A DNA stretch of 39,523 nt from Chloroflexota bacterium (GTDB lineage: Bacteria > Chloroflexota > Dehalococcoidia > SHYB01): assembly GCA_016875535.1 (NCBI GenBank), contig VGPF01000019.1:1-39523 (forward strand). Reading direction: 5' to 3'. A program made the translations under genes and the position numbers. This document shows positions 1 through 39,523 of the stretch, piece after piece. Positions within the stretch are counted from its first letter, which is position 1. The number at the start of each line of letters is the position of its first letter. The notes beneath the pieces are model-generated. The model had not been told where the DNA came from, searched no databases, and saw only the letters and a program-made list of their open reading frames with translations.

Positions 1-2
1 TG

Positions 3-332
3 AATCTGGACCGGTACACGCCGTACATCTCGCCGGTGCCAGTGGTGCACTTCCCGCTGATAGACGGCCCCGGGAACCCGCCGGAGGACGTGGCGCACAT
101 TGTGCAGCGGCTGGGCGCGATGGTGGAGGAGGGGAAGGTGCTGGTGCACTGCGCCGCCGGGGTGAGCCGCTCGCCGTATGTGGTGGCGCTCTACTTCGCC
201 TGGAAGCACAACGTCAGTTTTGAAGAGGCGCTTGCCCGGGTGGCGAGGCGGCGCTCGCGCAACCTGAATGTGGATGCCGGGCTGCTCTCGCTCACCGAGT
301 CTGTTCTCGGACTCCTCAGCGAGCGGCGATGA
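3..332 (+). CDS. Dual-specificity protein phosphatase, 5'-truncated by window edge
   Basis: This is the C-terminal part of a cysteine-dependent dual-specificity phosphatase. The frame is open from base 3 to the TGA at 330-332, so the real start is probably upstream of the window; a GTG at 36 would give only 98 residues. The P-loop signature H-C-A-A-G-V-S-R-S (HCxxGxxRS) is complete, with the nucleophilic Cys at about residue 39 counted from the GTG. The phrase HFPLIDGPGN supplies the general-acid Asp loop typical of the family. It removes phosphate from Ser/Thr/Tyr or another phosphorylated substrate; the substrate cannot be told. The stop overlaps the birA start (ATGA), so the two are translationally coupled. 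Confidence 0.85.
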   Translation, partial: NLDRYTPYISPVPVVHFPLIDGPGNPPEDVAHIVQRLGAMVEEGKVLVHCAAGVSRSPYVVALYFAWKHNVSFEEALARVARRRSRNLNVDAGLLSLTESVLGLLSERR

Positions 333-1132
333 GCGAGCCGCGGGAGGAGCTTTCCGCTGAGGAGATACGGCAGGGGTTGAAGAGTAGTTTCATCGGCGCG
401 CAGGTGCATGCCTACGCGAAGACGAGCTCTACGATGGACCGCGCCGTTGAGGCGGCACGCGCAGGCGCGCCTGAAGGGGCGCTCTTTGTGGCCGACGAGC
501 AGACGGCAGGCAGGGGGCGGTTCGGGAGGGCGTGGGTCTCGCCGCCGGGGAGCCAGATCATGATTTCCCTGGTGCTGCGCCCCAAGAGCGAATGGCTCCA
601 CCAGCTTAATATGGCAGTGCCGATGGCCGTGGCTCGCGCCGTGGAGCGCACCACGGGGCTGAAGCCGATGATCAAATGGCCGAACGATGTGCAGTTGGGG
701 GGGAAGAAGATGGCGGGGCTGTTGGTGGATGTGACGGGGCGCGATGGGCAGACGGAGTTCGCCATCATCGGGATCGGGCTGAATGTGAATTTCGACCCCG
801 CGAAGCATCCGGAGATAGCCGCCATGGCGACGAGTATTTCCGAGGAGCTTGGCCGGCCTGCGGCGCGCCTGCCGATCTTGCGCGCTCTTCTGGAGGAGTT
901 CGAATCGCTCTACGAGCGAGTGAAGCGCGGCGAGAGGCTGACGCAGGAGTATCGCGCGAAGCTGGCGACGCTGGGGCAACGGGTGCGTGTCACGTGGGCC
1001 ACGGGGACGGCGCAGGAGGCGAAGCTGGAAGAGGGGACGGCGGTGGATGTGGACGATGCCGGGGCGCTCACGATCCGCAGGGAGGACGGGACGAAGACGC
1101 AGGTGGTGGCGGGCGAGGTTAGCCTGCGGTAA
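329..1132 (+). CDS. birA: Biotin-[acetyl-CoA-carboxylase] ligase
   Basis: A 267-residue enzyme that activates biotin with ATP and attaches it to the lysine of biotin carboxyl carrier domains (acetyl- or propionyl-CoA carboxylase). Visible family motifs are GRGRFGR (residues 61-67, biotinyl-AMP loop), KWPNDV (116-121), the GGKKMAGLL segment with the catalytic Lys (124-132), and GIGLNVN (148-154). A C-terminal SH3-like domain of about 45 residues follows. There is no N-terminal helix-turn-helix, so this is a ligase-only form and not a BirA repressor. The ATG overlaps the phosphatase stop by four bases. The downstream MeaB gene may link it to propionyl-CoA metabolism (inference). Confidence 0.95.
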   Translation: MSEPREELSAEEIRQGLKSSFIGAQVHAYAKTSSTMDRAVEAARAGAPEGALFVADEQTAGRGRFGRAWVSPPGSQIMISLVLRPKSEWLHQLNMAVPMAVARAVERTTGLKPMIKWPNDVQLGGKKMAGLLVDVTGRDGQTEFAIIGIGLNVNFDPAKHPEIAAMATSISEELGRPAARLPILRALLEEFESLYERVKRGERLTQEYRAKLATLGQRVRVTWATGTAQEAKLEEGTAVDVDDAGALTIRREDGTKTQVVAGEVSLR

Positions 1133-1155
1133 GGGCGGGGACGACCTGTTCCCAT

Positions 1156-1281
1156 TCACCGATTCAGGGCGGAGGCGGTTTCGCCTGCAATCATGCCGTA
1201 GACGCCGAAGGCGGCCAGCGCGCCGCCGGCGACGGCGATATCACATCCCATGACTTCGGGGCCGGGAGCAGCGCTGGACAT
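1156..1281 (-). CDS. Possible 41-aa small protein (weak)
   Basis: A short - strand frame with an ATG at 1281 and TGA at 1156-1158 lies in the gap between birA and meaB. The product is Gly/Ala-rich with a mildly hydrophobic middle (DIAVAGGALAAFGVYGMIAG). A GAGAGG stretch lies about nine bases upstream of the ATG, which is a poor ribosome site. No family is recognised. It is opposite in strand to both neighbours. The rest of the 1133-1424 gap shows nothing else I can support. It may simply be chance open frame in GC-rich sequence. Confidence 0.2.
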   Translation of the reverse strand: MSSAAPGPEVMGCDIAVAGGALAAFGVYGMIAGETASALNR

Positions 1282-1424
1282 CACAGGAGGCCTCTCTGAG
1301 TGCTTGTGAAGCGAGACTATTGTAGAGATTCTTCAGCGGGCAGGCATCCCGCAGGCACATGGCGCAGGTTGACACCACGGAAGGGCCGCCCGGATACTGG
1401 AGGCGCACCCCCGGAGAGCAGACG

Positions 1425-2426
1425 ATGGCGACGCTCCAAGAGTTGATGAGGCAGATGCTGGCCGGCGAGCCGCTTGCGCTTGCGCGGCTCATCACGCGCA
1501 TCGAGAAGGAGGGGGCGGAGGCGGTGGAGGTCCTGCGGGAGGCCTCTCAGCATGCCGGGCGGGGCTACCGAATCGGCTTTACGGGGCCGCCGGGAAGCGG
1601 CAAGAGCACCATCGTGGACCAGCTGACGGCCACGATACGGGGAGAGGGCCAGGGAAGGCCGACGGTGGGCATCATCGCGGTGGATCCGAGCAGTCCCTTT
1701 ACCGGGGGCGCGCTGTTGGGCGACCGCATACGAATGGAGCAGCACTATAAGGACCCGGGCGTCTACATCCGGAGCATGGGGAGCCGAGGGAGCCACGGCG
1801 GCCTGCCGCACGTGACCCAGCGAGTGGCGACGCTCCTTGAGGCATCGGGCAAGGACTATATCCTCATTGAGACAGTGGGCGTGGGCCAGACGGAGCTGGA
1901 TGTGATGGAGGTGGCCGATACCGTGGTTGTGGTGCTGGTGCCAGAGGCGGGCGACACAATCCAGACGATGAAGGCGGGCTTGATGGAGATCGCGGACGTC
2001 TTTGTAGTGAACAAGGCGGACCGCGATGGGGCAGACAGGCTGGCGCGGGAGGTGGAGCAGAGCCTGCATCTGAGCGCGCGAGTCTCCGAATGGACGCCTC
2101 CGGTGCTGTTGACCAAAGCGGCCAGGGGCGAGGGAATACAGGAGCTGCGGGAAGCCATCGGCAAGCATAGGGAGTATGCGGAGCGATCAGGGGAGTTGGC
2201 GCGCCGCCGCCAGCGCCGGAGGACGACGCAGTTCCTGACGACGGTGGAGGAGAAGGTGAGCGCGGCGCTGCGGGAGCTCATCGAGGGGAACGGGGACCTG
2301 AAGGGCGTGCTGGAGCGGGTGCAATCGGGAGAGGTTGACCCGTACTCCGCGGCGATAGATGTGGTGAGCAACCGGGATATTTTGCATAAATGGGCCTCCG
2401 CCCTTGAGAAGAGGCAGTTGAGGTAG
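1425..2426 (+). CDS. meaB: Methylmalonyl-CoA mutase-associated GTPase MeaB (ArgK family)
   Basis: A G3E-class P-loop GTPase that acts as chaperone for B12-dependent acyl-CoA mutases, gating cofactor loading and protecting the enzyme from inactivation. G motifs are clear: GPPGSGKS at residues 54-61, the family-specific VDPSSPFTGGALLGDRIRM, ETVGVGQTE (switch/Walker B) and NKAD for guanine recognition. The frame is open further up to an ATG at 1359, but ATG 1425 has a GGAG site just upstream and yields the normal family N-terminus (333 residues). A C-terminal dimerisation arm follows the G domain. No mutase gene lies in the window. Its partner could be methylmalonyl-CoA mutase or a related isobutyryl-type mutase. 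Confidence 0.93.
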   Translation: MATLQELMRQMLAGEPLALARLITRIEKEGAEAVEVLREASQHAGRGYRIGFTGPPGSGKSTIVDQLTATIRGEGQGRPTVGIIAVDPSSPFTGGALLGDRIRMEQHYKDPGVYIRSMGSRGSHGGLPHVTQRVATLLEASGKDYILIETVGVGQTELDVMEVADTVVVVLVPEAGDTIQTMKAGLMEIADVFVVNKADRDGADRLAREVEQSLHLSARVSEWTPPVLLTKAARGEGIQELREAIGKHREYAERSGELARRRQRRRTTQFLTTVEEKVSAALRELIEGNGDLKGVLERVQSGEVDPYSAAIDVVSNRDILHKWASALEKRQLR

Positions 2427-2532
2427 GCCGGATAGCGTGGAAGAAGCGTCCTCCTCTCTTCTGCCATAGCCCACAGACGGGCGTAAGGAGAGAAGGGAGG
2501 CTGGCGAAGCATTGTGAAAAGCGAAGTGCCGT

Positions 2533-3501
2533 ATGGCCTCATCGAGCAAAAGCAGACCCATCCTAGCCTTTGATCTTGGCGGCAGCCAGCTGAGAGTCGG
2601 CCTGGTGACGGCGAAGGGGAAGGTTATCGGCCGCACCATCGAGCCGACGCGGGCGGAGGAGGGGCCGAAGCGCGTCATCGCGCGGATCGAGGGGATGGGG
2701 AAGGCGCTGGTGGTGGAGCATGGGACGGGGAAGCCCATCGCAGTCGCCGCTGCCGTCGCTTCGCCGCTGGATGATCGCGGCACGCTGCACCACCCGCCGA
2801 ACCTGGCCGGGTGGAAGACGGTGCCGTTCAAGGCGATGCTTGCCCGGCACTTCAAGCTGCCCGTGGCCATGGGAAACGATGCCACGGTGGCTGCCCTGGG
2901 CGAGCACGTCTTTGGCGATGGGCGCGGCGTGGATGACTTGGTCTATCTGACAGTCAGCACGGGGATCGGCGGTGGAGTTATCACCGGCGGGCGATTGCTC
3001 ACCGGCGCATGGGGGATGGCGGGAGAGCTTGGGCATATCTTCCTGGCGCCGGAAGGGCCGCTGGGGAAGTGCGGCCATCGCGGGTGCCTGGAAAGCCTGG
3101 CGTGCGGCGAGATGATCGCAGAGCGGGCGAAGGAGGCGGTGGAGGCCGGGCGGAAGACGAGCCTGGCGAAGCTGACGCCCAAGGCCATCAAGACGAAGGA
3201 CGTCTTTGAGGCCGCCCGCGAGGGAGACATAGTGACGAAGGAGATCGTGCAGGCGGCGGCGACGTATCTCGGCAGGGGCATCGCCAGCCTGGTGCATGTC
3301 TTCAATCCACGGAAGGTCATCCTAGGCGGCGGCGTGACGAAGAGTTGGGACCTTATCCAGACGACAGTCGAAAAGACGGCGCGCGGTCTCCTTTTGCCGG
3401 GCTTTAACAAGCGGCTGGAAATCGTACGGACGCGATTCGGTGAGGACATCGGCCTGCTGGGCGCGACGGCTCTGGCGATACGGGAGCTACAGCTCAAATA
3501 A
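2533..3501 (+). CDS. ROK-family sugar kinase (glucokinase-like)
   Basis: A 322-residue ASKHA-fold kinase of the ROK family, likely phosphorylating glucose or a similar hexose with ATP. DLGGS (14-18) is the phosphate-1 loop, GND (114-116) carries the catalytic Asp, STGIGGGVITGG (142-153) is the phosphate-2 loop, and ELGH (165-168) contributes His for zinc. The zinc loop reads G-K-C-G-H-R-G-C-L-E (178-187): the first Cys of the usual CxCGxxGC motif is Gly. Being close to a pgi-gnd-zwf-pgl operon fits a role in feeding glucose-6-phosphate into that pathway, though that operon is on the other strand. No strong ribosome site precedes the ATG. Regulator-type ROK proteins have an N-terminal HTH, which is absent here. 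Confidence 0.88.
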   Translation: MASSSKSRPILAFDLGGSQLRVGLVTAKGKVIGRTIEPTRAEEGPKRVIARIEGMGKALVVEHGTGKPIAVAAAVASPLDDRGTLHHPPNLAGWKTVPFKAMLARHFKLPVAMGNDATVAALGEHVFGDGRGVDDLVYLTVSTGIGGGVITGGRLLTGAWGMAGELGHIFLAPEGPLGKCGHRGCLESLACGEMIAERAKEAVEAGRKTSLAKLTPKAIKTKDVFEAAREGDIVTKEIVQAAATYLGRGIASLVHVFNPRKVILGGGVTKSWDLIQTTVEKTARGLLLPGFNKRLEIVRTRFGEDIGLLGATALAIRELQLK

Positions 3502-3528
3502 AAGGGGCGGCCCAAGCAGCCGCCCCTT
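3502..3528. terminator. Bidirectional intrinsic-type terminator
   Basis: A perfect 10-bp inverted repeat (AAGGGGCGGC / GCCGCCCCTT) with a 7-base loop starts at the 3' end of the ROK gene. It sits between two convergent genes (ROK kinase and MMPL exporter). Flanking A's on one side and T's on the other suit termination in both directions. Confidence 0.8.
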
Positions 3529-3555
3529 CTTGCTTACCTCGATTTGCGTCCGACG

Positions 3556-5814
3556 CTATTTCCTTGCCGTTTGCGGCATCGCCGCGCCGGCCGCCTGCGG
3601 AGCGTGCTCGCCCTCCACGTTGACCTTGGGAAGCCACTCAAGCCACGCGGGGAAGTACCAGTTCCATTTGCCCAGGAGCTTCATGCTTGCGGGGACAAGG
3701 ATGGAGCGGACGATAGTGGCGTCAATCAGGACGGCGACGGCGAGGCCGAAGCCCATCTGCTCCAGGGCGACCATGCGGCCGCTGGCGAAGCCGCCGAAGA
3801 CGGCGACCATGATGAGGGCCGCGCCGGTGATGAGGCGGCCTGTGGAGCGGATGCCGAAGGCGACAGAGCCGGTGTTATCGCCGGTCTGCTTGAAGCGCTC
3901 GCGGATGCGGCTCAGCAAGAAGACGTGGTAGTCCATGGAGAGGCCGAAGAGGACGGAGAAGAGGAAGACGGGGATCCAGGCCTGGATGACGGGGGCCTCC
4001 GAGAAGCCGAAGAAGCGGTGGCCGACGCCCTTTTGGAAGACGAGGACGAGAATGCCATAGGCCGCGCCGACGGACAGGAGGTTGAGGAGGATGGCCTTGA
4101 CGGGGATGACGATGGAGCGGAAGACGAGCATCAGCAGGACGAAGCTAAGGGCGAGGACGAAGGTTAAGACGGGCACGGCGGAATCGTTGGCGACCTTGAA
4201 CCAGTCCACGTTGAAGGCGGCGTTGCCGGTGACGTAGACCTTGGCGGGAGCGCCGGCAAAGGCCTCCGGGATGTAGTCATTCCTCAGGCGCTTGATGGCG
4301 TTCGTCATGGCGGTGTCCGAGGGATCGCCGGTCATGGGGACGGAGAGGAGCGTGAAGTCTTTGTTGGGGCTGACCTCAACCGACTTGGGCACGCCGAAAG
4401 CCGGGTCGCCCTTGAGCGTGGCGGTCAGCTTCGCGATGGCGTCCTTGGTCCTTTGTGCATCGGCAGGGCCGTCAATGACGATATCTGCCGGGTTCGGGAG
4501 GCTATCTCCAAACTCTGCCTGCAGAATCCTGAAGCCATCGCCGGATTCGATGCCGGGCGGGAAGGTGCTGACGCCGGAATCGCCCGTTCGGAGATCGAAG
4601 ATGGGGATAGCGGCGGCGACAAGCAATCCAGCAGCGAGGATGAGGCTGATAACGGGAGCTTTCATGACGCCGTGGGAGAGCTTGTCCCAAAAGCCGCCGA
4701 CGCTCTCTTCATGCGTCATGGCCTGGGCCTTGTGGACGAAGGGAACGCGTAGGCGCTCAATCTTATCGCCCAGGAGGCTGAGGATAGCAGGAAGGAGGGT
4801 CATGGAGGCGACGATGGAGACGACGACGACGCTGATGGCGCCGAGACCAACGGAGATGAAGGCATTGGAGGGGACGAGGAGCATGCCGAGGAGGGCGAGG
4901 ATGACGGTGAGGCCGCTGAAGAAGACGGCGCGGCCTGCCGTTGAGGCGGACTTGGCGATGGCCGCATGCTTGTCCAGGCCTTTGGCGCGCTCTTCCCGGT
5001 ACCGGTCCACGATGAAGAGGCAGTAGTCTATGCCGACGGCCAGACCGATCATGAAGATCATGTTCTGGATGAAGATCGAGAGGTCAAACCCGGCGCCGAA
5101 GATGCCGGCGACGCCGAGGGCGACGAGGATCGAAATCACGGCGATGGCAAGCGGAATCAAAGCCGCGACGACGGCGCCGAAGACGAGGATGAGGATGAGG
5201 ATGGCAACCGGGGCGCCGATGCCTTCGCCCTTTTGCAGGTCCTTCTCAGAGATGACCGCGAAATCTTCTGAGAGGGAGGCCTCTCCGGTAGTGATGACCT
5301 TGAAGTCAGCCGTGCTTGCCTTGGAGGTGACCTTTTCGCGGAGGACCTTCAGCGGTTCTGAGGAGTCGTTGATGTCACCCGCGACTTGAAAGGGGATGAT
5401 GGTGGTTTTCTTGTCCTTGGAGACGAAGCCGGCGTTGTTCGTGGAGTAATAGGAGACGACCGTTTCGGCGATGACCAAGTCTCCCGGCTTATGGTCATGG
5501 GTCTCCTTAACCTTCTTTTCCAAGTCTTGGACGAAGGCCTTATAGGCAGGGTCGTCGACGGTCTTGGTGGCCGAGGAGACGATAACGATGTCGTTAGCGC
5601 GACGCGGGCCACGGAGGCGCTCTTCCAGAAGGTCATTGCCCTTGGTGGAGTCGGGATTATTGAGAACGGTGAAGGAGGTAGTCAGGTTGGGGATGAGCAA
5701 AGCATTCGCCACAAGCAACCCGACAACAACTGCAATAATCCAAAAGAGAAGCGTCCGCTTCGGCTTTCTGGCGCTCGCATTGGCGAGCTGTTCGATGGGT
5801 AGACCGAGTTTCAT
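3556..5814 (-). CDS. MMPL/RND-family membrane exporter (YdfJ-like)
   Basis: A large inner-membrane protein with two repeats, each made of one membrane helix, a periplasmic domain and a bundle of further helices. The first helix is near residues 20-45. The paired family motifs are GIDYCLFIVDRYREER in the first half and GLSMDYHVFLLSRIRERF in the second; their Asp-Tyr pairs are proton-relay residues. Proteins of this family move lipids, hopanoids or drugs using the proton gradient. An upstream GTG at 5844 keeps the frame open, but ATG 5814 has an AAGGGG site and gives the standard N-terminus (752 residues). The gene stands alone, with its own promoter overlapped by a perfect dyad, so it is probably controlled by a repressor. 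Confidence 0.9.
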   Translation of the reverse strand: MKLGLPIEQLANASARKPKRTLLFWIIAVVVGLLVANALLIPNLTTSFTVLNNPDSTKGNDLLEERLRGPRRANDIVIVSSATKTVDDPAYKAFVQDLEKKVKETHDHKPGDLVIAETVVSYYSTNNAGFVSKDKKTTIIPFQVAGDINDSSEPLKVLREKVTSKASTADFKVITTGEASLSEDFAVISEKDLQKGEGIGAPVAILILILVFGAVVAALIPLAIAVISILVALGVAGIFGAGFDLSIFIQNMIFMIGLAVGIDYCLFIVDRYREERAKGLDKHAAIAKSASTAGRAVFFSGLTVILALLGMLLVPSNAFISVGLGAISVVVVSIVASMTLLPAILSLLGDKIERLRVPFVHKAQAMTHEESVGGFWDKLSHGVMKAPVISLILAAGLLVAAAIPIFDLRTGDSGVSTFPPGIESGDGFRILQAEFGDSLPNPADIVIDGPADAQRTKDAIAKLTATLKGDPAFGVPKSVEVSPNKDFTLLSVPMTGDPSDTAMTNAIKRLRNDYIPEAFAGAPAKVYVTGNAAFNVDWFKVANDSAVPVLTFVLALSFVLLMLVFRSIVIPVKAILLNLLSVGAAYGILVLVFQKGVGHRFFGFSEAPVIQAWIPVFLFSVLFGLSMDYHVFLLSRIRERFKQTGDNTGSVAFGIRSTGRLITGAALIMVAVFGGFASGRMVALEQMGFGLAVAVLIDATIVRSILVPASMKLLGKWNWYFPAWLEWLPKVNVEGEHAPQAAGAAMPQTARK

Positions 5815-5874
5815 GGAGCCCCTTCGTAGCGCAGTGCGCGTCACTTAAGCTTGACCTTTAGATGGCCGAGGGAC

Positions 5875-5914
5875 AGTCTAGGATTCACGCAATCGGCACG
5901 TCAATGGATTGACG
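5875..5914 (-). promoter_or_regulatory. Promoter of the MMPL exporter with overlapping operator-like dyad
   Basis: On the - strand TTGACG (5904-5899) is followed after 18 bases by TAGACT (5880-5875). The -35 hexamer lies inside a perfect 16-bp dyad, CGTCAAT-GG-ATTGACG, at 5899-5914. A site of this size and position fits a dimeric repressor (TetR or MarR type). Because the dyad contains TTGACG on both strands, a + strand reading TTGACG-N17-TATAGG is also possible. Confidence 0.5.
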
Positions 5915-5969
5915 ACGGCGCAAAAGGGGGATATAGGAAGCGCACTTCACATATGCATCTCAGGCTTGC

Positions 5970-6713
5970 CTAGCGGGCGCTACCCAGACCCGGCAGTTTG
6001 GAGGCTGCCTCTTGGGCTAGGAACCAATGGAGCGTTCCCGCTTTCGGGCGGACCATGGCGGCGGGGAGTCGTGCATCGGCCTGGCGAGGCTGCATCAGGC
6101 GAGCAAGCACGTCGGCCTTGGAGGCGTCGTTCGCGATGACAGCGACGTGGCGCGCGGCGTTGATGAGAGGGAGCGTGAAGGTGATGCGGTGCATCTTCCT
6201 ATCGGGCGAGAGGGTGGCGATGGCGAGCCGCGTCTTGGTGTGCAGCGCTTCGCTGCCGGGGAAGAGGGAGGCGACGTGGCCGTCTTCGCCGATGCCGAGG
6301 AGGATGAGATCGAAGATGGGTTTATCGCCACCCAGAGTTGCCGCGATCTCCTCTTCATAGGCGTTGGCGGCGGCGCTGGGCATCCATTCGCCCTTGATGC
6401 GATGCACGTGCTTCTCAGGGATCGGAACGTGGCGAAGGATGGTTTCCCGAGCAAGCTTGTAGTTGCTCTGGGGGCTATCCGGCGGGACGCAGCGCTCATC
6501 GCTCCAAAAGACGTGCCAGGCCTGCCATCCAATGCGCTCCGCGAAGGGCGGCGAGGCTAGGGCGGCGTAGAGCCTGGCCGGGCTGTTGCCGCCGGAGAGC
6601 GCGATGGTGAACCTGGCGGAGGCCTCCACGCGCTCATGGGAGAGATCGGCGATGAACTTGGCGATGGCGCGGGCGTTTTCGCCAGGCGTGCTGGAGAGGT
6701 GCAGATCAAACAT
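5970..6713 (-). CDS. pgl: 6-phosphogluconolactonase
   Basis: A 247-residue cytosolic enzyme hydrolysing 6-phosphogluconolactone to 6-phosphogluconate, the second step of the oxidative pentose-phosphate pathway. Motifs of the NagB/Pgl fold are SGG (40-42), [17 protein letters not shown] (69-85) and [14 protein letters not shown] (catalytic His loop, middle of the protein). The frame is open far upstream through zwf, but ATG 6713 has an AGGAGG site and matches the family start; it overlaps the end of zwf by 8 bases. It is the last gene of the pgi-gnd-zwf-pgl operon. Confidence 0.94.
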
Positions 6714-8178
6714 AGGCCTCCTCGCGATTGCCACAGAGGACGAGCCATTCGCGACTATCCTGGATGATAAGGGCGCTTGCGGCCTCCGGTCCCCAGGAGC
6801 CTGGTTCGTAGAGGCGGAGGGGAGGGGCGGCGGGGCCATCGCCGTCATCCAGCAGCGGGGCAACAACACGCCACGACTCTTCGATCTGGTCACTGCGGAT
6901 AAAGAGCGTTGGATCGCCGGCAAGGGCATCTTGCAAAAGGCGCTCGTAGGCTTCAGGGAAGCCCTGGGTGCGGAACTCGGTCTTGTAGTGGAAGCGCATG
7001 TCCACGGAGCGGGTCTCCATGCCGGCATCGGGCACCTTAGCCTCAAAGCGGAGGGAGGCGCCTTCATCGGGCTGGATGCAGAGGGAGAGGATGTTCGGCG
7101 GCAGAGGCTCCCGGCTGAACATCTGGTGCGGCGGCTGGCGGAACAGGACGACGACCTCGGAAACTTTGGTGTTCAGGGCCTTGCCGGTGCGCAGATAGAA
7201 GGGGACGCCCTGCCAGCGCCAGTTGTCCACGAAGAGCCGCATGGCGACGAAGGTGGGCGTAGCAGAACCTCTGGCGACGCCCTTTTCTTGCGTATAGCCG
7301 CGGTACTGGCCTTTGACGGCGTGCAGGCGCGCCTCGCCCGGCTGCCAGGGGCGGATGGCTTTCAAGACGTCCACCTTTTTGCTGCGCAGGGACTCCGGGT
7401 CGAGGGCGCTTGGCGGCTCCATGGCGATCATGGTCATGATCTGCAAAATGTGGTTCTGCAGCATATCGCGGACGACGCCTGTGCGATCATAGAAGCCTGA
7501 GCGATCGCCGACGGGGACCTTTTCGGCGACGGTGATCTGGACGCAATCCACGAAATTGCGGTTCCAAAGCGGCTCAAAGATGGCGTTGGCGAAACGGAAG
7601 ACGAGGAGATTCTGCACCGTCTCCTTGCCCAGGTAGTGGTCTATGCGAAAGACCTGCCGCTCGGAGAAGTGGCGATGGACGAGCCGGTTCAACTCCTGGG
7701 CACTCGCCAGATCGCGGCCGAAGGGCTTTTCGACAACGATGCGCCGCCAGCCGGTGCCTTCGCCCGCAAGCTTGACGTGGCCAAGGTTCTTGATGGCGGC
7801 CTCGTAGAGCTGCGGGGCGATGGAGAGATAGAAGAGGCGATTGGCCGGCTGGACGGCGCCCTCAAGCTTTGCGATGTGGCGGGCGAGGGAGGCCATATCG
7901 TCGCGGGATTCCACAGAGGCAGGGAGATAGGAGAGGAGCCCGGCGAAGGCATCCCACTCGCCAAGGCGGACGGAGAGCTCGTCCACTGCCTGGACGGCCT
8001 CACGCATAGCATCGCGGAACTGCTGGTCGCTCTGCTGGGTGCGGGAGACGCCGAGGATGCGGACGCCCTTGGGCAGGCGCTTCTTGAGGTGCAAGCGATA
8101 GAGGGCGGGCAGTAGCTTGCGGCGCGTGAGATCGCCCGTTGCGCCGAAGATGACGATGAGGGTGCTTTCCCGCGCCAT
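6706..8178 (-). CDS. zwf: Glucose-6-phosphate 1-dehydrogenase
   Basis: A 490-residue enzyme oxidising glucose-6-phosphate to 6-phosphogluconolactone with NAD(P)+. The N-terminal Rossmann motif [16 protein letters not shown] is present near residue 10. The substrate-binding and catalytic motif [13 protein letters not shown] is intact (around residue 180). The length is normal for the family. It starts one base after the gnd stop and its own end overlaps pgl, so the three enzymes are tightly coupled and are probably made together. Confidence 0.96.
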
Positions 8179-8179
8179 G

Positions 8180-9085
8180 CTAGGCCTCTTTCACCGCGTG
8201 GCCGCCGAACTGGTTGCGTATGGCGGCCAGGAGGCGATCGGCGTAGGAGTTGGCCTGGCGGGAGCGAAAGCGCTCGTAGAGAGCGGCGGTGATGACAGGC
8301 GCGGGAGTTGCGGCATCCACGGCCTCCTGGACGGTCCAGCGGCCTTCGCCGGAGTCTTCCACGTAGGGGGCCAGGCCTTGGAGCTTGGGGTTCTCCTTGA
8401 GGGCGGCGACGGTGAGATCGAGGAGCCATGAGCGGACGACGCTGCCGCTGCGCCAGAGGTCGGCGACTTGGGCGACGTCTATGCCAAGGTCCTTCTTCGC
8501 CTGGAGAAGATCGAGGCCCTCGGCGTAGGCCTGCATGATGCCATATTCGATGCCGTTGTGGATCATCTTCACGAAGTGCCCCGCGCCTGAGGGGCCGACG
8601 TGGGCGAAGCCGCGATCGGGGCCGGGCGCGAGGCTCTTGAAGATAGGCGTGAGGCGAGTCACGGCCTTCTTTTCGCCACCGACCATGAGGCAGTAGCCCT
8701 CCTTGAGGCCCCAGATGCCGCCGCTTGTGCCGACGTCTAGGAAATGGATGCCTTTGGCTTTGAGGGAATCGGCGCGCCGTATGCTCTCTTTGTAGTTGGA
8801 ATTGCCGCCATCAACGATGACATCGCCCTTGGAAAGCAGGGCGGCCAAGTCGTTGATCGTTTTCTCCGTCGGGTCCCCAGATGGCACCATGACCCAGACG
8901 GCGCGGGGCTTGGCGAGCTTGGCGACGAGATCGGCAAGGTCTTTCGCGCCCGCGGCGCCTTGGCTCGCCGCGGTTCGCACCGCCGAGGGATTGAAATCGA
9001 AGGCGACGACCTTGTGGCCGGCCTTAAGGAGGCGCTGAGCCATGTTGCCGCCCATGCGACCAAGGCCGATGAGTCCTATTTCCAT
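8180..9085 (-). CDS. gnd: 6-phosphogluconate dehydrogenase, decarboxylating (short form)
   Basis: A 301-residue enzyme converting 6-phosphogluconate to ribulose-5-phosphate and CO2. The N-terminal dinucleotide motif [14 protein letters not shown] (residues 7-20), the substrate motif [21 protein letters not shown] (around 117) and [19 protein letters not shown] with the catalytic Lys and Asn are all visible. The length puts it in the short GndA/YqeC-type class, not the roughly 470-residue Gnd; members of this class are often NAD-dependent, but the cofactor cannot be settled here. A GGAGGAG site precedes the ATG. It lies between pgi and zwf in the same transcript. Confidence 0.95.
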
Positions 9086-9102
9086 AATCGTGCTCCTCCG
9101 TG

Positions 9103-10710
9103 CTAGCCGATGGCGGAGAGGGAATCTTCAAGAGAGCCGGTGATTTTGATGCGCGCAACCCTGCGACCCGCGGCCGCGAGGGCTTGCAGATCGCCGAGAG
9201 CCTGCGCCTGGGCGAGGGCGCCGAAGGAGTAGGGCTTGCCGGGGATAGGGATGTCCTCCTTGTCGTCCTTCACGATCTGGAGGAAGAGGCCGTTGTTTGG
9301 CCCGCCCTTGTGGAGCTGGCCTGTGGAGTGGAGATAGCGCGGGCCGAGGCCAAAGGTCGTCGCGATCTTCAATCGCGTCATGAGCCGCTCGCGGAGGAGG
9401 GAGAGGGCCGTATCCACCTCTGTGGTGAAGGGAAGATAGGCGAGGATAGCAAGATAATCGCCCGGCTTAGCCCTGGCGAAAAGGTCTTTCGGCGAGATGG
9501 TGGCGAAGGCCGCTGGCAGCTTGCCGCTCTTTTCGTAGGCCGCGAGGACATCGTTCGTGTTGCGCTTGGCCTGCTCCACGTTAGGCTGATCGAAGGCGTT
9601 CACGCCCAGATATACGCCAGCAACGGCGGTAGCGAACTCCCACCAATAGAAGAGCTCGCCGACATCATAGATATCGCGGATGCTCTGGGTCATGACGAAG
9701 GGGCCGCGCGCGCCGACCTGGGTGAGCATCTTGTCCACCGGGGACGGCTCGGCATCTTCCAACCGGATATTGATGAAGCATCTATCGTTCCCGTAGACGT
9801 CCGGCCCGCCGAGGGGCTCGGTGGCAACAGGCACGATACCCTTCCTTGCCTTGCCGAGGCTTTCCGCGATGAGCTGTTCCGCCCAAGAGGCGAAGGGCTG
9901 GAAGGTGAGGGAGGGCGCGAAGGTGACCTTATCGCGGCCCTCGCGCCACATGGCGGCCAGGTAGGCGCCGAGATAGGCGCCGGGATTCTTATCACCCGTT
10001 ACAGCAGGTCCGCAGCGCTGCTGCATGGCGTGGGCTCTCTCCAAGAGCCGCGCAACGTCCACGCCTGCGAGGGCGGCGGGCACGAGGCCGAAGTGGGAGA
10101 AGAGGGAGTAGCGGCCGCCGACGTTGGGATCGGCGAGGAAGGTGCGGCGGAAGTTGTGGTCTTCGGCCAAGCGCTCCAGCGGCGTGCCGGGGTCGGTGAT
10201 GGCGATGAAGCGCTCGCCGGCCTTGGCTTCGCCGACGGCCTCCGCGACTCTTTCGCGGAAGTGGCGGTAGAGGGAGATCACCTCTATGGTGGAGCCGGAC
10301 TTGGAGGAGACGATGAAGAGGGTATCGGCCATGTCCACTTGCTCTTCCACTTCCCGGATGACGGAGGGAAGCGTGGAATCGAGGACGTGGAAGAGGGGAA
10401 AGGAGGCATCTTCGCCTATGATCTTGACGACGGCCTCGGCGCCGAGGGAGCTGCCTCCCATGCCGAGGAGGACGGTGTATGTGAAGGTCTCCTTGACGGA
10501 TTCGGCGAAGGCGCGGATCTCTGCCGCCTGGGAACGCATCGCTTCGGGAAGGGTGAGCCAGGCGAGGCGGTTGGTGATCTCCTGGGGCGAATCGCTCCAG
10601 AGCGTGTGGTCCTTAGCCCAGATGCGCCTGACGATGCCTTTAGACTCCAGCTCGGCGACGGCGGAGTCTATGGCCTTGGACAGGCGAGCCGGATCGGGTG
10701 AGGAGGTCAT
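9103..10710 (-). CDS. pgi: Glucose-6-phosphate isomerase
   Basis: A 535-residue isomerase interconverting glucose-6-phosphate and fructose-6-phosphate. It has two SIS-type subdomains. GMGGSSLGAEAV (near 142) and SSKSGSTIE (near 195) are the phosphate-binding loops. It resembles the Pgi-like form found alone or fused to transaldolase (TalB-Pgi); no transaldolase domain is present here. It is the first gene of the operon, with GGAG seven bases before the ATG, and lets fructose-6-phosphate re-enter the oxidative branch through gnd, zwf and pgl downstream. Confidence 0.92.
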   Translation of the reverse strand: MTSSPDPARLSKAIDSAVAELESKGIVRRIWAKDHTLWSDSPQEITNRLAWLTLPEAMRSQAAEIRAFAESVKETFTYTVLLGMGGSSLGAEAVVKIIGEDASFPLFHVLDSTLPSVIREVEEQVDMADTLFIVSSKSGSTIEVISLYRHFRERVAEAVGEAKAGERFIAITDPGTPLERLAEDHNFRRTFLADPNVGGRYSLFSHFGLVPAALAGVDVARLLERAHAMQQRCGPAVTGDKNPGAYLGAYLAAMWREGRDKVTFAPSLTFQPFASWAEQLIAESLGKARKGIVPVATEPLGGPDVYGNDRCFINIRLEDAEPSPVDKMLTQVGARGPFVMTQSIRDIYDVGELFYWWEFATAVAGVYLGVNAFDQPNVEQAKRNTNDVLAAYEKSGKLPAAFATISPKDLFARAKPGDYLAILAYLPFTTEVDTALSLLRERLMTRLKIATTFGLGPRYLHSTGQLHKGGPNNGLFLQIVKDDKEDIPIPGKPYSFGALAQAQALGDLQALAAAGRRVARIKITGSLEDSLSAIG

Positions 10711-10744
10711 CTGGAGGCTCCGTGGTCGAAGGAGGCAATGAACA

Positions 10745-10774
10745 AGGATAGGCAGGGATGGTTGAGGGAGTCAA
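10745..10774 (-). promoter_or_regulatory. Candidate promoter of the pgi-gnd-zwf-pgl operon
   Basis: TTGACT (10774-10769) and TATCCT (10750-10745) on the - strand are separated by 18 bases, ending about 35 bases before the pgi ATG. The -35 matches 5 of 6 and the -10 matches 4 of 6 consensus bases. Confidence 0.45.
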
Positions 10775-10810
10775 TGAAGGGAAGACGAAAGGTCCTGCGG
10801 GCCGGTTATC

Positions 10811-11302
10811 TTACTGCTCTGCTGCCCGGAATCGCCTGACTGTCGCAAGGGTCTCTTGTTGCATGGGGTCAAGCACCTGAACACCCGCGTTCTTCCCAGC
10901 AATGAGGAGTTCCTTGTCGCTGGTCAGCATGACAACGCCATCCTGGGAAGCGCGTGAGAGCCTAATCACCGGAGCAAGGTGCAGCGCGTCACCACTTCAA
11001 GGCTTGTGTTGTTCACAGACGGAGAGCCCTGTCTCTACGACCTCCTCGGTCAGCGGCCACACAAGCATTTGGTCACGCACATCAGTACGGAAGGAGGTCA
11101 GTATCTGAGCGACTCGCTCTGTGTTGATAAGAAGGCCCCTTTTCATCCGATGAACGGAAGAGGTGATTTCAAGAATGGACAACCTCGACGTGCAGATAAC
11201 GTCGGTGATGAGGCGTTCAGCAAAGAAGGTGTCAACAGCTCCTGTCCCGACCTCGGTGAGGTAGCGCTAAAGAAGGACGGAAGCATCTAAATAGTAGATC
11301 AC
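10811..11302 (-). pseudogene. PIN-domain (VapC-like) toxin with two in-frame nonsense codons
   Basis: Reading the - strand from the GTG at 11302 to the TAA at 10811-10813 gives a 163-codon PIN nuclease whose frame never shifts but is broken by TAG at codon 12 (11269-11267) and TGA at codon 102 (10999-10997). The parts are typical: IYYLDASVLL-stop-RYL at the N-terminus, LSILEI in the middle, GDALHLAPVIRL just after the second stop, and VMLTSDKEL near the C-terminus. The acidic residues D6, the Glu of LEI, the Asp of GDAL and the Asp of TSD all remain. PIN toxins are RNases. The gene begins three bases after the antitoxin stop, the usual antitoxin-toxin layout. Each stop is one base from a sense codon expected there (AAG Lys, CGA Arg). 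Confidence 0.82.
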
Positions 11303-11305
11303 GGT

Positions 11306-11530
11306 CTATCGACTTGCTTCACGTTCCTTCAGTAGGAATTCGCTCAGCGAGATGCCCTTCAGTTCATGCTTAAGGTGTCTCCGCAGTTCTTGAATGTCAA
11401 CCTTCGGCTCGCCATAGTGGGCGAGTGAGGCAATAGCAGCGTCCGTCTCTCGCCTCATAATTTCGAGGTCAGCTTTTGAGAGAGGCATTCGATTGCCGGT
11501 TGCTTTTCGTGTGCGTTGCTTCGTCGCCAT
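11306..11530 (-). CDS. Putative VapB-like antitoxin
   Basis: A 74-residue charged protein directly upstream of the broken PIN toxin. ATG 11530 has a GGAGGAAG site; the frame is open beyond it, through the rnpB terminator, but that part is not protein-like. The N-terminus is basic (MATKQRTRKATG), the middle is helical and acidic, and the C-terminal half (VDIQELRRHLKHELKGISLSEFLLKERE, split by turns) resembles the toxin-wrapping tail of short antitoxins. The DNA-binding fold is not certain. The antitoxin is the only intact member of the pair. The A+T content of this locus looks higher than that of neighbouring genes, which would suit acquisition by transfer (inference). Confidence 0.6.
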   Translation of the reverse strand: MATKQRTRKATGNRMPLSKADLEIMRRETDAAIASLAHYGEPKVDIQELRRHLKHELKGISLSEFLLKEREASR

Positions 11531-11607
11531 CGCTTCTTCCTCCACCCCTGATGTGTAGAGTCTAATCCAAAATCGGATAGCCGTAATCCGGCGCAGGCCG
11601 GAAAGGC

Positions 11608-11636
11608 GAGGCCCCTCCGAGATCCGGAGGGGCCTC
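11608..11636 (-). terminator. Intrinsic-type terminator of rnpB
   Basis: A perfect 12-bp stem (GAGGCCCCTCCG / CGGAGGGGCCTC) with a 5-base loop lies just past the 3' end of the RNase P RNA. Only a short T-run (CTTTCC) follows on the - strand. Confidence 0.75.
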
Positions 11637-11640
11637 ATGT

Positions 11641-12037
11641 ACGTGAAGCGGGCCTGTAAGCCGAGTTCTGTACCGTCGCCGCCGTTTACATCTCTCCCCG
11701 AAGGGAGGGACCTCATCCTGCGGCGTCGGGGGCTGTCATCTATCTAGCTCCACCGTCACCGGTGAAGTCGTGCGGCCAACCCGAGGACTCGCCGGGCTCG
11801 TGCGTCCTCCTATTTGGCCTTGCTCCGGATGGGGCTTGCCTGCCGACCTGGTTGCCCAAACCGGCCGTGAGCTCTTACCTCACGTTTTCACCCTTGCCTC
11901 TCTTGCGAGATCGGCGGTGTGTCTCTGTGGCGCTTGCCGTACGGTTGCCCGTCCTGGGCGTTACCCAGCATCTGCCCGGGGGAGCTCGGACTTTCCTCCC
12001 CGACTTTCATCAGGGCGACAGCCTAGCCTGCTTGACG
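11641..12037 (-). ncRNA. rnpB: RNase P RNA component (bacterial type A-like)
   Basis: The catalytic RNA of RNase P, which trims 5' leaders from tRNA precursors. On the - strand the 5' conserved core GGGGAGGAAAGTCCGAGCTC is followed by GGGTAACGCCCAGGACGGG and GCCACAGAGACA. The 3' conserved core ACAGAACTCGGCTTACAGG closes helix P4, and GGGTGAAAACGTGAGGTAAGAG supplies the P10-P11 region. The ends AAGCAGGCT (about 12034) and AGGCCCGCTT (about 11647) can pair as P1. The length, about 397 bases, is normal. The ends are estimated from P1 and the promoter, within about 10 bases. A long open frame on the + strand crosses this RNA and is not a gene. Confidence 0.95.
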
Positions 12038-12044
12038 TAACGCT

Positions 12045-12053
12045 AGTATACCA
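12045..12053 (-). promoter_or_regulatory. Extended -10 promoter element of rnpB
   Basis: On the - strand TGGTATACT is an extended -10 (TGnTATAAT type) about 8 bases before the predicted 5' end of rnpB. No good -35 is seen, which is usual for extended -10 promoters. Confidence 0.65.
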
Positions 12054-12067
12054 CATCCGTCTCGCAC

Positions 12068-12102
12068 TTGACCCGCTTCCTGGGGCAATTATGATTGCCC
12101 CA
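12068..12102 (+). promoter_or_regulatory. Promoter of the thiolase-like gene with dyad centred on its -10
   Basis: TTGACC (12068-12073), a 16-base spacer and TATGAT (12090-12095) form a good sigma70-type promoter. A perfect 9-bp inverted repeat, TGGGGCAAT (12081-12089) and ATTGCCCCA (12094-12102), separated by TATG, sits directly over the -10. This looks like an operator where a bound dimer would block RNA polymerase. With no T-run it is not a convincing terminator. Confidence 0.6.
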
Positions 12103-12129
12103 GCCATTATTCGCCTGCCGGAGCCGCCA

Positions 12130-13290
12130 ATGGACGACCTGCGCCACTTCCGAGATAAAGCCGCCATCGTGGGCATAGGCGAGACGCAGTTCTCCAAAAG
12201 CTCGGGGCGCACTGAGTGGTCGCTTGCGACGGAGGCTGCGGCGAAGGCCTGCGCCGATGCCGGGCTGGACCCCTCCGAGATAGACGGCATCATCCGGTGC
12301 AGTTATGACGCCGTCCTTCAGCACCAGCTCGTGCGGTCGCTGGGCATCAAGTCGCTCAGCTACCACGGAGAGGTGGGCTATGGCGGCGGCTCGCCGTGCG
12401 CGATCACGACGCAGGCGGCCATGGTGGTGGCCTCAGGGATGGCGAAGTACGTCCTCTGCTACCGCTCGGTGAACCTGGGCTCGGGACAGCGCTACGGCGT
12501 CTCCCGGGCGGGTGAGTACGTGGCTGGGGAGACGGCCTTCGCGACGCCCTTTGGGCACCTGGCCCCGGCGCAGTGGATCGCGATGATCGCCCTTCGGCAT
12601 ATGCACGAGTACGGGACCACCAGCCGCCAGCTTGGGGCCATCGCCGTCTCCCAGCGCGCCAACGCCAACCGCAACCCCAACGCCACGATGAAGGGGCCGT
12701 TGAGCCTCGAGGACCACCAGGCTTCGCGCTACATCGCCTGGCCGCTGCACCTCTTCGACTGCTGCCTCAACAGCGATGGCGCCGGGGCATACATCGTGAC
12801 GACGACGGAGCGGGCGCGGGCGCTGAAGCAGACGCCTGCGCGCATCATGGGGATGGGCATGGGCATGGCGTGGAACCAGGAATCGGTGCGGAACTATAAC
12901 CGGTCCTTGCTGACGCAGATACCGGAGCAGCAGGAGACGGCCAAGCGCGTCTTTGGGATGGCGGGCGTGAAACCCGCTGACATGGATGTGGCGCAGATCT
13001 ACGATCACTTTACGCCGGGCGTGCTGATGGCTCTGGAGAACTGGGGCTTCTGCAAGATCGGCGAGGGCGGGCCCTTTGTGGAGAGCGGCGCGATCGGCTG
13101 GCCCGATGGGAAGCTGCCGCTGAACACCCACGGCGGGAATCTCTCCGAGGCCTATATCCACGGCATCACCCACATCATCGAAGGGGTGAAGCAGCTGCGC
13201 GGCACGTCCACCTCTCAGGTGAAGAAGGTTGAGCTTAGCTTTGTCGCCAGCGCGGCATACGTGCCGACCGCGGCGCTGATACTGCACTAA
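12130..13290 (+). CDS. Thiolase-like / lipid-transfer-type acyl-CoA protein
   Basis: A 386-residue protein of the thiolase superfamily, close to the SCP2/lipid-transfer 'acetyl-CoA acetyltransferase' group. The N-terminal strand AAIVGIGETQFSK, the central GYGGGSPCAITTQAAMVVASG and the C-terminal LNTHGGNLSEAYIHG (thiolase GG loop) are visible. The Asn-x-x-Cys nucleophile context of true thiolases is not obvious, so it may be a condensing or retro-aldol enzyme or a binding partner. The frame is open far upstream across rnpB; ATG 12130 is preferred because GGAG lies eight bases before it and the predicted transcription start is near 12102. The two-domain EthD-like gene follows after 13 bases. 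Confidence 0.82.
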   Translation: MDDLRHFRDKAAIVGIGETQFSKSSGRTEWSLATEAAAKACADAGLDPSEIDGIIRCSYDAVLQHQLVRSLGIKSLSYHGEVGYGGGSPCAITTQAAMVVASGMAKYVLCYRSVNLGSGQRYGVSRAGEYVAGETAFATPFGHLAPAQWIAMIALRHMHEYGTTSRQLGAIAVSQRANANRNPNATMKGPLSLEDHQASRYIAWPLHLFDCCLNSDGAGAYIVTTTERARALKQTPARIMGMGMGMAWNQESVRNYNRSLLTQIPEQQETAKRVFGMAGVKPADMDVAQIYDHFTPGVLMALENWGFCKIGEGGPFVESGAIGWPDGKLPLNTHGGNLSEAYIHGITHIIEGVKQLRGTSTSQVKKVELSFVASAAYVPTAALILH

Positions 13291-13303
13291 AAGGAAGGCG
13301 ATC

Positions 13304-13999
13304 ATGGAAGGACGAGCACCGACGGGCCTAACGTTGATCCTGGCGAACTGCGTGCCTCCAGGGAAAGAGGTAGAGCTGGATGAGTGGTATATCAAGACGC
13401 ACATCCCCGATGTGACCAAGGCCGGGATCTTCGATAAGGCGACCCGGTATGAGAACCCCGCGGGGACGGGCGGCGAGAAGGACCCTCGCTACGCCATCCT
13501 GTTCGAAACGTCGCGCCCGAATGTCGCGGAGGCGTGGACGGAGAACCGCAAGCATACGGCCCCACTCAAAGATATGGGCCGCATCCACCCGAACCAGAAG
13601 GCGGCGCTGGTGTGCGTCTACCAGAGGAGCCCCGGCACGCCGAAGCCGCTCACAGGGGCAAACGCGGCGGGACGCAAGACAACGGGCATCATCATGGCCC
13701 TGCTGAACATCAAAGAGGGCAGAACCATGGCCGAATTCGACCATTGGTTCAACAACTACCACGGGCCGGACGTGCTTTCCGGAGGCGTCTTCCACACGGC
13801 GCACCGGTTCGTGAACACCAACATGGCTTCGGGCCAGCCGCAGTTGATGACGATCTACGAAACGGATGCGCCGGACCCGATCCACGCCACGCCGACGCCG
13901 AAGGGCTTTGTCTACCGGAATATGGACGACCGCCCAGGGGCGGTTTCGGTCACGCTGCGCTTCAAGATGACCTACTCCAGCGTGACAGGTAGGAAGTAG
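13304..13999 (+). CDS. Two-domain EthD/Dabb-like (dimeric alpha-beta barrel) protein
   Basis: A 231-residue protein without a named function. It looks like an internal duplication of a ferredoxin-like alpha-beta barrel domain: LDEWYIKTHIPDVTKAGIFDKATRYE (split, residues about 26-50) matches FDHWFNNYHGPDVLSGGVFHTAHRFVN (about 146-172), each with a W-x5-H-x-PDV pattern. Single EthD or Dabb domains normally pair as dimers and bind small hydrophobic ligands or catalyse decarboxylation, monooxygenation or cyclisation; a two-domain chain could form the barrel within one molecule. AAGGAAGG precedes the ATG. It probably shares a transcript with the thiolase-like gene and may act on the same substrate (inference). 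Confidence 0.65.
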   Translation: MEGRAPTGLTLILANCVPPGKEVELDEWYIKTHIPDVTKAGIFDKATRYENPAGTGGEKDPRYAILFETSRPNVAEAWTENRKHTAPLKDMGRIHPNQKAALVCVYQRSPGTPKPLTGANAAGRKTTGIIMALLNIKEGRTMAEFDHWFNNYHGPDVLSGGVFHTAHRFVNTNMASGQPQLMTIYETDAPDPIHATPTPKGFVYRNMDDRPGAVSVTLRFKMTYSSVTGRK

Positions 14000-14002
14000 G
14001 CG

Positions 14003-14890
14003 CTAGGACGTTTTCCGCTCCGCGGTAATGACCCAGACACCGAAGGCCATGCCGATGGCGGCGGGCAGCAGCACCCAGGAGCGTGAATCGGCGAAGGCGA
14101 TGGCGGAGAAGGCCGCGCCCCAGAAGGGGGCGGTGCCGAAGAGGGTTGCGGCCCGGGCGGCCCCGATGCCCCGCATGCTGCTATAGAGCAGGATGAGCGA
14201 GATGCCGTAGCTCAGCGCGCCTATGGCCACGGCGCCCGCTACAAGCCCCGCCGCCGGGTAGTCTTTCCCCAGCGAGAGGGCGATGAGCGTGGTGATGACG
14301 CCCGCGCAGGTGCTCTTGATGCGCACGAGAGCAAAGACGTCCCGCTGGGCCAGCTTGCCGCTGACGTTATTGTCCAGCGCCCAGCCTAGCGCCGCGCCTG
14401 CCACGGCTATCGCGCCGAGGCTCAGGCCGAAGCCGCCGTTCCCGCGAGCTGAGAGCAGCGCGCCGACGCAGGCCACCACGAGCGCCCCGAGCCAGACGCG
14501 CCGACCGAGGCGCTCCCGGAAGAGGAAGGCGGCCAGAAGCGCGGTGAAGGGGACCTCTGTGCTGAGCATCAGGGAACCGGTTCCGGCATCGGTCCGGCTC
14601 AGACCGACGAGGAGCAGGATGGGCGAGAGGACGCCGCCGATGAGGATGATGATGACCAAGAACGGAATGTCCACCCTCTGGATCGGGACTGCGGCTGCGT
14701 CTGCGCGGGTGCGGCCGGAGAGGCGCTCGAAGAGGACGATGGCCCAGGAAACGGAAGCTGCGCCGAGGGGGAAGAGCCCCGCGAGCGGGAGCGACTCGAT
14801 GTCGCTCAGGAGAGCATCGCTGATGGGGAGGCTGACGGCGTAGGCGATGGCCGAGGCGAGAGCGAGGGCGTATGCCTGGCGGCGCGTCAT
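14003..14890 (-). CDS. DMT-superfamily (EamA) transporter
   Basis: A 295-residue integral membrane protein with about ten hydrophobic helices arranged as two EamA repeats, as in drug/metabolite transporters. The segment GTGSLMLSTEVPFTALLAAFLFRERLGRRVWLGALVV (split) at the end of the first repeat and FGTAPFWGAAFSAIAFADS in the second match the family's helix-4/9 pattern, with a Glu in the first. The substrate is unknown. It follows hisB on the same strand after a strong hairpin, so it may be transcribed separately or by read-through. No clear ribosome site is seen before the ATG. Confidence 0.85.
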   Translation of the reverse strand: MTRRQAYALALASAIAYAVSLPISDALLSDIESLPLAGLFPLGAASVSWAIVLFERLSGRTRADAAAVPIQRVDIPFLVIIILIGGVLSPILLLVGLSRTDAGTGSLMLSTEVPFTALLAAFLFRERLGRRVWLGALVVACVGALLSARGNGGFGLSLGAIAVAGAALGWALDNNVSGKLAQRDVFALVRIKSTCAGVITTLIALSLGKDYPAAGLVAGAVAIGALSYGISLILLYSSMRGIGAARAATLFGTAPFWGAAFSAIAFADSRSWVLLPAAIGMAFGVWVITAERKTS

Positions 14891-14897
14891 GCGTGCC

Positions 14898-14923
14898 TAG
14901 GGGCGGCCGTCCGGCCGCCCCTA
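14898..14923 (-). terminator. Hairpin after hisB (attenuator or terminator)
   Basis: A perfect 11-bp stem (TAGGGGCGGCC / GGCCGCCCCTA) with a 4-base loop overlaps the hisB stop codon. It lies eight bases before the DMT transporter ATG. No T-run follows, so it may reduce rather than end transcription. Confidence 0.5.
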
Positions 14924-15538
14924 TTTCTCGAGCATGCCCTTGGTGCTGGGCGTGACGCCTGCGAAGCGCGGGTCAAGGCGCGTGGCCGCGCCGAGGGAGC
15001 GCGCCAGCGACTTGAAGAGGCACTCTACTTTGTGGTGGTCGTTGACACCGCGCACCACTTGGGCGTGGATGTTCATCTTCCCTTCGCGGGCCAGCGTCTC
15101 AAAGAAGTGGCGCACGAGGTCCGTGATGAGGTCGCCGACTTCATGGGCGGTGAAGTTCGCTTCAAAGAATGAGTAGCCGCGGCCGCTGATATCCAGGGCC
15201 ACCGTCGCCAGGGCCTCATCCAGCGGCACGGAGGCGTTGGCCATACGGGCGATGCCCTTCTTATCGCCGAGGGCCTGGTTGAGCGCCTGGCCGAAGGCGA
15301 TGGCTACATCCTCCACCAGGTGGTGGCCGTCCGGGTCCATCTGCACGCTTGCCTTGAGCTTCATATCGAAGGCGGCGTGGCGCGCCAGCTGGGACATCAT
15401 GTGGTCGAGCATGACGCGGCCGGTGGAGACATCGTACTTCCCGGTGCCGTCGAGATCGAGCTCCAGGGCAATGGACGTCTCGCCCGTCTTGCGGACGATC
15501 TTGGCGGTGCGCCGTTTTGGCGCCGGCTTGGCTGGCAT
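14921..15538 (-). CDS. hisB: Imidazoleglycerol-phosphate dehydratase
   Basis: A 205-residue enzyme of histidine synthesis converting imidazoleglycerol phosphate to imidazoleacetol phosphate. It has the duplicated fold with paired manganese-binding His motifs: LDHMMSQLARHAAFDM and DGHHLVEDVAIAFG in the first half, ANFTAHEVGDL and NDHHKVECLFKSLARSL in the second. No histidinol-phosphatase domain is fused. Its ATG overlaps the hisC stop by one base (TAATG), so it is translationally coupled to hisC. It is the last his gene of this operon. Confidence 0.96.
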   Translation of the reverse strand: MPAKPAPKRRTAKIVRKTGETSIALELDLDGTGKYDVSTGRVMLDHMMSQLARHAAFDMKLKASVQMDPDGHHLVEDVAIAFGQALNQALGDKKGIARMANASVPLDEALATVALDISGRGYSFFEANFTAHEVGDLITDLVRHFFETLAREGKMNIHAQVVRGVNDHHKVECLFKSLARSLGAATRLDPRFAGVTPSTKGMLEK

Positions 15539-16683
15539 TACTTGTAGTCCTCCCAGGCCCGGAGGGCCCAGATCAGGGCATCCGTATCTTGCGGCAGGCC
15601 CACGCTGATGCGGATGCAGTCTTTGAGGCCCAGCGTATCAAAGTATCGCAGAAAGATGCCTTGCTTGCGCAGGTCGTCGCGCATCTTCTTGGGGTTGCGG
15701 CCGACGACTTTGCAGAGGATGAAGTTGGAGTCTGAGGGGATCGGGACCATGAAATCCAGGTTCTGGAGCATGACGAAGAGCCGGTCGCGCTCGTCCAGGA
15801 TCTTTCTGACGGTCTCCTTCAGGTACGCGATATCCTTGAGCGATTCTAGGACGGCCACCTGGGCGGCCACGTTGACGTTGTAGGGGGGCTTGATGGCCAT
15901 GAGCCGCTGGACGATGGCGGGCGACATGATGCCATAGCCGACGCGGAGGCCCGCCAGTCCAGCCCACTTGCTGAAGGTGCGCAGGACCACAAGGTTCGGG
16001 TTCTTAGCCACAAGGTCCACGGCAGTGACGCCGCTGAACTCATAGTAAGCCTCATCCACGATGACGATGGCGCCGGTCTTCAGCAGCTTCACGATGGAGT
16101 CGCGAGGCGTCAGGGTGCCTGTGGGATTGTTGGGATTGGCGATGAAGACGAGCTTGGTGCTGTCCCGCGCCGCGGCAAGGCCGGCCTCCACATCCACCGT
16201 GAAATCCTTGCGCCGGGGGACGTTGATGGCGCTCGCGCCGCAGACGGCGGCGTTGAAGGAGTACATGCCGAAGGTGGGGGTGAAATTGAGGACGGTATCG
16301 CCGGGGTCTAAGAAGAGGCGCATGAGGAGGTCTATCAGCTCATCGCTGCCTGCCCCTGCGAGGACATAGCTGGGGTCAACGCCGGCATAGGCCGCGATAG
16401 CCTTGCGCAGCTCGCGCTGATCCGGGTCAGGGTAGATGTTGTAGCCCTGATAGGCGCGCAGGGCTTCCAGGACCCGCGGCGAGCAGCCGTAGGGGTTCTC
16501 ATTGCCGTCCAGCTTGATGAGGCGGCCATCGGGCTGTTTACCGTCCGTAGGCAGTGCGCCGGGCAGGACGATGGCCTGATAGCTCTCCAAGGAGCGGAGG
16601 TCCCTTCGCACCAACCGGGCGATGCCGTCCCTCGTAGGGCTGGCGCGACCCTTGGCAGGAGATGCTTTTGCAGACTTCTTCAT
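15538..16683 (-). CDS. hisC: Histidinol-phosphate aminotransferase
   Basis: A 381-residue PLP-dependent fold-type I aminotransferase that makes histidinol phosphate from imidazoleacetol phosphate and glutamate. LDGNENPYGCSPRVLEAL (substrate loop), ANPNNPTGT, DEAYYEF and the PLP-lysine motif SKWAGLAGLRVGYG are all present. The N-terminus has about 25 extra basic, Ser/Ala-rich residues (MKKSAKASPAKGRASPTRDG), similar to a shorter basic tail on hisB. The gene for a hypothetical protein lies between it and hisD. Confidence 0.96.
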   Translation of the reverse strand: MKKSAKASPAKGRASPTRDGIARLVRRDLRSLESYQAIVLPGALPTDGKQPDGRLIKLDGNENPYGCSPRVLEALRAYQGYNIYPDPDQRELRKAIAAYAGVDPSYVLAGAGSDELIDLLMRLFLDPGDTVLNFTPTFGMYSFNAAVCGASAINVPRRKDFTVDVEAGLAAARDSTKLVFIANPNNPTGTLTPRDSIVKLLKTGAIVIVDEAYYEFSGVTAVDLVAKNPNLVVLRTFSKWAGLAGLRVGYGIMSPAIVQRLMAIKPPYNVNVAAQVAVLESLKDIAYLKETVRKILDERDRLFVMLQNLDFMVPIPSDSNFILCKVVGRNPKKMRDDLRKQGIFLRYFDTLGLKDCIRISVGLPQDTDALIWALRAWEDYK

Positions 16684-16696
16684 AGGCCAGCGTTCG

Positions 16697-17188
16697 CTAT
16701 TTCAGAGTGATCTCTAGGAGCGACTGCAGATAGACGAATGGTTGCAGAATGGCAGGCTTCCAGCCGGTGGCCTCTTGAATAAAGCCTCCCTTGCCGGCTT
16801 GACCGGGCCTCCACAGTTTATCTTGGACCGGCAGCATAAGCCAGTTCAGAAAGTCGCCGCTTTTGGTCTCCATAGGCCAAGTGAATTGAGTGAGGAAGTC
16901 GTCTCGCGCCCTTTGGCCGTGTGAGTGGTCGAACTGCGATGGGAAGTTCGTGCGAGTGAAGATGCTTGCGCCGGTGGCCTCCACGAACCAGTAGATGGGG
17001 ATGAGGCCGTTGGGGAATTCCTTGGTGACCCGGTAAGTCCATTTTCCAAGGAGTTCTCTTGCGGAGACATCTTCAGGCTTCAGGCCTTCGCTCATCTGGT
17101 CTCCGGCGACCTCCCACACCGCCACTAGGCCAACGTTACTATGCCGACGGCCATCCTTGTTGCTCTTGAACTCCCATAGCGTTCCCAT
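16697..17188 (-). CDS. Hypothetical protein in the his operon
   Basis: A 163-residue protein I do not recognise. It has no signal peptide or membrane helix. It is rich in aromatic residues (WEFKSN, IPIYWFVEA, FTWPMETKSGDFLNWLMLP) and ends in a hydrophobic stretch (ILQPFVYLQSLLEITLK). It lies 13 bases upstream of hisC and 40 bases downstream of hisD on the same strand. Base use looks less GC-rich than in the his genes, so it could be a later insertion into the operon. A plain hairpin-free spacing suggests co-transcription. Confidence 0.6.
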   Translation of the reverse strand: MGTLWEFKSNKDGRRHSNVGLVAVWEVAGDQMSEGLKPEDVSARELLGKWTYRVTKEFPNGLIPIYWFVEATGASIFTRTNFPSQFDHSHGQRARDDFLTQFTWPMETKSGDFLNWLMLPVQDKLWRPGQAGKGGFIQEATGWKPAILQPFVYLQSLLEITLK

Positions 17189-17228
17189 AGCCTCTCCCTA
17201 GGCCGGCGGCGGCAGCTCCGCCGGCCGC

Positions 17229-18539
17229 TTACATCCGCAGTTCAGCGGAACGGGCGTGCGCTGTCAATCCTTCGGCGCGGGCGATGCGGGCGGCGTCCCC
17301 GGCTAATCCCTTGGCCTGGCCCGGCCTGAGGCCGATGACGCTGGTGACGCGGACGAAGTCGTGGAGGCCGAGGGCGGACGAGAAGCGCGCCGTGCCCATG
17401 GTGGGCATCACATGGCTAGGCCCGGCGTTGTAATCGCCCAGGACTTCAGGCGAACCTTCGCCCAAGAAGATCCCGCCGGCGTTGCGGACGTGGCGGGCCT
17501 CTTCCCGGGCGTTCCGCACCACAAGACAAAGGTGCTCGGGCGCCACCTCGTTTGCCAGGGTCACGGCCTCTCGCACATCCTTCACGAGGGCGATAAGGCC
17601 CCGGTTTTTCACTGATTCGGCGGCTATCGCTTTCCGCTCGAGAGTCGCGAGCTGGCTCGCCACCTCTTTGGCGACGGCCTGGGCGAGCTTGGCGGAAGGC
17701 GTGATGAGGACCGGAGTGGCCAGCACATCATGCTCGGCCTGGGCCAGGAGGTCGGCGGCGACGAGGCGCGCATTTGCGGAATCGTCGGCCACGATAAGCG
17801 TCTCCGTGGGCCCGTGGAGACCGTCTATGCCCACGGCGCCGAAGAGCCTGCGCTTTGCGGCGGTGACGAAGACATTCCCAGGGCCGACGATCTTGTCCAC
17901 CTTGGCCACGCTCTTGGTCCCAAGGGCCAGCGCCGCGACGGCCTGCGCGCCGCCCATCTTATAGATGGTGTCCACCCCGGCGATCTTTGCCGCGGCCAGG
18001 ATGACCGGCGTCACCGCGCCGTCTTTCCCCGGCGGCGTGGCGATGACGACGGACTTGACCCCCGCCACACGGGCGGGGACGGCGGTGTGCAGCACCGTGG
18101 AGGGATAGGCGGCGGTGCCGCCGGGAACATACATGGCAACGGAGGCGATGGGCTCGATCTGCTGGCCGAGGCCTGCCGCCTCATCGAACCAGCTGACGGG
18201 CAAGGCGACCTGGTGGAACTCACGGATGCGGTCGGCGGCGCGCTCCAGGGCGGCAAGAAGCTCTTTGTCCATCTTGGCGGCGGCCTTGGCGATCTCGGCC
18301 TTGCTGACGGTGAGAGACTTCAGGGAGACGCCGTCTATGCGGCGCGTGTAATCCAGGAGGGCGGCATCGCCCTTGGCGCGCACGTCCTCGATGATGCGAG
18401 CGACGGCCTCCTCAACAGTAAGCGGCTTGCCGAAGATAGCTTTGATGCGCGCCTGGGCGGCGGGCGGCAGTGCCGAGGAGTCAGGCGCGGGCCTGCGCAC
18501 GGCTGCGCGGGCCTGGGCGAGGCCGTGAACGATCTTCAA
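17229..18539 (-). CDS. hisD: Histidinol dehydrogenase
   Basis: A 436-residue zinc enzyme performing the last two oxidations of histidine synthesis, L-histidinol to L-histidine with 2 NAD+. Family motifs include PGGTAAYPSTVLHTAVPARVAG, KIVGPGNVFVTAAKR, GPTETLIVADDSANARLVAADLLAQAEHD (split; zinc and catalytic residues) and APEHLCL with LGDYNAGPSHVMPT. The start codon is TTG (18539-18537), overlapping the stop of the phospholipase-like gene as TTGA, which indicates translational coupling. Confidence 0.96.
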   Translation of the reverse strand: MKIVHGLAQARAAVRRPAPDSSALPPAAQARIKAIFGKPLTVEEAVARIIEDVRAKGDAALLDYTRRIDGVSLKSLTVSKAEIAKAAAKMDKELLAALERAADRIREFHQVALPVSWFDEAAGLGQQIEPIASVAMYVPGGTAAYPSTVLHTAVPARVAGVKSVVIATPPGKDGAVTPVILAAAKIAGVDTIYKMGGAQAVAALALGTKSVAKVDKIVGPGNVFVTAAKRRLFGAVGIDGLHGPTETLIVADDSANARLVAADLLAQAEHDVLATPVLITPSAKLAQAVAKEVASQLATLERKAIAAESVKNRGLIALVKDVREAVTLANEVAPEHLCLVVRNAREEARHVRNAGGIFLGEGSPEVLGDYNAGPSHVMPTMGTARFSSALGLHDFVRVTSVIGLRPGQAKGLAGDAARIARAEGLTAHARSAELRM

Positions 18540-19294
18540 TTGACCTGCCCTGCCTTGAGGTAGCGGTTCGCCGTCTCCACAAAATTGTCCATCGCCGCTT
18601 GGCGGAAGGAGGCGATCTCATCATCCGGGATGTGAGCGCGAACCTTTTCCAGCATCTCAGGTATCTTGTCCATCACCTGCTCCGTCTCGCCCACGGAGGC
18701 GCTGGGGCGCAGGCGCTTCACCATCCCGGCGAATTTATGCCAGGGAAGCTCGCGGCCGGCTCGGTCAATCACGATCCCCTGCCATTCGCGCAGCACGCCC
18801 TCGTCAATGAGGCCGACTTCGACGCCCTGCCACGCGCCTTTGATGCTCTCCAACGCACCCTCCAGGTCTGCGATGCTTTCGCGCTCCCGGCGGTCCAGGT
18901 GGAACTGCATGACGCGGTCCAGCACCAGCACCAAGGGGTCGCTTGCGAGCGTGGAGCCCTTGCCGAAGTGCCGCCGCCAGATCTGGCAGATCCAGCCTTC
19001 GTCTATGTTGAGGTGGCAGAGGTACCCGAGCATAAAGGCGGTGGTCTCCCGGCTCAGCCTGTCCGACCTGCGAAGCTGGGGATTCTCAGAAAGCATGCGC
19101 TCGAAACCTGCGCCGGTAGGGTCCGTGGCGAGCTTGAAAAAGTGGGTGCGCTCCCGCTCCCAGCCCTTAAAGAGGCGGACGTCAGGCGTGGTGCATCCGA
19201 GCAGGAAGCTCCCCTGGTGCTCCCGCACGATGGGATGGCCGAGGCGCTTGCCCGACTCCAGCGCAAACCCGATGTGGAGACCGAGATTCGGCAT
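18536..19294 (-). CDS. Zinc-dependent phospholipase C-like protein
   Basis: A 252-residue, helix-rich protein of the zinc-dependent phospholipase C family (PF00882-like). Two His/Asp patterns are visible: H-P-I-V-R-E-H followed by FLLGCTTPDVRLF (residues 19-42), and FMLGYLCHLNIDEGW (around 92-106), which supply the likely metal ligands. There is no signal peptide, so it would be cytosolic, unlike the secreted clostridial enzyme. It lies between a small membrane protein and hisD and overlaps hisD by four bases. Its activity is not known; other metal-dependent hydrolase roles are possible. Confidence 0.7.
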   Translation of the reverse strand: MPNLGLHIGFALESGKRLGHPIVREHQGSFLLGCTTPDVRLFKGWERERTHFFKLATDPTGAGFERMLSENPQLRRSDRLSRETTAFMLGYLCHLNIDEGWICQIWRRHFGKGSTLASDPLVLVLDRVMQFHLDRRERESIADLEGALESIKGAWQGVEVGLIDEGVLREWQGIVIDRAGRELPWHKFAGMVKRLRPSASVGETEQVMDKIPEMLEKVRAHIPDDEIASFRQAAMDNFVETANRYLKAGQVN

Positions 19295-19323
19295 GGTGAT
19301 CCTGCGATTGGGTTGTGGCGCTC

Positions 19324-19482
19324 CTAGCCGCCGTTGGAGCCGCTGGTATGCACGAACGGGAGCACGAGACCGAGTACCATGGCGAGGATGATGATGATCG
19401 AAACGATTACCAAGAGTAGCCGCATACGCGGGCTAAGCCCGCGGTATGCGCTGTCCTCTTGCTTGCGCTTGCCCCTGCTCAT
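19324..19482 (-). CDS. 52-aa single-helix membrane protein, coupled to hisG
   Basis: A short - strand gene with ATG at 19482 and TAG at 19324-19326. Its ATG overlaps the hisG TGA by one base (TGATG). The product has a basic N-terminal head (MSRGKRKQEDSAYRGLSPRMR), a strongly hydrophobic helix (LLLVIVSIIIILAMVLGLVL) and a short Gly/Ser tail, so it should sit in the membrane with its N-terminus inside. No family is recognised. The overlap with hisG and the 29-base gap to the next gene support a real gene. It may anchor or regulate something encoded by the operon, but nothing shows what. Confidence 0.7.
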   Translation of the reverse strand: MSRGKRKQEDSAYRGLSPRMRLLLVIVSIIIILAMVLGLVLPFVHTSGSNGG

Positions 19483-20525
19483 CACTCACCCCGCTTTGCG
19501 TTCAGCGCTTTGACCAGTTCTTCATAGGCCTCGCAACGGCCGCCGAAGACGTAGTGGGCCGGAAAGACGACGACGCCGCTTGCGCCGATCTTTCTGAGAT
19601 GGTCCACCCCAGCCGCCAGCTGGGCGATGGGGACAACGACGGAGACGGAGTACCACCCCCTATCGCCCGTCTTGCTGACCACGGTGGAGACCGTGGGTCC
19701 TTGCATGCCGGCCACGATGGGGTTCTTGGTAACGCGCGCGGCGACAGCCTCCACCGATTCGCCACGGATGTTGGCGATGATGGAGTAAAAGCCCTCCGCC
19801 CTAAGGCGCGCTTCGATGAGCTCCAGGAGCGTCTTGGTCATCTCCAGCTTCTTCGCATCGCTCTTGAGCAGGCGCCTGTTGACCACGAAGCAGGCGGCGG
19901 ACTCTACGATGGTGCCATCGTCCAGGGGCCGGAGGTTGTTCTCGCGAAGGGTGGCGCCGCTGGAGACCATATCGCTGATAACATCAGCCGTGCCGATGAG
20001 CGGGGCTGCTTCGATGGCGCCGTTGATGTGGATCAGATCGTAGGGGGAAACGCCCTTCCGGCGCAGGTAGTCGCCGACGAGCCTGTGGTACTTGGTGCCG
20101 ACGCGCAGCCGCCTGGCCTTGGCCATCCTGGCCAGGTCCTTGGAGGTGCGCACGTCATGCCAGGCGTTTGGCACCGCCACCACCAGGTTTGACCGGCTGA
20201 AGCCCAGGTCCTTCAGAACGGCGAAAGAATCGCCCTTCTCATTCCGATTCTCAAGGAAGCGCTCATAGCCCAAGATGGCGGCGTCAATCACCCCTGCATC
20301 CAGCTCGCCGGGGATGTCCACGGAGCGCTGGAAGATGACCTCCACGCCCTTGAGAACGCCGATCTTCCCAGTGTAGATGCGCTTATTGGGGCGGGAGACA
20401 TCCAGGCCGCACTTCTGCATGAAGGCCATGGTGTCATCCTCCATCTGGCGGTCGCTTGGGAGCGCCAGGCGAAGGGTGCCGTTGCGCGGCGGAGACGTGG
20501 GTTTGGCGGGAGTGGAGGAGGGCAT
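19482..20525 (-). CDS. hisG: ATP phosphoribosyltransferase, long form
   Basis: A 347-residue enzyme catalysing the first, feedback-controlled step of histidine synthesis (ATP + PRPP). The N-terminal periplasmic-binding-like catalytic part starts RLALPSDRQMEDDT near residue 20. The C-terminal ACT-like regulatory domain (VVPIAQLAAGVDHLRKIGASGVVVFPAHYVFGG, split) shows the long, HisZ-independent form, which is inhibited by histidine. The first 17 residues are a Pro/Ser/Thr-rich tail. It is the first gene of the operon, with its own promoter upstream. Confidence 0.94.
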   Translation of the reverse strand: MPSSTPAKPTSPPRNGTLRLALPSDRQMEDDTMAFMQKCGLDVSRPNKRIYTGKIGVLKGVEVIFQRSVDIPGELDAGVIDAAILGYERFLENRNEKGDSFAVLKDLGFSRSNLVVAVPNAWHDVRTSKDLARMAKARRLRVGTKYHRLVGDYLRRKGVSPYDLIHINGAIEAAPLIGTADVISDMVSSGATLRENNLRPLDDGTIVESAACFVVNRRLLKSDAKKLEMTKTLLELIEARLRAEGFYSIIANIRGESVEAVAARVTKNPIVAGMQGPTVSTVVSKTGDRGWYSVSVVVPIAQLAAGVDHLRKIGASGVVVFPAHYVFGGRCEAYEELVKALNAKRGE

Positions 20526-20553
20526 GGGTACTCTTTCAGGAAAGCGTCAAAAC

Positions 20554-20583
20554 ATTGTAACAAGGAGGCGCATATCTGGGCAA
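20554..20583 (-). promoter_or_regulatory. Promoter of the his operon
   Basis: On the - strand TTGCCC (20583-20578), an 18-base spacer and TACAAT (20559-20554) preceded by TG at the extended position lie just over 30 bases before the hisG ATG. No his leader peptide or T-box structure was recognised in 20526-20670. Confidence 0.5.
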
Positions 20584-20670
20584 CGAGGCTCCCTTTCGTA
20601 GCTTCTTCACGGTCGCCCGGCACGGCTTTATGAGGAAGTGACAGCCACAGCCTACTTTTGAGCAAACGCC

Positions 20671-20925
20671 ATGAGCGGAGGGGGGATATGTTCTGGTTCC
20701 ACGATGGGCGGATGCACTGGGGATGGTTCGCGTTCGGCATGGTTGTGGATGGTCTTCCTTTGGGGCGGGTTGATCTGGCTTATTGTCTGGGGCATAAGGA
20801 GCCTGTCCGGGCAGGCTCGTGAGCCGGGTGGGAAATCTGCCATAGAGATCGCCCGGGAGCGGTATGCGCGTGGCAAGATAACCAAGGAGCAGTTCGAGGA
20901 AGTGAAGCAGCCGCTTTCCGCATAG
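20671..20925 (+). CDS. Small SHOCT-domain membrane protein, apparently frameshifted
   Basis: The open frame 20671-20925 encodes one membrane helix (MVFLWGGLIWLIVWGI) followed by a basic linker and a C-terminal SHOCT motif (AIEIARERYARGKITKEQFEEVKQPL, split). The first 25 residues of this frame are not family-like and have no ribosome site. In another frame an ATG at 20688, directly after GGAGGGGGG, reads MFWFHDGRMHWGWFAFGMVV, the expected N-terminus of such proteins. Dropping one G near 20748 joins the two parts into a normal protein of about 78 residues. So the gene is either truly frameshifted, affected by a one-base sequence error, or shifted by the ribosome. SHOCT proteins are small membrane proteins of unclear role. 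Confidence 0.65.
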   Translation: MSGGGICSGSTMGGCTGDGSRSAWLWMVFLWGGLIWLIVWGIRSLSGQAREPGGKSAIEIARERYARGKITKEQFEEVKQPLSA

Positions 20926-20956
20926 GCGCCGCCGCGCGCGGCTCCGGTTGCATTCC

Positions 20957-20985
20957 TTGACAATCCCTGGGGACGCCGCTACCCT
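20957..20985 (+). promoter_or_regulatory. Candidate promoter of the MaoC/DUF35/thiolase operon
   Basis: A perfect TTGACA (20957-20962) is followed after 17 bases by TACCCT (20980-20985). The -10 is weak (3 of 6), which would suit an activator-dependent promoter. It lies about 45 bases before the first dehydratase gene. Confidence 0.4.
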
Positions 20986-21030
20986 CGCCTATGCGCTTTC
21001 ACCCCACAGCAACCGAGGCGAACCACGCCC

Positions 21031-21537
21031 ATGACGCAAGAGAAAGTCATCCCGATTTCCGATGAGCTGAAGGCATTCATCGGCAGAGAGTGCAACCGCA
21101 AAGTCTCGGCGCCCGTCTCGCTATCGGACATCCGCAAATGGGCCATCGCCGCGTACTGGCCGGAGACGCCGCCCCGCCTCTTTTGGGACGAGGAATATGC
21201 GAAGAAGACGCGCTTCGGAGGCATCGTCGCGCCGGAGGACTTCAACCCCTTCAGCTGGCCGATAGACCGCAGCACCTACAACATGGGCGATGAGCCCACC
21301 CACGCGCCCACCAAGCGCATGGGCATCGGCCTTGGGATGCTGAACGGCGGCGGGGGCAACGAGTTCCTGAGCCGCATCCGCCCGGGCGATGTCATCACCA
21401 GCGTCACCAAGTTCGACGATATCTTCTGCCGCCAGGGCTCCAAGTGGCCCATGCTCTTTTTTGTCCGCAAGACCACCTGGACCAACCAGAAGGGCGAAGT
21501 GATCAAGTACAACACCCACGTGGCGATCAAGCACTAG
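21031..21537 (+). CDS. FAS1-like / MaoC-N dehydratase, paralogue 1
   Basis: A 168-residue hotdog-fold protein of the MaoC N-terminal (FAS1-like dehydratase) family. The hallmark IRKWAIAAYWPETPPRLFWD followed by TRFGGIVAPEDFNPFSWP is present (residues about 30-75). A second conserved stretch, LNGGGGNEFLSRIRPGDVITSVTK, lies near 108-131, and YNTHVAIKH ends it. In enoyl-CoA hydratase 2 enzymes this half generally binds the acyl tail while a MaoC partner carries the catalytic Asp-His pair. It is the first of three close paralogues in tandem, all upstream of one MaoC gene. Confidence 0.85.
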   Translation: MTQEKVIPISDELKAFIGRECNRKVSAPVSLSDIRKWAIAAYWPETPPRLFWDEEYAKKTRFGGIVAPEDFNPFSWPIDRSTYNMGDEPTHAPTKRMGIGLGMLNGGGGNEFLSRIRPGDVITSVTKFDDIFCRQGSKWPMLFFVRKTTWTNQKGEVIKYNTHVAIKH

Positions 21538-21550
21538 GCCGCCGCCAGCT

Positions 21551-22069
21551 ATGACCCTGCAGCAAGAGATCCGAGTGAGCGATGAGCTGAAGACCTGGCT
21601 CGGCAAGGAAGCGGCGCGCCACACATCGCCCCCGGTGAGCGAAGCGGATATTCGGAAGTGCGCCATCGCCGTCTACTGGCCGGAAATGCCGCCGAGACTT
21701 TACTGGGACGCCGATTATGCCGAAAAGACCCGCTATGGCGGCATCGTCGCGCCGGAAGTCTTCAACCCCTTCGCCTGGAGCATCGGGATCGTCTCCGGGG
21801 CCTTCCTCCCGGATCCCATCTCCCCTATCCTCCAGCGGGCAGGCAAGGGCCTGAACTGGCTCAACGGCGGCAACAGGGATGAGTTCCACGCCCCCATGCG
21901 CCCCGGCGATGTCATCACCAGCGTCACCTCCCTAGACGATGTGCACACCCGCCAGGGAGGGCGCTTCCCTATGCTCTTTTTCACCAAGAAGTATGTGTGG
22001 ACGAACCACAGGGGCGAGCTTGTGAAGGTCTCACGACAGACATCCATCGGAGTTCTAGGAACTCCGTAG
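21551..22069 (+). CDS. FAS1-like / MaoC-N dehydratase, paralogue 2
   Basis: A 172-residue hotdog protein, homologous to its two neighbours and the most divergent of the three. IRKCAIAVYWPEMPPRLYWD and TRYGGIVAPEVFNPFAWS mark the same N-terminal region; the variable loop after it (IGIVSGAFLPDPISPILQRAGK) is unlike those of the others. MRPGDVITSVTSLDDVHTRQ is conserved. The C-terminus ends VSRQTSIGVLGTP instead of the usual N-T-x-I-x-Y/H. It starts 13 bases after paralogue 1 without a clear ribosome site. The different loop would sit near the acyl-binding tunnel, hinting at a different substrate tail (inference). Confidence 0.84.
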   Translation: MTLQQEIRVSDELKTWLGKEAARHTSPPVSEADIRKCAIAVYWPEMPPRLYWDADYAEKTRYGGIVAPEVFNPFAWSIGIVSGAFLPDPISPILQRAGKGLNWLNGGNRDEFHAPMRPGDVITSVTSLDDVHTRQGGRFPMLFFTKKYVWTNHRGELVKVSRQTSIGVLGTP

Positions 22070-22083
22070 CAGAAGGAGCATGA

Positions 22084-22587
22084 ATGACCCAATCCAAGGA
22101 TATTCCCATCACGCCCGGCCTCAAGGCTTACATCGGCAGGGAGATATCCCGATATCATTCCCAGCCGATCGCCCTTTCGGACATCCGCAAGTGGGCTATC
22201 GCTGTCTACTGGCCGGAGACGCCGCCGCGCCTCTATTGGGACGCCGACTACGCCAAGAAGACGCGCTTCGGCGGCGTCATCGCGCCGGAGGACTTCAATC
22301 CATTCGGTTGGCCTGTGGAAAAGCCCAAGCAGATGGACTTCAGCGATATCTATGCCGAGCTCAAAAAGATGGGCAACAGCCTGAACGTCCTGAACGGCGG
22401 CGGCGGCGCCCAGTTCCTGACCCCCATGCGCCCCGGCGATGTCATCACCTCAGTGACCATCATTGACGATATCTATTACCGCCAGGGAACTAAGTGGCCC
22501 ATGAGCTTCATCATCCGCAAGACCACTTGGACCAATCAGAAGGACGAGACCGTCCGAATCTCAACCAATACGCAGATCAACTACTAG
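22084..22587 (+). CDS. FAS1-like / MaoC-N dehydratase, paralogue 3
   Basis: A 167-residue hotdog protein close to paralogue 1 in the core: IRKWAIAVYWPETPPRLYWD, then TRFGGVIAPEDFNPFGWP and LNGGGGAQFLTPMRPGDVIT. The variable loop reads EKPKQMDFSDIYAELKKMG. An AGAAGGAG site precedes two overlapping ATGs; ATG 22084 is in frame. The stop is 10 bases before the MaoC gene, so this copy is the most likely direct partner of that protein. Confidence 0.85.
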   Translation: MTQSKDIPITPGLKAYIGREISRYHSQPIALSDIRKWAIAVYWPETPPRLYWDADYAKKTRFGGVIAPEDFNPFGWPVEKPKQMDFSDIYAELKKMGNSLNVLNGGGGAQFLTPMRPGDVITSVTIIDDIYYRQGTKWPMSFIIRKTTWTNQKDETVRISTNTQINY

Positions 22588-22597
22588 GAGGCATGTC

Positions 22598-23053
22598 ATG
22601 TCGCTCGATCACACGCTCTATGTTGAAGATGTTCAGGAAGGCCAGGAGATCCCCACCTTCCAGCGCCAGACGGACCTGATGCACTGGAACCGCTTCGCGG
22701 CGGTGAACGATGAGTTTGTCCAGATCCATATGGACGATGAGGCGGCCAAGAAGGCGGGCATGACGGGAGCCTTCGGCATGGGCAACCTGCGCTATGCCTA
22801 CATCCTCAATATGCTGCGCGCCTGGGCCGGCATCAACGGCGATATCCGCCGCCTGGACGTTCAGCACCGCGCCATCAGCTACAAGCACGATGTCCTTACC
22901 GCCAAGGGCAAGGTGACCAAGAAGTATGCCAAGGACGGCAAGCATTTTGTGGACTTGGACGTTGAAGTGACTAACCAGAAGAACGAAAAGACCACCCTCG
23001 GCACGGCCACCGTTGAGATGCCCTCAAAGATGGCCCACGCGAAGGCGAGGTAA
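22598..23053 (+). CDS. MaoC-family acyl dehydratase (hotdog)
   Basis: A 151-residue hotdog protein of the MaoC/enoyl-CoA hydratase 2 group, expected to be the catalytic half that pairs with the preceding paralogues. The hydratase motif region is NDEFVQIHMDDEAAKKAG (about residues 39-56), followed by GAFGMGNLRYAYI. In typical hydratases this reads D-x-N-P-x-H; here the spot five residues before the His is Glu instead of Asp and N-P is V-Q, so activity may be altered. AGGAGG precedes the ATG. The stop is only three bases from the DUF35 gene. This is similar to ChsH1/ChsH2-type assemblies of steroid degradation (family comparison). Confidence 0.85.
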   Translation: MSLDHTLYVEDVQEGQEIPTFQRQTDLMHWNRFAAVNDEFVQIHMDDEAAKKAGMTGAFGMGNLRYAYILNMLRAWAGINGDIRRLDVQHRAISYKHDVLTAKGKVTKKYAKDGKHFVDLDVEVTNQKNEKTTLGTATVEMPSKMAHAKAR

Positions 23054-23055
23054 CC

Positions 23056-23505
23056 ATGACCACCGCACCGCCGTATAAGGGAGCGTTGCCCCAGCCGACG
23101 CCGGAAAGCAAGCCCTATTGGGACGGTCTTAAGCAGCATAAGCTGATGCTGCCCAAGTGCAAGAAGTGCGGGCCCTTCTTCTACCCGCGCCCCTTCTGCC
23201 CTACCTGCTTCAGCTGGGACATCGAATGGGCGCAGATGAGCGGCAAGGGGAAGATTTACACCTTTGTCATCAACTTCCGGCCGCCTCCCGCCTTGGGCGA
23301 TAAGCCCCTCATCCTGGCGGTTGTGGAGCTGGCGGAGGGGCCGCGGATGATGACCAATATCGTGGGCATTGACCCGGACCCGGCAAAGCTCTGGTGCGAG
23401 ATGCCGGTGGAAGTCACCTACCATGATGTGACGCCGGAGTTCACCTTCCCCAAGTTCAAGCCCAGCAACCCCAGCCAGCCCCGCCCCATCCCCCTCTACA
23501 ACTAG
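23056..23505 (+). CDS. DUF35 Zn-ribbon / OB-fold acyl-CoA-associated protein
   Basis: A 149-residue protein with a rubredoxin-like zinc ribbon formed by Cys35, Cys38, Cys48 and Cys51 (CKKC...CPTC) and a C-terminal OB-fold (GKIYTFVINFRPPP to YHDVTPEFTFPKF). Proteins of this family partner thiolase-like enzymes; in steroid side-chain degradation a DUF35 domain activates the Ltp2 retro-aldolase, and in archaea a DUF35 protein bridges thiolase and HMG-CoA synthase. Here it lies immediately before a thiolase-like gene (7-base gap), as expected for such a partner. Confidence 0.92.
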   Translation: MTTAPPYKGALPQPTPESKPYWDGLKQHKLMLPKCKKCGPFFYPRPFCPTCFSWDIEWAQMSGKGKIYTFVINFRPPPALGDKPLILAVVELAEGPRMMTNIVGIDPDPAKLWCEMPVEVTYHDVTPEFTFPKFKPSNPSQPRPIPLYN

Positions 23506-23512
23506 GAGCTCC

Positions 23513-24670
23513 ATGGTACCCAGAGACTTACGCGGCAAAGTAGCCATCGTCGGCGTCTCAGAGGCCGATAAGATCGGCGTCCGCCCGGACGCCTCTGTCC
23601 TCCGGCTCCACGCCGAGGCGGCCAAGAACGCCCTGGCCGATGCCGGGCTGACCATCAAGGACGTTGATGGGCTCTTCACCGCCGGCATCTATAGCAACCT
23701 CCTGGGCGAATATCTGGGCATCACCGCACGCTACACGGACGGCACCATGGTGGGCGGCTGCTCCTTCATCCTCTTTGTTGAGCATGCGATGCTGGCGCTG
23801 GCGGCGGGCGTCATCAACGTGGCCCTCATCACCCACGGGGAGAGCGGCAGATCGCGCGTGGGCGCGCCTCCCTGGCCCGGCGGGGCGATGCAGCCCACTG
23901 GCCAGTACGAGAACATCTGGGGCATCACTGGCGCGGCCTCCATGTTCACCCACCCTGCCACGCGCCACATGCACAAGTACGGCACCAAGCTGGAACACTT
24001 CGCCGAAGTCTCCGTCGCCACGCGCAAGTGGGCGGCGATGCACCCCATGGCGCTGATGAAGGACCCCATCACGATCCAGGACGTCCTGAACTCGCGATGG
24101 GTCTGCTGGCCCCACACGCTGCTGATGTGCTGTCTGGTCACGGATGCCGGCGGCGCGCTGGTGCTTACTCGCGCGGACAGGGCGAAATCGCTCAAGAAGC
24201 CGCCCGTCTATGTGCTGGGCACCGGCGAGGCGACGCAACATAACATGATCAGCCAGATGAAGGACATGACCTGGCCTGAGACTTTCAAGGTCTCCGGAGA
24301 TGCAGCCTTCAACATGGCCGGCGTGGAGCGCAAAGAGATCCAAGTGGCGGAATTGTATGACGCCTTCTCCTTCACGCCCATGGCGGCGCTGGAGGCCCTG
24401 GGCTTCTGCAAACCCGGCGAAAGCGGCCCCTTCGTCTCCGGCCAGCGCACTGCCCCCGGCGGCGCCTTCCCCATGAACACCAACGGCGGCGGCCTCTCCT
24501 ACACCCATAGCGGCATGTACGGCATGTTCACCGTCATCGAGCTGGTGCGCCAGCTGCGCGGCGAGTGCGGCCAGCGCCAGGTGAAGGGCGCCAAGATCGG
24601 CATCGCCCACGGGCCGGGCGGCATGTTCTCCGCGGCGGGAACGCTCATCGCGGGCAGCGTGGTTCCATAG
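23513..24670 (+). CDS. Lipid-transfer-type thiolase / retro-aldolase (Ltp2-like)
   Basis: A 385-residue thiolase-fold protein of the SCP2/lipid-transfer group. KVAIVGVSEADK opens the fold, MVGGCSFILFVEHAMLALAAG (split) holds Cys83 at about the place of the thiolase nucleophile, and MNTNGGGLSYTHSGMYGMF is the C-terminal glycine loop, with a Tyr and His typical of Ltp2-like enzymes. It could cleave a beta-ketoacyl-CoA with CoA or perform CoA-ester retro-aldol cleavage; the sequence alone does not decide. AGGAG precedes the ATG. It closes the operon that starts with the three dehydratase paralogues. Confidence 0.85.
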   Translation: MVPRDLRGKVAIVGVSEADKIGVRPDASVLRLHAEAAKNALADAGLTIKDVDGLFTAGIYSNLLGEYLGITARYTDGTMVGGCSFILFVEHAMLALAAGVINVALITHGESGRSRVGAPPWPGGAMQPTGQYENIWGITGAASMFTHPATRHMHKYGTKLEHFAEVSVATRKWAAMHPMALMKDPITIQDVLNSRWVCWPHTLLMCCLVTDAGGALVLTRADRAKSLKKPPVYVLGTGEATQHNMISQMKDMTWPETFKVSGDAAFNMAGVERKEIQVAELYDAFSFTPMAALEALGFCKPGESGPFVSGQRTAPGGAFPMNTNGGGLSYTHSGMYGMFTVIELVRQLRGECGQRQVKGAKIGIAHGPGGMFSAAGTLIAGSVVP

Positions 24671-24705
24671 CATCTCACCGCTTAGCCGCGAGAAAGCGTC
24701 ATTCG

Positions 24706-24734
24706 TTGACTCCTTCCTTCTCTGGTGTTACAAA
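24706..24734 (+). promoter_or_regulatory. Candidate promoter of the first LLM oxidoreductase
   Basis: TTGACT (24706-24711), 17 bases, then TACAAA (24729-24734). The -35 matches 5 of 6 and the -10 4 of 6. An AGGAG ribosome site follows. Confidence 0.4.
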
Positions 24735-24764
24735 TGCGAAGACTTTTTGCCTAGGAGTGCGCCC

Positions 24765-25889
24765 ATGAAATTCGGCCTCTTCTACGAGATATGCGTCCCC
24801 AAACCCTGGACCCCAGGCAAAGAGGCGCGGATGATCCGCGAGGTCATCGAGCAGATCGTCGTCGCTGAGAAGTATGGATTTGAGTACGTCTGGTTCACCG
24901 AGCACCACTTCTTGGAGGAGTTCTCTCACTGCTCCGCTCCTGAAATTCTCTTGGGTGCGCTGAGCCAGGTGACCAAAAAGATTCGCCTCGGCCACGGCGT
25001 CGTCCTCACACCTCCCAAGTACAACCACCCGGTGCGCGTCGCCGAGCGCATCGCCATGCTGGACATCATAAGCAATGGCCGCGTCGAGCTCGGCACTGGC
25101 CGCTCCGTCACGCCAAGGGAGCTTGAGGGCTTTGATATCAACGCAGCCGAAAGCCGCGATATGTGGATGGAGGGCACGCAGTTGGTGGCGAGGCTCCTCT
25201 CGGAAGAGAAGGTGAGCTATGAGGGGAAGTATGTGCGCATGCCGGAGCGGACAGTACTCCCGCGCTGCGTTCAGAAGCCCCACCCGCCTATGTGGCTCGC
25301 CGGCACCTCGCCCGATAGCGCCAAGCGCGCCGCCGAAAGCGGTCTGGGAGTGCTCTTCTTCAGCACCGGCCTCACGCCGGAGATGCTGAAGGACACCGTC
25401 AAGATATATCGGGAGACCATCAAGAGCGCCAAGCCCATCGCAGGCAACGTGAATAACCAGCTGGCTGGCTTCTGCACGGGACTCTGCGGCAAAGACGATG
25501 CGGAGGCAAGAAGGACAGGCTCCCGCGCGGCCTGGTGGTACAACCTGATGGGAGCTGAGTACTCGTCCTGGCCCAAAGGCGTGGAGCCGCCCAAGACCTA
25601 TGAATACACCAAGGAGCGCATGGCGGGTGCTGCTGACAAGCTGCGCGCCACTGGCCCCGAGGGCATGTTGAAGGACGATGTCATCATGGTCGGCGACCCG
25701 GATCGGTGCGCAGCCTACGTGAAGCGCTTCCAGGATGTCGGCGTAGACCAGCTCATCATCCACATGCAGGCCGGCGGCCTTCCTCACAAGCGGATGTTGG
25801 AGTCCATCACCCAGTTTGGCAAGTACGTCATTCCCCGCTTTAAGAAGGGCAAGGCCAAGCGCGCCGGGAAGGCGAAGAGGCGCCGTTAG
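24765..25889 (+). CDS. LLM-class flavin-dependent oxidoreductase, pair A copy 1
   Basis: A 374-residue TIM-barrel protein of the bacterial luciferase/alkanesulfonate monooxygenase superfamily, which uses reduced FMN (or F420) to oxygenate or reduce substrates. Visible hallmarks are MKFGLFYEICVPKPW at the start, TEHHF (about 50), LGHGVVLTPPKYNHPVRVAERIA (split, about 79-101), NGRVELGTGRS and QKPHPPMWLAG. The C-terminus GVDQLIIHMQAGGLPH is also typical, then a Lys/Arg-rich tail (KKGKAKRAGKAKRRR). ATG 24765 is chosen over an upstream TTG because AGGAG lies at the right distance. The substrate is unknown. Confidence 0.92.
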   Translation: MKFGLFYEICVPKPWTPGKEARMIREVIEQIVVAEKYGFEYVWFTEHHFLEEFSHCSAPEILLGALSQVTKKIRLGHGVVLTPPKYNHPVRVAERIAMLDIISNGRVELGTGRSVTPRELEGFDINAAESRDMWMEGTQLVARLLSEEKVSYEGKYVRMPERTVLPRCVQKPHPPMWLAGTSPDSAKRAAESGLGVLFFSTGLTPEMLKDTVKIYRETIKSAKPIAGNVNNQLAGFCTGLCGKDDAEARRTGSRAAWWYNLMGAEYSSWPKGVEPPKTYEYTKERMAGAADKLRATGPEGMLKDDVIMVGDPDRCAAYVKRFQDVGVDQLIIHMQAGGLPHKRMLESITQFGKYVIPRFKKGKAKRAGKAKRRR

Positions 25890-25987
25890 CCTACGTGCGA
25901 TTCACCTGAATTCAGCCCGTGTCTACGCCCGGGGAAACCGGCGTGTGGTGGTTCGGTCATGCCCACTCTTTCGAGAACAATGCAGGC

Positions 25988-26035
25988 TTGAAGTGTTGCC
26001 CTATGTCCTGGATAATCTAGTGGTCGTCCACGACC
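25988..26035 (+). promoter_or_regulatory. Promoter with dyad at +1, before second LLM gene
   Basis: TTGAAG (25988-25993), 17 bases and GATAAT (26011-26016) form a promoter. A perfect 6-bp dyad GGTCGT-CC-ACGACC (26022-26035) covers the expected start point. GGGAGG follows before the GTG start. The rest of the 165-base gap is empty. Confidence 0.5.
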
Positions 26036-26054
26036 TGTATACCGGGAGGGTTTA

Positions 26055-27161
26055 GTGAAATTCGGACTCTTCTACGAAATCTGCGTCCCCAAGCCTTGGA
26101 CACCTGAGAAAGAGGCCACGATCGTTCGGAACGTCGTGGAGCAGGTGAGGCATGCCGAAGCCCACGGCTTTGACTACATCTGGCTCACCGAACACCACTT
26201 CCTCCAAGAGTTCGCCCATTGCTCCGCCCCCGAAGTCCTCCTCGGCGCGCTGAGCCAGGTGACCACCCGCATGCGCCTGGGCCACGGCGTCGTTTTGACG
26301 CCGCCCAAGTACAACCACCCGGCGCGCGTGGCGGAGCGCATCGCCATGCTCGATATCCTCAGCAACGGGCGCGTGGAGCTTGGCACTGGGCGTTCCGTCT
26401 CTCCCACAGAGCTTGAGGGCTTTGAGATTAACGCCGAAGAGAGCCGCGACATGTGGTTGGAAGGCACGCAGGCAGTGGTCAAGCTCCTCACGCAAGAGGA
26501 GGTGGGGTTCAAGGGCAAATACGTGAACATCCCCCCAAGAACAGTCGTCCCTCGCTGCATCCAGAAGCCGCACCCGCCCATGTGGCTGGCCGGCACCTCG
26601 CCGGACAGCGCCAGGCGGGCGGCGGAAGCCGGCCTAGGCATCCTCTTCTTCGCTTCCGGTGTCGCTCCCGAGCAGCTGGACGATAAAGTGAACCTCTACC
26701 GCAAGCTCGTGAAGAATGCCACCCCCGTTGCAGGCTTTGTGAACAACCAGCTTGCAGGCTTCACTACCGGCCTCTGCGGCGAAGACGATGCAGAGACGAA
26801 AAAGATCGGCAGCGAAGCCGCCCACTGGTACGCCTTGCGCGGCATGCGGTACACCCGGTGGCCCAAGGATCAACCCCCTCCCCGCACGTACGAATACACG
26901 CTGCAGGGCATGTGGGAGGGCGAAAAGCATCTGCTTGCGGGCGGCCCGCAATCGCTCATTGATTCCGGCGGCATCATGGTGGGAGACCCTGCATCATGCA
27001 CCAAGATCGTCCAGCGCTTCCAGGATGTGGGCGTGGATCAGCTCATCATCCACATGCAGGCGGGCGGCATCCCTCACAAGAAGATCATGGACTCCATCCG
27101 CATCTTTGGGAAGAACGTCATCCCGAAGTTCCAGAAAACGGCCGCCGGGGCGAAGAAGTAG
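26055..27161 (+). CDS. LLM-class flavin-dependent oxidoreductase, pair A copy 2
   Basis: A 368-residue luciferase-like TIM-barrel protein, clearly a tandem duplicate of the previous gene: KFGLFYEICVPKPWTP, LTEHHFLQEFAHCSAPEVLLG, LGHGVVLTPPKYNHPARVAERIA (split) and NGRVELGTGRS are nearly the same. It differs most in the middle loop and in the C-terminal tail. The GTG start has a GGGAGG site four bases away. It has its own promoter, so the two copies may be expressed under different conditions. Confidence 0.92.
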   Translation: MKFGLFYEICVPKPWTPEKEATIVRNVVEQVRHAEAHGFDYIWLTEHHFLQEFAHCSAPEVLLGALSQVTTRMRLGHGVVLTPPKYNHPARVAERIAMLDILSNGRVELGTGRSVSPTELEGFEINAEESRDMWLEGTQAVVKLLTQEEVGFKGKYVNIPPRTVVPRCIQKPHPPMWLAGTSPDSARRAAEAGLGILFFASGVAPEQLDDKVNLYRKLVKNATPVAGFVNNQLAGFTTGLCGEDDAETKKIGSEAAHWYALRGMRYTRWPKDQPPPRTYEYTLQGMWEGEKHLLAGGPQSLIDSGGIMVGDPASCTKIVQRFQDVGVDQLIIHMQAGGIPHKKIMDSIRIFGKNVIPKFQKTAAGAKK

Positions 27162-27212
27162 CGGGCGGCTGACCTTTTCGGCCTCACTACCGAGCCAAAG
27201 CTGAGGGATAGG

Positions 27213-28133
27213 ATGGCGCTGCATCCGCAGGTCAAGGCCTACCTGGAGCGAGTCTCCGGCACCCGCCCGGATGGGGCTACCATGACCCCCGCGCAAGCTC
27301 GCGCGTATAGTGCTGCAGTGCAGCGGGGAAAAGGTCCGGAGGTCACGAAGACCGAGGACCGGACGATCCCCGTTCAAGGCGGCACGATCCCTGTCCGCAT
27401 CTACTTGCCCAAGGGCGTCGGGCCGCTCCCTGCGCTCGTCTGGCTTCACGGCGGCGGCTGGGTCGGCGGCGATATAGATCTGGCCGATGGGGCCTCTCGC
27501 CACATCGCCAATTGGGCCTCCTGCGTCGTCGTGAGCGTCGGCTACCGGCTCGCTCCCGAGTTCAAGTTCCCTGTCCCTGCGGAAGATTGCTACGCCGCCG
27601 CCAGATGGACTTTTGACAATTCCGCATCGCTCAACGCCGATCCTAAGCGGATCGCCATCGGCGGCTCCAGCGCCGGAGGCAACCTGGCGGCCGCCGTCGC
27701 GCTCATGGCCCGTGACCGCAACGGCCCGCCGCTGATCTATCAGGCCCTCGTCTACCCTGTGATCGAGCGCAACTTTGACACAAAGTCCTATCGCCGGAAC
27801 GGCGAGGGCCTCTTTCTCACTAGGGCGATGATGCAGTTCTACTGGGAACAGTACCTGCGTAGCGTAGCCGATGCGGAGCATTCCTACGCCGCGCCCATCA
27901 AGGCGAAGAGTCTGAAGGGCCTTCCGCCTGCCCTTGTGCAGACGGCGGAATACGACCCGCTGCGCGATGAAGGCGAATCCTACGCGGCGGCCCTGAAGAA
28001 GGCGGGCGTGCGGACGAAGCTCACCCGGTACAAAGGGATGATCCACGGCTTCGTTAGCATGTGGTCGGAGATAGACGCCGGGCGCGATGCCTTGGCGGAA
28101 GTGGCGCGGGAGTTGAAGAAAAGCTTCCGCTAG
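27213..28133 (+). CDS. Alpha/beta hydrolase, HSL-type esterase/lipase
   Basis: A 306-residue carboxylesterase of the hormone-sensitive-lipase family. The oxyanion-hole motif HGGG is at 79-82 and the nucleophile elbow reads G-S-S-A-G-G (151-156, Ser153), with Ser in place of the usual Asp of GDSAGG. The acid is likely in TAEYDPLRDEG and the base in GMIHGF. No signal peptide is seen, so it acts inside the cell on ester or lactone substrates. A lactone or ester made by a flavin monooxygenase next to it would be a natural substrate (inference). Its TAG stop overlaps the stop of the opposite SDR gene in a CTAG. Confidence 0.9.
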   Translation: MALHPQVKAYLERVSGTRPDGATMTPAQARAYSAAVQRGKGPEVTKTEDRTIPVQGGTIPVRIYLPKGVGPLPALVWLHGGGWVGGDIDLADGASRHIANWASCVVVSVGYRLAPEFKFPVPAEDCYAAARWTFDNSASLNADPKRIAIGGSSAGGNLAAAVALMARDRNGPPLIYQALVYPVIERNFDTKSYRRNGEGLFLTRAMMQFYWEQYLRSVADAEHSYAAPIKAKSLKGLPPALVQTAEYDPLRDEGESYAAALKKAGVRTKLTRYKGMIHGFVSMWSEIDAGRDALAEVARELKKSFR

Positions 28134-28924
28134 GCGGGCAGATAGCTCCCGCCGTTCACGTGCAGCACCATGCCGGTGACGCGGTCGCTATAGGGCCCCA
28201 CCAGATAGAGCAGCGCCCCCGCGATCTCGTCCGGCTTCACCATGCGGTAGGGGCGGATCATCTGGCCTTCGTTGTCAGCCGCCGTTTGCTCGGCCTCCTT
28301 ATTCGGGGGAGGCCACACGGCGCTTGGGTAGACAAGGCCCAGGCCGCTATCGCTCACCAGCCCCGGCGCGATACAGTTCACGGTGATGCCGTACTCGCCC
28401 AACTCTCGAGCCACGCTTCGCGAAAAGCCGATGATGCCTGCCTTTGCGGTGGCGTAATCGGTCAGCGTCTTGATCTTGGAGCTGTAGGCCGCGCGCGATG
28501 AGGTGTTGACGATGCGTCCCCATTTCTCCTTCTTCATGTGCGGGATCACGGCCTTGGTGCAGAGAAACGTGCCGCGCAGGTGGACGTTCATCGCCCTATC
28601 CCAGAGCTCGAGGGGCATCTCCTCAACCGTCTTGCCTGACGTGGTGGCCCCGGCATGGTTGGAGAGGATGCTCACCTTGCCGAACTGCTTGAGGGTGCGT
28701 TCCACCATGCGCTCCACATCGGCGGGCTTGGAGACATCCGTGGGAACGCCGATGGCCTTGCCGCCGCCATCGCGTATCCTCTTCGCCACCGCCTCGCCGC
28801 GGCCTTCATCGTAATCGGCGACGACGAGGGATGCCCCCTCCTTCGCCAGGGCATAGGAGAAGGCGCTGCCCATACCTGGGCCGCCGCCTGCAGTGACGAT
28901 CGCGACTCGATCCTTGAGGAACAT
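28130..28924 (-). CDS. Short-chain dehydrogenase/reductase 1
   Basis: A 264-residue SDR oxidoreductase using NAD(P)(H). The cofactor motif is TAGGGPGMGSA, a variant of TGxxxGxG. NHAG replaces the usual NNAG. NTSSRAAYSSKIKTLTDYATAKAG (split) holds Ser, Tyr and Lys of the active site, with an insert-like longer spacing. VNCIAPGLV and VTGMVLHVNGGSYLPA end it. The frame is open well upstream, but ATG 28924 has AGGAG and the right N-terminus. It has a strong promoter. It is convergent with the esterase gene. Confidence 0.92.
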   Translation of the reverse strand: MFLKDRVAIVTAGGGPGMGSAFSYALAKEGASLVVADYDEGRGEAVAKRIRDGGGKAIGVPTDVSKPADVERMVERTLKQFGKVSILSNHAGATTSGKTVEEMPLELWDRAMNVHLRGTFLCTKAVIPHMKKEKWGRIVNTSSRAAYSSKIKTLTDYATAKAGIIGFSRSVARELGEYGITVNCIAPGLVSDSGLGLVYPSAVWPPPNKEAEQTAADNEGQMIRPYRMVKPDEIAGALLYLVGPYSDRVTGMVLHVNGGSYLPA

Positions 28925-28946
28925 CGAGTACTCCTGGTAGGTTGGG

Positions 28947-28975
28947 ATTATAGAGTTGCTGGGGCGGCGAGTCAA
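28947..28975 (-). promoter_or_regulatory. Strong sigma70-type promoter of SDR 1
   Basis: On the - strand TTGACT (28975-28970), 17 bases and TATAAT (28952-28947), the best match to consensus in the window. It directs transcription into the SDR gene starting at 28924. Confidence 0.75.
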
Positions 28976-28987
28976 AGGAGACGACAA

Positions 28988-29016
28988 TTGTGATTTTGCC
29001 CTGTTCCTGCTGTAAT
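28988..29016 (+). promoter_or_regulatory. Candidate divergent promoter of SDR 2
   Basis: TTGTGA (28988-28993), 17 bases and TGTAAT (29011-29016). It stands back to back with the promoter of SDR 1, about 12 bases away. An AAGGGGG site precedes the ATG at 29045. Confidence 0.45.
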
Positions 29017-29044
29017 AGCGACACTTCCGCGAAGGGGGTCTGCG

Positions 29045-29794
29045 ATGCAGTTGAACGGCAAGAATGTGATCGTCACGGGCGCGGCGGCGGGCATCGGCAA
29101 AGCCACAGCCATCGCCTGTGCCAAGGCGGGCGCGAACGTGGCCCTTGTGGATATAGACGAGGCTGGGGCGAACAAGACGGCCAAAGAGTTCCCCCGACAG
29201 GGCAGGAAGTCCCTGGTCATCAAGACGGACATCGCGAACGTCCAGCAGACCCGCGCGATGGTGGCCCAGGTAAAGCGCGAATTCGGCTCCATTGACGCCC
29301 TGGCCAATGTGGCCGCCATCTTTCCCCGCGCCAAGATACTGGAGGTCACGGAGAAGCTGTGGGATGACATCCTCTCTGTGGACCTGCGTGGCCTCTTCTT
29401 CTGCTGTCAGGCGGCCATGCACGTCATGGTGCAGCAAAAGAGTGGCGTCATTGTGAACGTCGCCTCCGGCGCGGCCTTTCGCCCCATAGAGGGCCACGGC
29501 GTCTATTCCGCCGCCAAGGGCGGCGTGGTGGCCCTGAGCCGCGTGCTGGCCCTGGAGGGCATCAAGCACGGCGTCCGCACCAACGTCGTCGCCCCTGGGC
29601 ATACCGATACCGAGCGTAACAAGGCCATTGTCACGCCTGCCCGGCGCGCCGGCGATTATGCCACCCTAGTCGGCGGCCGCTACATCGAACCGGCGGAGGT
29701 CGCCAGTGCCATCGTCTTCCTCTGCTCGGATGCCGCCTCCGGCATCAACGGCGCCATCCTCAACGTGTGCCGCGGCAGCTATATGATTGGCTGA
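29045..29794 (+). CDS. Short-chain dehydrogenase/reductase 2
   Basis: A 249-residue classical SDR. TGAAAGIGKA (residues 11-20) is the cofactor loop; an Asp in LVDID (about 37-39) favours NAD(H). NVAA replaces NNAG. VNVASGAAF supplies the catalytic Ser, and VYSAAKGG the Tyr and Lys; NVVAPGHTDT follows. It is divergent to SDR 1 and about 75 bases upstream of the second LLM pair. It probably oxidises an alcohol or ketone intermediate of the same pathway. Confidence 0.92.
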   Translation: MQLNGKNVIVTGAAAGIGKATAIACAKAGANVALVDIDEAGANKTAKEFPRQGRKSLVIKTDIANVQQTRAMVAQVKREFGSIDALANVAAIFPRAKILEVTEKLWDDILSVDLRGLFFCCQAAMHVMVQQKSGVIVNVASGAAFRPIEGHGVYSAAKGGVVALSRVLALEGIKHGVRTNVVAPGHTDTERNKAIVTPARRAGDYATLVGGRYIEPAEVASAIVFLCSDAASGINGAILNVCRGSYMIG

Positions 29795-29811
29795 TGGCTC
29801 GCCTCCGCGCA

Positions 29812-29840
29812 TTGACACTCGTCCAGGTCAGACGTACCGT
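29812..29840 (+). promoter_or_regulatory. Candidate promoter of the second LLM pair
   Basis: TTGACA (29812-29817), 17 bases and TACCGT (29835-29840). A perfect -35 with a weak TACC-type -10, the same arrangement as upstream of the dehydratase operon (20957). Confidence 0.4.
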
Positions 29841-29870
29841 TCGCGCTAATCACACCCCGGCGGGCAACCC

Positions 29871-30998
29871 ATGAAATTCGGCCTGCTCTTTGAGCTTAAC
29901 GTCCCCAAGCCCTGGGGCGACCGCACCGAGTACGATACCTTCCACCAGGCCGCCGACCAGACGGTGCTGGCCGAACAGCAAGGCTTCGAATATGTCTGGG
30001 CAGTGGAGCACCACTTCCTGCCCGAGTTTGCCCACTCCGGCGCGCCCGAAGTCTGGCTCGGCTATTTGGCCAGCCGCACCAGCACCATTCGCCTTGGCCA
30101 TGGCGTCGTCCTTTTGGAGGGGAAGATCAACCACCCCATCCGCGTCGCCGAGCGCATCGCCACACTGGACATCATGTCCAACGGGCGTGTCGAGTTCGGC
30201 ACCGGGCGGAGCGCCCACCCCTGGCAGATCGAGCCCTTCGGCTGTGAGCTGGCGGAGACGCGGGACGAGTGGGCGGAGGCCATAGATATCATCCCTAAGA
30301 TGTGGTCCACGGACTGGTTCAGCCACAAGGGCAAGTTCTGGGATATCCCGGAGCGCAATATCCTGCCCAAGCCCATCCAGAAGCCGCATCCGCCCCTTTG
30401 GGTGGCCTGCGCCCAGCCGGACACCTTTGAGATGGCTGGCAGAAAGGGCGTCGGCGCGCTGTGTTTCACATTGGCCCAGCCGGGCCAGATGAAGGAGCGC
30501 ATAGACCGCTACCGCACCGCCATCGCCACCGCGCCTGAGCAGGCAGGCCTCTTCAAAAACAACCAGGTAGGCGCCTTCACCGTGGTCTATTGCGACGATG
30601 ACAACCAGCGGGCGCGCGACTTGGGCGGCCCGAACGCTCTCTGGTACTACGCCACCCTTCGCAACATCTACGATCCGGTCTGGATGCAGCGCAACCTGGA
30701 AGACGTACCGCCCAGCTACCGATGGCATGCCCAGCTCGTCCGGTCGGACGACCGCGTGGGCAACAAGGGATGGGACTACAACCAGCTCATAGACAACGGC
30801 TCCATGTGCGTCGGCGACCCTGACCACTGCATCCGCACCATCGAGAAATACGAGGCGGCCGGCGCCGACCAGCTTCTCTGCTTCATGCAGGTTGGGCGCA
30901 TCCCCCATGAAAAGGTGATGAACTCCATCATGCTCTTTGGCAAGTACGTCATCCCCTACTTCGCAAAGAAGGCGAGAGGAAAGGCGACGCTGCTGTGA
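29871..30998 (+). CDS. LLM-class flavin-dependent oxidoreductase, pair B copy 1
   Basis: A 375-residue luciferase-like TIM-barrel flavoprotein. MKFGLLFELNVPKPWGD opens it; VEHHFLPEFAHSGAPEVWLGY, LGHGVVLLEGKINHPIRVAERIA (split), NGRVEFGTGRSAHPWQ and QKPHPPLWVACAQPD follow; GADQLLCFMQVGRIPHEKV closes it. Pair B has an extra motif, DWFSHKGKFWDIPERNILPKP, which pair A carries in a different form. Its stop overlaps the GTG start of the next gene by four bases, so the two are made together and might form a heteromer. Confidence 0.92.
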   Translation: MKFGLLFELNVPKPWGDRTEYDTFHQAADQTVLAEQQGFEYVWAVEHHFLPEFAHSGAPEVWLGYLASRTSTIRLGHGVVLLEGKINHPIRVAERIATLDIMSNGRVEFGTGRSAHPWQIEPFGCELAETRDEWAEAIDIIPKMWSTDWFSHKGKFWDIPERNILPKPIQKPHPPLWVACAQPDTFEMAGRKGVGALCFTLAQPGQMKERIDRYRTAIATAPEQAGLFKNNQVGAFTVVYCDDDNQRARDLGGPNALWYYATLRNIYDPVWMQRNLEDVPPSYRWHAQLVRSDDRVGNKGWDYNQLIDNGSMCVGDPDHCIRTIEKYEAAGADQLLCFMQVGRIPHEKVMNSIMLFGKYVIPYFAKKARGKATLL

Positions 30999-32113
30999 AG
31001 TTCGGCCTGATCTTTGAGCTGCAGGTCCCCAAGCCCTGGAACCCGCGCAGCGAGTACGATATCTTCCACCAGGCCGCCGACCAGGTGGTCTTTGCCGAAC
31101 AGAACGGCTTCGAGTATGCCTGGGTGGTTGAGCATCACTTCCTCACCGAGTTCGCCCACTCCTGCGGCCCGGAAGTCTGGCTCGGCTATCTCGCCTCGCG
31201 GACCAGCGCCATCCGCCTGGGCCACGGCGTGGTCCTCATGGAAGGCAAGGTCAATCACCCTATCCGCGTGGCCGAGCGCCTTGCCACCCTGGACATCATG
31301 TCCAACGGCAGGGCGGACCTCGGCACGGGGCGCTCATCCAACCCGTGGCAGCTTGAGCCCTTCGGCGTGCGCCTTGAAGATACCCGCGATGAATGGGAAG
31401 AGGCCATCGAAATCATCCCCAAGATGTGGATGAGCGATTGGTTCAGCCACAAGGGCAAGTTCTGGGATATCCCCGAGCGCAACATCCTGCCGAAGCCCAT
31501 CCGGAAGCCCCACCCTCCGCTCTGGATGGCCTGCGCTCAGCCGGACTCCTTCACCATCGCCGGACGGCACGGCATCGGAGCCCTCTGCTTCGCCATCGCG
31601 CCGCCGGGCTACCTGAAAGAGCGCATCGCCGACTATCGCAAGGCCGTCACCCACCCTGCCAAGCAGGCTGGCGCTTACAAGCATGAGCAGGTCGGCGCCT
31701 TTGCCATGACCTATTGCGACGACACCGACCGGAAGGCCCGTGAGATCGGCGGCCCGAACGCCTTGTGGTACTTTGCTACCAACAAGAAGCTCTACGACCC
31801 CAGCTGGCAGCGGATCGAAGAGAGAGACGTGCCGCCCAGCTACCGCTACCACAAGCTCAACGTCACCCCTGCCGATTCAGCCCTACGATCCAGGCAGGCC
31901 GATTACAACGAGCAGATAGACTCCGGCGCCTATTGCATCGGCGACCCAGACGCCTGCATCCGCACCATCGAGATGTACCGGGATGCGGGCGCAGACCAGA
32001 TCCTCTGTATGATGCAGGTGGGACGCATCCCCCATGAGCGACTCATGAACTCCATCAAGCTCTTTGGGAAGTACGTCATCCCCCACTTCAAGAACAGCGC
32101 CAAGGGTGCCTGA
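30995..32113 (+). CDS. LLM-class flavin-dependent oxidoreductase, pair B copy 2
   Basis: A 372-residue paralogue of the previous gene. KFGLIFELQVPKPWNP, VEHHFLTEFAHSCGPEVWLG, LGHGVVLMEGKVNHPIRVAERLA (split), NGRADLGTGRSSNPWQ and the DWFSHKGKFWDIPERNILPKP loop are all shared. The GTG start lies within the stop of copy 1 (GTGA). The end overlaps the SRAP gene start (TGATG), so all three genes are one transcript. Confidence 0.92.
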   Translation: MKFGLIFELQVPKPWNPRSEYDIFHQAADQVVFAEQNGFEYAWVVEHHFLTEFAHSCGPEVWLGYLASRTSAIRLGHGVVLMEGKVNHPIRVAERLATLDIMSNGRADLGTGRSSNPWQLEPFGVRLEDTRDEWEEAIEIIPKMWMSDWFSHKGKFWDIPERNILPKPIRKPHPPLWMACAQPDSFTIAGRHGIGALCFAIAPPGYLKERIADYRKAVTHPAKQAGAYKHEQVGAFAMTYCDDTDRKAREIGGPNALWYFATNKKLYDPSWQRIEERDVPPSYRYHKLNVTPADSALRSRQADYNEQIDSGAYCIGDPDACIRTIEMYRDAGADQILCMMQVGRIPHERLMNSIKLFGKYVIPHFKNSAKGA

Positions 32114-32799
32114 TGTGCGGACGCTACGCCGTCGCCTCCTCCAATCGAGAGATAGAAGAGCGCTTCCAGTGCGATGTCGGATCGCTGGAGCTTACGCCCC
32201 GCTATAACGTCGCGCCTACCCAGGAATCACTCGCCATCGTCACCGGCGCCAACGGCGAGCGGCAAGGCCAGATGATGCGCTGGGGCCTGGTGCCTCACTG
32301 GGCCAAGGACCTCTCCATCGGCGCGCGCTTCATCAACGCCAGGGCTGAGACGGCGGAGGAGACGGCCGCCTTTCGCGTGGCCTTCAGGAAGCGGCGATGC
32401 CTTGTCGTCGCCACCGGCTTCTATGAATGGCTCCGCGAAGGCAAGGCCAAGCCCCCCTTCTACGTCATGCTCAAGGCCAAGGGGCCCTTCGCTTTTGCAG
32501 GGCTGTGGGAACTGTGGAGATCGCCCGAAGGCAAGTGGGTGCGCTCCTTCACCATCCTCACTACGGAGGCCAATCCCCTCATGCGCCCCATCCATGACCG
32601 GATGCCCGTCATCCTCACGCCGGAGACGGAAGCTCTCTGGCTAGACCCGCTCTCGGAGGACCCGGCAAGGCTCTCGAAGGTGTTGGTCCCCTTTGCCGCG
32701 GAAGAGATGCATTTTCATGAGGTCTCCTCCATCGTCAACTCGTGGAAGGTGGACAGTTCCGCCTGCGCGGAGCCCATCGCAGCTGGACCAGGCGGCTAG
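32113..32799 (+). CDS. SRAP (HMCES/YedK-like) abasic-site protein
   Basis: A 228-residue SOS-response-associated protein that shields abasic sites in single-stranded DNA by forming a thiazolidine bond through its N-terminal Cys. Met is followed at once by Cys2 (MCGRYAV), as required. RFINARAETAEE, GFYEWL (catalytic Glu) and PIHDRMPVIL (His) complete the active site. Coupled by TGATG to the LLM gene before it, an unusual partner: DNA protection together with oxygenases may reflect protection from reactive by-products (inference) or simple read-through. Its stop shares CTAG with the DUF502 gene. Confidence 0.93.
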   Translation: MCGRYAVASSNREIEERFQCDVGSLELTPRYNVAPTQESLAIVTGANGERQGQMMRWGLVPHWAKDLSIGARFINARAETAEETAAFRVAFRKRRCLVVATGFYEWLREGKAKPPFYVMLKAKGPFAFAGLWELWRSPEGKWVRSFTILTTEANPLMRPIHDRMPVILTPETEALWLDPLSEDPARLSKVLVPFAAEEMHFHEVSSIVNSWKVDSSACAEPIAAGPGG

Positions 32800-33512
32800 A
32801 GCCGCTCCGGGACCTCGTTCGGGTCCTTGTCCTCGGGCCGCTTCTGGTAGTTCTTCCGCATCAGGTCTTTCGGCGTGATGACGCCGCTGGAGACTACAAG
32901 GCGCAAGCCCTCGTCCAGCGTCATGTCCGTGAAGATCACCTCTTCCTTCGGCACGATCGCCAGAAGCCCAGATTGCGGCGTCGGTGTTGTGGGCACCAAG
33001 ATGTTGCAAAAGAACTTCCCTTCGCCGTCCGTCACCTCGCCGGTGTAAAAGCCGACCGTGTACGTATCTTTGCTGGGCCAGGGGATAACTACAACCCGGT
33101 GCGGCGCTTGGCCCGCCGTTGAAAGGGAGTCAATGATCTGCTTTGTGGGGTTGTAGATGGACTTGATGAGCGGCACGCGCAGGATAACCGTCTCAATGAC
33201 TTGGATGAACGGCTTCCCGTAGGCCGAGCGGATGACCAGGCCCACGATGTAGACGCCGACGATGGTGATGGCGCCGCCGACACCGAAGATTTCTCGGTCG
33301 AAAATCCGTTCCACAAGCGGCTGGACAAGGCCGTCCACAAAGTTGAAAAAGAGGCGCAGGATGACGAAGGTCACAACGAGCGGGATGAGCGCGATCGTGC
33401 CGGCGATGAGGTGCGTCCGAAGGTGCCGGATCAGCCAGTGGATGTACAGGCGCTCTCGCACGCGCATCGATATAGTGCCCCTATGATGTGGTGCCTTGCG
33501 CTTTGCTTCCAT
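32796..33512 (-). CDS. DUF502-family membrane protein
   Basis: A 238-residue membrane protein with two predicted helices (around 37-60, IAGTIALIPLVVTFVILRLFF (split), and 78-98, GGAITIVGVYIVGLV) and a cytosolic or periplasmic domain. The family phrases RVPLIKSIYNPTKQI and FYTGE...VFVPTTPTPQSG (here NILVPTTPTPQSG) are present. The function is unknown in all members I know; plant relatives (COV) affect vascular patterning. Its ATG overlaps the stop of the prenyl-synthase-like gene (TGATG) and may share its transcript. The C-terminus is a charged tail (KKRPEDKDPNEVPERL-like). Confidence 0.88.
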   Translation of the reverse strand: MEAKRKAPHHRGTISMRVRERLYIHWLIRHLRTHLIAGTIALIPLVVTFVILRLFFNFVDGLVQPLVERIFDREIFGVGGAITIVGVYIVGLVIRSAYGKPFIQVIETVILRVPLIKSIYNPTKQIIDSLSTAGQAPHRVVVIPWPSKDTYTVGFYTGEVTDGEGKFFCNILVPTTPTPQSGLLAIVPKEEVIFTDMTLDEGLRLVVSSGVITPKDLMRKNYQKRPEDKDPNEVPERL

Positions 33513-34540
33513 CAGTGCGTCCCTGCTGCGAACCGCGCGAGCTCGGCTAGACGGTCCGCCGCATCCGCCGGAAGCGCTGCCGCCTTCATCGCCTCAAGGC
33601 CCTCCTGTAGCTCTTGCTGGATCGTCTCCTCGCAATAACGTACAGCCCCCGTGCTTTCCATAAGTACTGCGAGCTTCTCCAGCCGCTCATCAGAGAGCGG
33701 CCCATCGCGAACGGCCGTGGCAGTGAGCGCCGCCCTGTCATTGCCCGTCGCCATCTTGAGCAGCGCCAGTACCGGCAGCGACCGTCTCTTATCCAGCATC
33801 TCCACGAGCTGTGACCGACTACTCCCATGGACTCCCCTGATCGCCCTCAGCTCCTCCCGCACAATCGCCGCCGTACCTGTGCGCTCGCCGAAGCTTCGAA
33901 GCGCATCCACTACCCTAGGGGAACCGTTGCCGATAATCGCCCCCAGCGCGCAGGCGGCCCCATGGATGGCCGCCTTCCCTCGGATCGCCTCTATGTGCGC
34001 TTCAGGCGTATCTTCCAGCGTCCCTTCCGCCGTGATTGCCCGGTAGAGGGTCTCCGTGACGCGCAGGGATGCCCTGTCCACTGTCGCGAGCGCGCGGGTG
34101 ATGCGATCGGCCGAAATGTCCAACTCCTCCAAACGCATCAGCTCCAGCCGCGCCAAGGCGTACATCCCATCGCCGGCATTGATGCCTTGCGAGGCGCCTG
34201 CATGCCACCAGAGCGCAGGCCGCCCGGCTACCTCCGGCGTTCCCGCGCGAAGCTCTTCGTGTATCTGAAAGTAGGCCTTGGTGAGCTCCATCGCCGCTGC
34301 GCCAGGGACGGCCTGGGCCGCAGATGCGCCGACCGCCTCGGCGGAGAGCAGCGTCAGCGTGCCGAGGACGCGGTCCGGGGAGGCGTGCCGCTCGGGCATG
34401 CCCATCTGGTCAATCCATCCCAAGTGGTAGCGCAGCATCCGGTGAAGGGGCGATTTGTTATCCGCTACGGCCCGCTTCAGCTCCGCCTCAATGAGCGGCT
34501 GGCGCTCCAGAAGGGAACTTGGCTTCGATATCGTCGTCAT
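33512..34540 (-). CDS. Polyprenyl-synthetase-like protein lacking both Asp-rich motifs
   Basis: A 342-residue all-helical protein that aligns by pattern with trans-isoprenyl diphosphate synthases. The first Asp-rich motif (usually H-D-D-I-x-D-x) is H-E-E-L-R-A-G (94-100), and the Arg pair after it is missing, while NAGD (121-124) and IRGKAA (186-191) are kept. The second motif (usually Q-D-D-I/L-x) is R-E-E-L-R-A-I (228-234). Normal enzymes use these Asp clusters to bind three magnesium ions, so standard chain elongation is doubtful. It may be a regulatory subunit, bind a prenyl lipid, or do other chemistry. It overlaps tsaC by four bases and DUF502 by one. Confidence 0.7.
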   Translation of the reverse strand: MTTISKPSSLLERQPLIEAELKRAVADNKSPLHRMLRYHLGWIDQMGMPERHASPDRVLGTLTLLSAEAVGASAAQAVPGAAAMELTKAYFQIHEELRAGTPEVAGRPALWWHAGASQGINAGDGMYALARLELMRLEELDISADRITRALATVDRASLRVTETLYRAITAEGTLEDTPEAHIEAIRGKAAIHGAACALGAIIGNGSPRVVDALRSFGERTGTAAIVREELRAIRGVHGSSRSQLVEMLDKRRSLPVLALLKMATGNDRAALTATAVRDGPLSDERLEKLAVLMESTGAVRYCEETIQQELQEGLEAMKAAALPADAADRLAELARFAAGTH

Positions 34541-35151
34541 ACGTCTACCTTGCCAATGACCTCTTCGAGCGCTTCCTTGGTCACAGGCCCTTGGCGCAGG
34601 ATCTTCGGCGGCTGCTGCGTCAGGTCAATGATGGTGGACTCGATCCCGCCTTTGCACCGCCCGCTTATGACCACGTCCACATCCTCGCCGATCTGCGCCG
34701 TGACCGCTGAGGCTGTCGTTACGGAGGGCTGTCCCGACCTGTTGGCGCTCGTCCCCACCAGTGGCGCGCCGATGCCCTTGGCCAGCGCCCGAGGCGTCGG
34801 GTGGTCCGGGATGCGGATGGCCACCGTCGGCGCGCTCGCAGTGACGATCGCCGGGATGAGCGGCGACTTCTTCACCACCATCGTCAGCGCCCCCGGCCAG
34901 AAGCGCAGGGCGAGCCGGATAGCGCTTGGCGGCAACTCTTCTGTTGCGGCGTGCATCATATGGATATCAGAGACCAGGATAGGGAGCGCCATCGTTAGCG
35001 GACGCGATTTCACGCGAAAAACGTGGCGAACGGCTCGCACATTCGTGGCATCCGCGCCAACGCCGTACACCGTGTCCGTTGGATAGGCGACAAGCCCTCC
35101 GCCGCGGAGCGATTCAAGGGCCTTCCGAATCTGTTGCTGGACGTTTCTCAA
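34537..35151 (-). CDS. tsaC: L-threonylcarbamoyladenylate synthase (TsaC/Sua5/YrdC)
   Basis: A 204-residue YrdC-domain enzyme making threonylcarbamoyl-AMP from Thr, bicarbonate and ATP for the t6A37 modification of tRNAs. TDTVYGVGADA (substrate loop), FRVKSRPLTMALPILVSD (Lys-Arg pocket), VAIRIPDHP and GTSANRSGQP are all present. It has no Sua5 C-terminal domain. The frame is open further to 35346, but the upstream part runs into the guaA promoter; TTG 35151 starts the family region and lies 4-5 bases after the predicted transcription start, so the mRNA would be leaderless. The four-base overlap with the prenyl-synthase-like gene suggests one operon. Confidence 0.9.
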   Translation of the reverse strand: MRNVQQQIRKALESLRGGGLVAYPTDTVYGVGADATNVRAVRHVFRVKSRPLTMALPILVSDIHMMHAATEELPPSAIRLALRFWPGALTMVVKKSPLIPAIVTASAPTVAIRIPDHPTPRALAKGIGAPLVGTSANRSGQPSVTTASAVTAQIGEDVDVVISGRCKGGIESTIIDLTQQPPKILRQGPVTKEALEEVIGKVDV

Positions 35152-35154
35152 ACC

Positions 35155-35183
35155 TTGACTGAGTATACCACGGGTGCTAGACT
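35155..35183 (+). promoter_or_regulatory. guaA promoter overlapping the tsaC promoter
   Basis: On the + strand TTGACT (35155-35160), 17 bases, then TAGACT (35178-35183) preceded by TGC. On the - strand the extended -10 TGGTATACT of tsaC (35170-35162) lies inside this spacer. Polymerase cannot occupy both sites at once. Confidence 0.6.
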
Positions 35184-35208
35184 TCCTCTCCACATATAGG
35201 AGGGCTCT

Positions 35209-36879
<1,671 letters not shown>

Positions 36880-36916
36880 CCCTTAAGTCTTCGGCTAGAC
36901 CAGAAACAGCCCGCAT

Positions 36917-38182
36917 ATGAACATCCTCATCGTCGGCAGCGGCGGCCGCGAGCACGCCATCGGCTGGAAGGTCTACAACAGTCCCCAGGTCCACGATCTC
37001 TACTTCGCCCCGGGGAACGGCGGCACCTCCCACCTCGGCAAGAACCTGCCGATTGACGTCTGGGACTTCGATGCGATGCTCAAGGCCGTCCAAGCCAACA
37101 ATATCGGCCTCATCGTCGTCGGGCCGGAAGTCCCTCTGGAGAGCGGCATCGTGGACTACTTCTCCTCACCCGCGCACACCGTCCCCATCTTCGGCCCCAC
37201 CAAGCGCGCCGCCCAGCTGGAATCCAGCAAGGCCTACGCCAAGATGATTATGCGGAAGTACGGCGTCCCCACGGCCCATAACGAAAGCTTTGAGAGCTAC
37301 GATGCCGCCGTGAAGTACGTGGAAGGCCTGGCCTCCCCTCCGGTGGTCAAGGCCGATGGCCTTGCCGCAGGCAAGGGCGTCACCGTGCCAGCCACCAAGG
37401 AAGAGGCCCTTGCCGCTATCAAACTGGCGATGGTGGACGGCTACTTCGGCGATGCCGGCAAGCGCGTCGTCCTGGAAGAACACCTCCAGGGGAAGGAGGC
37501 CAGCCTCTTCGCCATCACCGATGGCAAGACCGTCCTCACCACTGTTTCCGCCTGCGACTACAAGCGCGTGAACGATAACGACGATGGCCCCAACACGGGC
37601 GGCATGGGCTGTTACTCGCCGCCCGAGTTCTTGGACAAGGCCATGCTCGATAGGATTACGGAGACGGTGCTCAAGCCCACCATCCAAGGCATGGAGAAGG
37701 AAGGCCGTCCCTATCGCGGCGTCCTCTATGCCGGTCTCATGGTCAACGGCACCGATGTGAAGGTCATCGAGTTCAACTGCCGCTTCGGCGACCCGGAGGC
37801 GCAAGTCATCCTCCCGCGCCTCCAGACGGACATCGTAGACATCTTCGTGGGCGTGGCCGAGCGCACCCTCCACAAAGTGACGCCCAACTGGCATCCCAAG
37901 CCCTGCGTCGGCGTTGTGATGGCCTCCGGCGGCTATCCCGGCGCCTTCAAAAAGGGCTACCCCATCACCGGCCTCCAGGACGTTGACCCGGACGTGATGG
38001 TCTTCCACGCCGGCACCAAGCTCAAGGACGGCCGGCTCGTCACCGATGGCGGGCGCGTCCTCATCGTCTCCGCCCTCGGCAAGGACATGGCCGAGGCGCG
38101 CGAGCAGGCCTACAGCAACGTAAAGCGCATCAAGTTCCAAGACGCCCACTACCGCACCGATATCGCCCTCCGCGCCATCTAG
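36917..38182 (+). CDS. purD: Phosphoribosylamine-glycine ligase
   Basis: A 421-residue ATP-grasp enzyme forming glycinamide ribonucleotide in purine synthesis. GSGGREHA (8-15) starts the N-terminal domain; the A and B domains hold KADGLAAGKGV and EEHLQGKEASLF; EFNCRFGDPEAQVILPRL carries the metal-binding Glu and Asn. The C-terminal GVVMASGGYPG completes it. It lies 37 bases after guaA with no terminator between, so the two purine genes are likely one transcript. Confidence 0.96.
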   Translation: MNILIVGSGGREHAIGWKVYNSPQVHDLYFAPGNGGTSHLGKNLPIDVWDFDAMLKAVQANNIGLIVVGPEVPLESGIVDYFSSPAHTVPIFGPTKRAAQLESSKAYAKMIMRKYGVPTAHNESFESYDAAVKYVEGLASPPVVKADGLAAGKGVTVPATKEEALAAIKLAMVDGYFGDAGKRVVLEEHLQGKEASLFAITDGKTVLTTVSACDYKRVNDNDDGPNTGGMGCYSPPEFLDKAMLDRITETVLKPTIQGMEKEGRPYRGVLYAGLMVNGTDVKVIEFNCRFGDPEAQVILPRLQTDIVDIFVGVAERTLHKVTPNWHPKPCVGVVMASGGYPGAFKKGYPITGLQDVDPDVMVFHAGTKLKDGRLVTDGGRVLIVSALGKDMAEAREQAYSNVKRIKFQDAHYRTDIALRAI

Positions 38183-38215
38183 GAAGCTGCGTCCGCCTTG
38201 AGAGATGGGAACGCA

Positions 38216-39361
38216 ATGACCACCGCCTCCTACGATCTAGCCGTCATCGGCGCCGGGCCCTCCGGCTCCACCCTGGCGCGCCAGGTCGCCCTCGCGGGCA
38301 GGTCCGTCGTCCTCATCGAAAAGGAGCGCCTGCCGCGCTACAAGACCTGCGCGGGCGGCGTCACCCACCGAGCGCGACGACTCTTAGACTTCGATATCTC
38401 CCCGGCTATCGAGCGCACCATCACGGAGGGGCTCATCACCTACCGGATGGATAAGGGCTTCGTGAAGCCCTATCACGAGCCCATCGCCTACATGGTCATG
38501 CGCGATCGCTTCGATGACCTCCTGACGCGCAAGGCCGTTGAGGCCGGCGCGAAGCTCATGGACGGCGCGCGTGTGAGGAATATCGAAGCGCGCAACGACG
38601 GCTGCGCCGTCCACCTAGCGGAGGGCATCGTCCACGCCAAGCTCTTGGCGGGGGCCGATGGCGCAAACGGCATCGTGGCGCGGCAGGCGGGCCTCCACAG
38701 CGAGGTGCGCGGCGATGTGGCGCTGGAGGCGGAGATCGAAGTCCCCCAGCACAAGGTCGAAGAGTGGGATAAGCGCATCGCCCTGGACGTCGGCTACATA
38801 AAGGAAGGTTACGCCTGGGTCTTCCCCAAGAGGAGGCACCTCTCCATCGGCGTCGGCGCGATGAAGAGGCACGCTCCCAACCTTCGCGCCTACTACGAGC
38901 GCTACCTCGCCTCCCTGGACCTCGGCGATTACAAGGTGCGCAGCATCCGCGGCCACCATATCCCCATGCGCCTCGCAAAAACGCCCGTCGCCAAGGAGCG
39001 CGTCCTCCTCATCGGCGATGCCGCAGGCGTCGCCGATCCCTTCAGCGGCGAGGGCATCTACCATGCCATCAAGAGCGCACAGCTCGCCGCGCCCACCGTC
39101 GTCGCGGGCCTCGCCAGTGAGCGACCCGACCTCTGGCCCTACCAGCGCGCCCTGGATGGCCACATGCTCCAGGACCAGCGCACCGCGGGCCAGCTCCTCA
39201 AGCTATATGCCCTCACGCCGCGCATCTGCATCTGGTATCTGCGCAACTACAACCGCGCCTGGAACTCGGCCTGCAAGATGCTCCGCGGCGATAACGACTG
39301 GGTCCGCATCCGCCGCAAGCTCGGCCCTCTCCGCGCCATCCTCCCCATCTTCACCCCGTGA
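38216..39361 (+). CDS. Geranylgeranyl reductase-family FAD-dependent oxidoreductase
   Basis: A 381-residue flavoprotein of the ChlP/digeranylgeranyl-glycerophospholipid reductase group, which reduces double bonds in isoprenoid chains. GAGPSGSTLARQVALAG (GxGxxG) is the FAD-binding loop, YKTCAGGVTHRA the typical Cys-Gly-Gly-Gly-like substrate region, and IGDAAGVADPFSGEGIYHAI the second FAD motif. ATG 38216 gives the usual N-terminus; a TTG 18 bases upstream is less likely. The likely substrate is menaquinone side chain or a lipid precursor (inference). It follows purD after a short gap. Confidence 0.88.
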   Translation: MTTASYDLAVIGAGPSGSTLARQVALAGRSVVLIEKERLPRYKTCAGGVTHRARRLLDFDISPAIERTITEGLITYRMDKGFVKPYHEPIAYMVMRDRFDDLLTRKAVEAGAKLMDGARVRNIEARNDGCAVHLAEGIVHAKLLAGADGANGIVARQAGLHSEVRGDVALEAEIEVPQHKVEEWDKRIALDVGYIKEGYAWVFPKRRHLSIGVGAMKRHAPNLRAYYERYLASLDLGDYKVRSIRGHHIPMRLAKTPVAKERVLLIGDAAGVADPFSGEGIYHAIKSAQLAAPTVVAGLASERPDLWPYQRALDGHMLQDQRTAGQLLKLYALTPRICIWYLRNYNRAWNSACKMLRGDNDWVRIRRKLGPLRAILPIFTP

Positions 39362-39410
39362 TCGAGGTTGAACGGCGCCCCACACCCTCTCTCAACCGCT
39401 CTCCTAATAT

Positions 39411-39483
39411 CTGCGCTCACTGCGTTATCTGCGGATGAAACATCTTCTCTCTGAATCGGTGTCAATCTGTGAAAATCGGTGGA
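39411..39483. repeat. Two short periodic repeat blocks in the terminal intergenic region
   Basis: CTGCG occurs at 39411, 39420 and 39429, an exact 9-base period (CTGCGCTCA, CTGCGTTAT, CTGCGGATG). AATC[GT]GTG occurs at 39454, 39464 and 39474, an exact 10-base period. The rest of 39362-39523 has no gene I can support; the window ends in TTTGCGCTAAAATAGC, which might hold a -10 for a gene beyond it. Confidence 0.6.
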
Positions 39484-39523
39484 TAACTCCCTGTATCTCT
39501 TCTCCGCTTTGCGCTAAAATAGC

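Follow-up and report, generated by a model that had tools for sequence, protein, structure and literature searches.

A Chloroflexota operon with three non-catalytic hot-dog halves, one MaoC protein and a DUF35/thiolase-fold pair: a tentative combinatorial hydratase-aldolase

The DNA analyzed here (the window) is a stretch of 39,523 nucleotides from a Chloroflexota bacterium. A set of six genes at positions 21031-24670 encodes three hot-dog halves of the PF13452 (HadA/ChsH2) type, designated N1, N2 and N3, followed by a MaoC protein, a DUF35 protein and a thiolase-fold protein. This order, with three MaoC-N halves ahead of MaoC, DUF35 and thiolase, had been proposed in a first-pass annotation and is borne out by Pfam and NCBIfam matches. 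The features are:

21031..21537, + strand: N1, non-catalytic hot-dog half (PF13452, E 1.5e-20), with Phe51 at the catalytic His position
21259..21321, + strand: N1 residues 77-97, the block most divergent among N1-N3 (equivalents: N2 21779-21841, N3 22312-22371)
21551..22069, + strand: N2, non-catalytic half (PF13452, E 3.4e-19), with Tyr51 at the catalytic His position
22084..22587, + strand: N3, non-catalytic half adjoining MaoC (PF13452, E 1.6e-22), with Tyr51 at the catalytic His position
22598..23053, + strand: MaoC catalytic half (PF01575), with His44 (22727-22729) kept and Glu39 (22712-22714) at the catalytic Asp position
23056..23505, + strand: DUF35 protein (zf-ChsH2 and OB_ChsH2_C), a four-Cys zinc ribbon (Cys35, 38, 48, 51) plus an OB fold
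23513..24670, + strand: thiolase-fold protein, a putative retro-aldolase (PF22691, 2e-60), with Gly81, Tyr282 (in YDAF), Ala284 and His332

The gaps between consecutive genes, from N1 to the thiolase-fold gene, are 13, 14, 10, 2 and 7 bp. Because none exceeds 14 bp, the six genes very probably form one operon. The gene hisG lies upstream on the opposite strand, and a luciferase-like monooxygenase gene lies 76 bp 3' of the operon. The window has four luciferase-like monooxygenase genes (24747-27161 and 29871-32113), two of them directly 3' of the operon; for the SAR202 clade of the Chloroflexota, large expansions of flavin monooxygenase genes have been described in the literature. An SDR gene at 28130-29602 encodes about 225 residues N-terminal to the SDR domain that have no Pfam match. 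No steroid-ring genes were recognized among the annotated genes of the window, and nothing else was found that would point to steroid specificity.

The three N proteins combine a PF13452 match with the loss of the catalytic His, which is replaced by Phe in N1 and by Tyr in N2 and N3, as it is by Tyr in ChsH2. They can thus be regarded as non-catalytic halves, as had been claimed. The additional claim that they differ in one loop is overstated: N1 and N2 are 53% identical, N1 and N3 62%, N2 and N3 51%, and of the 172 alignment columns 73 are invariant and 99 vary. The longest wholly divergent block comprises N1 residues 77-97, with 0 of 20 columns invariant (permutation p 0.0008). It follows the segment APEDFNPFSW, a presumed short central helix, and it aligns with the pocket loop of ChsH2; the placement is by sequence, and the AlphaFold model of N1 (nine-sequence alignment, pLDDT 55), in which residues 35-102 are poor or unresolved, is unreliable at this point. 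In ChsH2 the pocket owes its shape to the loop that comes behind its short central helix (PMC11321319).

The variability of this block was compared across 23 members of the subfamily, with the pairs binned by identity outside the block. Where the identity outside is 55-65%, the median inside is 20%; where it is 65-75%, the median rises to 43% (range 14-80%). N1-N2 and N2-N3, both with 61% identity outside, reach 14% and 10% inside, respectively; N1-N3 has 69% outside and 25% inside. These values are at the low side, yet within the family range. Judged from the alignment, the block is therefore a hypervariable segment of the whole family and not a special mark of N1-N3, and for this reason it provides no special evidence for a swapping of specificities. 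With respect to the near-invariant positions of the family, N1 and N3 each keep 18 of 19 and N2, the most divergent of the three, keeps 17 of 19. On account of this retention none of the halves looks like a decaying copy.

The match of the MaoC protein to PF01575 (E 2e-4) is below the curated cut-off; homology is firm by profile search. The His of the Asp-His dyad is kept as His44, and the Asp position is occupied by Glu39. Glu is found at this position in 34 of 48 aligned proteins, Asp in the other 14. The presence of a His in MaoC and its absence from the halves agree with the earlier reading of a heteromeric hydratase, in which inert halves accompany a catalytic subunit. In the loci of the class that were retrieved with the MaoC query, N adjoins MaoC in nearly every case, as a rule with N directly ahead of MaoC and in a 1:1 ratio. 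The genome of the window also has eight loci with PF13452 and MaoC matches in frame in open frames of equal length; these are apparent fusions, judged from the match coordinates rather than from translations. For a similar open reading frame (L051) the N-MaoC fusion was confirmed by Pfam; an AlphaFold model of this natural fusion, made without an alignment, had a pLDDT of 33. In a mirror-tree analysis of 38 1:1 pairs, some of them from paralogous loci within one genome, the distances of N and MaoC correlated with r 0.89, while the permuted maximum was 0.25. Adjacency, fusions and mirror-tree together make it highly probable that N and MaoC pair with each other. The statement that there is only one MaoC holds within the operon but not genome-wide: other MaoC proteins exist that either adjoin a half of their own or are fused to one. 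Some of them are stand-alone proteins of the same subfamily, for example one on contig C47 with 57% identity.

The thiolase-fold protein matches NCBIfam PRK06158 with 433 bits (cut-off 421) and the solved protein 4u4e, deposited as 'Thiolase', with an E of 2e-135. Its active site was aligned with those of TcLtp2, CtSal, 4u4e and homologues. The nucleophilic Cys of thiolases is Gly81, which is not expected of a catalytic thiolase, and Tyr282 retains the base Tyr of the aldolases. Ala284 aligns with a His in Ltp2 and a Cys in Sal, and His332 with Tyr344 of Ltp2 and Gln352 of Sal; the protein thus lacks the second catalytic Tyr of Ltp2 as well as the catalytic Cys of Sal. The label 'Ltp2-like enzyme' survives as far as a DUF35/thiolase-fold aldolase is meant, but the active-site residues match neither Ltp2 nor Sal. 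Gly, Tyr and His are common to all 40 aligned family members, a set that includes the window protein and leaves out Ltp2, Sal, the window's second thiolase-fold protein and one canonical thiolase. Positions 83 and 284 covary in these members (Ser/Ser 21, Cys/Ala 14, other pairs 5), and the window protein belongs to the Cys83/Ala284 subtype, different from the Ser/Ser type of the 4u4e/PRK06158 family. In 29 of 30 loci a DUF35 gene adjoins the thiolase gene, and 134 of 245 genomes of the class have a match to the family with an E no higher than 1e-60. The residues suggest that the family may possibly represent a third active-site class with a Tyr base, a His and Ala or Ser between them, and we propose His332 as the general acid. 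In CtSal, replacement of the Cys in YDCY by Ala or Ser abolished activity. The window family has precisely these residues there, which would call for a different chemistry. The second thiolase-fold protein of the window (11770-13290) carries the Ltp2 signature (YDHF, LSEAY) and is closer to Ltp2 in its active-site residues than the protein at 23513-24670.

Two related gene sets give some context. In one locus of the class (L101) two acyl-CoA dehydrogenase genes with a CoA-transferase gene between them are followed in a row by N, MaoC, thiolase-like and DUF35 genes, and no hydroxyacyl-CoA dehydrogenase is among the genes of this row. A cluster on the Sphingomonas plasmid pISP0 contains genes for ferredoxin, alcohol dehydrogenase, P450, N, MaoC, CoA-transferase, aldehyde dehydrogenase, SDR, DUF35 and thiolase. 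Its MaoC is 50% identical to that of the window and has the same Glu; the exchange of the catalytic Asp for Glu extends over a whole subfamily of MaoC hydratases, this sphingomonad plasmid included. The P450 of the sphingomonad cluster gave no pointer to the substrate.

The phylogenetic analysis indicated that N1-N3 and the single half of L085, a locus from a genome of the same family, form one clade (support 99/97). In this tree the L085 half is closest to N1 (98/90), then to N3 and then to N2. The L085 operon has the same gene order as the window, with a single N half. Either the triplication would predate the split of the two genera, L085 having lost two copies, or N2 and N3 would evolve faster. 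Synonymous divergence is similar within and between genomes and thereby does not date the triplication. By rough estimates the dN/dS between the N copies is 0.37-0.58; equally rough estimates between the window and L085 genomes are 0.26 for MaoC and 0.30 for the thiolase. Halves from contigs named as Dehalococcoidia or Chloroflexota fall among those of the same class in the tree, and PurD of four such genomes shares 47-53% identity with PurD of the window; an origin from the Dehalococcoidia is therefore likely. At E values up to 1e-25 three halves with one MaoC were found only in the window among 393 genomes of the class, and at the same threshold a sample of 400 genomes from the phylum yielded nothing beyond the window's own genome. 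The parts of the operon are ordinary; the 3:1 ratio is unusual.

What we read from the genes themselves is which parts are present, where catalytic residues have been lost or kept, that the linkage of N with MaoC and of DUF35 with the thiolase is conserved, and that all three halves have stayed intact. On this basis we suggest two enzymes that act one after the other, an enoyl-CoA hydratase built as a heteromer and a thiolase-fold retro-aldolase that depends on DUF35. MaoC would provide the catalytic residues, His44 and presumably Glu39, while the inert half would pair with it and form the substrate pocket. The aldolase, made up of the DUF35 and thiolase-like proteins, would then cleave the resulting beta-hydroxyacyl-CoA. 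N1-N3 would most likely alternate as partners of the single MaoC, so that up to three hydratases, differing in their pockets, would share one aldolase, similar to HadB with HadA, HadC and HadD. We assign a probability of roughly 0.5 to this reading of a three-partner hydratase and a shared aldolase in sequence. For its central element, that the halves alternate on one MaoC and confer different specificities, the chances seem evenly balanced by analogy: the HadAB/HadBC precedent and the position of the variable block at the pocket loop speak for it, while the single half in L085 and the dN/dS of N, which exceeds that of MaoC and thiolase, speak against it. As substrate one can only guess at a bulky acyl-CoA, branched or alicyclic.

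The three halves could also be redundant, i.e. a partner duplicated in tandem and maintained through dosage or drift, of which N1 or N3 alone matters for function. This is a rather doubtful explanation, although tandem duplicates of N do occur elsewhere, in L090 (2:1, the two halves 89% identical), L117 (2:1) and L093 (G110 C96), the last with two halves and two MaoC proteins (2:2), an array that invites comparison with the 3:1 array. The grouping of N1 with the sole half of L085 and the deviation of N2 at two near-invariant positions also fit redundancy. However, N1-N3 are all intact and keep the family-invariant residues, and a synonymous divergence similar to the level between genera argues that they are old. 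Redundant gene copies of such age are usually lost. It is quite improbable that the halves assemble among themselves or with a MaoC encoded elsewhere in the genome, in which case a 3:1 ratio would not mean three alternatives. Such partners are available in the genome, as the MaoC on C47 demonstrates, but they adjoin their own half, and the distances of N and MaoC correlate even between paralogous loci; dimers of two N proteins, both devoid of the catalytic His, should be inert.

The function of the DUF35/thiolase-fold pair must be judged separately, since complexes of this kind include the acyltransferase PhlB-PhlC and the thiolase BbsA-BbsB, and position 284 holds a residue, Ala or Ser, that is inactivating in CtSal. 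An acyltransferase or a decarboxylase is nonetheless unlikely: the nucleophilic Cys is Gly in every aligned member, the aldolase base Tyr is invariant, and the L101 operon joins the thiolase-like gene to a hydratase without a hydroxyacyl-CoA dehydrogenase. From these residues an aldolase rather than a thiolase activity is likely. The most far-reaching version of the three-partner reading is a combinatorial hydratase-aldolase, in which exchangeable inert subunits set the substrate range and the shared aldolase belongs to the third active-site class, with Tyr as base and His as acid; we regard this as tentative and possible rather than probable.

If the halves do swap, an apparently degradative pathway would likewise use the principle established for mycobacterial HadB, which would offer a simple genetic route to accepting more substrates without any new catalytic subunit. 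The thiolase-like family is named acetyl-CoA acetyltransferase in NCBIfam even though the thiolase nucleophile is missing throughout the alignment; many names could need correcting, and the family could turn out to be a third route to C-C cleavage that depends on DUF35.

Compared with known systems, the array is a new combination of known kinds, namely the partner swapping of HadB, which is plausible for the window, and the hydratase-aldolase coupling of ChsH1-ChsH2-Ltp2. The first-pass annotation had emphasized the likeness to the latter. The heteromeric hydratase and the aldolase in this comparison stand, but in profile searches the Had proteins are closer than ChsH1-ChsH2: the halves match HadA (2.8e-11), HadC and HadD ahead of ChsH2 (4e-4), and for MaoC the match to HadB (2e-13) is far better than that to ChsH1 (3e-6). 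What is shared with ChsH1-ChsH2-Ltp2 is an inert half with a catalytic MaoC followed by a DUF35-dependent thiolase-fold aldolase, including the four-Cys zinc ribbon, the base Tyr and a Gly for the nucleophilic Cys. That system, which serves the removal of the C3 side chain of steroids, has one half and not three, a catalytic Asp where the window MaoC has Glu, and an aldolase with YDHF and Tyr344 instead of YDAF and His332. ChsH2 is furthermore a half fused to DUF35, whereas the window has separate genes; unfused parts can work, because the ChsH2 domains of C. testosteroni retained hydratase and aldolase activity when expressed separately (PMC12502768). Shy-Sal, which removes the C5 side chain of bile acids, likewise couples a MaoC hydratase to a DUF35-thiolase-fold aldolase. 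Shy, however, is a MaoC homodimer without an inert partner and the system has a Cys3His1 zinc site, while Sal has YDCY and Gln352. The Had proteins, the best solved relatives of the halves, resemble the window in that one catalytic MaoC subunit, HadB, is common to several PF13452-type partners that influence specificity; HadBC favours longer substrates than HadAB. They differ in acting on ACP-bound chains in the FAS-II synthesis of mycolic acids, without a DUF35/thiolase-fold aldolase, and HadD retains a putative dyad while the window halves have no catalytic His. The genes hadA and hadC flank hadB and hadD is located elsewhere, in contrast to the three tandem paralogues of the window. The PDB contains entries of HadB with each of HadA, HadC and HadD, which is a direct precedent for three partners per catalytic subunit.
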